From the NCBI GenBank assembly GCA_031292555.1, contig JARLGV010000089.1:1-64000 (forward strand): a DNA stretch of 64,000 nt, in the 5' to 3' direction. This document shows positions 1 through 64,000 of this stretch, one piece after another. The stretch is from Fimbriimonas sp. (GTDB lineage Bacteria > Armatimonadota > Fimbriimonadia > Fimbriimonadales > Fimbriimonadaceae). The position numbers and the translations under genes were made by a program. Each line of letters opens with the position of its first letter. The first letter of the stretch is position 1. The notes beneath the pieces are model-generated. The model did no database searches. It was not told where the DNA came from and saw only the letters and a list, made by a program, of their open reading frames with translations.

Positions 1-1
1 G

Positions 2-430
2 GTCGGGTTCACCGTAGCACCGTTCCTATGGGAATTCGTCCTCGGCGTCCTGATCCAGCGTCACTTCGACCGCCTTCGCCCCCTGCTCGAAGAAAAGGCC
101 CTCTACTGGCTCACCGGATTCGTTGCCGTAGCTTGGATGCTTGTCAGCTCTATTTCTGCCGATTTCGTTCCGCTAATCGCAACCCCCATTTTGGCCTTCA
201 CAACCATTTCGTTCGCTTACTCCTGGAAGGGCCTCACGAAGAAGATGCTGGGCAATGTTGACTGCTCCTATGGCATCTACCTCTATCATATGGTGTGGAT
301 CAATGCCACTCTCCAGACGGGCTTCGTTGGAATACGGGCAATGTTCGGGATCTGCGCGATGACGTCGGTTGCAGGCTGGCTCTCTTGGGTTGTACTTGAG
401 CGCCGCGCGATTGACTTAGGGCGTGCATAG
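2..430 (+). CDS. Acyltransferase family 3 (OafA-like), C-terminal part
   Basis: The gene enters from outside the window and only its last 142 residues are visible. They form several hydrophobic helices. The stretch around SYGIYLYHMVW followed by a final helix is typical of the C-terminus of integral membrane O-acyltransferases, which acylate O-antigen or exopolysaccharide sugars at the inner membrane. It reads toward the end of the minus-strand tail operon and is separated from it by a terminator. Lying next to a phage block that also holds a glycosyltransferase, it could be a surface-modifying prophage cargo gene, but it could equally be a host gene. The family call is good; the substrate is unknown. 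Confidence 0.75.
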   Translation, partial: VGFTVAPFLWEFVLGVLIQRHFDRLRPLLEEKALYWLTGFVAVAWMLVSSISADFVPLIATPILAFTTISFAYSWKGLTKKMLGNVDCSYGIYLYHMVWINATLQTGFVGIRAMFGICAMTSVAGWLSWVVLERRAIDLGRA

Positions 431-469
431 AGTGTGGGTTGCTGCCTTGTAACGCTGGACGTGATTGTC

Positions 470-508
470 AAAAATGAAAAAAGCCTCCCGTCCCGAAGGA
501 CAGGAGGC
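470..508 (-). terminator. Intrinsic terminator of the tail operon
   Basis: An inverted repeat (GCCTCC and GTCC arms around a CGAA loop, 483-508) is followed on the minus strand by a run of six T (482-477). It lies 23 bases beyond the stop of the SGNH gene and ends the long minus-strand operon. Confidence 0.85.
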
Positions 509-530
509 CCAGCGAACAGAGCAATTGGCG

Positions 531-2849
531 CTATCCCATATTCTTTAGGAAGGCATACACGGTTGCCGCCTTCCGATAGTATCCCCACGAAGCCATGTGA
601 ACGGCGTTCGACTGGATCGTACGTGTCACGGAGTTGTACTCGCCTTGGGCGAGCGTCGTGGTCTCAAAGTCATTCGCAGGATCGCTCGCTAGATGCGTCG
701 GGATGACCCATATCTTGTTCGTGTTCTGAGTGGCGTTGTCGTAGAGGAACAAGACGGCCTGGATCAGCAGGTCCCTGTTGCGCCTCGCACGGGCAGCCGA
801 GACTGCATAGTTCCCGTACGTATAGGCGAATCCGTCTTGCCCCGCCCAGGCTGGCGGAAGCATAAGTCCGATCCGGCAGCCTAAAACCGCCGATTGGCAG
901 CTAGTTATGAACGAAGAGAGGTTTGAAAGGTAAGTCGCGATACTCATCCAGGCAGCCGCGTCGGTCGTTGAGTTGATCACGTCGTTTGTGCCCATGTCGA
1001 TCAGGAACCAGTCGTTCGTTGACATGGTGATTGAGTTGTTCGACAGGTAGGACGAGATCGAGAACGAGCCACCAATGTAGAACGGACCGTGGCCGCTGTT
1101 GTAGCTTCCGTTGGTCGGTAGACCCGTAACAAAGAAGTTCAGCGTCTGTCCGGGCCAAGTCTCACAAAAGATGTTCCGGTTCGTGCTTGTCGAGTCATTC
1201 GCGTTCGTGGCAGCCGCTGAGGTGTCGTTCGTCCCAAGGTTCGCACCGACCTCGGTGAACGAGGTCCCCGTGCCCGTCGAAGAGAGGTACACGAGCTGGG
1301 CGAGCCAATACGCGCCGGCGCCGGCCGAGCCGCTAGTGGAATCGCCGATCGTGAGTACCTTGTGAGAACTGGTTCCGGCCGCGAGAGTGCAGAAGTTCAG
1401 CGTCGGCTGCAGCGACTGCACGAGCACCCCGCCGTTGTAGACGTTGAATGCCATAGTCGCCGTGCCGGCATCTCCGTTTACGGGAGTGTAGGCCCACCGA
1501 TCGGAGTAAAGCGTCCCCTTGGTCGAGGACATGGTGAATCGGAAGGTAGACGCCGGTGAGCCGATCGACTCATGTTCGAGTGGAAAGCCCAGCGCGCCAT
1601 CCAGAGACACGAACTCCTCCAGACCCGTGATTCCGTACAGATTCCGGGTCATCAGCGGGAAGGGAGCAGAGAGATTTGCCGCCTGGTTCCGCAACTGCAC
1701 CGCGAAATCGTCCGGGCCGTTAGCCTGCCAGTCAGCCCAGTCGATCAGCGACGCCCGGAAGTAGAGCGTGTGCTGAGCGCCGTCGTTCGCCCAGGTCGGA
1801 TAATCCACAGAGCCGTAGGTCTGATACTGCGCCTGGGCGTACGATGAGGTTGGGTACGTGTTCAGTGCCAGCATCCGCGCTGCAAACCTGCCGTTGGCCA
1901 GCAGTTCCACCCAAAGGTTCGAGCCCTGGATGATCGCCGGAAAGTCGAAACGTAGCCGCCTGATCTGCCCGGGGATCAGCGGAATGTTGTAGAGAACCTT
2001 GTCGCCGAGGATCGTACCAGTCGAGCTCGAAATTCGGAACCGGCAGCGAAACGTGGTCGGCAATGGCGCCGCCGCCGTCGTTCCAGCCTCCAAGTCGAAC
2101 TCGGCCCGGTTGAACGCAAGTTGCGATCCGCACGGCCCGCCATAGGCCGTCTCCGTGGCGTTCGTGTAGGCGAACGTGTTTGTGATCGTCCCGTCATCGA
2201 ACTGCCCCAGGCACGGACCCAGCCCGTAGCGAACATACTTGCAGTATTGGGCACCCTCATTCTGCCAAACCGGTGAAGTCGTGATGTTCCCGTTCGTGTT
2301 TGTGCAGTACTGGGTCTGCGGGTACGTCGAATTCGGATACAGACCGGGAGAATCGAGCTGTACCTCGCCCAGGTGCCCGTCCGTGATCCATTGAACCACG
2401 ACGATATCTCCCGTGCTGACCGTCGTGTTTAGGTTCACCCGGACCAAGGAAGGGATGTTCACCTTCAGTCCGGATAGACCGGCGTACCCGGTCGCCAGGA
2501 TCGTGCCCGTATTGGTCGTATCCCTAACAACGACCTCGATAACGGTCGGAACCGCCCCGGCATCCCACGCTGGTACCCACGTGTCGACGAAGTTGAAAGC
2601 CGAGACCGGAACCCCGATCGTGGTTGACCAACCTGTGAAGGTCGAGGTCGCATTCGTCGGTGCCTGACTCGAGGGCCCAGAAGCAGCATACGATCTGGCC
2701 GGCAGTGCGCCGACTCCATCGACAAGGTCTGAGAAAAGGCCAGGGTTCTTCGAACTGACGATCGCCGTAGCCTGCCCACGAGTTAGCGGCTGCTGGCCCA
2801 AGCAGACGGCCGCCATAAACAACGCGGCAAACCAAAAAATCCCCCTCAC
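531..2849 (-). CDS. Secreted SGNH-hydrolase tail-associated protein
   Basis: The protein has 772 residues from a GTG start that overlaps the previous stop (GTGA), with AGGTGG just upstream. A Sec-like signal peptide ends near CLGQQ. The N-terminal two-thirds is beta-rich and unrecognised. The C-terminal third has SGNH-hydrolase blocks: TIGDST (block I serine), MGTNDV (block III) and NAVHMASWGY as block V, where the usual Asp before His is Asn. Such esterases deacylate polysaccharides, which suits a phage depolymerase acting on acylated surface sugar. It is the last gene of the operon. A Sec signal on a tail-operon protein is odd, because virion proteins normally assemble in the cytoplasm. Confidence 0.7.
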   Translation of the reverse strand: MRGIFWFAALFMAAVCLGQQPLTRGQATAIVSSKNPGLFSDLVDGVGALPARSYAASGPSSQAPTNATSTFTGWSTTIGVPVSAFNFVDTWVPAWDAGAVPTVIEVVVRDTTNTGTILATGYAGLSGLKVNIPSLVRVNLNTTVSTGDIVVVQWITDGHLGEVQLDSPGLYPNSTYPQTQYCTNTNGNITTSPVWQNEGAQYCKYVRYGLGPCLGQFDDGTITNTFAYTNATETAYGGPCGSQLAFNRAEFDLEAGTTAAAPLPTTFRCRFRISSSTGTILGDKVLYNIPLIPGQIRRLRFDFPAIIQGSNLWVELLANGRFAARMLALNTYPTSSYAQAQYQTYGSVDYPTWANDGAQHTLYFRASLIDWADWQANGPDDFAVQLRNQAANLSAPFPLMTRNLYGITGLEEFVSLDGALGFPLEHESIGSPASTFRFTMSSTKGTLYSDRWAYTPVNGDAGTATMAFNVYNGGVLVQSLQPTLNFCTLAAGTSSHKVLTIGDSTSGSAGAGAYWLAQLVYLSSTGTGTSFTEVGANLGTNDTSAAATNANDSTSTNRNIFCETWPGQTLNFFVTGLPTNGSYNSGHGPFYIGGSFSISSYLSNNSITMSTNDWFLIDMGTNDVINSTTDAAAWMSIATYLSNLSSFITSCQSAVLGCRIGLMLPPAWAGQDGFAYTYGNYAVSAARARRNRDLLIQAVLFLYDNATQNTNKIWVIPTHLASDPANDFETTTLAQGEYNSVTRTIQSNAVHMASWGYYRKAATVYAFLKNMG

Positions 2850-3097
2850 GAAGCCACCTCTCCCGGGTCGACGTACCGGCCGGCAGACCAAACCGCGCCG
2901 CCGAGGTCGGTCACGCCCGGGGCAAGGGACCAAGCTCCCGACAAGAGGCAGGACTGAACGGCGGCGACCGCCACCGGAACGGTCTGGAACCCGCCGCAGT
3001 TGGGCTGTCGCTGATTGACGAGTTGCTGGGATGCGTCGCCGGCGACGAGGCTGCCGGGCTCCCAGTAGTTGCCGTTGGAATCGATATAGACGCTCAT
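2846..3097 (-). CDS. Small protein of the tail operon
   Basis: The 83-residue protein starts at an ATG overlapping the upstream stop (TGATG) and ends in a GTGA overlap with the SGNH gene, so it is translationally coupled on both sides. The sequence begins MSVYIDSNGNYWEPGSL and carries two cysteines. It shows no signal peptide and no family I recognise. It may be a small structural or chaperone protein for the tail-tip proteins around it. Confidence 0.55.
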   Translation of the reverse strand: MSVYIDSNGNYWEPGSLVAGDASQQLVNQRQPNCGGFQTVPVAVAAVQSCLLSGAWSLAPGVTDLGGAVWSAGRYVDPGEVAS

Positions 3098-4077
3098 CAG
3101 TTGTATCCCAGGGAAACGTCGACGCCCGTCGAAGGGGCGGTCGAGCCGTTGTAGGCGGTCACGCAAACGATGTAGATCGAGCCCGAGAGGGTCTCGGGGA
3201 TCACGAACTTGGACTCGAACGGCTGCGTCGATGCGCCCAGCGTAAAGTGGTCGAAGGGAACTGTGCTTCCCAGCGTCGGCGAGGTCGTGAACAGCTCCAC
3301 GCTCACCGTCCCCGATCCGTTCGGGTTGTAGATCCGGATGTGATAGACGTTTCCGCTCGACGCCTTCACCTGGACCGGCGTATTGGAGAGAGCCCCGTTC
3401 TGGTACACGTTCGTCATGCCCGGCGCGCTGCCCGCCGAGCCCACTCCGAGCGGATACGTCGCCGGCGGCGCCGTCTGGGTCTGGGCCGGTGCGGTGTAGT
3501 AAGTAATAACGCCGGTGATGGTCCCCGACGAGTAGGTCGACACGTTCAGCTTGATCGAGGATCCGGCCACGTTCCCGCAGTAGGCGATGCTCGATGCCGA
3601 CGGTGCAAACGGCGTGGTCGTAAGTCCGCCTGAGTTTAGGACGTTCGAAACCGTCATCATCACGGCATAGGAACTCGTCCACGAGTTGGAGCTCTGCAGG
3701 ATCTGAACCTGATTGCCGGACCCGACCGACGAGAACGTGAGCGACACGCCTCGAATGACGCCCGGCGCCGCGTTGACCACCGTCGCCGCCACGTCCCCCG
3801 AGGCCGATACCGAGAACGGAAGCTGGATCGCGGTGCCCGAGGTCAGCAAAGCGTTCCCGCCCGCCGCCGTGCCGGCGCTGCCGGACGCGACGTTCGGCGA
3901 GAGCGATCCGTCCGTGATCTTGTTCGACCACGTTCCGCTCTGCGAGGACGACACCTTGGCCGCCCCCGACAGCAGCACCTGAATCAGCGACCCCGTCCCC
4001 TGCTGCCCGGGCGCCGGAACCACCAGCGCCAACACCAGGGCAACCAGCCCAAGCAGCCAGATCAGGCGAGCTCTCAT
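3097..4077 (-). CDS. Secreted beta-rich protein of the tail operon
   Basis: The protein has 326 residues. Its ATG overlaps the stop of the gene before it (ATGA). The first 26 residues are a clear Sec signal (MRARLIWLLGLVALVLALVV then an Ala/Gly-rich cleavage region). The rest is rich in Ser, Thr, Gly and Val, as in beta-sandwich or fibre proteins, with no motif I can assign. It belongs to a block of three signal-bearing proteins at the distal end of the virion operon. It could be a receptor-binding or surface-displayed accessory protein. Function unknown. Confidence 0.55.
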   Translation of the reverse strand: MRARLIWLLGLVALVLALVVPAPGQQGTGSLIQVLLSGAAKVSSSQSGTWSNKITDGSLSPNVASGSAGTAAGGNALLTSGTAIQLPFSVSASGDVAATVVNAAPGVIRGVSLTFSSVGSGNQVQILQSSNSWTSSYAVMMTVSNVLNSGGLTTTPFAPSASSIAYCGNVAGSSIKLNVSTYSSGTITGVITYYTAPAQTQTAPPATYPLGVGSAGSAPGMTNVYQNGALSNTPVQVKASSGNVYHIRIYNPNGSGTVSVELFTTSPTLGSTVPFDHFTLGASTQPFESKFVIPETLSGSIYIVCVTAYNGSTAPSTGVDVSLGYN

Positions 4078-5015
4078 CGAACCCTCCCGAACCGGTCGTA
4101 GTCGCCGACATAGAACTGGATTGGCGTCGAGGCGTTCGGCCCGTACCCGGCGTTGAACCCGTATGAACCCGTTCCCGATGCGCCCGTTGCCAGACCGCCG
4201 GCGTTGATCGCCAGGGTGGGGACGTTGGCGGTTCCGGTTAGGCAACGCACGATGAGGTAGGCGGGGGAGATCGGCAACGCCGCGATCGGATGGATTCCGT
4301 CTGGTTTGGCATTCAGAATGCCGAATGCGATGCCCAAGCTGGCCGACGGGCTCACCGCTACTGTCACCGCCGACCAGGCAACGCCGCTCGAATCGACGAG
4401 CGGAATAGTCGTCCCGTTCGCATCGCGAAACTCGATGCCCGCCGTAACTCCGGCTCCGCCGATATCGGCCAAACAGAGCGCAAGCGGGTTGACATTGACC
4501 GGCATGGCGGGATCGCTGACGCTTGCCGAGCCGGAGGCCAGGCTCGAAAGGACGACTCCTCCCGCCGAGATCGTATAGGTGACGCCCGAACCGAAGATGG
4601 TTGGTGAGCCCGCGTCGGGAGCGGGATATCCGGTCGCAATGCCGTTGCCGGCCCCCGGCGAGGAGTCGAACGTTCCGACCGGCGACTCGGTGGCGCTTCC
4701 GCTCGCCACACGGACCACGAGCGCGTATTGAGCGGAGGAGGGTGTCCGGAGTGGATGGATGCCATCTGGCGACGTCTGGGTGATCTGCCACCCGAGGCCC
4801 ACTGCGATACCGGATGGGATGGTAAGGGTCACATGGGAATAGGTTGTGCCGGCCGTATCAGTGAACGGCAGCACCTGACCCTGGGCGTTTCGCATTTCGA
4901 CAACCTCGGTCGCCCCTGCGGAGGAGAAGAATGCCGCCTGACACGGCAGAACGGGCACGCCCGGCGGATTGGTCTGGCGGCCGAGTGCCGCTAAAGCTAG
5001 CAATGAGAGGATCAT
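4074..5015 (-). CDS. Secreted protein with two tandem repeat domains
   Basis: The protein has 313 residues from an ATG preceded by AAAAGGAG at seven bases. A short signal-like N-terminus (MILSLLALAALG) is followed by two homologous halves. Each has a stretch like VEMRNAQGQVLPF or IEFRDANGTTIPL, and later the shared element PDGIHP, so the gene arose by internal duplication. It is the first gene of the distal sub-operon and diverges from the glycosyltransferase, with 64 bases between them. No catalytic motif is visible. It may be a fibre or adhesin-like protein. Confidence 0.55.
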   Translation of the reverse strand: MILSLLALAALGRQTNPPGVPVLPCQAAFFSSAGATEVVEMRNAQGQVLPFTDTAGTTYSHVTLTIPSGIAVGLGWQITQTSPDGIHPLRTPSSAQYALVVRVASGSATESPVGTFDSSPGAGNGIATGYPAPDAGSPTIFGSGVTYTISAGGVVLSSLASGSASVSDPAMPVNVNPLALCLADIGGAGVTAGIEFRDANGTTIPLVDSSGVAWSAVTVAVSPSASLGIAFGILNAKPDGIHPIAALPISPAYLIVRCLTGTANVPTLAINAGGLATGASGTGSYGFNAGYGPNASTPIQFYVGDYDRFGRVR

Positions 5016-5065
5016 AGGGGCTCCTTTTCGTTTGAGGGAGGGAAAATCGTCGATTCGAGGGCGTC

Positions 5066-5071
5066 TATAAT
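5066..5071 (+). promoter_or_regulatory. -10 box eight bases before the glycosyltransferase start
   Basis: TATAAT stands eight bases before the ATG at 5080, with no convincing -35 box or ribosome binding site. Transcription would start at or next to the start codon, which implies a leaderless mRNA. Confidence 0.6.
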
Positions 5072-5079
5072 CAGCCACG

Positions 5080-6594
5080 ATGACGCCGAAGGAGGGTCTG
5101 CTCCGGTACGCCACTCTGCTGTGGGCTCTCGCGATCGGAATGTTGGCGACCGGAGTGCGGATCGGCCTCCTGCAGCGATTCGGCGTGGTGACCGAGTCCG
5201 ACACCCTTGGCTACCAGGAGATGGCGAGGGCGCTCTCCACCTTCGACATGGGCAGCGACGTCGGCATCCGAACGCCCGGATATCCGGCTTTCATGGTGCT
5301 GGCCGGCCAAAGCGAGTGGGGGGTGGCAGTAGCCCAGATCGGGTTGGCGGTTGCCGCCTGCGTCGCCCTTTTCGACGCCATCCGCCTCGAAACCGGGCGG
5401 GCTCGGGTCGGCGCAATCGCGGCCGGGCTCTATGCGGTATGGCCCGTCTTCGCCCGATGGGACACGACCCTGCTTACCGAAAGCCTCGCTACCTCGTTAA
5501 CGCTGCTTTGCGTGTGGAGTTGCGTTCGGTACCGGGCGTCTCGTCGGTTGGCTTGGATCGGATGGGCGGGCTTGTTGGGGGCGATAACCTGTCTGGTTCG
5601 CCCGAACCTTTTGCCAGTCGCCTTTCTCGTGGCGATCTGGGCGATCTCGATTGCGTTCCGAAAGCTGGGACCACGATGGCAGACGCTTGCGCTGACGATG
5701 GTTCCGGTCGCGGTGCTGGTCGGAGGTTGGTGCTCGTTGAATGCCGCTCGCTTCGGGTGGTTCGGCCTATCGACGGTGACCGGCTTTGGAGTGACCAACC
5801 TGGACGGCGACCTCCTCGCCCGGCTTCCTCCGGGCCGCGATGCGGTTCGGGACGCCTATGTCGCGTCGAGCGCGGCATTCGTCGAGAGTCGCCGGACCCG
5901 GGACCAGGCGATATGGGCCGCTCTGCCGGCGATGGTTCGTTCGACCGGCCATTCGATTCCAACGCTGTCCCACGAGTTGATGCGGTCGCACGTTCTTGCC
6001 GCCGAAACCTATCCGGCTGCGCTCGCCGGATCTATCGCGACGGGCTATGTTCGATTCTGGACCGAGGAACCTTTCGGATGGCTCAATGAGAGCGACCACG
6101 CGCTTGTCCGGTTCGACGCCGGGTCGACGCCGAGCGGGAAATCTTTGACGCAGAACGGCTTTCTCCGATCCGGCTTGCGGGCCGCCGCCCGCATCTCCCA
6201 CGCGGCATTTCTCGCCTTCCTCGCCGTCGTTCCGCTAGCGCTGTTCGAGAGGCTATCCCGGCGGAGCCGATGGGCGCTCGCCGCCATCGTCGCGTTGGCT
6301 GGAACGATGTTCTCGTCGGTCGGGAACCCGATCGTCTGCGCCTTCTTCTTCGCCGCGACGCCGGTGGGGCTCGTCGCGAGCTACCGGAATAGGGCCAATG
6401 CGGTCCTCGGACTGCTGGCGGCGATCGCTTGGTCGGTGTCCCTGCTGACCGCGTCAGTCGAGTACGCGAAGGGGCGCTTCAACGTGCCTTTGGCGCCGCT
6501 GACCGTCGCCGCCCTGGCCATCTGCCTCTGCCCTCAGGCGAACGTCAAACCGTCGAACGAAAACGAGACAGTCAGCGCGCCGCCGATCGAATAG
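5080..6594 (+). CDS. GT-C type membrane glycosyltransferase
   Basis: The 504-residue protein has about ten membrane helices. The acidic DTLGY stretch and the RTPGYPAF motif in the first periplasmic loop are typical of family 39/83-like glycosyltransferases that move sugars from polyprenyl-phosphate carriers. It is the only plus-strand gene in the distal tail region. Its last 61 bases overlap the 3' end of the opposing 1011-residue tail gene. With the acyltransferase at the left edge it suggests a surface-modification (serotype-conversion) cargo. Acceptor and donor cannot be told from sequence. Confidence 0.75.
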   Translation: MTPKEGLLRYATLLWALAIGMLATGVRIGLLQRFGVVTESDTLGYQEMARALSTFDMGSDVGIRTPGYPAFMVLAGQSEWGVAVAQIGLAVAACVALFDAIRLETGRARVGAIAAGLYAVWPVFARWDTTLLTESLATSLTLLCVWSCVRYRASRRLAWIGWAGLLGAITCLVRPNLLPVAFLVAIWAISIAFRKLGPRWQTLALTMVPVAVLVGGWCSLNAARFGWFGLSTVTGFGVTNLDGDLLARLPPGRDAVRDAYVASSAAFVESRRTRDQAIWAALPAMVRSTGHSIPTLSHELMRSHVLAAETYPAALAGSIATGYVRFWTEEPFGWLNESDHALVRFDAGSTPSGKSLTQNGFLRSGLRAAARISHAAFLAFLAVVPLALFERLSRRSRWALAAIVALAGTMFSSVGNPIVCAFFFAATPVGLVASYRNRANAVLGLLAAIAWSVSLLTASVEYAKGRFNVPLAPLTVAALAICLCPQANVKPSNENETVSAPPIE

Positions 6595-9569
6595 CACAAA
6601 CCGATTCGCCATGCGCCGTCCGGTCCGGGTGACTCTCGTACCGCGATCGGCTCGCCGTCCACCCCGGTGACGTTCGTTTCGGTCCAATCGCGGACCACAT
6701 TCAGTTGAGCGTCGAGGACCCGGTTCCACACGTTCCAAGTGGCGCCTCCGTCGGGCGACTGCAGCTTGTAGAACCAGCGGAGCCCTCCCGCTCCCTCTTC
6801 GTAATCACCGATCGAGCCGGTCGACATATCGATCACCGTTCCCCACGAGGCGCCCTCGTCGTATGTTTGCCCAAAGTGGCACTGTGTCCCATCCCCGTAG
6901 AAGAGCCCGACCGGCCACTGTGGGCCGCTATCCTGGAAGCGGGGTCGTGCCCAGGTCGCGGAGATGCCCGTATCGCCATCGGTCCACGAAAGGGGAAGCA
7001 GGTTCCCGGCGCAGCCCATGCCGATGTGCCCTGTCGCGGTGTTCGCGTAGGTCCGGCAGTGGCGTAATGAATTCGAAACGTCGTATCCCAGGTTGCGCAG
7101 GATCGACGGCACATGGCGAAACGCCCCTCGAAACCGTTGCCGATTCTGGACGACGGCATGCTCCACCAGATGGGGAATCGGGGGGACATTCAGATCGAGT
7201 TGGGAGTCGACGTTTCCGAACGCCCACGGCGTGCCCGTCAGGAATTGGCCGAGGCGGCCGGAAGTGCCGGCGCCCTCCGCGATCGACGGGTTCGCCGTCT
7301 CATAAAGCTGAACTGGCGTGCCATCGATGGGAACGCCGGCCGGAGTAAACACGAGTCCCCACCCCTGGGCCCTCAGCGATTTCGAGACGAACAACGGCGT
7401 AGGTCCTCCGAAGGGGGCGGTTTGCGGGAACGGGTTTCCGCAGCCAGGATAGACCTGGACCTCGTCCCATAGGTCCTGGCAAGGGATGTCGAGCCAGGGT
7501 TCAGAGACGTCTATCCAGTCGGTCCAGCCATTCGACGACCAATCGTAGGTCGCGCCCTCGCCGCCGATCAGGAGCATGGGCAAGGCATCGCCGTGGTAAC
7601 CGTCGCTCGGCGTAGCGAGCAGGGAAGCAGTCAGGCCGGGGAAGGTGGCGAGCATCGCCTGCAACTGGGCGATGCTGTACCACACGTAGTAGGGCGAACC
7701 CGATCCGATTGGAGTGACCAGCGAAAGGGCAGGCAAATCCAGAACCCGATAGTCGGCTTCTAGAAACAGGTACGACTGCTGAGTTGTGTTGTCGGTAGGC
7801 GAGGTCCACGCGGCGGTGAAATCCTGAAACGGTTCGAGGATGGTGACCGCGCTCTGTTTCTGTATGTCACTGGACCGAACCAGCGACACGTCGGTGAACG
7901 TGGCCGAGCACCCATCCGGAATCCCCGAAAACTGAATGGCGGCGCAGTACTGCACGCCCCACCCGAGCGCGTACTGGACGGTCGAGTGGGCGGCGGTCGG
8001 AAATCCGCCCGGGTCCACGATCGGGTTTCGAGTCTGTTTCGTGCCGACCGTCGCGGTGTCGTTTCCTGCGCAGCAGAGGTCGAGACGAGGACTCGTGGTT
8101 GCCAAATCGAGCGGTAGCGGCCAAGTCTGACCGGCCAGTCCAACGGTTAAGCTTGGGGAATAGGCGGCCCAAAACGTTGGATTTGGCGGCGCGTTCCCGG
8201 TTGTTGAGGCGACGCACTCGTAGAGCGCGCCGTCCGACTCCGCCACCTGCCCAATGTCGTAGGATGCCGAATCGTCGTAGGCGGGAGCGTTGAAGGCGGC
8301 GGTGACCTGCAAGTATCGCCATGCCTCCCATGTCTGCACTGCCGCCGGCGCGGTCAGGGTCGCCGAGCCGACACCGCCGCTTGCGGCCACATTCACGCCT
8401 CCTGAACCGGCGAGGGTCGTGTGGGCGCCGGCCGTCCAATTCGAAAGGGACGAGCCGTCGTCGACCACGACCGACGAACTTCGGGAGAGCGAAAGGGCGC
8501 TCCATTGGAAGCCCCGAAACATCATCCGCCAGTCGCGAGGATCGTCGCCGGAGCCCGATGGACCCAGGTTCGAGAGCCATGCCGCAGGAGCCTGCCACTG
8601 CTCGATCGTCGCCGACGGAAACGCGATATTCGAAGCTCCTGCGTTGTACCAGGCCGAGCAAGACCACTCCTGCTGCGTCACCGAGTCGTTGAAGGCGCCG
8701 AGCGACGGAGTCAGGGTGTTTGTCGTGCCCGATCCGTTGATCCAAGTCACCTTGGCCGTGCCGGGATAGGTCTGGCCGAAGCACCTCAGCAGGCCGTAGA
8801 GTTCGAGTTGGATTGGCGGATTGATGAACGCCTCGATCTGGCATCCGCCTTGGGACGCGACCTCCGCTTCTACGGCTCCGGACGAAGCGTCGACCGTCAT
8901 CGTCCCATACGCCGAGGTGTCAGACTCGTGATAGGACGTCGAGATACCGACATCGTTGAACGCGACCCCTACCGACGTGATGTTGGAGTCTCCGCCGCTT
9001 GCCTCGGTGAAGACGGTTACGTGCATCAAGAACCCGACGACGGTCTCGGTGGAGATCGTGAAAGAGTGGGAGAGCGAGACGACGCCACTGTTGATCGAGC
9101 ACGAGAAAGTGCCGCCCGGGCGGGTGAAAAGGGTGTATTGGATTCCCCTGGCCGGAAGTCCATCGCCTTGGGCCGTCCCGCCGTAGTTCGGGAACGATGT
9201 GCCGTTGACAAGAGCCGATGAGGCGGGAGTGTAGGTCGTCGCCCATTCTTCGACGTCGATCTCGACGTCCCACGACCCGCTCGCGTCGATGGAGGAGGAC
9301 GGTCCGGATCCGTCTCCGACATGAACGAGTTGGGAAGTCGCGTACCCGTCCGCCGCGGTAAGGCTGACCTGCAAGTTCGAAACCGCCCCGTAGTCGTACT
9401 TCGAATACGCGTCGAACGCCAGGGTAACCCCGTTGCACACGATCGTCCCCTGCGAACCCGTATCCGCCGAAGCCGTCCCCAACGGCCCCCCGCCCGCCGT
9501 CTGCGAAGACCCGACAATAGCGCCGGAGAACTTGATATGCCAGGTACGGCCGGTCTTCCAAGTAGACAT
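6534..9569 (-). CDS. Large tail fibre/tip protein with Asp-box motifs
   Basis: I chose the ATG at 9569 (MSTWKTGRTW), giving 1011 residues; the open frame continues upstream but that part does not look coding. The protein is rich in Gly, Ser, Thr, Trp and Tyr and is mostly beta. Near the C-terminus, TYDEGASWG and SPDGGATWN match the S-x-D-x-G-x-x-W Asp-box of BNR/sialidase-like propellers. It follows the 820-residue tail protein in the same operon. It is probably a receptor-binding or polysaccharide-contacting protein. The 3' end overlaps the convergent glycosyltransferase by 61 bases. Confidence 0.6.
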   Translation of the reverse strand: MSTWKTGRTWHIKFSGAIVGSSQTAGGGPLGTASADTGSQGTIVCNGVTLAFDAYSKYDYGAVSNLQVSLTAADGYATSQLVHVGDGSGPSSSIDASGSWDVEIDVEEWATTYTPASSALVNGTSFPNYGGTAQGDGLPARGIQYTLFTRPGGTFSCSINSGVVSLSHSFTISTETVVGFLMHVTVFTEASGGDSNITSVGVAFNDVGISTSYHESDTSAYGTMTVDASSGAVEAEVASQGGCQIEAFINPPIQLELYGLLRCFGQTYPGTAKVTWINGSGTTNTLTPSLGAFNDSVTQQEWSCSAWYNAGASNIAFPSATIEQWQAPAAWLSNLGPSGSGDDPRDWRMMFRGFQWSALSLSRSSSVVVDDGSSLSNWTAGAHTTLAGSGGVNVAASGGVGSATLTAPAAVQTWEAWRYLQVTAAFNAPAYDDSASYDIGQVAESDGALYECVASTTGNAPPNPTFWAAYSPSLTVGLAGQTWPLPLDLATTSPRLDLCCAGNDTATVGTKQTRNPIVDPGGFPTAAHSTVQYALGWGVQYCAAIQFSGIPDGCSATFTDVSLVRSSDIQKQSAVTILEPFQDFTAAWTSPTDNTTQQSYLFLEADYRVLDLPALSLVTPIGSGSPYYVWYSIAQLQAMLATFPGLTASLLATPSDGYHGDALPMLLIGGEGATYDWSSNGWTDWIDVSEPWLDIPCQDLWDEVQVYPGCGNPFPQTAPFGGPTPLFVSKSLRAQGWGLVFTPAGVPIDGTPVQLYETANPSIAEGAGTSGRLGQFLTGTPWAFGNVDSQLDLNVPPIPHLVEHAVVQNRQRFRGAFRHVPSILRNLGYDVSNSLRHCRTYANTATGHIGMGCAGNLLPLSWTDGDTGISATWARPRFQDSGPQWPVGLFYGDGTQCHFGQTYDEGASWGTVIDMSTGSIGDYEEGAGGLRWFYKLQSPDGGATWNVWNRVLDAQLNVVRDWTETNVTGVDGEPIAVRESPGPDGAWRIGLCYSIGGALTVSFSFDGLTFA

Positions 9570-9741
9570 GTTTGTGGGGAGCGGGCCGCGGGTTGCAGGT
9601 TGCGGGTCGGAACAGGGCGCGGGGTCATTCCGGGCAGAAATTCCGCGAACTACTCTACACTTTCCTGCCCCATTGTCCAAGCGGCCCCTCATTCGACTTC
9701 CTGCCCTATCGTCATGCGCCTTGGGCGCAGCGCGATTCGCC
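9570..9741. other. Intergenic stretch between the two large tail genes
   Basis: There are 172 bases without a gene. On the minus strand it starts at a very stable hairpin, then has a small GCGCC-TTG-GGCGC hairpin (about 9717-9729) and a G/C-biased stretch near 9575-9610. I see no ribosome binding site of good quality before the ATG at 9569. Confidence 0.5.
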
Positions 9742-9764
9742 TTACGACAACGTCGTAAGGCGAA
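9736..9764 (-). terminator. 13-bp perfect hairpin across a stop codon
   Basis: TTCGCCTTACGAC (9736-9748) and its exact complement (9752-9764) flank a three-base loop. The hairpin covers the stop codon of the 820-residue tail gene. No T-run follows on either strand. It could act as a processing or stability element, or a weak terminator separating the two large tail genes. Confidence 0.5.
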
Positions 9765-12204
9765 CAATCGGGCGTCTCGCGATTTGGGCTCCGTGGTCGA
9801 AGACTCGTTGCTTCGACAACGCTTTCAGCGTGTTCCAGTTAAGGCCGATCGAGCGAGCGGTGGTGCCGTGGACGTCGAGGGGGGCGACGATGGGGGTGGA
9901 CTCGCCGACGTAGCGGCAGGGACGCCAAACGGCATCGGGCGAGGACGACGAACCGAAGGCGCCGACGTGCTCGAACGAACCGCTGAACGTCTTCACCCGA
10001 ACCGTCACCGGCGAGCCCTCGGAACCCCGATCCAGGGCAATCAGGTCGCCGCGCCACAACCCGGGCTGGTATTCGCACTCGAACTCCACGACCTGCCGGG
10101 CGAATGGGAGCCGTCCGGCCAAAACAGTAGCGACATAGGCGCATGCGTCCACAGTCGTCAGGGTCGGGTCTACCCAGCTGTATTTCCGCAGGTAACCCAG
10201 CCAATTCACGGAACGACTCGCGGGAGCGACTGTTGGATCCGCGTCCGCCTTCATCGCGGCCGTCTGAAGGTGGACGACGATCGGCTTTTGCGATCGAGGG
10301 TCGCAGCCGGTCACCCAAATATCGTTCGATTCCGGTTCGAGGACCTGGACTTTGTAGGTCCGGTAAACGAACCGATAGGCGTTGGATGATGTGATGCCGG
10401 GAAAGCCGGACGCCAGTGCCTCGGCGCTAGAGCGGTAAAGGGTGACCGTCGCCGTCGACGGAAGGGCATATCCAGGCGTCGAATCGAAAGGATCTATCAG
10501 GCTCAGCACCGGAGGGTCGCTCGGACTCGCCGGGTTGGGCCGGAATCCATGGAACCAGGTCGACGCATAGGTCTGATGCAGTCGATCGAGCCACTCGGAC
10601 CCCTTGTCGCCCACCTGGACCATCACATTCCAGTCGCCGCCGGATGCGGAGCCAGCGTTGCACAGGGTGAATCCGGCAGCGGCGGGCGAGACGTAGACGG
10701 CGGATGCCGGGATGCCGATCGTCTCGGCAAGCAGGGCGTAGGCGTCGGTCAACGTCATGCCGTCAAGGGGAATCGGATCGCTGAAGACGTACTCTTCCGC
10801 CAGCTTCCATCGGTCGCGTACATCCAATTCGACCTCCTGATTTCGGTCGATACCGTCCGCGTTGAACCCAAAGCCGTCCACCCAAACCGGTGGCTCGCAA
10901 ATCCCGTCCAGCAGCATGCCGTACTCGTCGAAGACCTGCATCGGCCTATGGCACTGTGACGTGCACGCCGGAACACCGGCGGCCTCAATGGCGCCCGGCC
11001 GGTTCAGTGTGACGCTCAATCGCGCCCCACCGACGGTGTCCGACACGTCGAGGCGGCATCCAACGGCATAGGGGACCACGTCTACCGGCGCGCCTTCACC
11101 CGACGTGGTCGCCGCCGTTTCGGAAGGATAGTAGGCACGGGCGCCGTAGACGAAGGGGGTCTGCGTCGGACCGCCAGACAGACTCAATTCGATCTGCACG
11201 GGCAGGTCCGGCGGAGTGTTGGTCGTCGGCGGATTGCCCGGGTTCATCACCGCGCCGGTCACCGAACCGGTCGCGGTAAGGGCGCGATAAATCCGAATCT
11301 GGGCATCGATGCCGTTCGTTGGGTCCTCGGTCGTGTTGAGGGGAGGCGCATTGCGCCAGGTGCTCGGAACACCGCAGATCGTCCCCGTGCTCGCATATTG
11401 CAGAGGAGCGATTCTCAGATTCGCCTGAGCCGGCGAGGGGACGTAGAACCAGAATGGCGCGCTGTCGGTGATCGTAAGGCCGGCGGTGGCTTCGCCGAGG
11501 TCCTCGAAGATGTGGGAGAAGCCCCCGCCCATGCTTGATACGACCAGGAGTTCGCGGTCCCGGCAGGGGATCAGCACCGTCAGGATGTAGCCGTTCTTCG
11601 GCGCCTGGGGAGTGGCACCGCCACCGAACTGGGTCGCGACCGCATGGTGAGGGCTGAAGTAGTCCGGCTGGTTTCCACCAATCGAGTAGATCCCGACCAT
11701 CGCATTGGCCTTCCACACTTCGGCCCGGCCGTCCGCATAGAAACGCAACGAAACACCGGCCGAGCCGTCGCCCGAATACGACCAACCGCACTCGAACACC
11801 GCGTAAGGAGAGTTGGTCGTGGGCTGGCTGAACCACTCCACGGCCATCGGTTGGTTCGCCGGCAGAACGGCCCCGCCAATGCCTTGGAGTCCGCTAGTGT
11901 TGCCGGATGCCCCAAGGTACTGCAGGAACGGCCCTCCGCCATCCGGCTGGTGAGTGCCCCAGCCAGAAGACGGACTGAGCGTGAAGTCCCCGATGCCGTA
12001 TTTGGTATAGATTCCGGCGTAAGAGTTAGACCAATCGGCATAGAAGCACGCCGGTCTCAACATACACGTGTTGGTGATCGGGTCGACCCACACATCCTGC
12101 CAATTCGTGGGCGACCAGTCCCGCCCGGAGACGAGAACGCTCATCGCATCGGTCTTGAGACGCGATTGAGCGGAGTCGATCAGGATGGAAAGTGGGTTGG
12201 ACAT
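9742..12204 (-). CDS. Phage tail tip/baseplate hub-like protein
   Basis: The protein has 820 residues from an ATG at 12204. The N-terminal half looks like a lectin- or LamG-like beta domain (residues about 40-250). The C-terminal half, with segments such as VELDVRDRWKLAEEY and QVVEFECEYQPGLWRGDLIAL, resembles hub proteins that combine a ring domain and a late tail-attachment domain, as in siphophage tail tips. It sits after the tape-measure position, where a distal tail or hub protein is expected. The assignment rests on position and general character rather than a decisive motif. The stop lies inside a strong hairpin. Confidence 0.55.
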   Translation of the reverse strand: MSNPLSILIDSAQSRLKTDAMSVLVSGRDWSPTNWQDVWVDPITNTCMLRPACFYADWSNSYAGIYTKYGIGDFTLSPSSGWGTHQPDGGGPFLQYLGASGNTSGLQGIGGAVLPANQPMAVEWFSQPTTNSPYAVFECGWSYSGDGSAGVSLRFYADGRAEVWKANAMVGIYSIGGNQPDYFSPHHAVATQFGGGATPQAPKNGYILTVLIPCRDRELLVVSSMGGGFSHIFEDLGEATAGLTITDSAPFWFYVPSPAQANLRIAPLQYASTGTICGVPSTWRNAPPLNTTEDPTNGIDAQIRIYRALTATGSVTGAVMNPGNPPTTNTPPDLPVQIELSLSGGPTQTPFVYGARAYYPSETAATTSGEGAPVDVVPYAVGCRLDVSDTVGGARLSVTLNRPGAIEAAGVPACTSQCHRPMQVFDEYGMLLDGICEPPVWVDGFGFNADGIDRNQEVELDVRDRWKLAEEYVFSDPIPLDGMTLTDAYALLAETIGIPASAVYVSPAAAGFTLCNAGSASGGDWNVMVQVGDKGSEWLDRLHQTYASTWFHGFRPNPASPSDPPVLSLIDPFDSTPGYALPSTATVTLYRSSAEALASGFPGITSSNAYRFVYRTYKVQVLEPESNDIWVTGCDPRSQKPIVVHLQTAAMKADADPTVAPASRSVNWLGYLRKYSWVDPTLTTVDACAYVATVLAGRLPFARQVVEFECEYQPGLWRGDLIALDRGSEGSPVTVRVKTFSGSFEHVGAFGSSSSPDAVWRPCRYVGESTPIVAPLDVHGTTARSIGLNWNTLKALSKQRVFDHGAQIARRPIVRLTTLS

Positions 12205-12226
12205 GGGAAGTATCTGGTGGATGTCG

Positions 12227-12892
12227 TTAAGATCGAGGCACGATACCTTGACGAATCATTTCGGCAAGGTGCCGAGTGAGTCGCTCGTCGACATACTCGG
12301 AGATGGCATCGGAAAGCCGCTTCGATGTCGCGTGTGCGGAGAGGACTGGCATCGCTTGACGCTCGATCGGAGCTACACCCAACCGTCCCTGCCGGTCGCC
12401 TCCATAGGCGCGCGCCTTTGCCGGTTCGTGGAACGCCTCGGCCCAGCCTGGATCGATTGCGACCCGCTGCGGCGACCCATTCAGGTCGGACAGGCTGGCT
12501 GGCGGCTCTTCGATAGCCCACGGCAAGAAGCCTTGGGTTCCGGCTAGGCCGGGTATGCCGGCCAGCCAATCCGGAAGGGCCGAGCGGTAGACGGCGTCCG
12601 GAATGGATCGAGCGAGGCGAATCTGCTCGGAGGGCTCGGGCGGCGCGGTACCGCGGTCGCCGAACGAATCGGTTGCAAAACCCTCGCGATCGCCGCTTTC
12701 GGCTGGCGCCGGTGCGACGACGGGCAAGGGGTCGATCTTGTGTTCTTCGTTTCGCACCGGTCGAAGAATTACCGATTGGGCAATTGCCGATCGTCTTGCC
12801 GAAGGCTGCATCGGCTTCGGAGCACTGTCCGGCGAGGGGTGAGCGAACAGGGCGGCAAACGGGTTTGCCTTGATTCGATGTTGTGGGTTCAA
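12227..12892 (-). CDS. Protein at the tape-measure position (short)
   Basis: I chose the TTG at 12892 because AGGAG lies six bases upstream, giving 221 residues; an in-frame TTG at 12937 has no such site. The protein is proline- and alanine-rich in its first 100 residues and ends in a helix-forming stretch (DAISEYVDERLTRHLAEMIRQ). It directly follows the frameshifted tail chaperone, where tailed phages keep the tape measure gene, but it is far shorter than the usual 600-1500 residues and lacks long helical repeats. It may be a miniature or replaced tape measure, or an unrelated tail protein. Confidence 0.5.
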   Translation of the reverse strand: MNPQHRIKANPFAALFAHPSPDSAPKPMQPSARRSAIAQSVILRPVRNEEHKIDPLPVVAPAPAESGDREGFATDSFGDRGTAPPEPSEQIRLARSIPDAVYRSALPDWLAGIPGLAGTQGFLPWAIEEPPASLSDLNGSPQRVAIDPGWAEAFHEPAKARAYGGDRQGRLGVAPIERQAMPVLSAHATSKRLSDAISEYVDERLTRHLAEMIRQGIVPRS

Positions 12893-12911
12893 AGACGTCT
12901 CCTGACTGGAT

Positions 12912-13052
12912 TCAGCCTTCCTCGTCGAGCGCCGCAAAGTCGAAGAGCATCTCGTCGTCCCGAGGTTCTCCTTCGAGTTCCCGAGGATGGCATCGCCAGA
13001 TCTCGCGGCAAAGGGTCAATCGGATGCGCCAGTCTGGACTGGCGCGGAGTCT
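12912..13052 (-). CDS. Tail chaperone extension reached by -1 frameshift (T part)
   Basis: This 46-codon open frame overlaps the end of the tail chaperone gene in the -1 frame. It has no good start of its own but is entered from the A7 run at 13058-13052. It reads AGA CTC CGC and so on to a TGA at 12912, ending in an acidic tail (DFAALDEEG). Fused to the first 147 residues it would give a 193-residue protein. This mirrors lambda G and G-T, where the longer form is made at low ratio and binds the tape measure. The next gene's AGGAG begins nine bases after the stop. Confidence 0.7.
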   Translation of the reverse strand, partial: RLRASPDWRIRLTLCREIWRCHPRELEGEPRDDEMLFDFAALDEEG

Positions 13053-13492
13053 TTTTTTGCCGCATCCACCGCCAGGCGCCCTGTCTCTTCTAGGTTGCCG
13101 GAGATGCGCGCCTGGACTTGGCTGAGCACCTGCTCGAACAGAACGGGGCAAACGTGCTGCAAACGGAGGAACTCAGCCTCGCTCCCGTCCATGCAGAGCC
13201 GGCCCAAGAAGTACACCCAGATTAGGGTCTCGCGATCCGAGGTCCAGTAGGGCCGCAATGGTCCGGGGCAATTCGCCTCGGACAGCGAATCGGCAAATCG
13301 ATGGGCGGCATTTCGGATCGACACGAGCGATTTGCGGCTGCACACTGGGTTGAAACGAAGTGCTTCGACGTCGGTGATCGGCACTTCGAACGGCTCGGCG
13401 GTCGGTTCGATCGTTCGAAAGAGCGTTTCGAAAACGGGGTAACGAGGTGGTTCCAGAATAGTGAGCTCCTCCCATGTGGGCGATGGCGTCAA
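13016..13492 (-). CDS. Tail assembly chaperone (G-like)
   Basis: The 158-residue protein starts at a TTG at 13492 without a strong ribosome site. It has no recognisable domain but lies between tail tube and tape-measure positions, exactly where the G/GT chaperones of long-tailed phages are found. Near its end the codons GCA AAA AAA GAC form a slippery run; normal decoding continues 11 more residues to a TGA. The nearby frameshift frame supports the function more strongly than the sequence itself does. Confidence 0.65.
   Translation of the reverse strand: MTPSPTWEELTILEPPRYPVFETLFRTIEPTAEPFEVPITDVEALRFNPVCSRKSLVSIRNAAHRFADSLSEANCPGPLRPYWTSDRETLIWVYFLGRLCMDGSEAEFLRLQHVCPVLFEQVLSQVQARISGNLEETGRLAVDAAKKDSAPVQTGASD
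13052..13058 (-). promoter_or_regulatory. Slippery heptamer A AAA AAA for -1 frameshifting
   Basis: Seven A in a row on the minus strand, phased as GCA AAA AAA in the chaperone frame. This is the classic X XXY YYZ type. A one-base slip continues into the overlapping frame that ends at 12912. Confidence 0.75.
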
Positions 13493-13598
13493 AAGTAGGG
13501 TTTGACGCTCCGCGTTTCCTTATCGAGATCCTAGGTATTTCGACGTACCGAATTGGTGTGACCCCAAAGTAGCGACCGTGGAATTTGAGAGGTGTTTG

Positions 13599-13604
13599 TA
13601 TAAT
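13599..13604 (+). promoter_or_regulatory. -10 box of the prepilin gene
   Basis: TATAAT, preceded by TG, lies 25 bases before the chosen prepilin start at 13630. No clear -35 hexamer is seen at 16-18 bases. It gives the prepilin its own plus-strand promoter inside the minus-strand tail operon. Confidence 0.55.
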
Positions 13605-13629
13605 TACCTTTATGAAGGACGATGTTAGA

Positions 13630-13998
13630 ATGTCCCGCTATAGGAAAGGATTTACACTCATCGAACTTCTTGTGGTGGTGTTGATTCTCGGCATCCTCAC
13701 GGCAATCGCATTGCCTGCTTACCTAAGTAGTGTTCAATTCAACCGGCAAGGCACTGCAAACGCCAACGCTCGGTCTTTGTCCATTGCGGTTCAGGCGGCC
13801 GCTATTGCGCCGCACACCTACGACACGACGCTCGCCGACTATTCGGCATCGATGGGAGGTTCATTGCCCTCGAACCCCTGCACCGGTACGACCACCGGGT
13901 TCACGATCACCGCTTCTGGGGCAACTGCGACCGTTTCGGCCAACACAGGAACGAATTGCGGAGCTTGGACGCCGTTGACGTTCAACCTCGCCCTATAG
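13630..13998 (+). CDS. Type IV prepilin-like protein inside the tail operon
   Basis: The 122-residue protein begins MSRYRKG followed by FTLIELLVVVLILGILTAI: a short basic leader, the prepilin peptidase site after KG, phenylalanine at +1, glutamate at +5, and the hydrophobic assembly helix. AAGGA lies ten bases before this ATG; an in-frame ATG at 13612 is also possible. The C-terminal part has two cysteines (NPCTG and NCGAW) that could form the pilin D-loop disulphide. It lies between tail tube and tail chaperone genes but on the opposite strand with its own -10 box, so it is cargo rather than a virion gene. It would be processed and exported by a type IV pilus or type II secretion machine. 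Confidence 0.85.
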   Translation: MSRYRKGFTLIELLVVVLILGILTAIALPAYLSSVQFNRQGTANANARSLSIAVQAAAIAPHTYDTTLADYSASMGGSLPSNPCTGTTTGFTITASGATATVSANTGTNCGAWTPLTFNLAL

Positions 13999-13999
13999 C

Positions 14000-14782
14000 T
14001 TAGGAGCTCCAAGCCGCGCCGCCTTGAATGGCCAACTCTCCGGTCTGCTCGATGAGGGACGCGTTCTGAAATGTTGTTGTTAACTCAGTCAGGAGCCCGG
14101 TTTGACCGGATCCGGTCGCATAGGTTCCGCCGCCCGTGTTCGCGGACAGGGTCACCAGTGCGGTTCCGAGCAGCATGTTTCCTAGAAGGCTCGAATCGCT
14201 CGGTCCAGTTGGAGTCCCCGCCAGGGTAAGGACGACCTCCTCCATCTGCATTTCATCCCGGTCGACGGTGTGCTTTCCGCTTTGGATCGACATGGGGCAT
14301 GAGAAGGCGGTTCCAGCAAAGCTGATCGCGGCCGTCAAATCGAAGGATGAGGCGGATCCGGTGAGAAGCGTGTCCAGGAACGGAGCAGAGGTCACGATGA
14401 GTTTCTCGGTATGCACTTCGACTGAGGTGCGCGTCGCGTTGGGAAAGGCGTAAGCATCGGCGATGCCGCTCCCATCTTTATGGGTCGTGGTGGCGCGAAT
14501 CACACCGCGCCGAATCGTCCCAAGGTAGCCGGTTCCTCCGATTGTCCACAGCGTGATATCGAGGTTGGAGGCGAGTAGCCCGCCCGTGCCGGGCAAGTGG
14601 ACGGTGAACTTGGCCTTCTGAGACTGCTTCACCGCCTGATGAATGGAATAGCGGTCCGCGAGGCCGCCGGCATCGGCTTGCTCGTTTACTGCTTCGAATG
14701 AGAACGACTTGAGCACGGCCAGAAGATCGGTCCCGCCGAGATTGAACGCTGCGAAGTGCAAAGCGGTAAGTGGAGTGGACAT
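14000..14782 (-). CDS. Major tail tube-like protein
   Basis: The 260-residue protein is rich in small polar residues and beta-prone segments, without membrane helices or signal. It sits between the tail-completion-like gene and the tail chaperone, which is the invariant place of the tail tube gene in long-tailed phages. No single motif proves it. The absence of a sheath-like gene beside it argues for a non-contractile tail. Its stop is one base from the stop of the convergent prepilin gene. Confidence 0.6.
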   Translation of the reverse strand: MSTPLTALHFAAFNLGGTDLLAVLKSFSFEAVNEQADAGGLADRYSIHQAVKQSQKAKFTVHLPGTGGLLASNLDITLWTIGGTGYLGTIRRGVIRATTTHKDGSGIADAYAFPNATRTSVEVHTEKLIVTSAPFLDTLLTGSASSFDLTAAISFAGTAFSCPMSIQSGKHTVDRDEMQMEEVVLTLAGTPTGPSDSSLLGNMLLGTALVTLSANTGGGTYATGSGQTGLLTELTTTFQNASLIEQTGELAIQGGAAWSS

Positions 14783-14807
14783 AGCTTTTCAGAGAAGGCA
14801 AGTGGGC

Positions 14808-15248
14808 CTAGGAGTGGTCGGCGATCGTCACGACCTCGAATTCGATCGAAACGATGTAAGTGCGCTCATTTGGGTCGGCGGGCTCGGAGCCGTCGACTTT
14901 CGTCACGAGTGGCATCAGGCCGATCGACGCGAACTCGGCGCCTGTCTGAAGCTGGCCGATTATGTCGCTTGCCCTCGCCGCGCGTTGCAGGCTGACGATT
15001 TGAGTCGGATCGTCCGGAAAGGGGAAGCGCCCGAGAACCACGAAGCGGTTTAGTTGAGACGTCTTTCCCGCCGAAGCTCCGAGGCCGTCGAAGGAGATCT
15101 CGACTGATCGCCAGTCGATCACCGCGTAAGGAGTTCCGACGATAGGCGTACGCGGCGGGCCGTAGGAGACCGGCATGCTGCCCCAGGCCGAGAGCACCGC
15201 CTCCCGAATCGAGTCGAGAAGGGCCACCGTCAGCAGAGAATTGCTCAC
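14808..15248 (-). CDS. Tail completion/minor tail-like protein
   Basis: The 146-residue protein starts at a GTG that overlaps the previous stop (GTGA), with GGAGG five bases upstream. The sequence (SNSLLTVALLDSIREAVLSA at the start, then PYAVIDW) resembles the small neck or tail-terminator proteins found just before the tail tube gene. Length and place fit a tail terminator. The family is not certain. Confidence 0.55.
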   Translation of the reverse strand: MSNSLLTVALLDSIREAVLSAWGSMPVSYGPPRTPIVGTPYAVIDWRSVEISFDGLGASAGKTSQLNRFVVLGRFPFPDDPTQIVSLQRAARASDIIGQLQTGAEFASIGLMPLVTKVDGSEPADPNERTYIVSIEFEVVTIADHS

Positions 15249-15598
15249 AGTGCCTCCGGATATTGCAGGCGGGCCATATACGCGATCGCGCAGTCGGCGG
15301 CGTCGCCGTTCTGATGGACTTCGACGTCCCCTTGGATCGCATAGGTGTTGGAACCAAAAGCGATCAACGCTTGGGGCGATAGGGAAGCGGCGTCGGCGAT
15401 CTCGAGGGTGACGGTCCATGCATCGCGCAGGACGACGCCGAACCGTTCGAACGCCTCCTTTGGCTTGAGTGGCTGGCATAAGCAAGCGATTGGCGCACTG
15501 GGTGAGTCGGCGACCGGATTCTCGAGTACCGAGTCGGAGCCGGCGGTCTGTGCAACCGTCCGGACCGTGATCGAATGGGGCTTGATCTGAACGGGCAT
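15245..15598 (-). CDS. Small head-tail joining protein
   Basis: The 117-residue protein lies between the connector and the tail-terminator-like gene and is coupled to the latter by a four-base overlap. It has three cysteines and a beta-rich second half (SNTYAIQGDVEVHQNGD). Its place suggests a head-closure or neck protein. No motif is recognisable. Confidence 0.5.
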   Translation of the reverse strand: MPVQIKPHSITVRTVAQTAGSDSVLENPVADSPSAPIACLCQPLKPKEAFERFGVVLRDAWTVTLEIADAASLSPQALIAFGSNTYAIQGDVEVHQNGDAADCAIAYMARLQYPEAL

Positions 15599-15603
15599 AG
15601 GGT

Positions 15604-15966
15604 TTAGTCCGTGCGATAGCGGCTGAGGTTAGGTTGGGAGATCGAACCGAACGTGGCGCCGGTGAACGGGGGCGCCCCTGGCGCCGGCTGGGCCAGCGAT
15701 CGGATCGATTCGGCGAGCCCTTTGAAGAACGCGGCCCGCTCCTGATACTCGTATCGAAGCGGCCCGTTGTCCACCGTGCTCGCCATCCGGGCAAACTCCG
15801 CTCCCGCGCTTTCCGCGAGCTGCGCACAAGCCTCGTCGTACGAGTAAAAGCCCAGCATCGCGTCGATCGTCTCGTCCTGAAATACCGCGGAAGCCGGCGA
15901 AGTATCCGCCAACCGAAGTCGAATCTGGTCCCGTAACGAAGAAAGGTGAGGGTCGAAAGTAAACAT
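15604..15966 (-). CDS. Head-tail connector protein
   Basis: I chose the ATG at 15966 (MFTFDPHLSSLRDQIRLRL, 120 residues), because many phage connectors start with this pattern: an aspartate-rich first helix, then DTSPASAVFQDETIDAML. An in-frame ATG at 16011 would add 15 unlikely residues. The protein is helical, as in gp6-like adaptors that bind below the portal. It follows the capsid genes in the expected order. Neither start has a good ribosome site. Confidence 0.6.
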   Translation of the reverse strand: MFTFDPHLSSLRDQIRLRLADTSPASAVFQDETIDAMLGFYSYDEACAQLAESAGAEFARMASTVDNGPLRYEYQERAAFFKGLAESIRSLAQPAPGAPPFTGATFGSISQPNLSRYRTD

Positions 15967-16062
15967 GGTGCGGGATGAATTGTGCGGGGAACCCGGGGCG
16001 GTGACATCCATGTAGCCGCCGGTGGGTTCGTACCGGCGTTTCGCTCGTAAGTGTTTGAAACC

Positions 16063-16107
16063 CGGAAGCTCGGGTAGCTGCTACTCCTGTCGGCTACCCG
16101 GCTTCCG
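16063..16107 (-). terminator. Long hairpin across the end of the capsid sub-operon
   Basis: Arms CGGAAGCTCGGGTAGC (16063-16078) and GCTACCCGGCTTCCG (16093-16107) pair over about 15 bp with one bulge and enclose the stop codon of the 94-residue gene. No T-run follows, so it may be a partial terminator or an RNA-stability element that keeps capsid mRNA high relative to connector mRNA. Confidence 0.5.
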
Positions 16108-16378
16108 CCTGGCTCGCCGACGCTGTCTCAAGCTCGGCGATCTTGGCGTTGGCCAAGTTCACTTCGGCTTGTAGCGAGGTGATCGTGCTTTGGGCGGCAG
16201 CCAACTGGCGTTTCAGGTTGGAGACCTTTGGCGGATCGGGCGGGGGCTCGCCCGGGAGGAGGGCAATCGCTCCCAGCCGGAGGAGCCGATCGAAATCGGT
16301 TCCGGCTGGGAAGTCGTCCGACGAAACGGTTTGGCCGGGCGCGAACGGCCCGACCGACTGAACGATTTTGACCTGCAT
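16094..16378 (-). CDS. Small capsid-associated protein with C-terminal coiled coil
   Basis: The protein has 94 residues from the ATG at 16378 (MQVKIVQSVGPF), with AGGTG upstream; a GTG at 16387 is an alternative. The N-terminal half has a compact beta pattern. The last 45 residues (from VSNLKRQLAAAQSTITSLQA) are a coiled coil. It follows the major capsid gene by two bases. Proteins of this sort with a short variable fold are common after capsid genes, and the role is unknown. Confidence 0.55.
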   Translation of the reverse strand: MQVKIVQSVGPFAPGQTVSSDDFPAGTDFDRLLRLGAIALLPGEPPPDPPKVSNLKRQLAAAQSTITSLQAEVNLANAKIAELETASASQAEAG

Positions 16379-16380
16379 CG

Positions 16381-17421
16381 TCAGCACCTGAACGGCACGA
16401 TCGCCGAAGGGAAGTAGAAGGCAGGGGCGCCGTTGAACGCAAGGGTCGAGATCCCCCGTGCCGGGTTCTTCTTCAACTCGAAATCAAAGTAGATGTTCGA
16501 GAAGTCCCCCGCTCCCAGATTGCCTCCGGCTCGGATCAAGTCGGCGTGCCGGGTGAAGATGAACTCCGCCACCGGATCGCTGTAATCCCGGGCGCCGACG
16601 AGAACGCCGTATCCCTGGGGAAGGAACAGGTTTACGTTCCCGCTCTCATCCAGGTAAGAGTCGTCGTACTCCACGACCTGCGGAAGGTCGGCTTCGAGGA
16701 GGTACCGATTTACGTCGGCGAGCGTCATCGGCTGCGCACCTGCGTTCACCGTGATGACCCGCTTCGCGCCAAGGTCGTTCGGGTTCGTGTTCGACAGAAG
16801 CGAGTTCACGTCTTGGCTGTTCAGGAATAGCTTGGCGTTCCGCCCGAAACTCACGCTGTGGCCGCGGTGGCGCAGTTTCGCGTTGCGCAGGTCCAGTAAG
16901 GGCGTCGCGGTGGCCACGTTCGACCAAGCGGAGGCCACGTTGAAAGGCGACAGGTTGAACGTGTCGGTCATGATCAACTGGCCGAGCGGACCCAAGACCG
17001 AGTAGGCGCCGGTCGTGAAGAGCGTCCAGCCAACCTGCTTGATTCGTTGGATCATGCGCGTGATGAGATGATCTTGGTCGCCCGCCTGTGCCTCAGTGAG
17101 GTCGATCGCGGTTCCAAAGCTTCCGGCCTGGCGCGAGTTGGTGAGCCAATCCTCGGTCATGGTCTTCTGGTCGCCGTACGGCGCTGGATCGACGCCGAAT
17201 CGGCTGACCGCCTCGCGGTTCACTCGGCCGTAGCCGCCATCGTAGCCGCGCGCCGCCGTGAGACCGACGTAGTTGCCGCGCTGGTCCCAGACGATTCGCG
17301 CGACGTCCTTCGACTTGACCGGCATCAGCTCGAAGAGCGGGTCGCTCATGGTGAGCACCGGCAGCTTGTCCTGAAGGATCATGCTGAGTTCGGCGTTCTG
17401 GGCGTAGACGTATGTGCTCAT
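16381..17421 (-). CDS. Major capsid protein (E-like)
   Basis: The 346-residue protein directly follows a lambda-D-like decoration gene, the D-E order of lambda. Its length matches the lambda E family (about 340). Segments such as FELMPVKSKDVARIVWDQRGNYVGLT near the start and RADLI or NIYFDFELKKNPARG near the end fit this capsid family. It should form the icosahedral shell after the scaffold is removed by the protease encoded upstream. Confidence 0.7.
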   Translation of the reverse strand: MSTYVYAQNAELSMILQDKLPVLTMSDPLFELMPVKSKDVARIVWDQRGNYVGLTAARGYDGGYGRVNREAVSRFGVDPAPYGDQKTMTEDWLTNSRQAGSFGTAIDLTEAQAGDQDHLITRMIQRIKQVGWTLFTTGAYSVLGPLGQLIMTDTFNLSPFNVASAWSNVATATPLLDLRNAKLRHRGHSVSFGRNAKLFLNSQDVNSLLSNTNPNDLGAKRVITVNAGAQPMTLADVNRYLLEADLPQVVEYDDSYLDESGNVNLFLPQGYGVLVGARDYSDPVAEFIFTRHADLIRAGGNLGAGDFSNIYFDFELKKNPARGISTLAFNGAPAFYFPSAIVPFRC

Positions 17422-17425
17422 CGAA

Positions 17426-18181
17426 TCAAGCTCCTGTTACGCAGAGCACGCCGCTGGACGTGGTGCCGTCGATCAGGCGGCCCAACTTGGCGACCGCGTT
17501 CGCGTCGAGGCCGGTGAGGTCGGCCGTGTTGAAATAGCCTGAGATCGCGATCGGGGCGACGTGGCGGACCGCGCCGAATCCGTTGCCCGTCGGCAGCGGG
17601 CCGAACGACACATTGCCCTGAGCGTCGGTGGAGACCTCGAGGACGAGGATGCCGACCGGCGTCTGGGACCCGTCCGTGTTGGTGGACACGTACGGCTCAA
17701 GCGTCCCGTTGGCGACGCCCTGAGTCGTATGGGCGACCGTCACCACCGCGCCCGAACCGGTCAATGCGGCGTTGTTGATCGCCATTAATGGCTGGGGTTG
17801 ATTTGCGAGGGCGCCAGTGAAGTTGCAAACGACGCCGGCCGATCCGAGCGCCCCGCCGGTGCAGGTCACATTGCTCGCACCGATGTTCGGCAGGGCCTGG
17901 AGTGCCGCCTGAACAGTCGCCGCCGAGGCGTTGTAGGCGATCGGCGCTGTCGTATAGACCGTACCGAACCCGAACGTGATGGTGAACGAGCCACCGGTCG
18001 CGCTTGACTGGGTCAGGGTCTGCACGTCGCTTGCCGAGTTGGACGTCACGAGACCGACTACGGCCCCTTTGACCATGTGCTGGTTCGCGGCGACTGGCAA
18101 TGCAGCCTTGAGCATCCTCTCGGGGAACATCGACGGGGTCAGCTCCGACTGAGTGTAGATATCGTAAGGTGCGATGGGCAC
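17426..18181 (-). CDS. Capsid decoration protein with an inserted beta domain
   Basis: The 251-residue protein starts immediately after the protease gene stop. Its ends look like a head-decoration protein: the N-terminus has ALPVAANQHMVKGAVVG and the C-terminus has GYFNTADLTGLDANAVAKLG. Between them (residues about 60-160) is an extra beta domain with NASAATVQAALQALPNIG and an ITFTGALANQ-like strand, a module often repeated in phage and surface proteins. It would sit on the outside of the capsid and could bind the host surface or another ligand. Confidence 0.65.
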   Translation of the reverse strand: MPIAPYDIYTQSELTPSMFPERMLKAALPVAANQHMVKGAVVGLVTSNSASDVQTLTQSSATGGSFTITFGFGTVYTTAPIAYNASAATVQAALQALPNIGASNVTCTGGALGSAGVVCNFTGALANQPQPLMAINNAALTGSGAVVTVAHTTQGVANGTLEPYVSTNTDGSQTPVGILVLEVSTDAQGNVSFGPLPTGNGFGAVRHVAPIAISGYFNTADLTGLDANAVAKLGRLIDGTTSSGVLCVTGA

Positions 18182-19129
18182 TTAGCGAACCTCCTTGTGG
18201 GTGAGCCGGCCCAGATGAGTCGATTGGCGAAGCCGTTCGACCATCGAGGCGTCCGGCGCGTCGGTATCCGCATTCGGGTCGGCGTTCGGGATCTGGGTCG
18301 TGAACAGGCTATGGGGAACGGCATCCTTGAAAAGCTCTCGAAGCGCGGCGAGGTTCGAACCCTCCGCGATCTGACCGTCCTCCGAAAACCGAATTCTGCC
18401 TTGGCCGTCCGCGATCGCCGCCGCTTTGAACAGTGCGGCGAGGCTGGCGCGCTGGGCGGGCACCGCCTTGGAGGCACGGATCGTCTCGTCGGCAAACCTT
18501 TCGGCCGCCGTCGCGACGTGGGCGGTTACGAGCCGCTCGTTCGTCGTGCGGAACTCGGAAAGCTGGGCCGCGATTGAGGGATCGATCTGGGCTTCCGGTC
18601 GTGCCGGCGTGGGAACGGCGAAAGCGGCGTCCAATTCGGCCGGATCGATTCCGGCTTCGGTGACCGCGTCTGGGGCCTTCTTGAAGAGCACTCGGAGGCG
18701 GTCGGTCAATGTCTGATGCATAGGTTCTGTCTCCTGATTGGGTGGCGAGGCCGGTGGTTCGGCCTGGGCGATGGAGAATGCCGCCGCCACTTCGGCATCC
18801 CGGATTCGGGGGCTGAGCGTGAGGGCGCAGCCGACGATGTTCTTTGCGTGGTCGAAGGTGAGGGAAGTCTGGAGGTGGCCGCCGCACAGTTCGTGCAGCC
18901 ACCGCGGGATCGCGAGCCGGCCCATTGCGTTCCGGCCATCGAGCCAGATGCGTTCGAGCCGCCCGAGCCGGTGCCCGAGCAGGTCGCGGAACGGCGAATG
19001 CTCAAGGTCGAGATCGACGCCGGCGAACGCCCGGACCCGGTCCGCAAGTTCCTCCGAAGAGATCGCGAACCCTTTGTCCGGGTACTCCCCTGCCTCAAAG
19101 ACCTTGCCGACGTATGTGATAGTGTTCAT
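18182..19129 (-). CDS. Prohead protease/scaffold-like protein
   Basis: I take the ATG at 19129 (MNTITYVGKVFEAGEY), giving 315 residues. The first 130 residues look like a phage protease domain (ELADRVRAFAGVDLDLEHSPF with a likely catalytic His, then MGRLAI and LQTSLTFD). The remainder is helical and charged, like the scaffold part of lambda C/Nu3 or Mu I/Z proteins. The frame stays open upstream to 19408 through three repeat copies, but that part is repeat-derived. No ribosome site precedes the ATG, and a repeat array ends only about 15 bases upstream, so the original 5' end may have been altered. Confidence 0.6.
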   Translation of the reverse strand: MNTITYVGKVFEAGEYPDKGFAISSEELADRVRAFAGVDLDLEHSPFRDLLGHRLGRLERIWLDGRNAMGRLAIPRWLHELCGGHLQTSLTFDHAKNIVGCALTLSPRIRDAEVAAAFSIAQAEPPASPPNQETEPMHQTLTDRLRVLFKKAPDAVTEAGIDPAELDAAFAVPTPARPEAQIDPSIAAQLSEFRTTNERLVTAHVATAAERFADETIRASKAVPAQRASLAALFKAAAIADGQGRIRFSEDGQIAEGSNLAALRELFKDAVPHSLFTTQIPNADPNADTDAPDASMVERLRQSTHLGRLTHKEVR

Positions 19130-19144
19130 TTGGAAATTGGAGCG

Positions 19145-19320
19145 CCCCCCCGTAGCCGCTGCCTCCGTGGCAGCGCCAGAAACCAACGGGACATGGACCC
19201 TGAAGCGAAGCCCGCAGCCCCCGTAGCCGCTGCCTCCGTGGCAGCGCCAGAAATCAACGGGACATGGGCCCTGAAGCGAAGCCCGCAGCCCCCGTAGCCG
19301 CTGCCTCCGTGGCAGCGCAA
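19145..19320 (+). repeat. Tandem array of three hairpin repeats, 71-bp period
   Basis: The core CGCTGCCTCCGTGGCAGCG occurs at 19157-19175, 19228-19246 and 19299-19317, exactly 71 bases apart. The flanks also repeat: GCAGCCCCCGTAGC before and CAGAAAYCAACGGGACATGG after. Confidence 0.9.
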
Positions 19321-19433
19321 GAAACCCAACGGGACGCGGCACATCCTGGTAGACGACGGTGTTGGATCGATCGCCTAGCGCGGCCGCCGTGACCGGCCCA
19401 TCCGCCACTCCTCTGCCGGAGGGGATCGCGTCG

Positions 19434-19452
19434 CGCTGCCACGGAGGCAGCG
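19434..19452 (-). repeat. Hairpin repeat copy, inverted
   Basis: The same 19-base core on the opposite strand. It stands 95 bases beyond the 3' end of the second pseudopilin gene, so the gene pair lies between oppositely oriented copies (this one and 20097-20115). Confidence 0.85.
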
Positions 19453-19546
19453 GCTATCGTGGGCTGCGGCTGGGTCCGGGCACGGTGGCATGCGGGAGGG
19501 TTTCGAAGGGGCCCGTGCTTGGCCGCACGCCGCGCTCCGCGAGAAG

Positions 19547-19996
19547 CTACTCGTCGCTTCCCACGGTCAGGTCGGCCCTTTCGCCGGTTCCGCCGGGGGC
19601 GCCGTCGGCTCCGTAGGATGTGACGGCGAAGCCTTTGCCGGCCGGGCCGGGGCATCGGTAGCGATAGGCGTAGCCCCAGTCGTCGCGGAGCAAGCGCATG
19701 TTCAGATACGGACCTGACCACCCTTGAATCCCGGCGGGCTTTACGTACAACGCCTGCAAACCTTCCCTCTGATGTGGATACCGGCCGCAGTCCACGCGGA
19801 ACTGATCGATGGCGTTGCTCAGGGTGGCAAGGTCAGAGAGGGTCTTGGCTTGCCGACTGCTTCGTCCACCCAGGATCGTCGGCATGAAGTATGCAGCCGC
19901 GAACCCGGACAGGAGGATTGCTCCGGCGACAACTGTTACTACGAACCCCCTCGTTCGGATTTGGATCGTTTGTGGCAGTTCAATCATCGACGGCAA
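19547..19996 (-). CDS. Pseudopilin GspG-like protein, copy 2
   Basis: The 149-residue protein has one membrane helix (about 18-40) and a C-terminal GspG-type domain: AIDQFRVDCGRYPHQREGLQ, then GPYLNMR, DDWGYAYRYRCPG and SYGADGAPGGTGE. In type II secretion the G pseudopilin forms the pseudopilus shaft with calcium bound near this C-terminus. The N-terminus lacks the G-F-T-L-x-E cleavage motif, so it is probably an uncleaved membrane protein. It is closely similar to the gene at 20273-20722 (tandem duplication). Both lie in the phage head operon where a Mu-F-like minor head gene would be expected. Confidence 0.8.
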   Translation of the reverse strand: MPSMIELPQTIQIRTRGFVVTVVAGAILLSGFAAAYFMPTILGGRSSRQAKTLSDLATLSNAIDQFRVDCGRYPHQREGLQALYVKPAGIQGWSGPYLNMRLLRDDWGYAYRYRCPGPAGKGFAVTSYGADGAPGGTGERADLTVGSDE

Positions 19997-20096
19997 TTCC
20001 CCCTGCTAACTGTCTAGACGACCCAGCCGAACGCCCGTTCGATCATTGGGGTTAGAGTTCACCAATACTTGTACCGGAGCCCGCTGCCCCCGTAGC

Positions 20097-20115
20097 CGCT
20101 GCCTCCGTGGCAGCG
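20097..20115 (+). repeat. Hairpin repeat copy between the pseudopilin genes
   Basis: Core CGCTGCCTCCGTGGCAGCG with the usual CCCCCGTAGC before it and an AGAAACCGAATGGGACACGG flank after it, like the 19-kb array. It lies between the two pseudopilin genes, about 100 bases upstream of copy 2. Confidence 0.85.
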
Positions 20116-20272
20116 CTAGAAACCGAATGGGACACGGCGCATGAGGATGGACGACAGATCGGAGAGGGCGACGAATCGATCATCGGGCACTGCTGTGGCC
20201 GACTTTTCTGCCATTCTCGTGCCTTTGGAGTACGCTTCGCGCAGCTACGGAGGCGACGAGGGTTGCTACCCG

Positions 20273-20722
20273 CTACTCATCGCTTCCGTTCGAGATGTCC
20301 GCGTCATCGCCAGTGCCTCCGGGGCGACCGTCGGCTCCGTAGGACAGGACTTGATAGCCCCTACCCGTCGGGCTTGGACAGCGATAGTGATAGGGGAACC
20401 CCCATACGTCGGGGGGCATCCGCATTTTCAGATACGGTCCATTCCAGCCTTTTGCGTCGACGGGCTTGTCGTATAGTGCCGAGAACCCCTCGCTTTGCTT
20501 GGGATATCGTCCGCAGTCCAAACGAAACTGATCGATCGCGTTGCTCAACGCGGCGAGATCCGCCGGGGTTCTACGAGTACTGGTGGCCGTCCTGCTAAGG
20601 ACGATGGGGAGCAAGTACAGCGCGACGAAAACGAGCAGCACGATGGACCACATCGCTATGGTGGCCATACGCCAGGGATCTCGCGTTCTCCGTACCTCCT
20701 GTTCAATGGACGCAAGATTCAT
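20273..20722 (-). CDS. Pseudopilin GspG-like protein, copy 1
   Basis: The first in-frame ATG is at 20722 (MNLASIEQEVRRTRDPW), giving 149 residues. A membrane helix spans about residues 20-40. The C-terminal half has the GspG pattern (AIDQFRLDCGRYPKQSEG, GPYLKMRMPPDVWG, YHYRCPSPTG, SYGADGRPGGTGDDADI). The canonical prepilin cleavage site and Glu+5 are missing. It begins 98 bases after the portal gene stop, on the same strand, so it is probably cotranscribed with the virion genes. With copy 2 and the plus-strand prepilin it makes three pilin-like genes in this block. Confidence 0.8.
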   Translation of the reverse strand: MNLASIEQEVRRTRDPWRMATIAMWSIVLLVFVALYLLPIVLSRTATSTRRTPADLAALSNAIDQFRLDCGRYPKQSEGFSALYDKPVDAKGWNGPYLKMRMPPDVWGFPYHYRCPSPTGRGYQVLSYGADGRPGGTGDDADISNGSDE

Positions 20723-20820
20723 ACCATCACCGTAATCGCCCAGACGAATCTGCCTCGACTCAAGTTCATCTTCCAAGGTTAGAAGATAACAATACAGCCC
20801 CCCCTCGTAAACCCCGAACC

Positions 20821-22203
20821 CTAAACTCCGACCCCCGCCCTTTCCGGCAACCCAAGGATCTCCCGATCGATGTCGGGCAGTTGCGACGGGTCGATGTAGC
20901 CGGCGGTCACCAAAGAGGCGACGGCGGTGGCGTTGATCGCGAAGTCGGGGCGCGACATCTTGAGCATCGTCGCGACCGGTGTGTATCGCTCGGCGAAGGC
21001 GGCGCCGAAATTCATCTCTACGAACGGCCGGAACAACCGGTGGGTCAGCATGTCGCAGATCTCGCGCCGTACGAACTGAACGAGGTCGTCGACCACGTCT
21101 TGGGAGGCTCCGGTGTCCGCCTTCGACCCGTGCCGCGCTTCGAGCATCGCTCGCCCGGAAAGAAGGAAGGTGGTCACCATCTCCCGGTCGCAACGGTCGA
21201 AGAAGTCCTCGAAATACTGGCCATTCGAATCGGGCCGATGCACTTCGACTTTCGTCCCGCCCGGAAACGTAGCGGTGCCTCCGTTCGATAGCTGCTGCAG
21301 AATCGACTGGATCGCGGCTTGAATGTGAACGGTCTTGCCCGATACCGGATCCTGCACGTTGACTTGGTTGATGTCTTCCGGCGCGATCGCGGTGATCATC
21401 CCGCCGCCGAACTGAACCGCCGTCTTCACCGCTTCCGGCTTGACGATCTGCTTGCGGTACCAGGGATCGTATGCTCGCCGGAACCACGATTGACCTCGAG
21501 GGTCGCCATCCTTCCCGCCGAAAGTGAGCAGCATCAGCTTGCTCGGAGCAATCGCGTTGGGAATCCGATCCAACCCGTAGACGATGCCGTTGCGAAGCGC
21601 GATCGACACGCCCGGCACGACTGCGATCACGCCCCGAAGAGAGTTGTATTCATCGAGCACGAACGCATAGTTCTGACGCGGCTTGGGCCGGATGGAGCGA
21701 GGGACGACCCGGCCGGCAAGGGCGCCCGATTCGACGATTTCGGCGTCGATCTCGGCAAGCCGGTGCCCCTTGTGCATGGCATCCAGCATCTCCCACAGGA
21801 TCTTCCGGATGGGCCGGTCGGTGATCGCCAAGCGGTCGACGAACGCCTGACAGAAGTCGGCCGCCACTCGCGCCTTGGCAAACTCGGCGTGCTTGGAGGC
21901 CGGCGCATGAGGCCGGGGCTCCTCGATGCATGGCGTCACGTGGAGGTCGACGCTGAGCGTCAGAATCTTCAGATAGGCCTCCGCTCCGCCGAGCATTGCG
22001 TCATTTGCCATCCTTTCGTAGATGTCCGGCCCAAAGTCGCGCTCCGCATCGTCGATCGTCTGAGCCAGCGCCCGGTCTGTTTGCAGAAACCCGTACTCGA
22101 CCGAGGAGCCGATGTACGAGCCGACGAGGTCGGTCGCCACCGATTGCCGATCTTGAATCGGAGGTCGGCCGGTTGTCGGGCGAGGTTGCGTGCGTTTCTT
22201 CAT
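20821..22203 (-). CDS. Phage portal protein (DUF935/Mu gp29-like)
   Basis: The 460-residue protein follows the terminase by six bases. Its order and content (an N-terminal basic segment, then the central FRRAYDPWYRKQ and GGGMITAIAPEDI region, and C-terminal ATAVASLVTAGYIDPSQLPDID) fit the DUF935 portal family used by Mu-like phages. The portal forms the dodecameric ring through which DNA enters the capsid. The Mu-type portal combined with lambda-type D/E capsid genes shows module mixing. Confidence 0.8.
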   Translation of the reverse strand: MKKRTQPRPTTGRPPIQDRQSVATDLVGSYIGSSVEYGFLQTDRALAQTIDDAERDFGPDIYERMANDAMLGGAEAYLKILTLSVDLHVTPCIEEPRPHAPASKHAEFAKARVAADFCQAFVDRLAITDRPIRKILWEMLDAMHKGHRLAEIDAEIVESGALAGRVVPRSIRPKPRQNYAFVLDEYNSLRGVIAVVPGVSIALRNGIVYGLDRIPNAIAPSKLMLLTFGGKDGDPRGQSWFRRAYDPWYRKQIVKPEAVKTAVQFGGGMITAIAPEDINQVNVQDPVSGKTVHIQAAIQSILQQLSNGGTATFPGGTKVEVHRPDSNGQYFEDFFDRCDREMVTTFLLSGRAMLEARHGSKADTGASQDVVDDLVQFVRREICDMLTHRLFRPFVEMNFGAAFAERYTPVATMLKMSRPDFAINATAVASLVTAGYIDPSQLPDIDREILGLPERAGVGV

Positions 22204-22209
22204 CGTCGG

Positions 22210-23574
22210 CTATCTTCCCGCCGCATATCCCATCGCTTCCGATCGGGGCGGCATGTACGTCGGCATGGCCGGGGGATGGCCCGCCGTCAACTCGTTGAAT
22301 GCGTCGGAGGCGGCGTCGACCGAGTCGTCGTGACGGCCGTTCGGGAACTGACGAAGCTCCTCGACGAACGCGGCGTTCCACGACGCCCGGATCATCATCA
22401 CGTTCCCCGCATTGACCTGGGCGGCGAACGGATCGGCACGGACCTGCTTGTCGCCCGATACCGGGATCGCCTTGACCGCGAAACCGGCGAGCATCCGGGT
22501 CAGAGCTTGAGCCTGCTCTTTGCCGGCCTGTCCCGGATCCTGGGGCAATCGAATCGGCGTCCGAACTCCGTCCAGAGCGGCTGCCTGTCGCATGCGCTCG
22601 TTTCGTTCGTCCGGACTCCATTGTCCGCGCACGACGTCCAAGATCCAGAACCGGCCCGGTTGGTCGATGCCCATAAGAACTCCGACCGTATAGTCGCCCC
22701 CTCCCTTCGAGGAGGCGAGATCCCAGGCGCGACACCACCGAACCACGATCGGCGCTTCACTGCGGATGCCCTCGACCAAATGGCCCACCTTGAAGAACGA
22801 ACCCTCTCGAGGTGTGGGATCGCACTGGTAGAGCGCCTGGAAGGAGCGTTCGCCGAGGGCCTTCTGCTCCAGAAGCCACTCGAGCGTTCGCCGTTCGGGA
22901 CAAAGCGGCTCGCCGACGGAACGGCCAAGCGGGTCGTTCGTCGACTCGCAGATCGCAGGCAGTTTGACCACCGCCCAACGTTTTGCCTCGGACGAGTTCA
23001 GGATGCGGCCCCTCAGGTCGTCTTCATGCCACGGCGTCAGAACGAGCACTTTTTGGCCGTCCTGCTGGATTCGCGTGCTGAGTTCGTCGACGTACCACTC
23101 CCAGACCTTCTCGCGGTATGTTTCGCTCTCCGCGTCCTCGCGCCCCTTGATCGGGTCGTCGATGATCGCGAGTTCGGCTGGATTGCCGGTCAATCCCCCG
23201 CCGATCCCAACCGCGAGCAGACCGCCTCCGGCCGCCAACTCCCATTCGCTCGCCGCATTGCGATCGCTTGCGAACTTGAAGCAGTTTCGCGCCACTGCGA
23301 TGCGCCGTATCTTGCGGGCGAGTTTGTCGACGTACGACTGGTTGTAGGCGGATACGACGACGCGCAGCCGAGGATCGGACTCGAGACGGTACACCGGGTA
23401 GCGGACGGTAACCAGTTCTGACTTCCCGTGTTGAGGCGGGCAGAGCACCATCAGGTTCCGAATCTCGCCGAGGGCATGCGCCTCCAGCCGCTCCCGAATG
23501 TACACGAGGTGCGGCCAATGCCATTTGAAGATGGGGCTCACTTCCGCGAGCCACTCGGCGAAAGGAGAACTCAT
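22210..23574 (-). CDS. terL: Phage terminase large subunit
   Basis: The 454-residue protein has the packaging ATPase: Walker A at residues 46-52 (PPQHGKS) and Walker B with catalytic acid at about 134-140 (LAIIDDP), then a coupling motif in LTPWHEDD. The C-terminal RNase-H-like nuclease begins near WDLASSKGGGDYTVG and ends with an HDDSVDAASDA motif. It cuts and pumps phage DNA through the portal encoded next. There is no small terminase gene directly upstream, though the small genes between 23,900 and 24,600 include candidates too short to assign. Confidence 0.92.
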   Translation of the reverse strand: MSSPFAEWLAEVSPIFKWHWPHLVYIRERLEAHALGEIRNLMVLCPPQHGKSELVTVRYPVYRLESDPRLRVVVSAYNQSYVDKLARKIRRIAVARNCFKFASDRNAASEWELAAGGGLLAVGIGGGLTGNPAELAIIDDPIKGREDAESETYREKVWEWYVDELSTRIQQDGQKVLVLTPWHEDDLRGRILNSSEAKRWAVVKLPAICESTNDPLGRSVGEPLCPERRTLEWLLEQKALGERSFQALYQCDPTPREGSFFKVGHLVEGIRSEAPIVVRWCRAWDLASSKGGGDYTVGVLMGIDQPGRFWILDVVRGQWSPDERNERMRQAAALDGVRTPIRLPQDPGQAGKEQAQALTRMLAGFAVKAIPVSGDKQVRADPFAAQVNAGNVMMIRASWNAAFVEELRQFPNGRHDDSVDAASDAFNELTAGHPPAMPTYMPPRSEAMGYAAGR

Positions 23575-23584
23575 CGACTCCGGC

Positions 23585-23851
23585 TCACTCGCCGATCGTG
23601 GCGGTTCCCGTAAGCAGAACTCCCTTGAGCGGCTGGAGGCTCACCGGCAACCGGCCGGAGATCGGGAGAGTTTGGGACAGGAGCGGCATGCCCTCCCAGT
23701 AGATGCTGAAGTTGGCGCCGTCCCCGTCCGCGCCGATCGTCGCCGCGAAGCCGTCCGGCAGCGCGATCGTGGAAGCGGAGTCGGGCACCGGCTCCGAGAC
23801 GTTGACAGTCTGGGCCTGCCACGGTCCGGCGAAGATGTCGTGCCCGAACAA
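23585..23851 (-). CDS. Small protein upstream of terminase, start disrupted
   Basis: Read from a TTG at 23851 this gives 88 residues (FGHDIFAGPWQAQTVNVSE, then a beta-rich domain). The TTG has no ribosome site. The coding character clearly continues upstream in frame (FAGTLKYRFRLTLFGHD), and an ATG at 23899 with AAGGAG six bases before it is in the same frame, but the fourth codon is TGA (23890-23888). An ATG at 23891 is in another frame and gives arginine-rich nonsense. Either a nonsense mutation, recoding, or a weak downstream start is at work. Function unknown; the end is ten bases from the terminase start. Confidence 0.5.
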   Translation of the reverse strand: MFGHDIFAGPWQAQTVNVSEPVPDSASTIALPDGFAATIGADGDGANFSIYWEGMPLLSQTLPISGRLPVSLQPLKGVLLTGTATIGE

Positions 23852-23932
23852 AGTCAGGCGGAATCGGTACTTGAGCGTACCGGCGAATCATAGGGTCATA
23901 GTGATCTCCTTGGCCCGGCGGGCCGTTCTGAG

Positions 23933-24121
23933 TCAGGGCTTGGCGGAGGGCCCGGGCACGTGAAACAGGCCGGTCGCCAACAACGCGGGAACGAGTGCGG
24001 CCACCAGCGCTTTTTGGCTTGGCGATTCCCCGGCAGCGAGCACGGGCAGCGAAGCGCCGACGTATCCTGAAAGGAATGCGGCCGCGTACTGGGCGGCGGT
24101 TTTGAGTAGGTTTGGGTTCAT
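23933..24121 (-). CDS. Holin-like small membrane protein
   Basis: The 62-residue protein has two hydrophobic helices (around AAQYAAAFLSGYVGASLPVL and ALVAALVPALLATGLF) and a short charged tail. Its ATG overlaps the preceding stop (ATGA). Size and topology suit a phage holin, which makes holes in the inner membrane at lysis. It lies before the terminase, a common site for Mu-type lysis genes. No endolysin gene is seen beside it. Confidence 0.55.
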   Translation of the reverse strand: MNPNLLKTAAQYAAAFLSGYVGASLPVLAAGESPSQKALVAALVPALLATGLFHVPGPSAKP

Positions 24122-24381
24122 AGCGGATTCCGGTCGCGGACGAGCATCGTCAGCATCGCTTCGAGGCGAGAGAACCCCGCCTTGACCTCGGCGTTCAGCG
24201 AATGCATGGCATCCTCGATGTGGTTCTGCCGCGCATTCTGTTGGTCCTCGCTCCGCTCGAGACGAGCGATTCGCTCTCCGAAGCTCTGGAGCGTGGAGTG
24301 CATCTTGACGAGCACGACGCCGAAGGCAACGAGGGTCGGGGTCATGAAGGCGGCGATGGCGATCCATTCGGAGACGGTCAT
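24118..24381 (-). CDS. Membrane-anchored coiled-coil protein of the lysis-like cassette
   Basis: The 87-residue protein has an N-terminal membrane helix (WIAIAAFMTPTLVAFGVVLV) and a long charged coiled coil behind it. GGAG lies eight bases before the ATG. This topology is seen in XhlA-like and spanin-like lysis accessory proteins. It is coupled by a four-base overlap to the holin-like gene. Confidence 0.55.
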   Translation of the reverse strand: MTVSEWIAIAAFMTPTLVAFGVVLVKMHSTLQSFGERIARLERSEDQQNARQNHIEDAMHSLNAEVKAGFSRLEAMLTMLVRDRNPL

Positions 24382-24399
24382 CGATTCGTTCTCCGGCGG

Positions 24400-24597
24400 T
24401 TAGGCCGCCTCCAACTGGGCTCGCACGCCGGCGGGCCGATCGGCGACGCTCGGGACGATTAGCGAGTCGCCACGATCCGCACGGGCCGATTGGGCGCCGT
24501 ACGCGATCAGGTAGCCCTGACGGTCGAGCCACCGCTCGACCTCCTCGGCGAGTTGGGAATCTGTGGCGACATAGGGACGATGGACAAGTGCGTTCAT
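24400..24597 (-). CDS. Small protein at the head of the virion operon
   Basis: The 65-residue protein has an ATG with GAGG six bases upstream. The sequence MNALVHRPYVATDSQLAEEV followed by ERWLDRQGYLIAYG is soluble and helical. No family is recognised. It is the first gene after the terminator at 24,640 and so probably the first gene of the phage operon. Confidence 0.5.
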   Translation of the reverse strand: MNALVHRPYVATDSQLAEEVERWLDRQGYLIAYGAQSARADRGDSLIVPSVADRPAGVRAQLEAA

Positions 24598-24635
24598 AAC
24601 AGCCTCGGAAGTGCGGGAGTGGAAACAAAGGCACG

Positions 24636-24666
24636 AAAAAAGCGGCCCGCAAAATCGCGCAGCCGC
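24636..24666 (-). terminator. Intrinsic terminator before the virion operon
   Basis: GCGGC...GCCGC arms (24642-24666) around a GATTTT-containing loop, followed on the minus strand by six T (24641-24636). It would stop transcription coming from the cyclase side before the phage operon. Confidence 0.7.
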
Positions 24667-24810
24667 CTAGATCGAAAATCCCGCTTCTGCTCGACGCAAG
24701 AAGAGCGGGATCGTTAATAGTATATCTTTGTCTACTATAAAATGCAAGGGGGCGAGGAGCGGGCCCTTCCCAATATCCCGGAGACTACAGAGACTAATCG
24801 GGTTGCTCCA

Positions 24811-24983
24811 AAGGCTGCCGTGGGAACAAAGTAGACGACCTCCCGAATCCCGAAGGGATTCCATAGGCTAGCCCATGGCTGCTCTCAAGGCAACCATGGG
24901 AACCGATGTGGTCGACCAGCCCGAATCCTGAAGGAATTCCATACCCTAGCCCCGGGTTCGCGCTTCCGTGCGCCTACCCGGTG
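24811..24983. repeat. Two imperfect 76-78 bp repeats with nested hairpins
   Basis: Unit 1 and unit 2 share an AAGG...TGGGAAC start (24811 and 24887) and then CCCGAATCCYGAAGG.ATTCCATA (near 24845 and 24923). GAATCCC-GAA-GGGATTC is a perfect small hairpin. Between them CCCATGG...CCATGGG forms another, and after unit 2 CCGGGT...ACCCGG (about 24953-24980) forms a third. The arrangement suggests a structured RNA or a mobile repeat. Family unknown. Confidence 0.6.
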
Positions 24984-25183
24984 TCAGGTGGCGATGCCGA
25001 CAAGAGCCCGAGGCCGCTCGCCGGCCCCCGCGAAACGGCAAGCACGGTTGGATCTGCCTGCCCCCAAGGATCCAGCGTGAAAGTCGACAAGAGCACTCAA
25101 ACGCGACTGGATCCGGTTGCCGCCCGACCATGGTCAATCCGACCCAACCGGAAACCCATGGGGGAAACGGGACATACCGATCA

Positions 25184-25834
25184 CTAACCTACCTGCGCGA
25201 AACACCGAACCGGGAAGGTCCCGAAACCGCGCACTTTGACCGGGACGGCGTAGAATCGAAACCCGGACGGGGGCAGAGCGCCGATCCCGCACATGTGCTC
25301 GACGATCAGCACCTCGGAGCCGAGCAGGATCGTGTGAACCGGGCGTGAAAGATCCGCCGTGTCGTCGATGTTCAGCGAGTCGATCCCGACTAAGGCGGCG
25401 CCCGCCTCGACGAGACAATCCGCCGCGTCCGCGGTCAAAAACGGGTGGCCCTCGAAGTACTGGTCCGTCTTCCAGTGAACGTCCCAGCCCGTCCGGACGA
25501 GAACCGCCTTTCCTCGCACATCGAGATCCCGAAATGACGATGGGCCGATCGCTCGACCCGGCGCGGCGGTCACCATCACTCCCTCCAGATTCGCAACCGA
25601 CTCAAGGGCCAGATCGGCGAGATCCTTTCCATCCGAATACCGGTGGAACGGCGAATCGAGGTACGTGCCCGTGTTGGCGACCATATCGATGCGCCCGATG
25701 TGGAACTCGGTGCCCTCCGCGTAATGCCGGCGAGAAGCTTCGCGCGACAGAAAGTCGCAAATCACCGGCGCCGGAAGCCCCTTGTAAGTCACGAGCCCGT
25801 CTTCGACGTCGTGGCTCAGATCGATCAGTCGCAT
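25184..25834 (-). CDS. Cyclase-family metal hydrolase
   Basis: The protein has 216 residues from the ATG at 25834 (MRLIDLSHDV); an ATG four codons earlier is possible. It is a member of the cyclase / kynurenine-formamidase-like family: LIDLSHDVEDGLVTYKG at the start and the metal-site motif as NTGTYLDSPFHRY, where the usual first His (HxGTHxDxPxH) is Asn and the second is Tyr. Such variants exist in the family, so activity is uncertain. It lies downstream of the unknown 149-residue gene, 31 bases after its stop, and is probably cotranscribed with it. Confidence 0.8.
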   Translation of the reverse strand: MRLIDLSHDVEDGLVTYKGLPAPVICDFLSREASRRHYAEGTEFHIGRIDMVANTGTYLDSPFHRYSDGKDLADLALESVANLEGVMVTAAPGRAIGPSSFRDLDVRGKAVLVRTGWDVHWKTDQYFEGHPFLTADAADCLVEAGAALVGIDSLNIDDTADLSRPVHTILLGSEVLIVEHMCGIGALPPSGFRFYAVPVKVRGFGTFPVRCFAQVG

Positions 25835-25864
25835 TCCGCCAAGCATACTGCGGCGCCGGAACGG

Positions 25865-26314
25865 TTAGGCGGCGTAGCGGCCGTTTTGCCGGGCGGCGAG
25901 TTCGGTCGCGTCCTCTTCGTCCTCCGGACGGATGGGTCGGAACGGCTCGCGGGAGACGCGATCGGCGAGTTCGGCCATGAAGGCGTCGTGAACCTCCCGC
26001 GCGATCTGGTACGGACGTTTGCCGATGAGACCACCCCAAGAACGGCGAAGAAGAGCGCGGATCAGAGTCTCGCCCGGCTCGCGAACGGGGAAGTCGACGA
26101 GGTCGCGGCATCGCTGGTAACGCCAGACAAGCACCTCGCGAGCAAAGTCGAATCCAGGCGTGTGCTCGACATACCAGGCGGCCTGGCTCTCATCGTCGCT
26201 GGCCGCGCGGCCGCCCATCGACAGTTTCCACGGCGTCGTTAGCGCGCCGAATGCGCGCAAACCCCATGCTTCCATCAGCCATTGCGGCGTCCAATCTTCG
26301 TTTGCTTTGATCAT
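25865..26314 (-). CDS. Unknown protein divergent from the repressor
   Basis: The protein has 149 residues from an ATG with AGGAG about seven bases upstream (MIKANEDWTPQW). It is soluble, rich in Trp and Arg, and ends in an acidic stretch. I recognise no family. It diverges from the CI-like repressor across a perfect operator-like palindrome and so is probably controlled by it, as an early lytic or accessory gene would be. Confidence 0.6.
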   Translation of the reverse strand: MIKANEDWTPQWLMEAWGLRAFGALTTPWKLSMGGRAASDDESQAAWYVEHTPGFDFAREVLVWRYQRCRDLVDFPVREPGETLIRALLRRSWGGLIGKRPYQIAREVHDAFMAELADRVSREPFRPIRPEDEEDATELAARQNGRYAA

Positions 26315-26351
26315 CTTGCTCTCCTGAGAATGAAATCTACACTTCATGCTA

Positions 26352-26385
26352 GCACGAATTCTTTCCACATGGAAAGAATTCGTGC
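26352..26385. promoter_or_regulatory. 34-bp palindromic operator between divergent genes
   Basis: Two exact 16-base arms (GCACGAATTCTTTCCA and its complement) around a two-base centre. Possible -35 TTTCCA and -10 CATAAT (26385-26390) for the repressor lie within and beside it, and a mirror pair (TTTCCA, then TAGCAT-like) serves the other direction. A dimeric repressor bound here would block both promoters. Confidence 0.8.
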
Positions 26386-26422
26386 ATAATGTGGATAGAA
26401 TACTCTCGACGAAAGAAACGAC

Positions 26423-27082
26423 ATGGCGACGCACTCCGAACCAAAGATCAAGACCGTCGAATCGCTGCTGCTCAAGTTCGGGCTGTCGAACCGATGGCTC
26501 GCCAAGCGGCTTGGCGTCAACCACACGAGCATCAACAACTGGCTTTCGCCAGAAGGCAGCCGTCCACGGGACGCGCGTGTCTACGATCAGATGATCGATG
26601 TCCTCACGACCCATGGACCCGCCGAGCGAAACGTCGAAATGCGCCGAACCGGCGTGCGCATGATCCCGGTCTATGCGGGAATTCCGGCCGGTCAACCGAC
26701 TTCAAACAACATGGACCTAGACTACGAAGAGGTGCTCGACTGGGGCAACGACTTCGAGCGGTGGGGAAGGATCATCAATGGCTACAGCATGGCCAAGATC
26801 CTCTTACCCGGAGACATCGCCGTCTTCGAGAATCGGCGATCCGACATCGGCGACGTGGTTCACGCCTACAAAGACGGCGAGGACTGCGTCAAAGCGATCC
26901 GCGGGAATAGCGAGGCCTCGATGCTCTACAGTTTCAACGAGGATTACGAACCGTTCAGCGCCCAAGGCTGGAAGACTAAAGGCGTCCTCGTCCAAAGAAT
27001 CCGCCGAGGCGCCTACGGAGTGAAGTCGGTGGTCGACTTTCCCCACGGCCTGAAATGGGCGATGAGGCACGAGGACTTCTAG
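26423..27082 (+). CDS. CI/LexA-type phage repressor
   Basis: The 219-residue protein has an N-terminal helix-turn-helix (about 15-45, LSNRWLAKRLGVNHTSINNW) and a C-terminal S24 peptidase domain. The self-cleavage bond should be Ala85-Gly86 (PVYAG), the nucleophile Ser122 (GYSMAK), and the general-base lysine about Lys157. It should bind the palindrome upstream and fall off after RecA-stimulated cleavage, so the prophage would be DNA-damage inducible. It ends 13 bases from the tRNA-Pro 3' end. Confidence 0.88.
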   Translation: MATHSEPKIKTVESLLLKFGLSNRWLAKRLGVNHTSINNWLSPEGSRPRDARVYDQMIDVLTTHGPAERNVEMRRTGVRMIPVYAGIPAGQPTSNNMDLDYEEVLDWGNDFERWGRIINGYSMAKILLPGDIAVFENRRSDIGDVVHAYKDGEDCVKAIRGNSEASMLYSFNEDYEPFSAQGWKTKGVLVQRIRRGAYGVKSVVDFPHGLKWAMRHEDF

Positions 27083-27095
27083 CCCGTAAAGAAAG

Positions 27096-27171
27096 TGGTC
27101 GGGGCGACACGATTCGAACGTGCGACCTCATGCTCCCAAAGCACGCGCGCTACCAGCTGCGCCACGCCCCG
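27096..27171 (-). tRNA. tRNA-Pro (TGG)
   Basis: The cloverleaf runs from CGGGGCG at the 5' end to CGCCCCGA plus an encoded CCA. The anticodon loop TTTGGGA gives TGG (27138-27136), and the T arm has GTTCGAAT. The 3' end faces the repressor and prophage block, the usual geometry for tRNA-targeted integration, although no att repeat was found. Confidence 0.95.
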
Positions 27172-27223
27172 TCCATGTGCAAGGAGTCGGTTCGACCCCC
27201 AAGCGAATCACAAGATACCCGGC

Positions 27224-27871
27224 TTACTTCGTGTTTCGCTTGATCCGGTACACCATCAACGCAAGTACGTCTCCTTCCTTCGAGCGGGAGTGGCAGCTCA
27301 GGCACTCCTGACGAGTGACTTTGAGGGGCAAAACTTGCGCGTCCGACCCGAAAAGCTGACCCTTGAAGCCGTTCGTTTGGGTCACAGTAGGCAACGCCTT
27401 CTCGGCGAACGCGACCACCTGCTTCTCCTGATCCGGGCGCAAACTCCCGATGGAAATGCCGGTGTCCTTGTCCAGCTGTAGACTCCCAGCCTGAAGCGGA
27501 TGGCCGAACTGACTGACCGCCCAAAACTCCAGGCTGTACTGGGCGGTGCCGGCGAACATCGCCACGTGGGTGTCCCGCAGCACGTTGTTGTGCAGGATCT
27601 TGTACGTCTGGGCGCCCAGCTTCGGAAATGTCTTGGGGAACTTGATGGTGACCATTTTGCCTTGGGAGTTTCTGACCTTCACGTCGCGGGAATCGTAATC
27701 CTCGATGTCCTCGAGCGCCCTCTGATAGCCGCTGTGAATCAACAAGGTCCGCGACTCAGGCGTCGGAGGCGTGGCCTGCGGATGCGCCGATGGGTGGGCC
27801 TGCTCGTTTTGAGCGATCGCCGCGGCCAACATGGCCCATCCGGCAAGCGCGATGAATGATCGAAACTTCAT
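27224..27871 (-). CDS. Secreted c-type haem protein
   Basis: The 215-residue protein has a signal peptide (MKFRSFIALAGWAMLAAAIAQ) and one haem-binding CxxCH motif near the C-terminus (CLSCH). The middle part (KFPKTFPKLGAQTYKILHNN) and overall size resemble periplasmic DUF3365-like haem sensors or cytochromes. It should bind covalent haem in the periplasm. It is monocistronic, between the tRNA and dapL. Confidence 0.75.
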   Translation of the reverse strand: MKFRSFIALAGWAMLAAAIAQNEQAHPSAHPQATPPTPESRTLLIHSGYQRALEDIEDYDSRDVKVRNSQGKMVTIKFPKTFPKLGAQTYKILHNNVLRDTHVAMFAGTAQYSLEFWAVSQFGHPLQAGSLQLDKDTGISIGSLRPDQEKQVVAFAEKALPTVTQTNGFKGQLFGSDAQVLPLKVTRQECLSCHSRSKEGDVLALMVYRIKRNTK

Positions 27872-28005
27872 AGGTATTGTCCTGACGGGCTCAGACCCCC
27901 GATCGTTACGAAGAACGGTCTAGAATGACCCTGGAGTTCCCGTCCCCGCCGTTCTGGTCGAGATTCCCGGGTTCTAACGCAAAACGTTTACACCGTTGCC
28001 AAAGG

Positions 28006-28011
28006 TAGAAT
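28006..28011 (+). promoter_or_regulatory. -10 box ten bases before dapL
   Basis: TAGAAT ends ten bases before the dapL ATG (28022). No ribosome binding site fits between them, so the mRNA is probably leaderless. Confidence 0.6.
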
Positions 28012-28021
28012 CTCCCCACCT

Positions 28022-29212
28022 ATGCCGGCACGTTCTAAGCGTCTCGACATGATCCCGCCCTATCTATTTGCGGAGATCTCACGCGTCAAAGCCGAGGCAA
28101 TTGCCTCGGGCGCGGACATTATTGACCTGGGTATTGGAGACCCAGACCTTCCGACGCCTCAGTCGATCATCGACGCGTTGGGCCATTCGGCCAACAACCC
28201 GTCGACGCATCGCTACGACGAAACCCCTCGAGGCTGGGTCTCCTTCTTGGAGGCGGCCGCCAAGTGGTACGCCGAGAAATTCGGGGTCGAGTTGGACGCT
28301 TCGACCGATCTCGTGCAGTTGATCGGGAGCAAAGAAGGATTGGCCCACCTTGCCTGGACCTACATCGATGCCGGTGACGTCTCGATCGTTCCCAATCCCG
28401 GCTACACCGTCTATCGGGTGAATACCTTGATGGCAGGCGGTGAAGTATTCGACACCCCGCTTCGCGAAGAGAACGGATTCCTGCCCGTCCTCGAAGACAT
28501 CCCGACCGATGTGGCCAAGCGAGCCAAGCTCTTTTACGTCTGCTATCCGCACAACCCGACCGGCGCTACCGCGACCAAGGAGTTCTATGCGGACGCCGTC
28601 CGATTCTGCAAGGATCACGACATTCTTCTCGTGAACGACATGGCCTACGCCACCGTCGCCTATGACGGGTACACGAATCCAACGGTGATGCAGGTAGAAG
28701 GCGGCAAAGACGTCGCCATCGAATTCCACTCGCTGAGCAAGATGTACAACATGACCGGTTGGCGTCTAGGCTTCGCCCTCGGCAACCCCGACGCGGTGAA
28801 CAACCTTCAGCGGCTCAAGTCGAATATCGACAGCAAGCAGTTTCCCGCCATCGCCGAGGCCGGCGCCTATGCGCTGAGCCAGGTCGACAACAGCCATACG
28901 ATCGCCATGTATCAGCGGCGAAGGGACTTCCTCTGTGACGGGCTGAACAGCATCGGATGGAAGGTGACGAAGCCAAGATCCGCGTTCTACGTATGGTCGC
29001 GGGTACCGAACCCAGACATGACGAGCGCCGAGTTCTGCAAGGAACTGCTCCGTCGCGCCCACATCGTTGCCATCCCGGGAAACGGATACGGGACCGAAGG
29101 AGAAGGCTGGGTCCGGATGTCGCTGACTTTGGCCGGCGATACCGACGGTGGCCGGTTCCAAGAGGCCGTCCGGCGCATCGCCAACTCGGGTCTAGTCCCA
29201 GCGCGAGCCTGA
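28022..29212 (+). CDS. dapL: LL-diaminopimelate aminotransferase
   Basis: The 396-residue class I/II aminotransferase has DLGIGDPDLPTP near the start, CYPHNPTGA, and the PLP lysine at 240 in SLSKMYNMTGWRLGF. The GIGDPDLPTP and SLSKMYNMTGWR patterns fit the DapL group, which makes LL-diaminopimelate directly from tetrahydrodipicolinate with glutamate as donor, bypassing the succinylase route. DapF at 57880-58710 would then give meso-diaminopimelate for peptidoglycan and lysine. It is expressed alone and ends in a hairpin. Confidence 0.85.
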   Translation: MPARSKRLDMIPPYLFAEISRVKAEAIASGADIIDLGIGDPDLPTPQSIIDALGHSANNPSTHRYDETPRGWVSFLEAAAKWYAEKFGVELDASTDLVQLIGSKEGLAHLAWTYIDAGDVSIVPNPGYTVYRVNTLMAGGEVFDTPLREENGFLPVLEDIPTDVAKRAKLFYVCYPHNPTGATATKEFYADAVRFCKDHDILLVNDMAYATVAYDGYTNPTVMQVEGGKDVAIEFHSLSKMYNMTGWRLGFALGNPDAVNNLQRLKSNIDSKQFPAIAEAGAYALSQVDNSHTIAMYQRRRDFLCDGLNSIGWKVTKPRSAFYVWSRVPNPDMTSAEFCKELLRRAHIVAIPGNGYGTEGEGWVRMSLTLAGDTDGGRFQEAVRRIANSGLVPARA

Positions 29213-29217
29213 TTCTG

Positions 29218-29244
29218 GAGTCGGCCGGCAAAATCGGCCGACTC
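29218..29244 (+). terminator. Hairpin after dapL
   Basis: GAGTCGGCCG and its complement form a perfect 10-bp stem with a seven-base loop, starting five bases after the dapL stop. There is no T-run on the plus strand, so it is a terminator only by position. Confidence 0.55.
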
Positions 29245-29417
29245 GCCATAAGCAAAAAGTCCCCTGAATTGCACGCACCGTCAAGGTGTGGACCGGCGCA
29301 TCCGATATTTCATTGGGATCTTCCTGTTGAAAAGAAACGGGAACAAATACAGGAGATAGCGATAACCATTGGTTTAGAATAGACACTGCGAAACGCCCAC
29401 CCGAAATCCCAACCGCC

Positions 29418-30491
29418 ATGCTATACGAAGACGTACAGGATCTGCCTCCGGAGACGATCGAGTTACTTCGATCGGTTTCGGGACAATCCATGCTCGATGA
29501 AACCGGAGTGGACGAAGTGATGCTGGCAGCGTTCGCTTGCGGGATCAGCACTCCCGAGCAAGAAGGGATCACCCTTTCCGCACTCATCTCTTCACGAGAG
29601 ATGAGGCAGCGACTCAAGGCAATGGAAGCAATGCTTGCCGAGATGAGGTCGGTGGCCTACTGCCAGATCTCTGACCGAAGGCATTCGCCCGTTCTGGCCC
29701 ACTGCATTCGCGGAGCGATGCAAGCTTCGATGAGGGTCTATTGCCGGTCCCGGCGAACTTGCATCGATCGAGGTTGGGCGGAGATCTCCGGCAGCCGGGA
29801 CCTCGAGTCGAAATCCGTACGTGCCATCGTCGGCGCGATCGCAACGTCCTATCAGTGGATCTTGGAAGAGAGGGCGCCTCAATCGGCATCGGCTGGGTCC
29901 GCTCTGGATGGATTCGTTTCTTCTGCGAGAATTGACGAGGACGGCGCGTTGAGGGTAGTTGGGCAGATAGCCAACACTACGAGCGCTTCGCAGCCGCCCT
30001 CGCTGGAGTTTGTCGATCCGAATGGGGGAAGTCTGCCCTTATTCGTGCCTAAAGCGGACCTGCCATTCGAGGCCGTCGTCGCTGGTTTTGCAGAGATGGC
30101 CGGGTTTGTCGTCGGACCGATTCCTACTGCGATCTTTAGCTTCGGAGGGCCGTCCGTCGAAGCTGAGCCGGAGTCCCGCGGGTGCCTGTTTGCCCCGATT
30201 GAATCATCTCGGGAGAAAGTAATTCTTAAGCTGGCGGCTCGACCTGTCGTTTCTCGTGAGCAGTTGATCGTCCGGCTAGAGGCGCAGCCGAGCCAACTGG
30301 CTCAGTGTGTCGGCTACAATCTCCACTTACTCGTACCGATCGGCAGCATTGTTCAGACAGTTGGTATTTGGCCGATTGCCGACTGGAACGGGTGTGTCAC
30401 CGAGTTCCGTTGCTCCCTACCGGGCGTTGTTGACGGCGAGGTGGAGTGCGGCTCAACGATTCAGGCTCGATTGCGGAAGCCTCATGTTTGA
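29418..30491 (+). CDS. Unknown protein upstream of folC
   Basis: The 357-residue protein has an N-terminal acidic helical region (LYEDVQDLPPETIELLRSV) and a beta-rich C-terminal half. It has no signal peptide, membrane helix or motif I know. A TAGAAT box lies about 40 bases upstream. It ends 60 bases before the folC start on the same strand and may be cotranscribed. The weak N-terminal resemblance to short zinc-free anti-sigma-like helices is not enough for a call. Confidence 0.55.
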   Translation: MLYEDVQDLPPETIELLRSVSGQSMLDETGVDEVMLAAFACGISTPEQEGITLSALISSREMRQRLKAMEAMLAEMRSVAYCQISDRRHSPVLAHCIRGAMQASMRVYCRSRRTCIDRGWAEISGSRDLESKSVRAIVGAIATSYQWILEERAPQSASAGSALDGFVSSARIDEDGALRVVGQIANTTSASQPPSLEFVDPNGGSLPLFVPKADLPFEAVVAGFAEMAGFVVGPIPTAIFSFGGPSVEAEPESRGCLFAPIESSREKVILKLAARPVVSREQLIVRLEAQPSQLAQCVGYNLHLLVPIGSIVQTVGIWPIADWNGCVTEFRCSLPGVVDGEVECGSTIQARLRKPHV

Positions 30492-30550
30492 ATGGGCGCC
30501 GCCTCGTTCGGCTTAATTCCGCCTACCGGCCGGATTCTGTACCGGCCATA

Positions 30551-31879
30551 ATGTCTGTTGGTGTGGATCTCATGCCGATGACGTACGAGCAAGCGCTTGC
30601 TTACATTTCTGGCCTAGAGGCCAGAGGCTGGCGGCTGGGGCTTGATCGGATGCAGGAGTTCGTGCGTCGCGCGAACCTGTCGGACTCCGTCGGAGCACCC
30701 GGAGGTCCCCAATTTATCCACGTGGCCGGGACGAACGGCAAGGGCTCCACGACTGCGTTCCTGCAGAGCATCCTTTTCGAATCGGGCTACCGAACCGGCG
30801 CCTTCTTCAGCCCGTTCGTCGTCGATCCCCGGGAGCGTGTGCAATTTGGGCGGAACCTGATCTCGAAGGACGATCTGGCCACCGTAACAGCAGCTCTCAT
30901 CCCCTTTGCTGAGACGTTTTCCGAGACCGAATATGGCGGCATCACCGAATTCGAGTTCAAGACTGCCGTCGGGCTTCATTTCTGGAAGCAGATGATGTGC
31001 GAGTGGGTCGCATTGGAGGTTGGTTTGGGTGGGCGACTGGATGCAACATCCGTCGTGACTCCGCGATGCTCCGTTATCGTCAGCATCGGGCTGGACCACA
31101 CCCACATTCTCGGGAACACCCACGCTCAGATCGCCTTTGAGAAGGCAGGCATCATCAAGACCGGCGTGCCCGTGATCGTGGGGGAGATGCCGAAAGAGGC
31201 GGAGGAAGTCATCGTCGATGTGGCTCTAGCTCACTCCGCGCCCTGCTGGCGGTGGGGACGAGAGGTCGTTTGGGACGAGGACGATAAGGCGGTGGAGACT
31301 CCGCTGGGCAGGCATACGGGTCTTGAGCCAAGCCTCGTCGGTGCGATCCAGAAGCACAATCTGTCGCTTGCGGTTGCCGCCATCGATGCCTCCGGAGCGT
31401 TCCATTCGGAGGACGCCCTGCGTTCGGGCACTCGCTTGGCCAGCATCCCGGGCCGATTCCAAACGGTCGAATACCGGGGACGAACCGTCCTCCTCGATGG
31501 TGCGCACAACCCCGATTCGGCGCAAGTCCTGATTCGAGCGTTGGAGAGTCAGTTCGGCAAGCGGAAATTCGTCCTTGTGACTAACATGCTCACCGGTCAC
31601 GAGCCTGCCGATTTCTATTCGATCCTCGACGGCTGGATCCGTGAAGCCCACGTCGTCCCAGTAGATTTCCACCGTGCCACCCCCGTCCCCGTCATGGCCG
31701 AGAAGCTGCGAGACTTCTATCCCAAGGTTGTAGAACACGATAGCGCCGTCATGGGCCTTGACGCCGCCATCGACTCAGCCGCCCCAAACGAAATCGTCCT
31801 GGTCACCGGAACCTTCTACCTAGTAGGCGAGATCCTAAGGCAACTAAGCGCTGATACGGCGTGCCCGCAGCCCCCGTAG
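30551..31879 (+). CDS. folC: Dihydrofolate/folylpolyglutamate synthase
   Basis: I chose the ATG at 30551 (MSVGVDLMPM), giving 442 residues; an ATG at 30572 is also possible, and the long upstream extension is not family-like. The ligase has the P-loop HVAGTNGKGST at 57-67 and the later GLGGRLDATSV and DGAHNPDS signatures. It adds glutamate to dihydropteroate and to folates, using ATP. The last codons and the stop come from a hairpin repeat (CCG CAG CCC CCG TAG), so the C-terminus was extended or trimmed by the repeat. Confidence 0.9.
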   Translation: MSVGVDLMPMTYEQALAYISGLEARGWRLGLDRMQEFVRRANLSDSVGAPGGPQFIHVAGTNGKGSTTAFLQSILFESGYRTGAFFSPFVVDPRERVQFGRNLISKDDLATVTAALIPFAETFSETEYGGITEFEFKTAVGLHFWKQMMCEWVALEVGLGGRLDATSVVTPRCSVIVSIGLDHTHILGNTHAQIAFEKAGIIKTGVPVIVGEMPKEAEEVIVDVALAHSAPCWRWGREVVWDEDDKAVETPLGRHTGLEPSLVGAIQKHNLSLAVAAIDASGAFHSEDALRSGTRLASIPGRFQTVEYRGRTVLLDGAHNPDSAQVLIRALESQFGKRKFVLVTNMLTGHEPADFYSILDGWIREAHVVPVDFHRATPVPVMAEKLRDFYPKVVEHDSAVMGLDAAIDSAAPNEIVLVTGTFYLVGEILRQLSADTACPQPP

Positions 31880-31880
31880 C

Positions 31881-31899
31881 CGCTGCCTCCGTGGCAGCG
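31881..31899 (+). repeat. Hairpin repeat copy at the folC stop
   Basis: The 19-base core follows GCAGCCCCCGTAG, whose TAG is the folC stop codon. It lies between the convergent folC and 84-residue genes and could serve as a two-way RNA end. Confidence 0.9.
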
Positions 31900-31966
31900 C
31901 AAGGACCTCGCCGCGCTACACGCCGACGTCTGCGAATCATCGCCTGGCGGCTAGCGCGGGCCGCGT

Positions 31967-32221
31967 CTAGCCTCCACCTCCGAGTATCTGGCAGTCGATG
32001 ACGACGTCTCGTATGTCGGACTTCGACTTGAGGATTCTGCCGATGTGCTCCATTTCGGTTCGGAGGTCCTTGAAGGTGGCTCCTTTACCGGTGGAAACGG
32101 CTCCCTTGATGTAGAGGATCCCGTGATGCATCCTGATGTCGCATCGGGTGATGTCTACCCCTCTCTTGGATAATTCGGTACGGGCAACCCGTTGCCCACG
32201 CACGTCTCTGATGTCGGCCAT
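31967..32221 (-). CDS. Small BON-like protein
   Basis: The 84-residue protein has no signal peptide. The pattern GVDITRCDIRMHHGILYIKG followed by a helix and DIRDVVIDCQI resembles one BON-type alpha-beta repeat (strand, strand, helix, strand). Such folds often bind phospholipid or other proteins. It is convergent with folC, with a hairpin repeat between. The role is unknown. Confidence 0.5.
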   Translation of the reverse strand: MADIRDVRGQRVARTELSKRGVDITRCDIRMHHGILYIKGAVSTGKGATFKDLRTEMEHIGRILKSKSDIRDVVIDCQILGGGG

Positions 32222-32398
32222 GATTTACCTTGCTGTATCTCAGTTTATGTCCGGTTCGGTGGCAACACCAAATGGAAATTGTCAATGACGATGATCGGCA
32301 CGTCTCAAGCGTTCGAATGCGCCTTTCATTTGCCCTTAGCTCAAATACGTACAATCCGGTTGTTTGGACGTAAACAAAGCGTCGAGGATCGAAAAAAG

Positions 32399-32432
32399 AG
32401 CGCGCCTCCCGGATCGCTCCGGGAGGCGCGCT
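32399..32432 (-). terminator. Intrinsic terminator of hppA
   Basis: A perfect 15-bp stem (32399-32413 with 32418-32432, TCGC loop) followed on the minus strand by CTTTTTTC (the six T at 32397-32392). It starts 24 bases after the hppA stop. Confidence 0.9.
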
Positions 32433-32455
32433 TGGGAACCTGAAAGAAGTTTTGG

Positions 32456-35400
32456 CTACTTCTCTTTGGGTTCCTCAGTGGAAGGAGCCTCAGTCGTATC
32501 CTCGACCGTGATTCGCTTCTTCGCAGGGATCTCGGCTGCCGGTTCCGCGAGTGCAGGCGGGACGACAACTTCGGGACCGCCCGAAGTCGCGCGCGCCATC
32601 TCGGTAGACATCGAGCTCTGCTTGGAGATGATGATCGAAGTGGCCAGGGCCGCGACGGCGACGGCCGTGATGATCACGAGAGTCGTGTTGCTTAGTGGCT
32701 CGATCACGACTTCGGCAAGCAACAGCGCAACGAGGTTCATAACCTTGATGAGCGGGTTGAGAGCCGGGCCGGCCGTGTCCTTGAACGGATCGCCGACGGT
32801 GTCGCAGACTACGCCCGCCTTATGAGCGTCTGTCCCCTTACCGCCGTACAGGCCGTCTTCGATGAGCTTCTTAGCGTTGTCCCACATACCGCCCGAGTTC
32901 GCGAGTAGGACAGCCATCAATTGGCCGCTTACGATCGCGCCGGCAAGGAAGCCGCCAAGGGCTTCGGCGCCAGTCAGGTTGTACATGTGACCGCCGATCA
33001 TCGTCGGCGGTTTGCCGATCGAGAAGCCGAAGGCAACTGCCATCGGAAGTCCGATCGCGAGGATGCCAGGGCCGAGAAGTTCCTTCTGAGCGGCTGCCGT
33101 GACGATCGCCACACAACGAGCATAGTCCGGCTTGCTCGTGCCGAGCATGATGCCGGGGTCTGCCTTGAACTGGCGTCGCACTTCGTTGATCAACTGGAAG
33201 GACGCGCGTCCTACGGCGTTGATCGTGGAAGACGAGAACAGGTAAGGAGCTGCCGCGCCGATGAGCATGCCGAGGAAGATCTCCGGCACGTCGAGGCGCA
33301 AACCAATCGCGTCGAGCTTGGCGCTTTCGAGATAGGAGTGGAACAGGGCGACCGCAGCAACGACGGCGGTCGCGATCGCAAAGCCCTTCGTGAGAGCCTT
33401 CGTCGTGTTGCCTGCCGCGTCGAGACGCTGGACCGCTTTCATTCCGTATTCGTTGTCGTGTCCCTCTCCGCTCATCTCGTAAACGCCCTGGGCGTTGTCG
33501 GAGATCGGTCCAAAGGTGTCCATCGCGAGGATGTAACCAGTGGTAGTGAGCAGTCCGAGTCCAACCAGCGCGATTCCATAGAAGCTAAGGATATAGCCGC
33601 CATAGAGCGTCGGCGAGAACAGGAACAGCGGGAACATGAGCGCAACCACGATCGCAAAGACCATGAAGACGCTGGATTCGAGCGCGTAGGCAAAGCCCTG
33701 AATGATCATCGGGGCTGGGCCGGCCGACGAAACGCCAGCAACTTCCTGGGTCGGCTTCTTGTGGGTCGACACGTAGTAGTCGGTGAGGAATTCGATAGCG
33801 AAAGCCATCAAGATTCCGAAGAAGATCGCAGATCCAAAGGCCCACCAAGGCACCGTTTGCATGGTGGCAATAGCCATTTGCATGGTCGAAGGCGGCGGCA
33901 TCGTCGCCTTCTTGGCGAGCATGTCGTCGATCTGCTTGTTAGTCAGCTTTTGGAAGCCAAATCCCTGCTGGGCGATTTGGTCGACGCGATCGATGACCGA
34001 CGGGAGGCCGATGATCAGGTCGCCGTCTCGGTTGGCGAACAGGGTAACCGGAGCCTTATCGAGGATCTCGATTTTCGATCCGGCAGGAGCTCGAGTCTTG
34101 AAGTTGGTGACTTCCAGATCGAGGTTGCTTTCCTTGTTCGGACCCTGCCAGGCAGTGATGTCCTCGTGGGTGCTCGGCGATGCCGGTCGTGCCGGGGATG
34201 TTGGCGTTGCCGGTTGTGCCGGCTGGCCAGGGATATCCGTCACGATGTGGAACTTCGCCATGATGATCCGGTCTTTGCCGGCCGCGCCGAACAGAGAACC
34301 GACCGTGTACCTCGGAGGAGGCAGGTTCGGATTCTGCGAGTCGGACGGGAATCCGGGAGAAACCGCATAGCTGAGAATCGGGTTGCTGTCGTTGAAGTTG
34401 GTGATCGCAGAGTAGCCCTTGGGCGCCGGAGTCTCCGGAAGGTCCGTCTCTGGCGTCTTGGACTGGATCAAACGAGGCAGTAGCTGCTCGTTCTTGTCCT
34501 TGAACCCAAGTTCCTGAACGCGCGTATCCGCCACCAGGTCTTCAGGCTTTACTTCGTAGTATTGGATGCCCTTCTTCGCGGCGATCTCGTCGCGAATGCT
34601 GGCAAGCGCCAGAACGTCCTTTCGAAGAACGTTGACTTGCGGAACGAGCGTGGTCGCCTTGACCTTGCTATCCGTTCCCATGCCGCCCATAAAGACGTAG
34701 GCGAGTACGAAGGTGAGAGCTGCTGCAACGGCTGCAGACTTGTAGAAGCCCCAGCGAATGCAGGCGAGGGGATCCGAATCCACGTCGTCCGTTCCCTTAA
34801 CCGACAAGATTCCGAAGATCGACGCAAGAACGCCGACGCCACGAGCCATGAGGGCGAAGAGGATTAGGCGCATCCAGGTCGATTGATCGAACACGGACGC
34901 GGTTGCGGCTCCAAGAACGATTGCAGCGACGAGGGTAACCTCGTAAGACTCGAAGATGTCCGCTGCCATGCCGGCGCAGTCGCCGACGTTGTCGCCGACG
35001 TTGTCCGCGATGGTTGCGGGATTACGCGGGTCGTCCTCAGGAATGCCCGCTTCGACTTTACCGACCAAGTCGGCGCCGACGTCTGCCGCCTTCGTGAAGA
35101 TTCCGCCGCCAACACGCATAAAGAGTGCTGCGAGCGAACCTCCAAAGCCGAAGCCGATCAGAAGCGTCATTGCTTTGTCGCCGCCAAACAGAAGAATTAA
35201 CGAGGCTCCGATGAGGCCCATCGCGACCGTGACCATGCCGGCCACCGCACCACTGCGGAACGCTACTTCGAGCGCTCTCTTATAGGTGGTGAGGGCCGCA
35301 TTCGCGGTGCGCATGTTGCCTTCGACCGCCGTCAACATTCCCGTATAGCCAGCAATATAAGATGCTGCAACGCCACCGATGAAGCAGAGGGCAATCGCGA

Positions 35401-35797
35401 TGGCGGTTGGAGAACCTTTCGACCAGTTAAGGGCCGCAAGTCCAAGTGCGAGAACGACGACGAAGTAGAGCATCATTCGGACTTGCTGACTCAAGTAGGC
35501 AAGTGCGCCTTCCTTGATGGCTCGTCCAACTTCTTGCATCTTCTCGCTGCCGGGGGACTGCGCCATTACGTTTTTACGCAAGTAAAGGGCAAATCCAAGG
35601 GCCACGAGACCGAGAATGAATGACAACCAAAGCAGATTTCGGTCGCCGGATGAAAAGGCGAGTTTTACATTGTCGCCTTCTGCAGCAAAGGCTGCGGTTG
35701 GGATAAGTGTGCCAACTAATGCTAGGACGAGCAGTTTAGTGGCTCGAAGCGATGCGAAGCCCCTGGCTTGCATCGACGCGTGCTGAAGCAACTTCAT
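32456..35797 (-). CDS. hppA: Membrane-bound proton-translocating pyrophosphatase with large insertion
   Basis: The 1113-residue protein begins MKLLQHASMQARGF and shows the pyrophosphate site (DVGADLVGKVEAGIPEDDPRN, then DNVGDNVGDCAGMAADIF). NTTKALTKG carries the lysine typical of K+-independent, H+-pumping members. Typical length is 660-720 residues. The excess is mostly one insertion at residues about 369-649 between two membrane helices, proline- and charge-rich and predicted soluble, plus a C-terminal tail. It couples PPi hydrolysis to proton export. A TATAAT at 35875-35880 on the minus strand is the likely promoter. Confidence 0.93.
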   Translation of the reverse strand: MKLLQHASMQARGFASLRATKLLVLALVGTLIPTAAFAAEGDNVKLAFSSGDRNLLWLSFILGLVALGFALYLRKNVMAQSPGSEKMQEVGRAIKEGALAYLSQQVRMMLYFVVVLALGLAALNWSKGSPTAIAIALCFIGGVAASYIAGYTGMLTAVEGNMRTANAALTTYKRALEVAFRSGAVAGMVTVAMGLIGASLILLFGGDKAMTLLIGFGFGGSLAALFMRVGGGIFTKAADVGADLVGKVEAGIPEDDPRNPATIADNVGDNVGDCAGMAADIFESYEVTLVAAIVLGAATASVFDQSTWMRLILFALMARGVGVLASIFGILSVKGTDDVDSDPLACIRWGFYKSAAVAAALTFVLAYVFMGGMGTDSKVKATTLVPQVNVLRKDVLALASIRDEIAAKKGIQYYEVKPEDLVADTRVQELGFKDKNEQLLPRLIQSKTPETDLPETPAPKGYSAITNFNDSNPILSYAVSPGFPSDSQNPNLPPPRYTVGSLFGAAGKDRIIMAKFHIVTDIPGQPAQPATPTSPARPASPSTHEDITAWQGPNKESNLDLEVTNFKTRAPAGSKIEILDKAPVTLFANRDGDLIIGLPSVIDRVDQIAQQGFGFQKLTNKQIDDMLAKKATMPPPSTMQMAIATMQTVPWWAFGSAIFFGILMAFAIEFLTDYYVSTHKKPTQEVAGVSSAGPAPMIIQGFAYALESSVFMVFAIVVALMFPLFLFSPTLYGGYILSFYGIALVGLGLLTTTGYILAMDTFGPISDNAQGVYEMSGEGHDNEYGMKAVQRLDAAGNTTKALTKGFAIATAVVAAVALFHSYLESAKLDAIGLRLDVPEIFLGMLIGAAAPYLFSSSTINAVGRASFQLINEVRRQFKADPGIMLGTSKPDYARCVAIVTAAAQKELLGPGILAIGLPMAVAFGFSIGKPPTMIGGHMYNLTGAEALGGFLAGAIVSGQLMAVLLANSGGMWDNAKKLIEDGLYGGKGTDAHKAGVVCDTVGDPFKDTAGPALNPLIKVMNLVALLLAEVVIEPLSNTTLVIITAVAVAALATSIIISKQSSMSTEMARATSGGPEVVVPPALAEPAAEIPAKKRITVEDTTEAPSTEEPKEK

Positions 35798-35874
35798 GTT
35801 GAGTGGAGAACCCCCTCCTAAGGTGTTTCGCGCTTCCGTACAAGTTTGAGTTTGCCGTCTGGCCAACGATCGAG

Positions 35875-35880
35875 ATTATA
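35875..35880 (-). promoter_or_regulatory. -10 box of hppA
   Basis: TATAAT on the minus strand, 78 bases before the hppA ATG at 35797, with TGGCAG 17 bases upstream as a poor -35. Confidence 0.55.
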
Positions 35881-36006
35881 CCGGCTCAAACTGGTTTCTG
35901 CCATTTTGAGGGGAAAAACAACCACAACGACTACCTCTTTGGTACGGGATTCTAGACGTTTGGAGGCGCGTTTTCGAACCCTGAAAGTAGCTCGACGATG
36001 CCACAC

Positions 36007-36012
36007 TATAGG
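36007..36012 (+). promoter_or_regulatory. -10-like box eight bases before the ABC ATPase start
   Basis: TATAGG lies eight bases before the ATG at 36021, another close-spaced box suggesting a leaderless transcript for the ABC pair. Confidence 0.4.
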
Positions 36013-36020
36013 CTCGGCCA

Positions 36021-36707
36021 ATGCTCCTCCTCCGTCACGTTTCCAAGGTTTACGGCGAGACCGGACACGAAGTTCCCGCCCTCCGGCACGTCGATCTCCA
36101 AGTCGAACCCGGAGATTTCATCGCCATCACTGGTCCTAGTGGATGCGGGAAGTCTACGCTCCTGCATCTAGCGTGCGGTCTTGATCTTCCGACGGACGGA
36201 GAAGTGTTCATCAATGGACGTTCGACTACTGCGCTAACCGACGACCAACTCACGACGATGCGCAGGCACGAGATCGGATTGGTGTTTCAGTCATTCAATC
36301 TGATACCGACTCTTACCGCTCTCGAGAATATTGTCTTGCCGGCTACTCTTGGGGGCCGCAGTTTCGCCTCGCAGATCGATCAGGGGCGGAAACTTCTTGG
36401 CTGCGTGGGACTTGAGAACCGCGAGGCCCATTATCCCGATCAACTCTCCGGCGGCGAGGCCCAGAGAGTGGCGATCGCGCGGTCGTTGATCATGAATCCC
36501 CTGATCCTACTTGCCGACGAGCCAACCGGGAACCTCGACAGCGAGAGCGGCATGGCGATCATGGATCTGCTTCTCGAGTTCGGAAATGTCGAAGCGGATT
36601 CGCCGCGCGGCAAAGTGAAGCGGAGCACACTTATCGTGACTCACGACGAGGGAATCGCGAACCGAGCTCGAAGGCGGGTACGCCTCAAGGACGGAATCGT
36701 CGTTTGA
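36021..36707 (+). CDS. ABC transporter ATP-binding protein (LolD/MacB type)
   Basis: The 228-residue ATPase has Walker A at 38-46 (GPSGCGKST), signature LSGGE at 142-146 and Walker B LLADEP at 163-168. It resembles the LolD/MacB/FtsE group that works with FtsX-type permeases in lipoprotein release, lysis or small-molecule export. The next gene, which overlaps it by four bases, encodes such a permease. Substrate unknown. Confidence 0.88.
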   Translation: MLLLRHVSKVYGETGHEVPALRHVDLQVEPGDFIAITGPSGCGKSTLLHLACGLDLPTDGEVFINGRSTTALTDDQLTTMRRHEIGLVFQSFNLIPTLTALENIVLPATLGGRSFASQIDQGRKLLGCVGLENREAHYPDQLSGGEAQRVAIARSLIMNPLILLADEPTGNLDSESGMAIMDLLLEFGNVEADSPRGKVKRSTLIVTHDEGIANRARRRVRLKDGIVV

Positions 36708-39241
36708 GGACGCTGCTCTTTCGGTATTCCTTCAAACACCATCGCGCTCATCGACTGCGCCTCGCAATGGTGATCCTCTCGCTTGCCCTTGGAGTCGCGA
36801 TCTTCGTCTCTTCGTACGAATCAATCGTTGCCGCGCAGAACTCCATCGAGGCAAGCGCCAAAACCATGGCGGGGAAGACCAAGTGGCAGGTTTCGCGCGG
36901 CCGGTTCCTTGGTATCGAAGAGGCCCTCGTTGAGAGGATTCGCCGGATCCCCAACGCGATCGCCGCTCCAATTATTGAGTCGACGGTTTCGACAGCGGCG
37001 CCGCATGGACATAGTTTCTTGCTTATTGGCTTGGATCTCGACTCTGACTCCCTGATGAAGCTGTACGGTGGCGAGGTAGGCGACGATCTGTCCTCCATCG
37101 TCGCCCTCAAGATGTCGCCTAGCAGTGTCCTCGTCCCGATGGCTTACGCCCGCAAGTTCGGACTTCGCCAAGGAGCTTGGATGACTCTGCAGACGAACGC
37201 CGGTCCGAAACGGGTCGTCGTCGCCGGTTTGCTGCGGAACCCGCGAATGGCGCTCGCTGCCGGTGGCTCAGTGGGATTTATGGAGCTTCACGCGGCCCAA
37301 GACGTTCTGGGAACACTCGGTTTGGTGGACCGAATCGACGTCGCGGGCGTGTCGAGGGCGGACTTGATGGTGGCCTGTCCCCAGTGTCAGGTAGTCCCTC
37401 CCGGCCAGTTGAGTTCAGCCGCCGGTGACGCTCTTGGGCGAATACACTCGCTGCTCGGAGTCTCAGTGATCGCACTTCTCGTCGGTGTCCTCCTAATCTA
37501 CAATTCGGTTCAGGTTTCGGTTCTGGAGAGGCTCAAGGACATCGCCATCATTCGAGCAGTCGGCGCCACGAAGCTCCAGGTGTTCGCGTTTTTGCTTGCT
37601 GAGTGGTTTGTAATCGGCCTTGTCGGATCAACGGCGGGCATCGGGCTGGGATATCTTCTGGCCTACGAACTCATTGAATACACGAAGCGAACCGTCAACT
37701 CGATGGTTCCCCTCATCGGTGAGGCGCACGTGTCGATCGATCCGGCGTTCGTCGCCGCAGGACTGGTCGTCGGAATTGGGACCGCCCTCATTGCCGCTTT
37801 CTTTCCAATCTGGACGGCCGCTCACGTGCGCCCCCTGGAGATCCTCAGGCCCTACACCTTTCGGCGTAAGCACCGTTATTTCGCGGCAGCTTGCGCTGGA
37901 ATCGCGATCTGCGTAGTTGGGAACTTTATCATCGCCGATGCATCCATGTCGATGGCCGTGGGCCTTTGTGTTACGGGGATGGTCTTCCTCGGCGTGGCGC
38001 TCCTCTTTCCGCAAGTTGTACTAGGGCTGTCCGCATTGGGGCGGCCCTGGCTGGTCAAGATACGAAGGCCAGAGCCTTACCTGGCGCTTGACGGCCTTAT
38101 CAAAACCCCCCATCGGACCGCCTTTACGATCATGACGTTCGGATGCGCACTGGCCATGACGGTGGCCACGGAGACGCTCGTTGAAGGCTTTCGCGTGAGC
38201 ACCGGACAGTGGATGAATTCGGCGTTTCCGTTTGACATTTCGATTGTCGGCAACGATCTCGCTTCGAGTGTGTATGGCAATTCAACCCTCGCCGTGTCTT
38301 CCTTGACTGGCGTGCGTCAAGTTCCAGGTGTCTCGCTGGCTTATGGCGTTCGACAACTCCTTACGCCGTTCAAAGGCGCCGACGTCATGGCGATCGGCGT
38401 CGACACTCAGGACTATCTAGACGCTCGGAAGGCCCGGCAGTTGGGCGATTGGCCATCCAACTTTGGTGAACCCGGGATCAAGTCGGCATTTACTGGCGGA
38501 TCTGGCGCCTTCGTCACTGCAAATTTCGAAGCGCTCTACCACTTGCATAAGGGAGATCGAATGACCTTTGTGTCTCCATCTGGGCCCGTCGAATTGAAGG
38601 TTCTAAGCGTGATAGACGACTATTCCTGGTCGCACGGCGCCATCATAGTCGACCGCGAACTGCTCAAGAAGCGATGGCGTGATGACCTACTGAGTTACAT
38701 CGATGTCTCGATCGCCCGTGGGGCGTCCCTCGACGACGTGAAAGGTCGAGTAGCGATTGAAGCCGGCAAGGATCGATCAGCTTTTGCCTACGATCGACGG
38801 GAGATCCGTCAGGTGACGGATTCCGTCTTGGAGCAAGCCGTCCAGATGGCCAACCTTCAAGCCATGATCGCGGTCGTGATCGGGATGCTTGGAATCGTCA
38901 ACGCCATCTGGATCGGCGTCATGAACCGTCGACGTGAGATCGCCCTTTGGCGTTGTATCGGTGTCAGCCGCCGACAGGTCACTCGGATAATCCTCTTCGA
39001 AGGGCTGTTCGTATCCGTGGTAGCCGCCGTCCTCGGCGCGCTCGGAGGTCTCTACGGGGGTTGGGTTCCTCTCAGGATCTTCAGCTTCGAAATCACCGGC
39101 TATATCTACCCAATGGTGGTTCCCTGGCTGCACGTACTAGCCGTAGCCGCCCTTGCCCTGGTCCTAGGCCTTCTAGCCGGACTCCCCCCCGCCCTACACG
39201 CCGCCAAGCTCCCCATCCTGGACGCCATTGGATACGAATAG
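36704..39241 (+). CDS. FtsX-type ABC permease
   Basis: The 845-residue permease starts at TTG overlapping the ATPase stop (TTGA). It has an N-terminal membrane helix and a large periplasmic domain, then the three-helix FtsX block, and then a second similar half with the C-terminal FtsX block (LWRCIGVSRRQVTR then LFEGLFVSVVAAVLG). This duplicated architecture is that of LolE/DevC-like or lipoprotein-export permeases of the ABC3 family. A hairpin repeat stands 35 bases after the stop. Confidence 0.85.
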   Translation: MRTLLFRYSFKHHRAHRLRLAMVILSLALGVAIFVSSYESIVAAQNSIEASAKTMAGKTKWQVSRGRFLGIEEALVERIRRIPNAIAAPIIESTVSTAAPHGHSFLLIGLDLDSDSLMKLYGGEVGDDLSSIVALKMSPSSVLVPMAYARKFGLRQGAWMTLQTNAGPKRVVVAGLLRNPRMALAAGGSVGFMELHAAQDVLGTLGLVDRIDVAGVSRADLMVACPQCQVVPPGQLSSAAGDALGRIHSLLGVSVIALLVGVLLIYNSVQVSVLERLKDIAIIRAVGATKLQVFAFLLAEWFVIGLVGSTAGIGLGYLLAYELIEYTKRTVNSMVPLIGEAHVSIDPAFVAAGLVVGIGTALIAAFFPIWTAAHVRPLEILRPYTFRRKHRYFAAACAGIAICVVGNFIIADASMSMAVGLCVTGMVFLGVALLFPQVVLGLSALGRPWLVKIRRPEPYLALDGLIKTPHRTAFTIMTFGCALAMTVATETLVEGFRVSTGQWMNSAFPFDISIVGNDLASSVYGNSTLAVSSLTGVRQVPGVSLAYGVRQLLTPFKGADVMAIGVDTQDYLDARKARQLGDWPSNFGEPGIKSAFTGGSGAFVTANFEALYHLHKGDRMTFVSPSGPVELKVLSVIDDYSWSHGAIIVDRELLKKRWRDDLLSYIDVSIARGASLDDVKGRVAIEAGKDRSAFAYDRREIRQVTDSVLEQAVQMANLQAMIAVVIGMLGIVNAIWIGVMNRRREIALWRCIGVSRRQVTRIILFEGLFVSVVAAVLGALGGLYGGWVPLRIFSFEITGYIYPMVVPWLHVLAVAALALVLGLLAGLPPALHAAKLPILDAIGYE

Positions 39242-39275
39242 CGAGGAATCCTGCCTTCCAGAAACCCCCCGTAGC

Positions 39276-39294
39276 CGCTGCCTCCGTGGCAGCG
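39276..39294 (+). repeat. Hairpin repeat copy after the ABC permease
   Basis: The 19-base core, preceded by CCCCCCGTAGC, lies between the convergent permease and zinc-ribbon genes, seven bases from the latter's stop. Confidence 0.9.
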
Positions 39295-39301
39295 CAGGGA
39301 A

Positions 39302-40042
39302 CTACCTTCTGGCTTCCTCCATGGGGGAGAACTCGACTTCGGCTTCGTAGAGGCTGAGTTGTGCTTTCAGCATCTCGGCTTTCTTGCGGGTGATGCCGGT
39401 TAGGACCGTGATCGGCAACTCGGTCAGCATCTGTTTGACCTGGTTGCGGTTTAGCGCAAGAATGTGCTGAAGTCCGCTGATCAACTCCTCTTCCTTGTGC
39501 TTGCCATGTCCGATGAGCGACAGTTCGTAAAGCGCTTCGTCGTCGACGACGACGAACGCCGCCGGAATTGTCTTGCGAGGCGCACCGGTCTCGTCGTGGG
39601 CGATTGGGATTTCGTGGTTGCAATTCTCGCAAAGGAGAACTTCGGTCTTCTCGCTGTAGAAGTTCAACTCGTTGCAGAATCCGCATCGGACCTGCGAGAC
39701 CGGAATGGTCTTTCCGTCGATGACGGGAATCATGCGGTTGCAGCTAACGCAAGGGAAATCGTCGGTCGGAGCAGCAACAAGCGTATTGAGCGCCTCGCAG
39801 AACGGGCACTTGACGTCGTGAGTGGTGACCTTGCGCACCTGAAACGCCAGGTAGATGGCAAACGCGACGCACCCAATACCGGCAATGAACAAGCAGGTGG
39901 TCAATCCGGAAAGCATGCCCGTTCCACGATATCGATAGAACAGGCCGGCGAACGCCAAAGATACGATTCCGCAGAAGCCGTACGAAATCGATCGCTCGGA
40001 AAACATTTCGATGATGTCGGATGCTCGCGGTACCCTCGGCAT
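39302..40042 (-). CDS. Membrane zinc-ribbon protein with L7/L12-like tail
   Basis: The 246-residue protein has two N-terminal membrane helices (about 20-66), then two zinc ribbons (CPFC...CVSC and CGFC...CENC). Its final 60 residues (VKQMLTELPITVLTGITRKK, then AEMLKAQLSLYEAEVEFS) follow the pattern of the ribosomal L7/L12 C-terminal domain. It could dock on a partner as L7/L12 does on translation factors, at the membrane. GGAG lies nine bases before the ATG, and TATACT farther upstream is a likely -10. Confidence 0.65.
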   Translation of the reverse strand: MPRVPRASDIIEMFSERSISYGFCGIVSLAFAGLFYRYRGTGMLSGLTTCLFIAGIGCVAFAIYLAFQVRKVTTHDVKCPFCEALNTLVAAPTDDFPCVSCNRMIPVIDGKTIPVSQVRCGFCNELNFYSEKTEVLLCENCNHEIPIAHDETGAPRKTIPAAFVVVDDEALYELSLIGHGKHKEEELISGLQHILALNRNQVKQMLTELPITVLTGITRKKAEMLKAQLSLYEAEVEFSPMEEARR

Positions 40043-40131
40043 AAGATCTTTACTCCAGTCAGTTGTTCAGTATATCAAGGTCATCGGGCCAATCCTATGG
40101 CTAGGACTGGCCGGAACGACATTTAGCGAAC

Positions 40132-40902
40132 CTAGCCGCCAATCTTGCGGGTGCCAAGTCCGCCCGTCTGATCGCTTGTAGTCGACGTTCCAGAATTATC
40201 GACGGCCGGCACAACTAGAATGCTGCCGTCATTCTGATCGAGTGGGGTAAACGCATACCGCTTACCCAAATCGCGTAGCATGTCGATGGCCGACATGCGC
40301 TCGTAGTCCACCGAAATAGTCGGATTGGTTAGCCCGGGAGCGGCTACGATCTTCGTTTGGGTGATTTCGCTCATCATGTCCAAGACAGACAGCAGCGGAG
40401 CGTTGTCGATGCGAAGACTCGGCGACTTGTGGGACGCCTCGCTTTCGTTGCCGGTGACAACCGTGTTCGGGATCGTAATCGGTGGCGGCACCGTCTTAGG
40501 CGTATCGACGACGGCGTTCTCCTTGACGGGCGGAGCCACCGCTTGTACCGGCCCCCGCGGCGTCAGGTCCTCCTTATGGATTCTCGTCGGCGGAGTGAGG
40601 AACGTCATCACGGTAAACGTCGCCATGGCCACGGCAGCCAAGACTAAGCCTCCCACCACAAAAGTCGGTCGTCCTCCCAGTGGCGGTGTCTTGGGCTCGC
40701 GGGGTACGAACCGGGGAATCGATGGCGAAGTAATTGCCGCGGGGCCTTTGGCGCCTCGAAGTCCCTTCACCATTTGGATCCGATGGATGAGATCCCCTCT
40801 CAACTCTGGGTGTCTCAGTCCGAACTCGTCAATGGCACGCTCGTTGCCCTCTTCGGCGAGGGTCCACATCAAACTGTCCAATTCGGGAGCGACTCGCTTC
40901 AT
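40132..40902 (-). CDS. Anti-sigma-like membrane protein with STN domain
   Basis: The 256-residue protein has an N-terminal soluble region of about 75 residues (MKRVAPELDSLMWTLAEEGN), one membrane helix (about 80-103), a proline-rich linker, and a C-terminal secretin/TonB N-terminal (STN)-like domain (NAPLLSVLDMMSEITQTKIV, then SVDYERMSAIDMLRDLGKRY). It overlaps the sigma factor gene by four bases. It is probably the cognate anti-sigma or co-regulator, with the periplasmic STN domain receiving a signal. No zinc His-x3-Cys-x2-Cys motif is present. Confidence 0.65.
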   Translation of the reverse strand: MKRVAPELDSLMWTLAEEGNERAIDEFGLRHPELRGDLIHRIQMVKGLRGAKGPAAITSPSIPRFVPREPKTPPLGGRPTFVVGGLVLAAVAMATFTVMTFLTPPTRIHKEDLTPRGPVQAVAPPVKENAVVDTPKTVPPPITIPNTVVTGNESEASHKSPSLRIDNAPLLSVLDMMSEITQTKIVAAPGLTNPTISVDYERMSAIDMLRDLGKRYAFTPLDQNDGSILVVPAVDNSGTSTTSDQTGGLGTRKIGG

Positions 40903-41459
40903 GCGTTCGCCTCGTACAGGACCCGGAATCGCTCACGCGCCCGGTAGAGCCGGGTCTTTGCCGCGTTGACTCCGCAACCGATGCTGTCGGCAATGTCCTG
41001 GAGACTCAGTTCCTCCCAGTAGAACAACACCAACAGGGCACGGTCTGCGGGAGCAAGCTTGGCCATTGTCGACTGCACTTTCGGATCGGACGTGTCCGGC
41101 TCTTCGGGCGCGGCGCGCGTCACCGCTTCGGTGAGTTCAACCGTGCGAGAGCGATAGCGAGTTCGCCTTGCCTCCTGAATGCTTCGGTTGACCGCAACCC
41201 GAAACAGCCATGTGCTGAACCTCGAACGCCGGTCGAAGCGCCCCAAATGACGGTAGACGAGAGTGAATACCTCCTGAACCGCATCTGCCGCTTCGTCGGC
41301 GTCCATCAATACGCCACGTGCGATCGCGAACACCTTCTCGTAGTACTTCGAGTAAAGGTCTTCGAATGCGCGCGTATCGCCACCGAGGAACCTCTCCACT
41401 AGCACGAGATCCTCGTCGAACGAACCGCTCCTTGCCTTGTCAATAACTGCCGACACCAC
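40899..41459 (-). CDS. ECF sigma factor
   Basis: The 186-residue sigma factor starts at GTG 41459 or the GTG after it. It has region 2 (FLGGDTRAFEDLYSKYYEKV and ADAVQEVFTLVYRHL) and region 4 (LAPADRALLVLFYWEELSLQDIADSI then CGVNAAKTRLYRAR). It would direct RNA polymerase to an extracytoplasmic-stress regulon. It is translationally coupled to the STN-bearing membrane protein after it. A TATGTT box lies just upstream. Confidence 0.92.
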   Translation of the reverse strand: MVSAVIDKARSGSFDEDLVLVERFLGGDTRAFEDLYSKYYEKVFAIARGVLMDADEAADAVQEVFTLVYRHLGRFDRRSRFSTWLFRVAVNRSIQEARRTRYRSRTVELTEAVTRAAPEEPDTSDPKVQSTMAKLAPADRALLVLFYWEELSLQDIADSIGCGVNAAKTRLYRARERFRVLYEANA

Positions 41460-41607
41460 TCAACATAATTGGACGCGAACTGGTTGACCCCCGTTACTCC
41501 TTTACCCACATCTACGATTCAAAAGATCCAGACTGCATTTAGCCAAGCAATTGTTCGGGGGTCTTGGAGGTGCAGACGGTCTGGAGATCACTCTTCTCGG
41601 ACTCTCG

Positions 41608-43086
41608 TCAACCCAACGGTGGAGTATCCGACCGCATCTCAGCCGGAACTTGTCGTTTTACGAATTGCTCAGGCAGGATCGAGATGGCATACAGGTTGAC
41701 GCCCAAGAATAGAAGGGCGATGGCTGGGAAGGCGAATTGTCTTCGCCCTCCCAGCAGGTGGGTCAAACCGACTGCGATTCCACACGAGATCGGAGCCAGC
41801 GCGGGGAACAAGTACCGCGCCTGCGCCTGGAAATACTGCATGTTGAATCGCAGAAACAGTATCAAGACAATCAAGGCGAACGAAGCGTTCATGATCTGGA
41901 CGGCCCGATACTCTTTCCATTCTGCCTTTCCAAATGCAAGAATCCATCCCAATACGCACAAAACGGTGACCGCCAACAGGAGGCGGTAAAGCGTGTTTGG
42001 TGCGGCTCCCTTCTGGGATACGCCAGTAAAAGAAGTCCCACGCTCGTTCATCCAAATGTCCATGTAGCCGAACACTCCGAAAAACGATCGGGCTGTCCAC
42101 CACCCGATATAGTCCTTCCAGTAGGTCATCTCGCTCGATGTTCCTGGTTCGGTTGCCTCGATCATCGATACGATTTGGCTTTTCTGCGCCGAAAGCTTGA
42201 ATGCGTCGTTGAATGCGCCGATTGCGAGTGGATCGTGGTAAAGGCTCTGGTTTCGGGCCCACCATGGCCCAGCGATGCAAATGGCCAACACGGCGGCAAT
42301 CGCGATCATGGCCTTCGATGGCTGTGGCTTCACTTGACCTCCTCGAGTATCGTCGCCCCATGCCCCGGCCTCGGGGTTTGCCGGATAGCGGTAGGCGAGA
42401 AAGGCCGCAAGGAGGAGAATCGGAACGAGCGATAGCGCCGTCGTCTTCGTGAGCATCGCTAACCCAGTCAACACTCCGATGATCAAGACCTTCTGCATCG
42501 TCCAGCCCCACATAAGGCATCGAGCGGTTAGGGCCAGCACCCACGTGCAAAGGCATATCAGAAGTGGATCGTTGCTGACTGCGCCTGCCAAAGCGGTGAA
42601 CATCGGTAGGAATGCGGCAAATGCGGCCGCGCAAAGTGCAACGTCCGGACGCCTAAATCCCCAGAATGCCAGGTAGAACGTACCCAGGACGGTTACTCCT
42701 CCGATCAGAACGTTCAGGAACCGAAGCTTGAGACCGGAGTCGCGAACGGTCAGATCGGAAGCTCCCGTCAGTTTGCTCCATCCGGCTGCCAAGAGGTAGA
42801 ACGCTGGCGGCTGGTGGCTCTGGTAGTCCTCTCCGAGATTCGGGTCGGTCGGCGAAAAAACCGGGAACCCCTTACCTTCGAGAAGATGGATGACGTAGTT
42901 GACATGCTGCCTTTCATCCGGCGCTCCGACATCGACGATCTTCTGAGGTAGCCCCGTTTTGGGGTCACGTTGTCCCAACAAAATCCCCGCCTGCCGATAG
43001 GGAGTCAACAACGCGTAGTTCGTCGCCAAAGCGATGTGGACGGCAATCAAAGCGACCAACAAACCAAGAGTCACGGTACGCGACAT
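41608..43086 (-). CDS. GT-C family membrane glycosyltransferase (PMT/ArnT-like)
   Basis: I chose the ATG at 43086 (MSRTVTLGLLV), giving 492 residues; upstream ATG 43119 adds 11. It has about 10-12 membrane helices and a first-loop acidic site (GAPDERQHVNYV) followed by QSHQPPAFYLL, as in the lipid-linked sugar transferases of families 39/83 and DUF2142-like proteins. It is monocistronic. It is unrelated in detail to the phage-borne glycosyltransferase at 5080. Substrate unknown. Confidence 0.75.
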   Translation of the reverse strand: MSRTVTLGLLVALIAVHIALATNYALLTPYRQAGILLGQRDPKTGLPQKIVDVGAPDERQHVNYVIHLLEGKGFPVFSPTDPNLGEDYQSHQPPAFYLLAAGWSKLTGASDLTVRDSGLKLRFLNVLIGGVTVLGTFYLAFWGFRRPDVALCAAAFAAFLPMFTALAGAVSNDPLLICLCTWVLALTARCLMWGWTMQKVLIIGVLTGLAMLTKTTALSLVPILLLAAFLAYRYPANPEAGAWGDDTRGGQVKPQPSKAMIAIAAVLAICIAGPWWARNQSLYHDPLAIGAFNDAFKLSAQKSQIVSMIEATEPGTSSEMTYWKDYIGWWTARSFFGVFGYMDIWMNERGTSFTGVSQKGAAPNTLYRLLLAVTVLCVLGWILAFGKAEWKEYRAVQIMNASFALIVLILFLRFNMQYFQAQARYLFPALAPISCGIAVGLTHLLGGRRQFAFPAIALLFLGVNLYAISILPEQFVKRQVPAEMRSDTPPLG

Positions 43087-43389
43087 TGCCGCTACCTTAC
43101 CCCCGCCGCTCCGCGCCACGCGCTAGGCGATAAGGCGAAGACGCAATGGGAGACTAGGCCCTGGCGAGGATTAGGCGTGTCCGTAACCCCCATAACCGCT
43201 TCCTCCGTGGAAGCGAAGGGAACTCACTGAAGCGCGCGATAAGTTGATAGAGATGAAAGTGCAGTTGCCGTCCATCGACCTTTAGTCATTGCCTACTTCC
43301 GAGACTCCAAACCTCTTCACCTAGCGCGCCTGCGCCATTCGTGCGTTACAATAAAACTATCCAAACAGCAGTTTTGCGGGAGATCCCTG
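43087..43389. other. Intergenic region with a degenerate hairpin repeat
   Basis: This is the divergent region between the membrane glycosyltransferase and the LolA-thioredoxin gene. It contains the variant repeat at 43197-43215 and a TACAAT box near 43347 that could drive the LolA-thioredoxin gene, which has GGGAG before its ATG. Nothing else is evident. Confidence 0.5.
43197..43215 (+). repeat. Variant hairpin repeat with paired changes
   Basis: The core reads CGCTTCCTCCGTGGAAGCG. The G-to-T and C-to-A changes fall at opposing positions of the stem, so the pairing is kept. The upstream flank CCCCCATAACC is also diverged. Confidence 0.85.
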
Positions 43390-44382
43390 ATGCGTAAACC
43401 TATCTTCTTTATTACCGGTACCGCGGTGGTCGCGGTCGCAATGGCGCAGGTCAACACCAGCGCCCTCCTAACCAGTTTCGGCAAGGCGATGCACGATGCG
43501 CAGTCTGTGCAGTCGAACTATACGGTTCAGACTCTCCATGCAGGAGGGCCCGAGGAGTATTCGGTCGTTCTCAAGAAGCCAAACCTGGCCCGAATCGAAA
43601 CCCCCAATCTGATCGTCATCGCCGACGGAAAGCTGATCACTCGGTACGACAAGAGTGGAAAGACCTACTATCGCGCTCCTCAAAGCGACTCTGAGGTCAA
43701 GAGCCTTTTCTCCGGTGACGAGTTGAATTTGTGGTCTGGATTCTTTGATGGCAATGCCTATAAGCCGTACAAGGCAAAGGATCTGGGCAATCGGATGGTG
43801 AAGGGCGGCACCCTCGCCGTTGTCGAGGCCGACTATGATGCCAAGGCGCGCAAGGTCGTTACTTATTATCTAAACCAAGAAGACAATGTCGCCCGCAAAG
43901 CGAACATCGAACTCGATAAGGGACAGGAAAAGGCGGTGTCAATTATTGTCGACACCAAGACCCTCGCGCTGAACGGAGACGTGCCCAAGGATGCATTCGT
44001 GTTCGATCCGCCTGCAGATTCGCGCGAGATGACCCTGGAAGAGATCAACTCCGCCAAATGGTACTACGATCTAGAGGAGGCGAAGAAAGTCGCGGCTGCC
44101 AGTGGCAAGAGAATCTTTGTCGACTTCTACGCGACATGGTGCGGTCCGTGCAAGATGCTTGAGCGCGATTGCTTCGGCACCGAGCAGTTCAAGCAGTTCG
44201 GCAAGAAATTCGTGTTCTGCCGAATCGACGTTGACGCCCAAGCGTCAGTCGCCCAAGCCTACGGCATCACTGCCATGCCCACCCAAGACGTCCTCGACAA
44301 AGACGGTAAAGTACTCAACCAGACGATCGGCTACGCCGACCCCACGACCTTTTTCAACTTCCTGCGAGCATCCGCAGGCTAA
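43390..44382 (+). CDS. LolA-like / thioredoxin fusion protein
   Basis: The 330-residue protein has a signal peptide (MRKPIFFITGTAVVAVAMAQ), an N-terminal LolA/DUF2092-like domain to about residue 200 (YSVVLKKPNLARIETPN, YRAPQ), and a C-terminal thioredoxin domain with WCGPC near residue 250 and the cis-proline TAMPT. The two folds normally occur in separate proteins. It would act in the periplasm, perhaps reducing or folding exported lipoprotein cargo, but that is a guess. GGGAG precedes the ATG. Confidence 0.8.
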   Translation: MRKPIFFITGTAVVAVAMAQVNTSALLTSFGKAMHDAQSVQSNYTVQTLHAGGPEEYSVVLKKPNLARIETPNLIVIADGKLITRYDKSGKTYYRAPQSDSEVKSLFSGDELNLWSGFFDGNAYKPYKAKDLGNRMVKGGTLAVVEADYDAKARKVVTYYLNQEDNVARKANIELDKGQEKAVSIIVDTKTLALNGDVPKDAFVFDPPADSREMTLEEINSAKWYYDLEEAKKVAAASGKRIFVDFYATWCGPCKMLERDCFGTEQFKQFGKKFVFCRIDVDAQASVAQAYGITAMPTQDVLDKDGKVLNQTIGYADPTTFFNFLRASAG

Positions 44383-44451
44383 AGTGCAACAAGCCAGCCG
44401 AGGAGGTCAAGCGGCGAGGGAGGAATTCGGCGTAACCGCAGCCCCCGTTGC

Positions 44452-44470
44452 CGCTGCCTCCGTGGCAGCG
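44452..44470 (+). repeat. Hairpin repeat copy after the LolA-thioredoxin gene
   Basis: The core follows GCAGCCCCCGTTGC, one base different from the usual flank. It lies 70 bases after the stop of the LolA-thioredoxin gene. Confidence 0.88.
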
Positions 44471-44724
44471 CAATGAACTCGCAGAGCAAAGCCAGGGAAC
44501 TCGCAGAGCAAAGCGCGAAGAGAATAGGCGAGGAAAATGAGAGAGCGGCTGGAATGCATCGGCCTTGGGATGTCAACTGCCAACGGGTTCTCACGCACCA
44601 TCGCTAAGCGAAAGCACGAACCGCCTAGCCCGAACGACCGTTGAATTGTCCCATCTAGGGCCGGAGTGTGTGCCGCCTCCGGGCCCTGGGGCTTTACCTC
44701 ACTGGGCTTGTCGAGTCTCTCCAC

Positions 44725-44772
44725 CTTTGGGCGACTCGCTTGGCACGAAGCCACCTTCCGAGTCGCCCAAAG
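44725..44772 (+). promoter_or_regulatory. 14-bp perfect hairpin in the E1 alpha leader
   Basis: CTTTGGGCGACTCG (44725-44738) pairs exactly with 44759-44772 around a 20-base loop, 51 bases before the chosen E1 alpha start. A second bulged hairpin (GGGCCGGAG with CTCCGGGCCC) lies at 44658-44690. It may be an attenuator or a binding site. Confidence 0.5.
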
Positions 44773-44823
44773 ATCGTCATAGGGTACTCTATACGGCAAT
44801 ATTCCCAGCTTGGAGCAAAATTC

Positions 44824-45957
44824 TTGAGCCGAACCTCAGGCACGGCACCGGCCGCCAATGCCACACAGAAAGGGGATACCCCCTCAATTCGCCCCCGAGA
44901 TCTTCTTTCGAAAGAGGACTGTTTGGAGATATTCCGGCAACTCTACCTTGCCCGATACTTCGACGTACGACTCATCAAGGAGAAGAGGCTCGGGCATCTG
45001 ACTGGGACGCTCTACTCCTCTCACAACCAGGAAGGAGTACTTGTTGGGTCGCTGTACGGGCTAAAGCCGAATGACTGGATCTCGCCGATCCATCGCGACA
45101 TGCCAGCCTTCTTTCTCAAAGACATCAAGTTTGACTGGCGACGTGCCGACCGGATGGGGTTGAGCATTGAAGAGGTTTGCGCCCAAGTTTGGGGCCGGGT
45201 CGGTTCGCCCGGAAGGGCTCGCGACAACTGGTCCCATATCGGCAGTCGAAGCAAGCGAATCATCCACTCGACCTCGATGCTTGCCGGCACGATTCCGGTT
45301 GCTGCAGGCGTCGTGTATGCCGACCGGCTGGATGGTGGCGATGCGGTCTGCGTAACGTTCAACGGCGAAGGATCGACTGCTCAAGGCATCTTCCATGAAG
45401 CGATCAACTATGCGGCCGTACACAAGCTTCCGGTTGTCACCGTCGTGGAAAACAACCAGTGGGCGTATGGCACACCTGCCGAACTTGAGTGCCCGACGAC
45501 CGACGTTGCCGATCGAGCTCGCGGGTTTGGCATTCCTGGTTTGGTGGCCGATGGACAAGACGTGTTCGACGTCTACGACAAAGTAATGACTGCCATCAAT
45601 TACGCGCGGTCGGGCCGCGGCCCGAGCATCGTCGAATGCAAGACATTCCGCGCATATGGCCATGGGGACCATGACGACGATCGTGCCAACAAGTACCGGC
45701 CCAAAGAAGATGTCGAAAAAGGAAGGGCCCGCGATCCAATCGCCATCTGCCGGGCAACGCTGTTGGCGCTCGGGCACATCGATGCCGCCCACGCCGAGAC
45801 TTTTCGCGCTGAAGGAAAGAACGCGTCTGAGGCGAAGAACGACGATTTTCCGCCTGAAGTAGTGACGTTTCTTAACGAAGGGATTGAATTTGCCTTGCAG
45901 TCTTCGCTTCCTCCTGCTGATGAAGGCGCCAAGTGGGTTTTCCGGGAGGCCAAATGA
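44824..45957 (+). CDS. 2-oxoacid dehydrogenase E1, alpha subunit
   Basis: I chose the TTG at 44824, with GGAG eight bases upstream, giving 377 residues; the open frame starts at 44668, but the added part is not family-like. The thiamine-diphosphate motif runs from FNGEGSTAQGIFHEA to ENNQWAYGTP. The subunit decarboxylates a 2-oxoacid (pyruvate or a branched-chain keto acid) and feeds the E2 lipoyl arm. It is coupled to the beta subunit by a four-base overlap. No E2 or E3 gene is in the window. Confidence 0.85.
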   Translation: MSRTSGTAPAANATQKGDTPSIRPRDLLSKEDCLEIFRQLYLARYFDVRLIKEKRLGHLTGTLYSSHNQEGVLVGSLYGLKPNDWISPIHRDMPAFFLKDIKFDWRRADRMGLSIEEVCAQVWGRVGSPGRARDNWSHIGSRSKRIIHSTSMLAGTIPVAAGVVYADRLDGGDAVCVTFNGEGSTAQGIFHEAINYAAVHKLPVVTVVENNQWAYGTPAELECPTTDVADRARGFGIPGLVADGQDVFDVYDKVMTAINYARSGRGPSIVECKTFRAYGHGDHDDDRANKYRPKEDVEKGRARDPIAICRATLLALGHIDAAHAETFRAEGKNASEAKNDDFPPEVVTFLNEGIEFALQSSLPPADEGAKWVFREAK

Positions 45958-46967
45958 GCTTAGTAGTTGAACACGCTGCGCCGGTCAAGAAGAACTACGT
46001 GACCGCCCTCAAGGAAGCACTCTTTGAGGAGATGGAGCGGAATCCCAACCTGATCTGCCAGGGAGAGGATATCGGCATCTTGGGTGGAGCGTTTGGCGTC
46101 ACCGAAGGGCTGCAGGCCCGATATGGAGCGAGCCGTGTAGTAGATATGCCGATCTCCGAGGCCTGTATCGTCGGTTCGGCGGTGGGCCTCGCCTTGGGTG
46201 GAAAAACCGTAATGGCAGAGATGCAGTTCATCGACTTCATCTCATGCGGTTTTGACCAGATCGTCAACATGATGGCCACCTACCACTATCGAACGGCTGG
46301 CGAAGTGAACATGCCAGTGGTTGTTCGTGGACCAGCGGGGGCATATGGAGGAGGTGCGCTCTATCACAGCCAGATGAACGAAGCCTGGTTCTGCAATTCG
46401 CCCGGACTGCGCGTCGTGTGCCCATCGACCCCGTACGATGCTAAAGGGCTTCTCAAAGGAGCTCTCAGGGACGGCAACCCGTGCATCTTCTTCGAGATCA
46501 AGGAGCTTTACCGAAAGCGTGAGATTGCTGAATTCCTGCCAGAAGAGGATTACGCTATTCCGCTTGGCAAGGCGATTGTGCGACGCGAAGGGTCTGATCT
46601 GACCTTCGTGACTTACGGCCAAAATGTCTACCATTGTCTTCAGGCAGCTGTCGAACTGGAGAAACTGGGCGTCAATGCAGAAGTCATCGACATCCGGACG
46701 CTAGTCCCCCTCGATGAAGATACAATCTTCACCTCGATTGCGAAGACGAATCACCTAATCGCCGTGAATGAGGCCCCAATGACTTGCGGATTTGCCGGAG
46801 AGATCGTTGCGCGGGTATCTGAGAAGGCGTTCGAGTACCTTGACGCGCCCCCGATGCGAATTACCCGCCTCGACACGCCAGTGCCATGGGCCAAGCCATT
46901 GGAGCTTCACGTCCTTCCATCCGTTGAGAAGCTAGTGAACGCAGCTCTGAAGTCGGTCAAGTTCTAA
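45954..46967 (+). CDS. 2-oxoacid dehydrogenase E1, beta subunit
   Basis: The 337-residue protein starts at an ATG overlapping the alpha-subunit stop (ATGA). GEDIGILGGAFGVTEGLQ and the C-terminal half (DIRTLVPLDEDT) are those of E1 beta of pyruvate, acetoin or branched-chain 2-oxoacid dehydrogenases. The ALYHSQMNEAWFCNSPGLRV stretch fits the branched-chain/pyruvate subgroup. A branched-chain amino-acid transporter faces it, which makes a branched-chain substrate attractive but not proven. Confidence 0.87.
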   Translation: MSLVVEHAAPVKKNYVTALKEALFEEMERNPNLICQGEDIGILGGAFGVTEGLQARYGASRVVDMPISEACIVGSAVGLALGGKTVMAEMQFIDFISCGFDQIVNMMATYHYRTAGEVNMPVVVRGPAGAYGGGALYHSQMNEAWFCNSPGLRVVCPSTPYDAKGLLKGALRDGNPCIFFEIKELYRKREIAEFLPEEDYAIPLGKAIVRREGSDLTFVTYGQNVYHCLQAAVELEKLGVNAEVIDIRTLVPLDEDTIFTSIAKTNHLIAVNEAPMTCGFAGEIVARVSEKAFEYLDAPPMRITRLDTPVPWAKPLELHVLPSVEKLVNAALKSVKF

Positions 46968-46987
46968 ATGGCCCCTAAAGATTCTCT

Positions 46988-47030
46988 GTAAGGCCAAAGT
47001 GCTCGAGTTTCACTCGAGCCCTTTGGTCTT
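46988..47030. terminator. Bidirectional hairpin between E1 beta and the liv cluster
   Basis: An 18-bp stem (AAGGCCAAAG...GCTCGAG against its complement, one mismatch and one wobble, TTTCA loop) lies between the convergent genes and can end both transcripts. Confidence 0.8.
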
Positions 47031-47037
47031 ACACGTC

Positions 47038-47802
47038 TTACACGGCTTCGCCTAGGTAGGCGGCGATCACCTTCGGGTCGTTCCGGATCGCGCTTGGAGG
47101 TCCTTGGGCGATCTCCTCTCCATGGTCCAGCACGACAATTCGCTCGCAAAGGTTCATGACGAACCTCATATCGTGTTCGATGAGGAGAACCGTCATTCCG
47201 TGCTCGTCGCGGATCTTCTTGACCATCACAAGCAACTCCTCCTTCTCAAGTGGGTTCATTCCCGCTGCCGGCTCGTCGAGTAGCAGCAGTTCCGGCTGCG
47301 TAGCCATCGCCCGAGCAATCTCCAGGCGACGCTGCATACCGTAGGAAAGGTCGGCACTACGAACGTCGGCAACGTGCGCGAGGTTGACGACCTTGAGAAG
47401 TTCCATCGCCTCCGCCCTTAGCCGGTTCGTCTCATTGATCGAACTGGGAAGGTAGGCCAAAGCGCTAAACAGCCCGGTCCTATGGCGGAGGTAACCGCCA
47501 ACCACCACATTCTCGAGCACGCTGAGAGCTCGGAACAACCTAATGTTTTGGAACGTTCTGGCGATTCCGTGGGCGGCGATCTTGCTGGAAGGCGTACCTC
47601 CGATGCTCTTGCCTCGAAAGGTAATGACTCCCGATGTGGGTTTGTAGACGCCCGTGATCAAATTGAAGCACGTGGTCTTTCCTGCGCCGTTGGGTCCGAT
47701 CAGGCCGAACAGGTCGCCCTTGTCTAACTCGAACGACACGGAGTTCACGGCGACCAATCCGCCGAATTTGATGGTTGCGGAATCCAGTCTGAGTAGGCTC
47801 AT
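47038..47802 (-). CDS. livG: Branched-chain amino-acid ABC transporter ATPase
   Basis: The 254-residue ATPase has Walker A GPNGAGKTT, a signature stretch DLSYGMQRR and Walker B LLLDEPAAGMNP, and ends in the YLGEAV tail typical of LivG. It powers uptake through the LivH-LivM channel. It is the last gene of a minus-strand operon, coupled to livM by a four-base overlap. LivF, the usual second ATPase, is not in the window, and a terminator follows. Confidence 0.9.
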   Translation of the reverse strand: MSLLRLDSATIKFGGLVAVNSVSFELDKGDLFGLIGPNGAGKTTCFNLITGVYKPTSGVITFRGKSIGGTPSSKIAAHGIARTFQNIRLFRALSVLENVVVGGYLRHRTGLFSALAYLPSSINETNRLRAEAMELLKVVNLAHVADVRSADLSYGMQRRLEIARAMATQPELLLLDEPAAGMNPLEKEELLVMVKKIRDEHGMTVLLIEHDMRFVMNLCERIVVLDHGEEIAQGPPSAIRNDPKVIAAYLGEAV

Positions 47803-49001
47803 ACGGTCGCCCTCCGACGCCTACCGATCAAGCGGCCCACCCAATCCCAACTGAACTCGTGGTGCGCAAAGACGCCTTGCGGACGCAAAAGCATGAGGAC
47901 GATCAGGGTCACCGCAAAAATCGCCATTCGGAGTTGGCCAATCATGATGATCTTGTCGTGAAGCGCACCGATCTTGTTCATCATCACGCTCGCGATCGCT
48001 TGCACGATCAAGCCGACGACGACACCCCCTATTCCGAAGCAGAGCCGATTCAGGCGTGACCGCTTGGCATCTTCATAGACGTGCCGAAGCACGGCAACCG
48101 CGAAGATCACGCCTATCATCCACGCCACGACGGTGCCGCCCGTCAGGGTGAGAGGACCACCGGAAGCGTCCTTCAGACCTCGGAGGTATTCAGGAAGCAA
48201 TGTCAGGAAAACGGCAGCAAAAATCGAACCCGTGATCGATCCGGTGCCTCCCAGAACGACCATCGTCAGGATGATGAAACTCACATCCATGCCAAAGGTC
48301 GCCGGCGTAATGAATCCCTCGTAGCTGGCAAGCAAGGCGCCTGCCGATCCTGCGAAGGCCGATCCGAGCACGAATGCCGTTACTTTGGCCCTTGTGACGT
48401 TGACGCCCATTGCCGAACTGGCGACCTCATCCTCGCGAACCGCAAGGAAGGGAAGCCCGCTCGCCGTTTTCAGCAGGTTCCGGCAAACCGCGACACAGAG
48501 CACCGCCAACAGCCAAACAAGGGCAATTGACTGAACTTTCGGCTCGATGTTCATGCCGTAGGAACCGCCTAGGGCCGGCGTATTCTGGACTTGAATCCGG
48601 ATTATCTCTCCAAACCCAAGCGTCACGATGGCAAGGTAGTCGCCACGGAGTCGAAGCGACGGAAGGCCCACAACGAATCCGGCTCCCGCAGCGGCGATTG
48701 CCGCGACGACCATAGTAACGACTAGCCACACGAGCGGGGGGAGATGGCTCGACTTGAAGTAGTGAACTGAGCAAAACCCAGCCATGTAGGCGCCAACTTG
48801 ATAGAACGCCGCGTGCCCAATCGAGAACTGACCGGTAATGCCGTTGATCAGGTTGAGGCTGACCGACAGGGTCACATAGAGGCCAGCCAATATCAGGAGT
48901 CGCTGAATATAGTCGCTCTGACCGCCGGCTACTACCTGCAAACCCGCACAGCCAGCTATGGCGCCAAGGATAGAAAGAACACGTATGAGCCAGAAGTTCA
49001 T
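47799..49001 (-). CDS. livM: Branched-chain amino-acid ABC permease LivM
   Basis: The 400-residue permease has about ten helices. The pattern GHAAFYQVGAYMAG, GLPSLRLRGDYLAIVTLGFGEIIR and VLGGTGSITGSI is that of LivM. An insertion between helices near the C-terminus (HVYEDAKRSRLNRLCFG) makes it somewhat longer than usual. It is coupled to livH and livG by four-base overlaps. Confidence 0.9.
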   Translation of the reverse strand: MNFWLIRVLSILGAIAGCAGLQVVAGGQSDYIQRLLILAGLYVTLSVSLNLINGITGQFSIGHAAFYQVGAYMAGFCSVHYFKSSHLPPLVWLVVTMVVAAIAAAGAGFVVGLPSLRLRGDYLAIVTLGFGEIIRIQVQNTPALGGSYGMNIEPKVQSIALVWLLAVLCVAVCRNLLKTASGLPFLAVREDEVASSAMGVNVTRAKVTAFVLGSAFAGSAGALLASYEGFITPATFGMDVSFIILTMVVLGGTGSITGSIFAAVFLTLLPEYLRGLKDASGGPLTLTGGTVVAWMIGVIFAVAVLRHVYEDAKRSRLNRLCFGIGGVVVGLIVQAIASVMMNKIGALHDKIIMIGQLRMAIFAVTLIVLMLLRPQGVFAHHEFSWDWVGRLIGRRRRATV

Positions 49002-50353
49002 ACTTTCTCCACCTTTGAGGAACCGAGCAGCCCGCCTGGTCGGAAGAGCAACACGATGATCAGGATCACAAACGCGATGGCATCCTTGTATTCGCTATAG
49101 CCCGCCCAAATGACTAAAGTCTCGGCGGCTCCCATAAGAAACCCGCCTAATACCGCTCCCGGGATGTTCCCAATTCCACCTAGAACCGCGGCTACGAACG
49201 CCTTGACGCCAGGTAGAAGTCCGTAAAAAGTAGTAAGAGGCGTGCCTTGGAACGTCGCAATCATCATTGCGCCCGCTCCTGCCAAAGAGGATCCGACGAC
49301 GAACGTGAACGTGATGATCGAGTTCACGTTGATGCCCATCAGTCCCGCCGAATCGAAATCGTGAGAGACCGCACGCATAGCGCGGCCCGGGCTCGTGTAC
49401 ATGACGAGGTAGGTCAGACCCGCCATCAAGACAAGGACCGTGACCAACATAATGATCCGGCTTTGTTGGATCGTGATACTGACGCCCGCCGAGTCCTCCT
49501 TCCTCTTCGCATCGTTGTAGACGGTAGCGGCGGTTCTGGCGGCATCGCGAATCTTCTCGCCCTCCGGAGGCAGGTCAAACTGGGACCTCCCGGTCTGAGC
49601 AAGGTAGTCGTCGAACTGCTTCTTGGTCGACTCGTAGACGGGAGTCGCCTTCACCACCGCTTGGTGAAGAGCGGGAGGCGCCGGCCATAGGTGCTTAGTG
49701 ATCGTCTGTCGGTATGGGTTGACCTTCTCAACGATGCTTGGAGGAGGGCTATTCGGAAGGAAGAGTGCCCCACCGTTTTGAAGCAGCATCGAAACACCGA
49801 TGGCGGTAATGAGCGATGCGATTCTGGAATGAGCGCGCATCGGGCGATAGGCGAAGCGTTCGATGAGCACGCCGACGATCGCACAAACTGTCATGCTCGC
49901 TAATAGCATGATCACGAGGTTTAGGGCCTGCGGTTGGAACTTGCCAACGAGCATGGCGAGCAAACCAAGCACGATCAGTGTCCAGCCGACGGCCTTGACG
50001 AGAGTCGGCAGAGCCCGGATTCTCAGCGTGGCCAATGCCAACGCAACGCCAATAATCAGTGCAATCAGGCCGCCCGTGACTACCGTACCTGAAGCCAAAA
50101 TCGGTCGAGGATCGGCGCCAATCGCTGCGCTTGGACCATAACCCAACATGTACGAAGCGAAGAGCGCGATGTACGCGCCAAGCATATAGACTTCGCCATG
50201 GGCAAAGTTTATGAGCCGCAATATGCCATAGACCATCGTGTAGCCGAGGGCCATAAGCGCGTAGATGGCCCCCAAAAGGAGGCCATTGACTAACTGGTCA
50301 GGTAGCGTTTGGAAGTCCAGCGACGCCAGGACAAGGTGCGCAGTGAATCCCAT
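48998..50353 (-). CDS. livH: Branched-chain amino-acid ABC permease LivH with extra segments
   Basis: The 451-residue permease has the LivH core (LLLGAIYALMALGYTMVYGILRLINFAH, AVLGGIGNIPGAVLGG). LivH is usually about 300 residues. The extra length is an N-terminal pair of helices and a soluble segment of about 100 residues (from SIVEKVNPYRQTI to KEDSAGVSI) that probably faces the periplasm. It is followed by livM with a four-base overlap. It starts four bases after the livK stop. Confidence 0.88.
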   Translation of the reverse strand: MGFTAHLVLASLDFQTLPDQLVNGLLLGAIYALMALGYTMVYGILRLINFAHGEVYMLGAYIALFASYMLGYGPSAAIGADPRPILASGTVVTGGLIALIIGVALALATLRIRALPTLVKAVGWTLIVLGLLAMLVGKFQPQALNLVIMLLASMTVCAIVGVLIERFAYRPMRAHSRIASLITAIGVSMLLQNGGALFLPNSPPPSIVEKVNPYRQTITKHLWPAPPALHQAVVKATPVYESTKKQFDDYLAQTGRSQFDLPPEGEKIRDAARTAATVYNDAKRKEDSAGVSITIQQSRIIMLVTVLVLMAGLTYLVMYTSPGRAMRAVSHDFDSAGLMGINVNSIITFTFVVGSSLAGAGAMMIATFQGTPLTTFYGLLPGVKAFVAAVLGGIGNIPGAVLGGFLMGAAETLVIWAGYSEYKDAIAFVILIIVLLFRPGGLLGSSKVEKV

Positions 50354-50356
50354 CCG

Positions 50357-51664
50357 TTACTTGGGCAATCCTGTTTTTTCGTCGTAATCGTAGGCTTTCG
50401 CAAATGTCTGACCGTCCTTGGTCAACTGCACCACGAGGGCCCGCTTTGGCGGGTTGCCATTCTTGCCCTTCAGCGTGATCGAGCCGGAAACTCCCTTGAA
50501 GTCCGTCGTATCGGCTACCGCAGCCTGCAGACCCGCTGCGTCCTTGGTCTTGGCCCGCTTCAGAGCGTCGCAGGCCAGCATGGCGGCGTCATAGCCAAGA
50601 GCGCCCATCGTAGTGGCCGGGTAATTGCAGTCGTACCGTCCGCCCCACTTCAACAGGAACTCCTTGACCGCAGGGCGATCCTCCTTGTTGTTGTAGTGGT
50701 TGCAGAAGTAGCTGCCGATGATGGCGTCGCCACCGGACTTGAGGATCTCGCTGCTGTCCCAACCGTCGCCGCCCATCATCTTTACGTTTAGGCCTGCATC
50801 CTTCGCCTGTCGAGCGATCGGACCAGTCTCGCTGAAGTAGCCGCTCATGAACAGACCGTCGGGGCTCTTCGCCTTCAAGTTCGTCAACTGGCCGGTAAAG
50901 GTCGTGTTGCCGCTCTCATAGAACTGCTCGTCGACGATCTTGCCGCCGAGCTTCGTGAAGAACGCGCGGAAGCTGTCGCTCAAACCGGTGGAGTAAGGCT
51001 GCTTCTTGTCCGTCATGAGCGCAACGTTTCGAAGGCCAAGCTCTTCGTAAGCGAATTTCGCCATGACCGGACCTTGGAATGCGTCGGTGTAGCAGACACG
51101 GAAAATGTTCGGCTGTCCCTGGGTCAAGTCGGTGCGTGTTGCGCCGACCGCGATGAGCGGAAGATTTCTTTCCTTGGCGACCGTCCCCATCTGGGCGGTG
51201 ATGCCGGAAGAGACTTCGCCGAGCAGGCAGATCACCTTATCGTCGGAGACAAGTTTCTCCGCTGCGCTCTTGCCCTGCTCTGGTCGGGAATTACTGTCCT
51301 CGATGAAGAGGCTTACCTTCTTTCCGTCGACTCCGCCTGCCGCGTTGAACTCCTGAACGGCAAGACGAGCGCCCTTGACGCAATCTTCACCCCACGGCTT
51401 GAGGTCGCCGTTCTGGCTCGCAACTAGGCCGATCGGAATCCCGCCCGGAACCACGTCGTCGGGGGCAGCAGCAGTGTTGGCCGTGCATCCAGGAATCTTT
51501 GTGCTGTCGGCTGACGCAGTCGTCGAAGGCGAAGTTGTTCCGCCAGACGAACCGCTTGAGGACGGCGTACTGTCTCCGCCCGAACAGCCGCTTCCGAAAA
51601 CGGCGCCGGCGGCAAGCAGCGCCATACCAAGTTTAAAGGAGAACCTATTCTTAATAATCATCAT
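50357..51664 (-). CDS. livK: Branched-chain amino-acid binding lipoprotein
   Basis: The 435-residue protein begins MMIIKNRFSFKLGMALLAAG with the lipobox ending at Cys27 (FGSGC), so it is membrane-anchored in the periplasm. A Ser/Thr-rich linker precedes the periplasmic-binding domain (IPIGLVASQNGDLKPWGEDC, LLGEVSSGITAQMG, VALMTDKKQPYSTG). It delivers leucine/isoleucine/valine or a related solute to LivHM. First gene of the liv operon. Confidence 0.9.
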   Translation of the reverse strand: MMIIKNRFSFKLGMALLAAGAVFGSGCSGGDSTPSSSGSSGGTTSPSTTASADSTKIPGCTANTAAAPDDVVPGGIPIGLVASQNGDLKPWGEDCVKGARLAVQEFNAAGGVDGKKVSLFIEDSNSRPEQGKSAAEKLVSDDKVICLLGEVSSGITAQMGTVAKERNLPLIAVGATRTDLTQGQPNIFRVCYTDAFQGPVMAKFAYEELGLRNVALMTDKKQPYSTGLSDSFRAFFTKLGGKIVDEQFYESGNTTFTGQLTNLKAKSPDGLFMSGYFSETGPIARQAKDAGLNVKMMGGDGWDSSEILKSGGDAIIGSYFCNHYNNKEDRPAVKEFLLKWGGRYDCNYPATTMGALGYDAAMLACDALKRAKTKDAAGLQAAVADTTDFKGVSGSITLKGKNGNPPKRALVVQLTKDGQTFAKAYDYDEKTGLPK

Positions 51665-51810
51665 GCTGGGTCCACCACCATCCCAATGGAGAAGTGCCCG
51701 AGAACGTGGTTCGCGGTTGACGTAGTATACAGAATACGGCTCTCGGATGCCACGATTGAGGTTGCGGTGTTGAGGTTCCTTGGCACGGTACAATTCGCCC
51801 ACCGCCCTCT

Positions 51811-52605
51811 ATGCCGAACGATGCAACTCGCCTGCTAATTGAAAGTGCGCTCCAGGCCATACAGGAGCAGAGATACACCGACGCGCTCTCGATACTGGAC
51901 CAAGCTGCAGAGGCGGACGCCGAGGAGCACCAGGTTCATGAGTTGAGGGGAATCGCCTTTGCAAAAACAGGCCGCGTCGAGGCCTCCATTGAGGCATTTC
52001 GCAAGGCGACGTCCCTGGCTCCGACCGCAAGAGGCTTCTATAACCTCGGAGTACAGCTGTCCGAGAGCGGAGCGAAGGCCGAAGCGAAGCAGGCCATCGA
52101 AAAGGCGCTTGAACTCGATCCCAAGCACTTGAGTGCAAAGAAGCTCCTAAAAGAACTGACCATTTATGAGTCCGGCGCCATCGGCGGATCCAAGTCCGAC
52201 CGGACCAGTCACCCCAGGACTTCAAGGCCCTATGGGCTAGGAAAGAAGCATCTTTTTGCGCTGATGCACGAGCATCAGCGCGAATGGACCGCGCTAGGCT
52301 GGACGATCGTAGGATTTGCTGTTGTTTCCACTATCCTAGTCAAGCTGAACTTTCCCCTGATAGCCCCGAAGGTTCCCGACTTGAAGAATGCACTTGCGGG
52401 CTACAAGCCCATCAGATCGGCATCCGCATTCGCGACGATTGTATTTTTCATTTCGACCATTCTCGCCAGCATGATCTGGACGTCGCTTGACTTGATCGAC
52501 CGTCGAGGGCGTGTTCTATGGATGATCCCGATGATGCTATGTTGCTTCCTGTTCATGCCGTTCGCGTCGCAATCGCTGTACATGGCGATTGGCCGCCGCG
52601 ATTGA
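51811..52605 (+). CDS. TPR protein with membrane helices
   Basis: The 264-residue protein has three TPR-type repeats in its first 115 residues (ALSILDQAAEADAEEHQVHE, SIEAFRKATSLAPTARGFYN, AIEKALELDPKHLSAKKLLK), then a basic linker and three or four membrane helices. It is divergent from livK. A TACAAT box lies 16 bases before the ATG. It probably binds a partner through the TPR on the cytoplasmic side. Function unknown. Confidence 0.7.
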   Translation: MPNDATRLLIESALQAIQEQRYTDALSILDQAAEADAEEHQVHELRGIAFAKTGRVEASIEAFRKATSLAPTARGFYNLGVQLSESGAKAEAKQAIEKALELDPKHLSAKKLLKELTIYESGAIGGSKSDRTSHPRTSRPYGLGKKHLFALMHEHQREWTALGWTIVGFAVVSTILVKLNFPLIAPKVPDLKNALAGYKPIRSASAFATIVFFISTILASMIWTSLDLIDRRGRVLWMIPMMLCCFLFMPFASQSLYMAIGRRD

Positions 52606-52790
52606 TCTTTTACTGTAGCGACTGCGAGCGTGTTCCGAGGCGAGACCGTAACACTTGAGGCGGTTCAAAACGTATAGAATCACCAAACGGTTGCTTGGCT
52701 CGCCGGAACCCCACGTGGACGATTTACCGTCGCACACGAATCTTGAGCCTCGAATCGCGAATCTCGCCGAACGCTACCAACATACGATCT

Positions 52791-53954
52791 ATGCCGCTCC
52801 TCATTAACCTACTCGCCCTAGTCGCGTTTCAAACGCCTGTCGAAGTTCCGTTTCGTGTCGGTGACCAAGCCCTGATTCTGGATGCGGTCGTAAACGGTCG
52901 GAAAGTCTCGGTAATGTTTGACACCGGATTTGGCGGAGCCGTAGATCTTTCCAATACGATCAACGTCGGAGAACCAGACGGAACTGCGAGGCTCCGCGAC
53001 TTCGTGGGCGAGTTGGATGCCCAAACCGTGAAAATCAAGAGCCTGACGATCGGATCGAAGTCTGTTGATGCGGCGGGAATGGACGTTGTGCTTTCCCGCC
53101 CCGAGGATTACTCGTTTATATATGGTCAACATTGCGACGGCATCATGGGATTTGGGGTCATCAAGAACAACGTCACAGAGATCAACTTTCAGAAGCAGAA
53201 ATTTGTTTTCTATCCAAACTCGTTCGACATATCAACTCGAACGCCCGACAACAAGAAGACGTTCTTGGTAAAAATGCTCCCCCTGGGAACGAATGCGGTG
53301 GAATTACCTGTCCTGACTCCCAACGGTCAAACCCTCACGATGGCGCTTGACACTGGCAATTCGTTCTATGCCACCTCTCACCGTGATTCGCTTGAGCGTG
53401 TTGGCCTATGGGACAGTGGCAAGGACCCCAAGTTCACGACGATGGCTGGAGTCGCATCGGGCGCCGTCGTGAGTTGGAACAAGAAGATGGCCAATATGAC
53501 GATCTTCGGTGTTCCGGTTCCGGCGAGCACGTGGGATGTGATCGATCTTCCGTCTAGCTCTGCAGAGGCGGACGGAACCGTCGGTTTCGAGTTCCTACGA
53601 AACTTCAACATCATCATCGACTACAACCGCCGGCGAGTCTGGCTTGAGAATTGGACGAGCAAGGTCGAGAACGATCCGCCCGGAGATCTCGGGATTTCGG
53701 CATTGTACAGCAGTAACTCACGGAGCGTAGTAATCGTGAGCGTTTCGCCAGATAGCCCCGCAGACGTCGCCGGTATCAAGAAGGGAGACGAGCTACTCTC
53801 GATCGGAACTACTGACCTTTCCGGATTGATCTCTTACAAGAAGCTGCGGAAAATGCTGCTTGGTCCGTCCGGAAGCAAAGTGAAGCTGGCAACCTCCCGT
53901 CAAGGCAGCCTCAAGCGGTACGAATTGGAGCGGAAAGCTCTCGTCAACGACTGA
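52791..53954 (+). CDS. Aspartyl protease with PDZ domain
   Basis: The 387-residue protein has a short hydrophobic N-terminus, two catalytic DTG motifs (D44-T-G in MFDTGFGG and D187 in ALDTGNS) as in pepsin-like proteases, and a C-terminal PDZ domain (VVIVSVSPDSPADVAGIKKG, GDELLSIGTTDLSG). The pattern fits two-lobed bacterial aspartyl proteases of the retropepsin/pepsin group. It is likely extracytoplasmic. I chose the ATG at 52791; the longer frame upstream is not supported. Confidence 0.82.
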   Translation: MPLLINLLALVAFQTPVEVPFRVGDQALILDAVVNGRKVSVMFDTGFGGAVDLSNTINVGEPDGTARLRDFVGELDAQTVKIKSLTIGSKSVDAAGMDVVLSRPEDYSFIYGQHCDGIMGFGVIKNNVTEINFQKQKFVFYPNSFDISTRTPDNKKTFLVKMLPLGTNAVELPVLTPNGQTLTMALDTGNSFYATSHRDSLERVGLWDSGKDPKFTTMAGVASGAVVSWNKKMANMTIFGVPVPASTWDVIDLPSSSAEADGTVGFEFLRNFNIIIDYNRRRVWLENWTSKVENDPPGDLGISALYSSNSRSVVIVSVSPDSPADVAGIKKGDELLSIGTTDLSGLISYKKLRKMLLGPSGSKVKLATSRQGSLKRYELERKALVND

Positions 53955-53957
53955 CCG

Positions 53958-54608
53958 CTAACCTACCAGCCACTGAGCGATCGCAGCATCGAGCATCGGC
54001 TCGGTGAGTTTTCCCGTAAACGTATTCTGCTGGCTGGGGTGGTATGACGCCACTAAGCGTGGCCTGTTCGTTGGTTGGTGAACGGCCCCGTGCCCGAACT
54101 TCTCAATGCGGATCCCAAGTGTACGATGGACGTTATTCCAAGCGATGCTACCGAGACAAAGAACTGACTTCCAATCGCGGTTGGACAAGATTCGGGTCAG
54201 ATATCTGTTGCATTCCCGTAACTCGTCGAGGGACGGCTTGTTGTCGGGCGGCGCACAGTGGCAAGTCGCTGCCATAAGGACTCCCGACAACGTAAGTCCG
54301 TCGCCTCGCTGCACCGATGTAGGCTGATTGGCAACCCCCGCTCGAAAGAGGGCGGCAAAGAGCCAGTCTCCGCTTCGATCGCCCGTGAACATGCGACCCG
54401 TGCGGTTCGCGCCATGGGCCGCCGGAGCGAGGCCGACGATGAGGTGCAAGGCATTGGGGTCACCGAAGTAGGGAACTGGCCGCGCCCAATATTCCTCGTT
54501 CGCAAAGGCCCTCCGCTTCTCTGAACCGATCCTCTCCCGCCACTCGACGAGTCTCGGACACAGTCGGCATTGGATGATCTCGTCGCTGATCTGTTCGATT
54601 GTCTCCAT
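53958..54608 (-). CDS. Uracil-DNA glycosylase, family 5-like
   Basis: The protein has 216 residues from the ATG at 54608 (METIEQISDEI). Cysteines at 14 and 17 with others at 120-160 (CHCAPP, CLG) provide an Fe-S site, and motif A is GLAPAAHGANRTG (59-71), which has Ala where family 4 has an acidic catalytic residue. The HPSQQNTFTGKL motif is present. It should excise uracil or hypoxanthine from DNA. It is convergent with the aspartyl protease. Confidence 0.82.
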   Translation of the reverse strand: METIEQISDEIIQCRLCPRLVEWRERIGSEKRRAFANEEYWARPVPYFGDPNALHLIVGLAPAAHGANRTGRMFTGDRSGDWLFAALFRAGVANQPTSVQRGDGLTLSGVLMAATCHCAPPDNKPSLDELRECNRYLTRILSNRDWKSVLCLGSIAWNNVHRTLGIRIEKFGHGAVHQPTNRPRLVASYHPSQQNTFTGKLTEPMLDAAIAQWLVG

Positions 54609-54670
54609 TGGAATGAAACTAGATTGTAGGCACATTGTCATGCTCTGAGAGAGAAGTCCGGACATCCATG

Positions 54671-54676
54671 TAGAAT
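54671..54676 (+). promoter_or_regulatory. -10 box six bases before a GTG start
   Basis: TAGAAT lies six bases before the GTG at 54683. No ribosome site can fit, so the zinc-ribbon gene is very probably leaderless. Confidence 0.6.
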
Positions 54677-54682
54677 CAAATC

Positions 54683-55033
54683 GTGCCGGTCTATGAATAT
54701 GAGCCTCGAGACCATGACTGCTTGATGTGCGATGGGCGGATCGATGTGATCCAAACCATCCACGAGGCGCCGTTGGAGTTTTGCCCTTGGTGTGGGTTGC
54801 CAATTCGCCGGATTGTTAGCAGAGCGGTCATCATGCTGTCCGGAACCGTTCCCGACGACAAGACGTCTCGAAAGGGCTTTACAACGTTCCGCCGCGCAGA
54901 AAGGGGGGTTTGGGAGAAGATTGCCGGAGAGGGACCGGACCTGCTTGCCGGAACAAAAGAGGATATGGAGGCTGTCGATGCCGAGAAAACGCCTCCTAAG
55001 AAAGTCATCGACTTGGACGCGGATTCCGACTGA
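54683..55033 (+). CDS. FmdB-type zinc-ribbon protein
   Basis: The 116-residue protein starts at GTG (MPVYEYEP), as FmdB/YhfH-type regulatory zinc ribbons do. CLMC and CPWC provide four cysteines in the first 40 residues. The remainder is charged and low complexity. Related proteins are small regulators or components of formamide and RNA metabolism, but the function is not settled. The stop is nine bases from the convergent ArgC-like gene. Confidence 0.7.
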   Translation: MPVYEYEPRDHDCLMCDGRIDVIQTIHEAPLEFCPWCGLPIRRIVSRAVIMLSGTVPDDKTSRKGFTTFRRAERGVWEKIAGEGPDLLAGTKEDMEAVDAEKTPPKKVIDLDADSD

Positions 55034-55042
55034 TTGTGCTGC

Positions 55043-55750
55043 CTAGATTCCCAAGGACTCTTCGAACCCGCACATAACGTTCATTGCATGAACGGCTTGG
55101 GCTGCTCCCGCCTTTCCACTCAAATCGGCAAGTACTCGAACAGTGAGAAGGCTTTCTGGATAGTCGTCTGCCATTGCCAGCCGGTAAGCGGCGAACGGTG
55201 TTCTTCGTACCAATTCTGGCTGCCACGTGTCGCCGGCGAACTCCCGGATATAGAACGAGCGCTCGTATCGCTCACGGTAGAGATCGCATATTTCGGCAAT
55301 ACCGATTTCAGAATTGACGGCGATCATGATCGTGGCGGCAAGGACACCATCGAGGTCCATCGACTCTACGTGCACTCCCACACTTACGTTTGCCCCCATC
55401 AAAGTCAAGGCTTCGTCGATCTCGTTTGGATCGGTCTCTGCGTTTACGATCATCATGGGTGAGTCAGACAGGATCGCTGCGGTAGCCAGCGGCGCCAAAC
55501 CTATGAGAGCCAAAGTCGACGTCGGGCTCGGAATCGAAATCACGTCGGCACATACAAGCGGGTTGTTGTCGATGGTTTCGACAAGCCCGTAGATCGGGGC
55601 TCTAGTATCGCCAACCCGAATCGTACGGCGCCAGTCTCCGCAAATGAACCTTAGGCCGGTCTCGCCGTCCTCCTCGACTGCCTTGATGCGGGGGTGGTGC
55701 CGAAGAAGCTCGATTGTTCGCGGATCGCATGCTAGCGCAAGGTCTACCAT
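55043..55750 (-). CDS. ArgC-like protein lacking the catalytic cysteine and NAD domain
   Basis: The 235-residue protein matches the C-terminal two-thirds of N-acetyl-gamma-glutamyl-phosphate reductase: IYGLVETIDN where ArgC has YGLPE, a helix (STLALIGLAPLATAAI), VSVGVHVESMDLDGVLAATI, and the ending DLSGKAGAAQAVHAMNVM. Where ArgC has NPGCYPT it reads IPSPTST, so the catalytic cysteine is missing, and the N-terminal Rossmann part is absent (about 110 residues short). It cannot carry out the ArgC reaction as it stands. It may be a regulatory or binding paralog. Confidence 0.7.
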   Translation of the reverse strand: MVDLALACDPRTIELLRHHPRIKAVEEDGETGLRFICGDWRRTIRVGDTRAPIYGLVETIDNNPLVCADVISIPSPTSTLALIGLAPLATAAILSDSPMMIVNAETDPNEIDEALTLMGANVSVGVHVESMDLDGVLAATIMIAVNSEIGIAEICDLYRERYERSFYIREFAGDTWQPELVRRTPFAAYRLAMADDYPESLLTVRVLADLSGKAGAAQAVHAMNVMCGFEESLGI

Positions 55751-55759
55751 GCGCGTGCC

Positions 55760-56437
55760 TCAGCCGCGAGTCACCGATGAGTGGATTCGCGTGAGTTTGT
55801 TTCCGCCCATCGTAAGTCTGGTGTCGTTGCTGTACATCGTTCCGTCGCTGGCAAGGATCATCATGGTTCCCGTTCCTTCTGCCGGACCTGAAAGCTCGTA
55901 CGTGATAACACCCACCAAGTGGCCATTTACTTGCTTTAGTCCGGCGAAGCGGTATTTGCCTTCAAGCTTCGAGATCTGCCCAAACATATTTACCGGCATC
56001 ACCGAGGTCCACGGAGTGCCGGCCTTGACAGGCTTAAGAGGCAGGTTTGTTCCGATACTTGCTGACGTGTTGTTGCCCTGGTTCCGGTTGTCGAGGGCGA
56101 ACACCGTGGATTGCTCAGGCTGAAAAGTCTGTCCGCCCACAACCACGGCTCCCATTGTCAACTTGACTGTCGCAACTCCGCGCTTAACGTCAAGTACCTG
56201 CAGCTTGACTGGCACCCGCACTCTCATTGCGGAGATAGTCTTGTCGTTGCTGTCGACGCCACTCACGGTTTGGAATCGGATCACTTGACCCTTGGTGTAC
56301 TTCGCGCGGAGGATGTAGCCCGCTCCGTTCTTCGAAATCTGGGCAAAACAGGAAACCGGCAGGCACAGGGCCGGCACAATTGTTAGGGCAAGCTTGGAAA
56401 GATTCAATCGAGTGTCCTTGTGCTTACTTGATGGCAA
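55760..56437 (-). CDS. Secreted protein of unknown function
   Basis: The 225-residue protein has a signal peptide (LTIVPALCLPVSCFAQ) after a basic start, and a beta-rich mature part with VRFQTVSGVDSNDKTISAMR and repeated strand patterns. It has no cysteines of note and no motif I know. Its start overlaps the FKBP stop by 14 bases, so the two are cotranscribed and may act together in the periplasm. Confidence 0.6.
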   Translation of the reverse strand: MPSSKHKDTRLNLSKLALTIVPALCLPVSCFAQISKNGAGYILRAKYTKGQVIRFQTVSGVDSNDKTISAMRVRVPVKLQVLDVKRGVATVKLTMGAVVVGGQTFQPEQSTVFALDNRNQGNNTSASIGTNLPLKPVKAGTPWTSVMPVNMFGQISKLEGKYRFAGLKQVNGHLVGVITYELSGPAEGTGTMMILASDGTMYSNDTRLTMGGNKLTRIHSSVTRG

Positions 56438-57197
56438 TCATGTGAACGTCGAACGTCACAATATGCATTCTCATATCGTCGCTCGGAACCGTCATCGTCA
56501 ATCCGGGCGGTATCGTGATTTTTCGCTCGCCGCCGACCTTCATTCCGACGAGAGCGTCGTCGAAGCCCTTGATCGTGACATTGTCGCCGCCGATCTTGAA
56601 CGTAAAGTGCTTTCCGCCGGTCTTGGTGGATTCGACAACGGCACCGTTAACGCTTGCATCGTAGTCGACCGTCACGGTATCCCCCGCCTTAACTTCGCGA
56701 CCAGAGCCTTGCTTGACGTCGGTTGCGACGATCTGATCCGCGTCCTTCGCCTGCAATACGTCTGTGGCTTCCACGTCGAAATACAAGTCCGATTGAGCGG
56801 GAATCTTTTCGCCTTGGCCCCTGTCGCCGTAGGCAAGTGCGTAAGGAATCGAAAGCTTGCGCTTTCCGCCTTTCTGAATGCCTACCAAGCCTTGATCCCA
56901 GCCTTTGATAACCTGGCCCGCTCCAACGGTAACGTGAAGAGGATCGGCGCCAGGCTGGGTTTGATCGAAGATCGTTCCGTTCGCCAATTTGCCAACGTAC
57001 TTCACCCATACCTCGTCGCCCTTCTCCACCTTCGGTCCGGTGCCCAACGCGGTGTCTTCGATGCCCAATTTGCTGAGGTGCGAACCAGTCGTGGCCTTTG
57101 TGGCGTTGCTGGCTTCAGAGCTCGAATTGGAGCCGGAGCCGCATCCAGCCAGTACGACCGCAGTCAGGGCGCCTAGAAGCGCAAGAGTAAATCGCAT
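56424..57197 (-). CDS. FKBP-type peptidyl-prolyl isomerase, two-domain lipoprotein
   Basis: The 257-residue protein has a lipobox ending at Cys19 (VVLAGC) and two FKBP folds: a full one with VKYVGKLANGTIFDQT and VIKGWDQGLVGIQKGGKRKL, and a second with VDYDASVNGAVVEST and IKGFDDALVGMKVGGERKI that lacks some active-site residues. It assists protein folding at the membrane surface. TAGATT six bases before the ATG suggests a leaderless mRNA. Confidence 0.88.
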   Translation of the reverse strand: MRFTLALLGALTAVVLAGCGSGSNSSSEASNATKATTGSHLSKLGIEDTALGTGPKVEKGDEVWVKYVGKLANGTIFDQTQPGADPLHVTVGAGQVIKGWDQGLVGIQKGGKRKLSIPYALAYGDRGQGEKIPAQSDLYFDVEATDVLQAKDADQIVATDVKQGSGREVKAGDTVTVDYDASVNGAVVESTKTGGKHFTFKIGGDNVTIKGFDDALVGMKVGGERKITIPPGLTMTVPSDDMRMHIVTFDVHMIAIK

Positions 57198-57203
57198 TGT
57201 TCA

Positions 57204-57209
57204 AATCTA
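57204..57209 (-). promoter_or_regulatory. -10 box six bases before the FKBP gene
   Basis: TAGATT on the minus strand ends six bases before the ATG at 57197, with no ribosome site between. Confidence 0.5.
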
Positions 57210-57354
57210 CCTTTTTAGCGTTCGAGCAGACACGAATCTGCCCCTCGCCAGATAACAGACGCAATATCCGTCAAGTTCCCGGCTTGACCTACCGACCTGA
57301 TTGAAGGACTTGTTTCCCCTTGATTCGGAGCGAATGGGCGGTCATTCCACCCGG

Positions 57355-57360
57355 TACACT
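57355..57360 (+). promoter_or_regulatory. -10 box eight bases before smpB
   Basis: TACACT ends eight bases before the smpB ATG at 57369; no Shine-Dalgarno sequence is seen. Confidence 0.45.
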
Positions 57361-57368
57361 CACTCCCC

Positions 57369-57848
57369 ATGGCAAAGAAGGGAGACAAGAAGGCGAGCGA
57401 AGCGCCCCGTTCGATCCAGAATCGACGGGCGAGGTTCGACTACGCCATCCTGGAGTCCCATGAGGCGGGGATCTCCTTGGTGGGTACCGAGGTGAAGAGT
57501 CTATTTCTTGGGCAGGGTCACCTCAACGACGCCTACTGCAAGGTAGCCGATGGCGAGCTCTTTCTCGTCAATGCAGACATCGAGCCCTACGATAAGGCGA
57601 GCGTGTTCCAGCACGAACGGCGGCGGGACCGAAAACTGCTCATGCACCGCAAGGAGATCAACACTCTCGAACGAAAGTCGCTCGAAAAGGGGTTGGCCCT
57701 AATACCACTGGCCCTCTATTTCAAGAATGGCCGTGTCAAAGTCGAGGTTGGGCTCGGCCGTGGAAAGGCGCAATACGACAAGCGCGAGAAGATTGCGCAG
57801 GACGACGCCAGAAGGGAATCCGAACGCGTCCGAAATCTCCGGCTTTAG
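57369..57848 (+). CDS. smpB: tmRNA-binding protein SmpB
   Basis: The 159-residue protein has the SmpB core: NRRARFDYAILESHEAGISL, VGTEVKSLFLGQGHLNDAYC and a KGLALIPLALYFKNGRVKVE stretch, then a basic C-terminal tail (KREKIAQDDARRE...). It binds tmRNA and helps free stalled ribosomes. tmRNA itself is not in the window. Confidence 0.95.
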   Translation: MAKKGDKKASEAPRSIQNRRARFDYAILESHEAGISLVGTEVKSLFLGQGHLNDAYCKVADGELFLVNADIEPYDKASVFQHERRRDRKLLMHRKEINTLERKSLEKGLALIPLALYFKNGRVKVEVGLGRGKAQYDKREKIAQDDARRESERVRNLRL

Positions 57849-57879
57849 AACCCGGCCCAAGGATGGGCCAATTCCAAGC

Positions 57880-58710
57880 CTATACTTCGATCTCGCCTTC
57901 GAACACTGACTCAGCCGGCCCTGTCATAAGGACCCGCCCGTCTTCAAGGTACTCAATCTCGAGCTTTCCGCCCGGTAGCCGGATTTCCACCTTTCGGTTG
58001 GCGCGCCCGGTCACGAATGCGGCAACGGCGCTGGCGCAGGCCCCCGTGCCGCATGCCAACGTGATTCCTGCACCGCGCTCCCAGGTTCTCTGAATGAGGT
58101 GATCCCGATCGACGACCTGGATGAAATGGACGTTCGTGCGCTTGGGGAATTCAGGATGGTGCTCCAGTACCGGCCCTACGGTCTCAAGCTCGACCTTGGC
58201 GACGTCGTCCACAAAGATGACCAGATGGGGATTGCCCATCGAAACGGCGGTGCCGGCATATCCGGACCCGACTGGCACTTCCGTGAACAACTGATCGGAT
58301 GGTCCCACCATACCGATCTCGCCACGCGTGAGCCTTGCTTGACCCATGTCGACTCGAAACCTGCCTGGACCCAGCATCTCCAAGGTGAGTGTTCCCGCAC
58401 CTGTCTCGACTCGGACAGTTTCATCGTTCAAGTGCTTGTGATCTTGGAGAAGCCTGCCAAAGCAGCGGATGCCATTTCCACACATTTCGCTCTCCGATCC
58501 GTCCGGGTTGAACATGCGCATTCTGAACGGAGCCGACTCGCCCGGTTCAAGCAAGATCAAACCGTCGCCACCGATTCCAAAGCGGCGGTCATTTACCTTA
58601 CGCGCAAACTCAGGCAGGTTGGCAGGAAGTTCGGAGTGCTGGAGGGCATCGATGACGACAAAATCGTTACCGATGCCCTGCATCTTGGTGAAAGGAATGG
58701 TGAGGCTCAT
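57880..58710 (-). CDS. dapF: Diaminopimelate epimerase
   Basis: The protein has 276 residues from the ATG at 58710 (MSLTIPFTKMQGIGNDF). Both catalytic cysteines are visible, in MCGNGIRC (C77) and ACGTGACAS. It converts LL- to meso-diaminopimelate for peptidoglycan and lysine. It pairs functionally with dapL at 28,022. Together with hfq and miaA it forms a minus-strand cluster, with 64 bases between dapF and hfq. Confidence 0.94.
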   Translation of the reverse strand: MSLTIPFTKMQGIGNDFVVIDALQHSELPANLPEFARKVNDRRFGIGGDGLILLEPGESAPFRMRMFNPDGSESEMCGNGIRCFGRLLQDHKHLNDETVRVETGAGTLTLEMLGPGRFRVDMGQARLTRGEIGMVGPSDQLFTEVPVGSGYAGTAVSMGNPHLVIFVDDVAKVELETVGPVLEHHPEFPKRTNVHFIQVVDRDHLIQRTWERGAGITLACGTGACASAVAAFVTGRANRKVEIRLPGGKLEIEYLEDGRVLMTGPAESVFEGEIEV

Positions 58711-58774
58711 AGGGCGTTCTTGTGTGTAGCTAGCGTACACGAGGCGCTTTTCTCGTGTATCCGCAATTGCGGGC

Positions 58775-59023
58775 TTAATGCTCCTCGCTCTCGCCTCCCA
58801 CTCGATAGGAGCTAATCGGCTTACTTGGGACAATGCTTGCCACTGCGTGCTTATAGACGAGCTGAGTGGGTTTGCCCGGGGCATCCAAGAGCACCGTGAA
58901 CGCGTCGAATCCGCGGACTTGCCCACGTAGTTGAACGCTGTTCGTCAAATAGATGGTTACGCCGATTCCCTCTTTACGAACCTGATTGAGGAACATGTCT
59001 TGGAGGTTGATAGCTTTAGCCAT
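58775..59023 (-). CDS. hfq: RNA chaperone Hfq
   Basis: The 82-residue protein has Sm1 ([20 protein letters not shown]) and Sm2 ([10 protein letters not shown]) motifs. It should form a hexamer that pairs small RNAs with mRNAs. The gene follows miaA by nine bases, as in many proteobacteria, and the C-terminus is short and acidic. Confidence 0.94.
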
Positions 59024-59032
59024 AAAAATTCG

Positions 59033-59935
59033 TCACTTCCTGCATGAATCAAACAATACATAATTGGATGCCTGATTTAGGGCATCCACACCTTCAAATG
59101 TCACAAGTTTCGGTTCGGACCGAAGCCAAGTTCTTTGGCGTTTGGCGTACCGCCTTGTGTCCGCGATCGTTGTCGCGACTGCCTCTTCGATTTCGATCTC
59201 ACCTGCGAGATGCTCCCATATAGCTCGGTATCCGAGGGCGCGCATTCCCGGGTCGGATAAAGTGTATCCGTTGTCCCGAAGATCACGTACTTCTTGGACC
59301 CAACCATTGTGAACCATCTCTACGACTCTACGTGTGATACGGTCCGACGTGTCGGATGGCTCCCTCACTACGGCGAGTTTTGTTTTTTCGAATGGGGGAA
59401 GATTCACCGGCACGGACGGTTTCCAGTGGCTCAACCGTTCGATCGTTCGTTGGACTCGAACACGATTCTTTAGATCCACGCGACTAGACTCGTCCGGAGC
59501 CACCCTCCGCAGTTCGCTCACTAGGTCTTCCAGCGTCCGTTCGTCGAGTTTGCGTCGTAATTCCGGATCCGGAGCGGGGGCCATATCGGTGTATTCCTCA
59601 AAGAGGGCACGAACATAGAGTCCTGTACCGCCGACCAAGACCACGTTGCGCCCTCTCTCCCAGCAATCCCGCAAAACAGCCTGCGCCAGGAGAACGTACT
59701 CGCCAACACCGAAGCTCTCAGAGGGTTTGCGGATATCGAGAAGCCTGTACGATGATTTGTTGGACGGTTTTGCCGTCCCGATATCCATTCCTTGGTAGAT
59801 CTGAAAGGCGTCTGCATTGATCAACTGGGCATCGAGTTCGTGCGCTATCGATTCGGCGAGTTCCGTCTTTCCCGATGCAGTCGGTCCCATGATTCCAATG
59901 AGCCTTGGTATTCCGCTTCGATGTTGTTCCGCCAT
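59033..59935 (-). CDS. miaA: tRNA dimethylallyltransferase
   Basis: The 300-residue enzyme has the P-loop GPTASGKT near residue 17, then INADAFQIYQGMDIGTAKPS, and the later FEEYTDMAPAPDPELRRKL and RYAKRQRTWLR. It attaches a dimethylallyl group to adenosine-37 of tRNAs that read codons starting with U. It heads the miaA-hfq-dapF cluster. Confidence 0.93.
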   Translation of the reverse strand: MAEQHRSGIPRLIGIMGPTASGKTELAESIAHELDAQLINADAFQIYQGMDIGTAKPSNKSSYRLLDIRKPSESFGVGEYVLLAQAVLRDCWERGRNVVLVGGTGLYVRALFEEYTDMAPAPDPELRRKLDERTLEDLVSELRRVAPDESSRVDLKNRVRVQRTIERLSHWKPSVPVNLPPFEKTKLAVVREPSDTSDRITRRVVEMVHNGWVQEVRDLRDNGYTLSDPGMRALGYRAIWEHLAGEIEIEEAVATTIADTRRYAKRQRTWLRSEPKLVTFEGVDALNQASNYVLFDSCRK

Positions 59936-60096
59936 GTTTCCCTCAGTGATTGTGAATGGATTGCTCTAGACATCGGGCACGGATAAGGTAAGACAGTACA
60001 AAGAAACTCCGGGACATCTCCACCCCTCTAAAAGAGGGCGAGGAGGGAAGATCGCGGCGATCATGCCAATCGCGGCACCTGGTGCAAATGGGCCGC

Positions 60097-60618
60097 CTAA
60101 AAGTCCATTAGCGCGCAAATCGGATACTCGAGCAGATTCTCACGCCCTTCCAGGAACGTGAGTTCGATGAGGAAACCCAATCCGCAGACGACTCCCCCGA
60201 GTCTTTCAACGAGGCGTGCTGCCGCCGCTGCTGTTCCACCGGTAGCAAGGAGGTCGTCCACGATGTATGCCTTCTGGCCCGGCTTTAGGGCATCGACGTG
60301 CATTTCTACCGTGTTCGTTCCATATTCGAGGGCGTACTCTTCCGTGATCCGGTCATACGGGAGTTTGCCGAGTTTTCGGGCCATGACGAACGGAACTCCA
60401 AGCTCAAGTGCAACGGGCACCCCGAAGATGAATCCTCGACTCTCGATGCCGATCACCGCTTCAGCGCCCTTCGCTTTGGCATCCTGTGCAATGAGGTGGC
60501 ACACCTGCTGAAAGGCGGCGGGATCCTCGAGAACAGGAGTGATATCTTTGAAAAGAATGCCGGGCTTGGGGAAATCAGGGACGTCCCGAATAAGGTCGCG
60601 GGCGAGTAGGTCAGACAT
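60097..60618 (-). CDS. apt: Adenine phosphoribosyltransferase
   Basis: The 173-residue enzyme has FPKPGILFKDITPVLEDPAAF, GIESRGFIFG and the PRPP-binding loop VDDLLATGGTAAAAARLVE. It salvages adenine to AMP. It is monocistronic, between miaA and a small membrane protein gene. Confidence 0.93.
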   Translation of the reverse strand: MSDLLARDLIRDVPDFPKPGILFKDITPVLEDPAAFQQVCHLIAQDAKAKGAEAVIGIESRGFIFGVPVALELGVPFVMARKLGKLPYDRITEEYALEYGTNTVEMHVDALKPGQKAYIVDDLLATGGTAAAAARLVERLGGVVCGLGFLIELTFLEGRENLLEYPICALMDF

Positions 60619-60676
60619 GACTACGGCATGTTACCCATGCACTGCCCACGGCTTCCTGTGATGCGGTCAGGCGTGG

Positions 60677-61018
60677 CTAAAAGTCGCCCCCGCCCATGTC
60701 GAAACCGCCTGAACTGCTATCGAAGGCGGAATCGCCTCCCATGAAGTCTCCGCCGCCAAAGCCTGAGTCCGAGGAGTCCATGAAGCCGCCCTGGTCGGCC
60801 ATCATCGCGGACTCGGCCGCTCCAAATGCAATATCTGTTGCTATATCGGCTGCCACCATTCCTGCGATCAGTGGCGTGTCGTCGACGATCACGACGTCAG
60901 GATCGCCGTAGATCGGGCCCTGACGATAGATCGATTGTCGGTTGCTGGTCGCGGCAAAGACGATCAAGGCGACTAGCGCCACAAAGATCAGGATCATGAC
61001 CAGGAAGATCGTGCTCAT
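60677..61018 (-). CDS. Small membrane protein with glycine-rich tail
   Basis: The 113-residue protein has one N-terminal helix (IFLVMILIFVALVALIVFAA), a middle region (IVDDTPLIAGMVAADIATDI) and a C-terminal tail of Asp/Ser/Gly/Phe repeats ending in MGGGDF. Proteins with such tails often anchor or display domains. Unknown function. A TATAGT box six bases before the ATG suggests a leaderless mRNA. Confidence 0.6.
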   Translation of the reverse strand: MSTIFLVMILIFVALVALIVFAATSNRQSIYRQGPIYGDPDVVIVDDTPLIAGMVAADIATDIAFGAAESAMMADQGGFMDSSDSGFGGGDFMGGDSAFDSSSGGFDMGGGDF

Positions 61019-61024
61019 ACAAAC

Positions 61025-61030
61025 ACTATA
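61025..61030 (-). promoter_or_regulatory. -10 box six bases before the small membrane protein gene
   Basis: TATAGT on the minus strand ends six bases before the ATG at 61018, with no ribosome binding site. Confidence 0.55.
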
Positions 61031-61162
61031 ACGTTGGACTTCCCCAAAGGGTGGCAGGATTTGTCCTCAGGGGCGTCGCAAACGGTGCGACTGAATGTCG
61101 CTGCGAACAAAATGGGACAAAAGGGTCGATGCCGATCGACCCGAGGATTTCTATGCCAGCTA

Positions 61163-61486
61163 TTAGGGCTCCAGTTCTACGCCCGGTTCCCAACCTTGCA
61201 CACTGGCTCTCATTAGGACCTCAAGCTCATAGTCCCTGTCCACTCGGATCTGGCAGGAAAGCCGGAACTGTCCCAAGACGCCGTCCTCCTCCAAACTCAG
61301 ACGCTCGGTTTCACCCATCGGGGGCTCTTCGCCTGTGATCGATACCCGGCATGTCGTGCATTTGGCTTGCCCTCCGCAACGGTGGCTGACGTCGACTCCG
61401 TTCTGCTCTAGTCCAAGCGCAAGCTTGGTGCCCTCTGCGACCTCGAATGGGTCAAACCCCTGGGCGTGAATCTTGAAAGTTTTCAT
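61163..61486 (-). CDS. 2Fe-2S ferredoxin
   Basis: The 107-residue protein has the plant/bacterial-type 2Fe-2S motif CGGQAKCTTC with a last cysteine in RLSCQIRV. It carries electrons in the cytoplasm. The C-terminal tail of 25 residues beyond the fold is unusual in length. It is divergent from the OsmC gene with about 76 bases between. Confidence 0.87.
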   Translation of the reverse strand: MKTFKIHAQGFDPFEVAEGTKLALGLEQNGVDVSHRCGGQAKCTTCRVSITGEEPPMGETERLSLEEDGVLGQFRLSCQIRVDRDYELEVLMRASVQGWEPGVELEP

Positions 61487-61562
61487 CCGGCGAAGGATAC
61501 TTGACCTTTAGTCAAAACGCGCAAGATATTCATTTCGTTTTGCGTAGGGTAAACCGCAGCGC

Positions 61563-62021
61563 ATGTCTACGATTCATGAATATCCAGCGACCGTGACCTG
61601 GACAGGAGGTCGCGAAGGTCAAGGAACCATAGCCAACCATCATAGCGGAACGCAAATCGGCATCGCAGTGCCGACCGAGTTTCAAGGTACGGGAAGCGGT
61701 TCCAATCCAGAGGAACTCCTGACAAGTGCGGTTGCCGGATGCTACACGATCACATTTGGCATTGTTGCTGCCAATCGAAAGGTCCCCATCGAGCGGCTGG
61801 AAGTCGACGTAGTCGGATCCGTGGAACAAAATGGTGCCTCCTTAACGTTCAAGCAAATCACGATTCGACCCAAGATCACCCTGTCCTCCGATGCCACTGA
61901 GGCCCAGGTTGCCTCGGCAGCCGATCTTGCACACAAGGCGGACGGATACTGCATCGTAACCAACGCAGTGAGGGGGAAGGTCGAAGTCATCGTCGATCCG
62001 GTCGTAACTCGCGCTGACTGA
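61563..62021 (+). CDS. OsmC-family peroxiredoxin-like protein
   Basis: The 152-residue protein has an OsmC fold with the two redox cysteines in AGCYTITFG and DGYCIVTNAV, and AVAGCY/SNPEELLTSA motifs typical of OsmC/Ohr proteins. It reduces organic peroxides using thiols. A TAGGGT-like box lies close to the ATG. Confidence 0.87.
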   Translation: MSTIHEYPATVTWTGGREGQGTIANHHSGTQIGIAVPTEFQGTGSGSNPEELLTSAVAGCYTITFGIVAANRKVPIERLEVDVVGSVEQNGASLTFKQITIRPKITLSSDATEAQVASAADLAHKADGYCIVTNAVRGKVEVIVDPVVTRAD

Positions 62022-62091
62022 CGTGCTTGCTAGGCTGCTCCGCTGTGGTCATCCGACGGCCGATTCCTCAAGACGGGTAAAACCATAGTTG

Positions 62092-62883
62092 ATGCGAAAA
62101 AAGCTCGTTGTCGGCAATTGGAAAATGAACATGACTCGCGCCCAGGCAAAGGCTGCGGTAGAGTCGTTGGTTCAGCTTGTCGATCCCAAAACTGAAGTCG
62201 AGGTTGCGATTTGTCCTCCGTTCCTTTCGATCGAATCTGTTGTCACTGTATTTAGCGGCACTCCATTCCAAGTGGGGGCCCAAGATGTCTTTTGGATGCC
62301 TTCGGGCGCCTTTACCGGATGCGTGAGCACCTCCATGCTCGCCGACGCCGGATGTGAACTCTGTATCGTTGGACACAGCGAGACCCGCGGCCGCTTTGGA
62401 AAGCTGGAAGTGCCTGCAACCACGGTCGCCTACTTCGCCGAATCTGATGAAACGGTGAATCTGAAGATCAAAGCTCTGCTGGCTCAGTCGATCCGCCCAA
62501 TTCTATGCGTTGGCGAGACCTTGGAAGAGCGAAATGAAGGACGAACCGACGAAGTGATCGCCGCCCAACTGAAGGGAGCATTCGTTGGTATCACCGCCGC
62601 TGACTACAAAGCCGGCGTGGTCGCCTACGAACCGGTCTGGGCAATCGGTACCGGAAAGACCTGCGATAACGCTGAGGCCAATCGCGTCTGCGGATTTATC
62701 CGCGAGCAATTGCGTGCCATTCTTGACGCCAGCACGGCCGACTCGATTAGGATCCTATACGGAGGAAGCGTTAAGCCGTCCAATGCCAAGGACCTTTTCG
62801 CCCAGCCAGAGATCGATGGCGGACTTGTAGGGGGAGCCAGTCTAGACCCGAAGGACTTCAGCGAAGTCATTCAGGGCGCCTAG
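62092..62883 (+). CDS. tpiA: Triosephosphate isomerase
   Basis: The protein has 263 residues from the ATG at 62092 (MRKKLVVGNWKMN); a TTG just before is less likely. It carries catalytic Lys11 in NWKMN, His in IVGHSETR, Glu in AYEPVWAIGTG and the phosphate loop VGGASL. It interconverts dihydroxyacetone phosphate and glyceraldehyde-3-phosphate. Monocistronic or followed by the thioesterase after seven bases. Confidence 0.95.
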   Translation: MRKKLVVGNWKMNMTRAQAKAAVESLVQLVDPKTEVEVAICPPFLSIESVVTVFSGTPFQVGAQDVFWMPSGAFTGCVSTSMLADAGCELCIVGHSETRGRFGKLEVPATTVAYFAESDETVNLKIKALLAQSIRPILCVGETLEERNEGRTDEVIAAQLKGAFVGITAADYKAGVVAYEPVWAIGTGKTCDNAEANRVCGFIREQLRAILDASTADSIRILYGGSVKPSNAKDLFAQPEIDGGLVGGASLDPKDFSEVIQGA

Positions 62884-62890
62884 TCGAATC

Positions 62891-63442
62891 ATGAACACTG
62901 GTGCGCGAACTGTTTCGTCCTCGCGCACCGAGATGTCCGAGGTTATGCAGCCCCAGGATGCCAACTTCTTGGGGAAGGTTTTTGGGGGCTCCATCCTCTC
63001 AAAGATCGACTTGTGTGCTTATGCCACATCGGCCCGCTTTGCGGGGACCATCTGCGTCACTGCAAGTTTCGACCGCGTCGATTTTCACGAACCGATCGAA
63101 GTCGGAGAACTGGTCACGTTTGTCGGGCATGTATCCTACGTCGGTCGTTCGAGCCTGGAAGTGACGATCGAGATCTACGCCGAAAACGTTATGCGCGGCA
63201 CCAAGCGGCACACAAACACGGCGCGAGTGACGATGGTGGCCTTGAGAGACGGAAAAACCGTCGAAGTGCCAAGACTGATATGTGAGTCGAGGGACGACAA
63301 AGTTCGGTATCTGGAAGGAAGACTGCGCCGCGAGCTTAGGGCTCGTCAGGCGGAGGATCGGGCTAGAATCCACGCGAAATTCGCGGAAGCCGATGACACA
63401 GAACTAGACCGCCTTCTTGCAGCCGATCGCCTGTCGGAGTAG
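62891..63442 (+). CDS. Acyl-CoA thioesterase (hotdog fold)
   Basis: The 183-residue protein has the hotdog core of YciA/BACH-type thioesterases: MQPQDANFLGKVFGGSILSK, ICVTASFDRVDFHEPIEVGE and EIYAENVMRG. The last 45 residues are an extra charged helical tail (RLRRELRARQAEDRARIHAK). It hydrolyses acyl-CoA thioesters. It is eight bases after tpiA and may share its transcript. Confidence 0.88.
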   Translation: MNTGARTVSSSRTEMSEVMQPQDANFLGKVFGGSILSKIDLCAYATSARFAGTICVTASFDRVDFHEPIEVGELVTFVGHVSYVGRSSLEVTIEIYAENVMRGTKRHTNTARVTMVALRDGKTVEVPRLICESRDDKVRYLEGRLRRELRARQAEDRARIHAKFAEADDTELDRLLAADRLSE

Positions 63443-63512
63443 TCCTGGGACCTCAAGCCCGCAAAAATCCGGGACTCGCGACAAGTCTCCGACGATCCAC
63501 AGTTTGTCATCG

Positions 63513-63518
63513 TATGAT
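63513..63518 (+). promoter_or_regulatory. -10 box six bases before the last gene
   Basis: TATGAT ends six bases before the ATG at 63525, with no Shine-Dalgarno sequence. It is one of the clearest leaderless-type starts in the window. Confidence 0.55.
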
Positions 63519-63524
63519 ATTTCA

Positions 63525-64000
63525 ATGGAAATGTCCCGTTCCTCGGGCCGTACGCGTTACGGACTGATTTCTCTTTCGGTTGTCCTTTTCATCGGTGGCG
63601 CGTTGGGTTGGCGAACCCTGAATGCATACCGATCGAAGGAAGCAAGCGCAAATTACACGATGACCTACCCTAGCGTGCCCAGCGGTTGGAAGGCTCTTCC
63701 CCACGGGCCCCAGACTCTTTTCCTTTACCAGCATCCGAAATCGAAGATCCTGATCTGTGGTGCCGTGAACCAGGTCATAGATGACATCAACCCGACTCCG
63801 GAATTGGGAACCGATAGCCTTGCCAAACAGTACGTCGACGTGACGCGTGACAATATGCAGGGATGGTCGGCAAGTTTGCTCGATCGGGTTGGCGCCAACG
63901 GGACCGAATTCAGATTGATCCGGAGGTCGGAAAAAGGACATGTAGTAGTGGATGCGTTCGCCGTTCGAGGGAACACGACCGTACTAATCTCTTTGTCTGG
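63525..64000 (+). CDS. Membrane-anchored protein, 5' part
   Basis: The first 158 residues are visible and the gene runs off the window. A basic start (MEMSRSSGRTRYG) is followed by one helix (LISLSVVLFIGGALG), then a soluble domain with TMTYPSVPSGWKALPHGPQT and QHPKSKILICGAVNQ. It resembles small periplasmic proteins anchored to the inner membrane. Function unknown. Confidence 0.6.
   Translation, partial: MEMSRSSGRTRYGLISLSVVLFIGGALGWRTLNAYRSKEASANYTMTYPSVPSGWKALPHGPQTLFLYQHPKSKILICGAVNQVIDDINPTPELGTDSLAKQYVDVTRDNMQGWSASLLDRVGANGTEFRLIRRSEKGHVVVDAFAVRGNTTVLISLS

Follow-up and report, generated by a model that had tools for sequence, protein, structure and literature searches.

Overlapping frames in the late operon

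The window, the whole 64-kb stretch of DNA that was analysed, carries phage late genes on its minus strand between 6.5 and 23.6 kb, with terminase (PF17289, PF03237), Mu-type portal (PF06074, E=1.6e-30) and major head protein (PHROG 29, E=2e-10) families. Among them is a small gene, here called G, a candidate tail assembly chaperone, close to whose end the minus strand reads GCA AAA AAA GAC (13060–13049). The slippery heptamer A AAA AAA (13058–13052, minus strand) is thus in register with the gene and is followed by a G. The 0-frame G part spans 13055–13492 on the minus strand, ending one codon short of the last slip codon, and its start codon is uncertain; beyond the slip site the 0 frame continues for 11 codons plus a stop (13016–13051, minus strand, stop at 13016), a tail whose length varies from 0 to 34 codons across the 11 loci compared. 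The -1 frame is open from 13052 for 46 codons, ends in the acidic sequence ...DEEG and stops at 12912 (12912–13052, minus strand); it is the putative T part that frameshifting would add to G. Nine bases beyond the T stop begins AGGAG, the Shine-Dalgarno motif of the next gene (12903–12899, minus strand). These features had been proposed earlier from the letters alone (the sequence-only reading), and we recovered the slip site with the sequence, register and coordinates claimed, as well as the 46-codon frame with its acidic tail and the position of AGGAG. The A7 at the slip site is the sole A7/T7 run of the window, compared with 0.014 per 500 nt expected from a first-order model, and in relatives the protein read in the -1 frame is conserved; both points speak against chance.

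The 193-residue product of the sequence-only reading (147 + 46) stands if TTG 13492 is the start of G, but this codon has no Shine-Dalgarno sequence before it. A strong one, GGGAGGAG, lies at 13473–13466 (minus strand), 6 nt ahead of ATT 13459 and 9 nt ahead of CTG 13456, and downstream of it we found these two codons but no ATG, GTG or TTG. G may start at one of these non-standard codons, in which case the fusion would have 182 or 181 residues.

G is followed by a candidate mini tape-measure gene (12227–12892, minus strand; 221 aa from TTG 12892, or 236 aa if the longest ORF is taken) and by a conserved tail-tip/hub-like protein of 820 aa (9742–12204, minus strand), which served as synteny anchor. 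On its other side a type IV pilin-like gene (N_methyl; 13585–13998, plus strand) sits, moron-like and on the opposite strand, between G and a candidate major tail protein of 260 aa (14000–14782, minus strand); the last is assigned by position and synteny only, with no Pfam or PHROG family match. One relative (locus L012) has no gene in the place of the pilin-like gene.

Conservation of the -1 extension

When G was used as query against 101 genomes, matches were found in nine, the window's own genome included, three of them spurious; the weak matches L009, L010 and L011 (E 0.002–0.007) had no matching overlap and were dropped. A profile of G (A1) matched in 12 of the 291 genomes of the phylum, the real homologue in G080 lying on a different contig from the first match. 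Eleven of these 12 homologues keep the -1 extension, with the motif R-[LI]-...-W-R-x-R-L-x-V-x-R-x-V...HPxEL in those nearest to the window. Conversely, a T profile built from eight relatives, the window excluded, matched 12927–13052 on the minus strand in a whole-genome search (E=1.1e-9), and across the 291 genomes it matched 13, of which eight were already in the G list; L078 and L079 were dropped after inspection, and L076 and L077 lie outside the sample.

Searching with a profile made from the 820-aa hub protein led to eight named genome loci, all from Armatimonadetes or Fimbriimonadaceae metagenome-assembled genomes, and to 16 IMG/VR viral loci. G was found by HMM in 11 of the 16, with T in -1 in every one (11/11), and two further viral loci have a T-like frame in -1 relative to an overlapping ORF; neither G nor T was found in three (L050, L058, L060). 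T lies in -1 wherever these loci carry it, and the conserved overlap in related phages, which the sequence-only reading had suggested looking for, was present in 11 of the 12 phylum homologues and in all 11 viral loci with G.

Removal of copies and addition of L074 from the T-profile search gave 22 distinct loci. L049 and L051 (the same stretch as L031) and L055 (the same as L052) were left out, and L074, L059 and L061 are among the 22 by their T-like frame and overlap alone, having no G match. For 18 loci that could be aligned gap-free (L028, L059, L061 and L074 left out), mean amino-acid identity over 153 pairs was 0.36 in the T frame, against 0.19 and 0.18 in the two alternative frames, and T codon positions 1, 2 and 3 differed at 0.52, 0.48 and 0.68, third positions most. 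Upstream of the slip the T frame contains no ATG, GTG or TTG in 15 of the 22 loci, so that T is not separately started there unless a rarer codon is used or the start lies after the slip.

Slip sites and a predicted hairpin

The slip site itself varies between loci. A AAA AAA occurs in 11 of the 22 (the window, L005, L006, L007, L026, L027, L031, L046, L052, L053 and L054), A AAA AAG in one (L028), A AAA AAC in six (L029, L048, L056, L059, L061, L074) and G GGG GAA or G GGG GAG in four (L008, L047, L057, L030). These last four have no strict X XXY YYZ heptamer, and would suggest that only the P-site tRNA slips.

Downstream of the heptamer we found a predicted stimulatory hairpin, GCGCCAGU-CCAG-ACUGGCGC (13026–13045, minus strand), of 8 bp and beginning 6 nt past the slip site (p=0.024 against other positions, p=0.005 against synonymous resampling). 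Counting perfect helices only, a helix of score at least 7 starts 5–9 nt past the heptamer in 11 of the 22 loci, whereas other positions in these loci lead one to expect 0.82, and resampling the T frame synonymously 1.31; the corresponding Fisher p values, 2e-11 and 1.5e-8, are not strict probabilities, as the loci are related. Helix starts cluster at 6–10 nt (7 nt in 11 loci), with none at 12 nt or more. In an arm-swap test the score was -352 when each locus kept its own arms; with 3' arms taken from other loci it was -226 (sd 14.8), and 20,000 permutations produced no value as low as that of the own arms. The 3' arm falls at differing codons between loci, indicating a structure that persists although its bases and the position of the partner change. 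Registers differ accordingly, and fixed-register covariation found register 7–44 fully paired (9/9) only in L008 and L029 among the 22.

The signal is uneven across loci. Eleven of the 22 have no perfect helix of score 7 or more, L053 and L052 having essentially none, and no such hairpin was seen in L031. The window ranks 14th of 22 in the arm-swap test, whose arm windows miss its short hairpin; its fold energy gave z=-1.3 against shuffles, and in a separate energy test it gave p about 0.19 on both controls (L028, 0.62–0.83). An upstream Shine-Dalgarno-like stimulator was not convincing (combined p 0.03, with five of the 22 loci below 0.1 and the window at p=0.081), and no significant link was found between a short tape measure and a stronger hairpin (Mann-Whitney p=0.14). 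Our literature search by title found no paper describing a hairpin at tail-chaperone frameshifts; a tool trained on phage chaperone frameshifts is reported to have given an ambiguous result in a sweep of downstream-structure windows (PMC10885494). The hairpin goes beyond the sequence-only reading, and would be expected to stimulate the slip.

Probable identity of G and the candidate short tape measure

The AlphaFold model of G, built on a 19-row alignment (pLDDT 86, pTM 0.72), is a beta hairpin with a helical bundle. After realignment the best PDB chains were the HK97 chaperone 2ob9 and YqbN (3klu), both with Z 5.5, and 5ir0, a PICI-like element protein, with Z 4.2, unrelated rows starting at Z 3.3. 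The match to 2ob9 covers 96 residues at 9% sequence identity, and its Z is middling. We take YqbN and the PICI protein to be chaperones of the same kind as the HK97 protein. Foldseek gave no PDB match for the model at E<=0.001, a PDB sequence search with G gave nothing at E below 0.2, and scans of G and T proteins against Pfam and PHROG, taken up to E=1, turned up nothing named chaperone.

The gene after T encodes 451–657 aa in 16 loci. Of seven such proteins scanned, three matched tape-measure PHROGs at E<=0.001 (L048, L036 and L046, with values including 6.7e-15 and 1.3e-10), L035 matched weakly (0.014), L015 did not match, and the two short forms among the seven had no match. In the window and three relatives of the same genus the gene after T has shrunk to 163–236 aa, and these short forms keep only the final 60 residues, with the motif GG..G..G(V/I). 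Over those residues the relatives' tape-measure profile matched L013 (9.6e-8), L012 (1.5e-5) and L014 (9.4e-5); the C-terminal 59 residues of the window protein gave E=0.009, the lowest E among 1,000 shuffled short proteins being 0.26, and L032 had no match to the profile. In lambda, tail length follows 0.15–0.18 nm per tape-measure residue, a rule which, applied to the short tape measure, would give a tail of about 25–40 nm. The short tape-measure candidate, like the hairpin, goes beyond the sequence-only reading; no paper describing very short tape measures was found by title.

Discussion

Judged from the sequence (the frame, its register and conservation, the self-matching hairpin arms and the tape measure that comes next in relatives), the window gene is very probably a G/GT-type tail assembly chaperone of a prophage in an uncultured Armatimonadota bacterium, with a programmed -1 slip that adds T. 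The comparative evidence supports this proposal of the sequence-only reading: 11 of 12 homologues keep the -1 frame, slip sites of differing kinds lie in register, 15 of 22 loci lack a T start upstream of the slip, a tape measure comes next in relatives, and the predicted fold is chaperone-like. We infer the slip, its rate, its stimulation by the hairpin and the roles of the two products as follows. Most ribosomes would read G through to the stop at 13016. A minority would move back by one base at A AAA AAA, with help from the 8-bp hairpin that starts six bases further on, and the resulting longer protein would carry the 46 residues of T at its end. If the products behave as in lambda, G would coat the tape measure and T would recruit the tail tube protein, after which both would leave.

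Other ways of joining or separating the two frames have to be weighed against this. RNA polymerase could add or drop bases in the A7, so that part of the mRNAs join G and T; such transcriptional slippage would give nearly the same product, and 12 of the 22 loci, the window among them, have A7–A8 runs. The other 10, however, have A AAA AAC or G GGG GAR, with no long homopolymer and with the register of tRNA slippage, and a hairpin at a fixed 5–9 nt suits a ribosomal mechanism rather than a transcriptional one, which leaves this explanation improbable. Still less probable is that T is a small gene of its own, overlapping G: the -1 frame of the window does offer a TTG at 13151, 93 nt ahead of the run, but no Shine-Dalgarno sequence precedes it, and in 15 of the 22 loci this frame holds no start codon ahead of the slip, several of them having just 1–2 open codons there. 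Least probable of all, in our view, is an overlap produced by a chance open frame or by a sequencing indel within a single gene; the relative G019 does not have the overlapping frame, but the same architecture recurs in 22 distinct loci from many assemblies with differing slip sites, and the -1 peptide is conserved, as the T profile and the identity in the T frame attest.

A frameshifted tail chaperone is an old, widespread and known kind of phage device. The frameshift in the lambda G/GT tail assembly chaperone was reportedly described by Xu, Hendrix and Duda. The sequence-only reading held that place and structure match lambda, and for place this is so only in outline, because the plus-strand pilin-like gene stands between the tail-protein candidate and G and because the candidate tape measure has only about 221 aa, versus 853 aa in the lambda annotation. 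The two systems have in common a -1 slip, predicted in the window, towards the 3' end of a small gene ahead of the tape measure, and a low-level extension carrying a second domain, widely conserved in position and little in sequence. They differ in the heptamer (A AAA AAA in the window, G GGA AAG in lambda), in the hairpin, which starts 6 nt downstream in the window whereas lambda has none at 5–9 nt (score 3.9), and in that G and T of the window match no named profile. For lambda, a G/GT ratio of about 30:1, with G binding the tape measure and T the tail tube, and wide conservation are reported (PMC5009743).

HK97, whose gp13/gp14 (2ob9) ties for first place among the structural matches to the G model and has an annotated -1 frameshift, also has a tail cluster interrupted by a moron, which follows GT there, whereas the moron-like gene of the window precedes G; a canonical scan did not resolve the HK97 slip site, which was therefore left out as a yardstick. 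With the dnaX-type -1 signal the window shares an A-rich heptamer and a hairpin just downstream, but that signal includes an upstream Shine-Dalgarno sequence, of which the window has no convincing counterpart, and the gene is different. The gene transfer agent RcGTA has a short tail and a small tape measure, and this small tape measure likewise lies beside a tail chaperone. Frameshifting of 6–7% was measured for HK97-like chaperone genes, and a hairpin is part of the dnaX signal (PMC3711429).

These loci stand out as a variant by their self-matching hairpin, their varied slip sites, an apparently shortened tape measure and a single natural loss of T. Our title search found no paper on tail frameshifting for the phylum Armatimonadota, and these loci extend the G/GT frameshift to Armatimonadota prophages whose protein families lie outside public profiles. 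The self-matching arms make this a phage tail system whose slip rate should be tunable. We would tentatively suggest, as a possibility that we hold with some doubt, that in these phages the frameshift is driven by a dedicated hairpin, which evolution has re-made again and again at one set distance from the slip site, that the branch with a tape measure of 163–221 residues keeps the machinery with its G:GT ratio tuned for a tail of 25–40 nm, and that G019 has given up the second product.

Loss of the overlapping frame in a close relative, which the sequence-only reading had named as a sign against itself, occurs once, in this same G019 (locus L012), and the frame is kept in the other 11 of the 12 homologues. 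G019 is the closest homologue by G (46–50% identical); in L012, at 5177–6080, its G ends without an A run or T and overlaps the start of the next gene, the short tape-measure gene. Since full-length tail genes surround this G, T appears to be dispensable. One Rhodobacter phage is likewise reported to lack the chaperone frameshift signal (PMC8601537), so that absence of the G019 type would not be unique. The mini-tape-measure branch, with one member that has no T, is therefore a natural experiment on the role of the second chaperone product.

Other features of the late operon

The genome holds one more identical copy of GCAAAAAAAGAC (C27), which was considered and set aside: it adjoins an oxidoreductase-like ORF, and no phage gene cluster was seen around it. 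Between the portal and head genes lie two GspG pseudopilin genes of type II secretion (19547–19996 and 20273–20869, minus strand; PF08334, E=1.9e-28 and 9.7e-30), which account for two of the four GspG matches in the whole genome, and a relative (L014) has three GspG-like stretches in the same place of its late operon. A repeat of about 35 bases (CCCCCGTAGCCGCTGCCTCCGTGGCAGCG...) occurs at 19147–19359, 20087–20157, 31874, 39269 and 44445, in part as tandem 71-base units, inside as well as outside the prophage.

Follow-up and report, generated by a model that had tools for sequence, protein, structure and literature searches.

GspG-like genes without a prepilin motif at a variable junction in the head operon of a Fimbriimonas prophage

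Why does a prophage of Fimbriimonas sp. carry, within its head operon, two genes resembling gspG, the gene for the major pseudopilin of the type II secretion system (T2SS)? The window analyzed here, a stretch of 64,000 nucleotides, makes up the initial 64 kb of contig C9 in a genome (G000) of 6.46 Mb and 140 contigs. Its minus strand contains a phage head block that runs from terminase through a Mu-type portal, gene B, gene A, a protease-like gene and a decoration gene to the major capsid gene. The block starts with the large terminase subunit (22210-23574; PF17289, E 2e-18; phrog_38, E 4.7e-96), followed by the portal (20821-22203; Portal_Mu PF06074, E 1.6e-30; phrog_113 portal, E 2.1e-31), which is the upstream neighbor of gene B. 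Downstream of gene A lie a head maturation protease or scaffold gene (18182-19129), with a weak match to phrog_976 (E 0.0014) and homologues at the same position in two related genomes (G019 and G022) and in IMG/VR contig 3300029952_001326 (L089), and then the head decoration (17426-18181) and major capsid (16381-17421) genes. A CI-like repressor gene (26423-27082) and a tRNA-Pro gene (27096-27171) are located near the right edge of the prophage, and its left end falls outside contig C9. The prophage belongs to a temperate-phage lineage of Fimbriimonas-type bacteria.

The original prediction described two tandem GspG-like genes on the operon strand between portal and protease, encoding the GspG C-terminal domain and lacking the prepilin cleavage motif, and our analysis bore out all three points. 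Gene A (19547-19996, minus strand) encodes 146 to 149 amino acids and starts either with the TTG at the 19996 end or with an in-frame ATG at 19987, the latter preceded by a Shine-Dalgarno-like AGGGGG. Gene B (20273-20722, minus strand) starts with ATG and encodes 149 amino acids. Both products combine one N-terminal hydrophobic segment with a T2SSG head; in B, about 23 residues precede a 19-residue hydrophobic segment (residues 24-42), which leads into the GspG helix and head. Matches to Pfam T2SSG (PF08334) far exceeded the cutoff of 21 bits for both A (99.2 bits, E 1.8e-28) and B (104.3 bits, E 4.7e-30). With the NCBIfam gspG model TIGR01710 (equivalog cutoff, 88.85 bits), A scored below the cutoff (85.1 bits) and B above it (94.1 bits), and the remaining phage copies described below scored 87.2 to 104.6 bits. 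An AlphaFold2 model of B reached a pLDDT of 88, and its top Foldseek match was EpsG 4lw9 (E 1.5e-7; TM 0.72 by target); the modeled fold of the gene B product thus matches solved GspG structures. In profile searches, none of the seven phage copies matched N_methyl (PF07963) or TIGR02532, whereas the host GspG matched both (PF07963, E 4.7e-8). One nuance is that gene A retains an RG-F at the former cleavage position (RTRGFVVTVVAG), with Val replacing Glu at +5. The hydrophobic anchors of the phage copies are present but mutually dissimilar, and one phage-borne copy has a cleavable-looking signal peptide instead of an ordinary membrane anchor.

Comparison of the locus in related genomes revealed that its content varies. 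Portal homologues with 80 to 87% identity were found in G019, G020, G022 and L089, the last being the single contig recovered in IMG/VR scans. G019 represents an empty site, in which the portal (L091:175-1620) and the protease (1757-2731) are separated by a gap of 136 bp. The same prophage contains an open reading frame resembling an IS200/REP-associated transposase, as judged by eye (L091:8420-8953). In the genus-mate prophage of G022, the portal-protease gap holds four tandem GspG-like genes (L092:2101-2541, 2586-3023, 3046-3477 and 3474-3908), which are tightly spaced, with a 4-base overlap between the third and fourth, and the prepilin motif is absent from all four. L089 carries one intact motif-less gene at the junction (4166-4609), followed at about 4668-5055 by a decayed GspG-like copy that is still recognizable (E 2.7e-26) although several stops and a frame change interrupt it; a possible C-terminal GspG-like stub precedes the intact gene (4027-4077), with an E value of 0.35 that is not significant alone. 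The G020 contig ends within repeats about 780 bp past the portal. On the opposite strand between its terminase and portal lies a host-like gene for a 465-amino-acid membrane protein (L090:2716-4113). Together, these results provide good support for the junction being a site for a changing set of zero to four GspG-derived genes, that is, for variable phage cargo. The proposed cassette insertion or duplication therefore holds as an insertion with duplication, given the empty site in G019 and the grouping of A with B described below.

In Mu-like phages, the position between portal and protease had been expected to hold the gene for the minor head protein gpF. This is correct for distant prophages of the family, two of which encode Phage_Mu_F (PF04233) at this position (L096, E 5.5e-13; L099, E 4e-14), but not for the nearest relatives. 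The portal adjoins the protease and gpF is absent in G019, in the G009 prophage, whose portal is 38% identical to that of the window, and in Microcystis phage Mae-JY24; in the latter two, the gene right after the portal encodes an S49/SppA-type protease. The Mu-type head set of the window likewise includes the portal (PF06074) and lacks gpF, and a search for a gpF orthologue elsewhere yielded no PF04233 match over the cutoff anywhere in the window genome. Because nearer relatives lack gpF and have portal and protease adjacent with no insert present, we rejected displacement of gpF by the pseudopilin genes; loss of gpF most likely predates, and is independent of, their insertion.

The hairpin repeats reported between and beside the two genes are indeed there, with four copies (core GCCGCTGCCTCCGTGGCAGCG) between gene A and the protease (19146-19463) and one between genes B and A (20087-20157). 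The suggestion that they bound a cassette did not hold. The 24-base core occurs 34 times in the genome at no more than one mismatch, and a looser core, whose pattern is nearly palindromic so that raw counts were doubled, occurs at about 40 places. In one 1.3-kb stretch (C61:33137-34415), seven copies occur, five of them at a spacing of about 114 bases, and no pseudopilin gene was found nearby. No copy was seen in L089, and different repeats occupy the portal-protease gap in G022 and G020. Since the repeat is dispersed host-wide and other repeats are present at the site in other genomes, these hairpins are a dispersed host family and not cassette ends.

The count of three pilin-like genes in one phage block needs qualification. 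The third gene is real: an intact prepilin gene with the motif GFTLIELLVV lies inside the tail-gene block (13585-13998, plus strand). It belongs, however, to a pilin family separate from A and B, is encoded on the opposite strand, and has about a dozen host paralogues with 56 to 73% identity, several of them clustered on contig C80. The equivalent tail genes of G019 have no prepilin counterpart between them.

We asked where the junction genes came from by building a tree from the head domains alone. A and B group together, and with the L089 gene they form one clade (support 100/97); by this tree, A and B descend from the same phage ancestor as the IMG/VR gene. The nearest host relative of the window genes is GspG, and the phage-borne family stems from the GspG of the genus. 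As this relative is only 58% identical, the capture is an old one, and a recent copy of a host gene was rejected. An empty site combined with a clean, recent host copy had been named as the mark of a simple transposed insert; the empty site exists in G019, but no such host copy was found, and intact genes occupy the junction in two relatives. A survey of 85 genomes from the family recovered GspG-like genes lacking the motif in G000 (3), G020 (1), G021 (1), G022 (4), G007 (1), G066, G067 and G002. Six of these genes sit at the phage junction, and reading of the surroundings placed others amid chromosomal genes away from phages in G000 (C118:74453-74836), G020 (C79), G021 (C114), G007 (C1:535957) and G066 (C57); loss of the motif is therefore not specific to phages. 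The chromosomal copy in G021 has a lipoprotein-like Cys, and that in G020 has a signal-peptide-like start. The motif-less gene on C118 has a copy of the hairpin repeat at a distance of about 0.2 kb, which may or may not be due to chance. In the tree, copy 2 of G022 is sister to the GspG of its own host (95/84), and copy 1 groups with motif-less genes on the host chromosomes of G020 and G000 (100/91, 99/92). This topology suggests three to four separate capture origins. However, approximately unbiased (AU) tests did not reject a single origin for all phage copies (p 0.158), for the phage copies together with the host C118 and C79 copies (p 0.258), or for the four G022 copies (p 0.188), and we dropped independent captures as a firm claim.

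All seven phage copies have open frames and retain the head core, including the loop GADxxPGGxGxxAD. GspG heads have a calcium site, and this acidic loop is conserved among the motif-less copies; across eight of these copies, 31 columns of the head alignment do not vary. Between copies, pN was 0.30 to 0.46 against a pS of mostly about 0.7 to 0.85, where saturation of synonymous sites makes omega poorly measurable. For gene B and its L089 counterpart, dN was 0.45, compared with 0.09 for the portals of the same pair, such that the pseudopilin genes evolve at the protein level about five times as fast as the portal (window against L089). Given this fast evolution and the decayed copy in L089, constraint is only moderate, a pattern in keeping with a birth-and-death family.

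What might such proteins do? The reading we put forward, tentatively and with somewhat less than even confidence, is that the junction takes up zero to four GspG-derived genes whose heads act as decoys against the T2SS of the host or against a related pilus. During assembly of type 4 filaments, the leader is cleaved by the prepilin peptidase and Glu5 forms a salt bridge to the N-terminus of the neighboring subunit (PMC10191384). Proteins of the A/B type would be exported via the Sec route and would present GspG heads on a membrane anchor facing the periplasm; lacking the leader motif and Glu5, they would be neither processed nor polymerized. By binding to pseudopilins or to the assembly platform, the decoy heads could then halt or alter the T2SS of the host, or a related pilus, with the exclusion of other phages or the protection of the lysogen as the most plausible purpose. 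By this mechanism, which we infer, polymerization-dead GspG heads probably interfere with the machinery for type II secretion or for pili in the host. The host carries a complete target, namely gspE-F-G-H-I-J-K in one operon, named by reading translations by eye around confirmed GspG and GspF genes, together with several secretins. A more far-reaching version, in which the phage lineage repeatedly domesticates the host major pseudopilin as membrane-anchored, polymerization-dead decoys that form a birth-and-death array in the head operon and are dominant negative on the T2SS or pilus, strikes us as doubtful. Counting against the decoy reading are the late head operon, the fast evolution, the decayed L089 copy and the motif-less copies on host chromosomes. 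A scan for sigma-70-like promoters of A and B found none, and in combination with the position in the late head operon this is easier to reconcile with late expression than with continuous expression in the lysogen.

Some of these observations are shared with a serious competitor, namely that the genes are neutral host cargo: a permissive portal-protease gap in which GspG copies arrive and decay without benefit to the phage. We consider this quite possible. In G000, G022 and G020 alike, this gap is filled by host repeats of differing kinds, the head block of G020 contains a further host-like insert (the membrane protein gene noted above), L089 contains one decayed copy and possibly a stub, and motif-less paralogues are scattered through host chromosomes. 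Against purely passive arrival and decay, however, stand the seven intact phage copies with a head core conserved despite 40 to 60% identity, pN values well under saturated pS, and the recurrence of one protein type at one junction in three phage genomes.

Rather than opposing host secretion, the heads could serve it by lysogenic conversion, as pseudopilin-like accessory proteins or secreted proteins of the envelope that tune or widen secretion or adhesion in the manner of the chromosomal motif-less paralogues. The grouping of G022 copy 1 with such paralogues is consistent with this idea, as is the report that F. ginsengisoli has 79 PulG-type genes, 65 of them with the N-methylation motif (PMC4072686), but the genes lie inside a late head operon with no visible promoter of their own and the AU tests leave the groupings open, and we regard this explanation as improbable. 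Less probable still is a virion or lysis-stage protein, a late product that acts in the envelope at lysis or is packaged and ejected. The portal-protease position, the tight spacing with a 4-base overlap in G022 and the membrane anchor would suit such a role, yet G019 has none of these genes, which makes them dispensable, copy number ranges from zero to four, and the GspG head fold has no known virion role. Simple recent transposition of host gspG by the hairpin repeats, which do flank the genes and lie near the C118 gene, is hardly credible, because the closest host gene is so divergent, the repeat is genome-wide with no copy seen near the IMG/VR gene, and the window genes share a clade with that gene.

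If the decoy reading is true, use of the filament's own subunit in a non-polymerizing form would be a new route to blocking type 4 filaments, and studies of pseudopilus assembly would gain a naturally occurring collection of dominant-negative GspG heads from these phage genes. The portal-protease junction also marks a spot in the head operon that takes up host-derived genes. Within the collections covered, a tblastn search of 50,697 phage records with B found no GspG-like gene in a phage context. The only two matches were both from Acinetobacter (CAKLQH020000005.1 and CAKLQF020000005.1). The first is labeled Acinetobacter phage MD-2021a, but priA, lnt, kefB and epsF surround the match, indicating a bacterial chromosome that is likely mislabeled; the second bears the same name and the same match. 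PHROGs contained no GspG family matching A or B, and literature text searches found no report of phage pseudopilins.

Among known systems, A and B most resemble GspG/PulG/EpsG, the T2SS major pseudopilins (TIGR01710, PF08334), with which they share the head domain, the EpsG fold (4lw9/3fu1), a length of about 150 amino acids and a conserved loop (GADGxxGGxGxxAD). Unlike these, A and B lack the cleavage/methylation motif and Glu+5, lie outside any gsp operon, and are phage borne in zero to four copies. The "pilin" family phrog_3433 (moron category) is evidence that pilin genes travel as phage cargo, but it matches the motif-bearing 13.6-kb prepilin and not A or B. GspK and PilK are minor (pseudo)pilins of the tip-capping kind without Glu5, and such proteins retain the prepilin leader. 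Capping of the filament tip by minor (pseudo)pilins that lack Glu5 has been described (PMC10191384). A and B differ from them in having a GspG head and no leader motif. Phages are also known to disable type 4 filaments by means of small proteins unrelated to them. Aqs1 and Tip are phage inhibitors of type IV pili involved in superinfection exclusion, and we know of no inhibitor of the PfsE, Aqs1 or Tip type that derives from a pilin or pseudopilin. PfsE of Pf phage was shown experimentally to bind PilC and block superinfection (PMC8764522). Like PfsE, A and B are small proteins encoded by a phage, with a type 4 filament machine as the proposed target; unlike that of PfsE, their action is inferred, and PfsE thus offers a precedent for the aim and not for the means.
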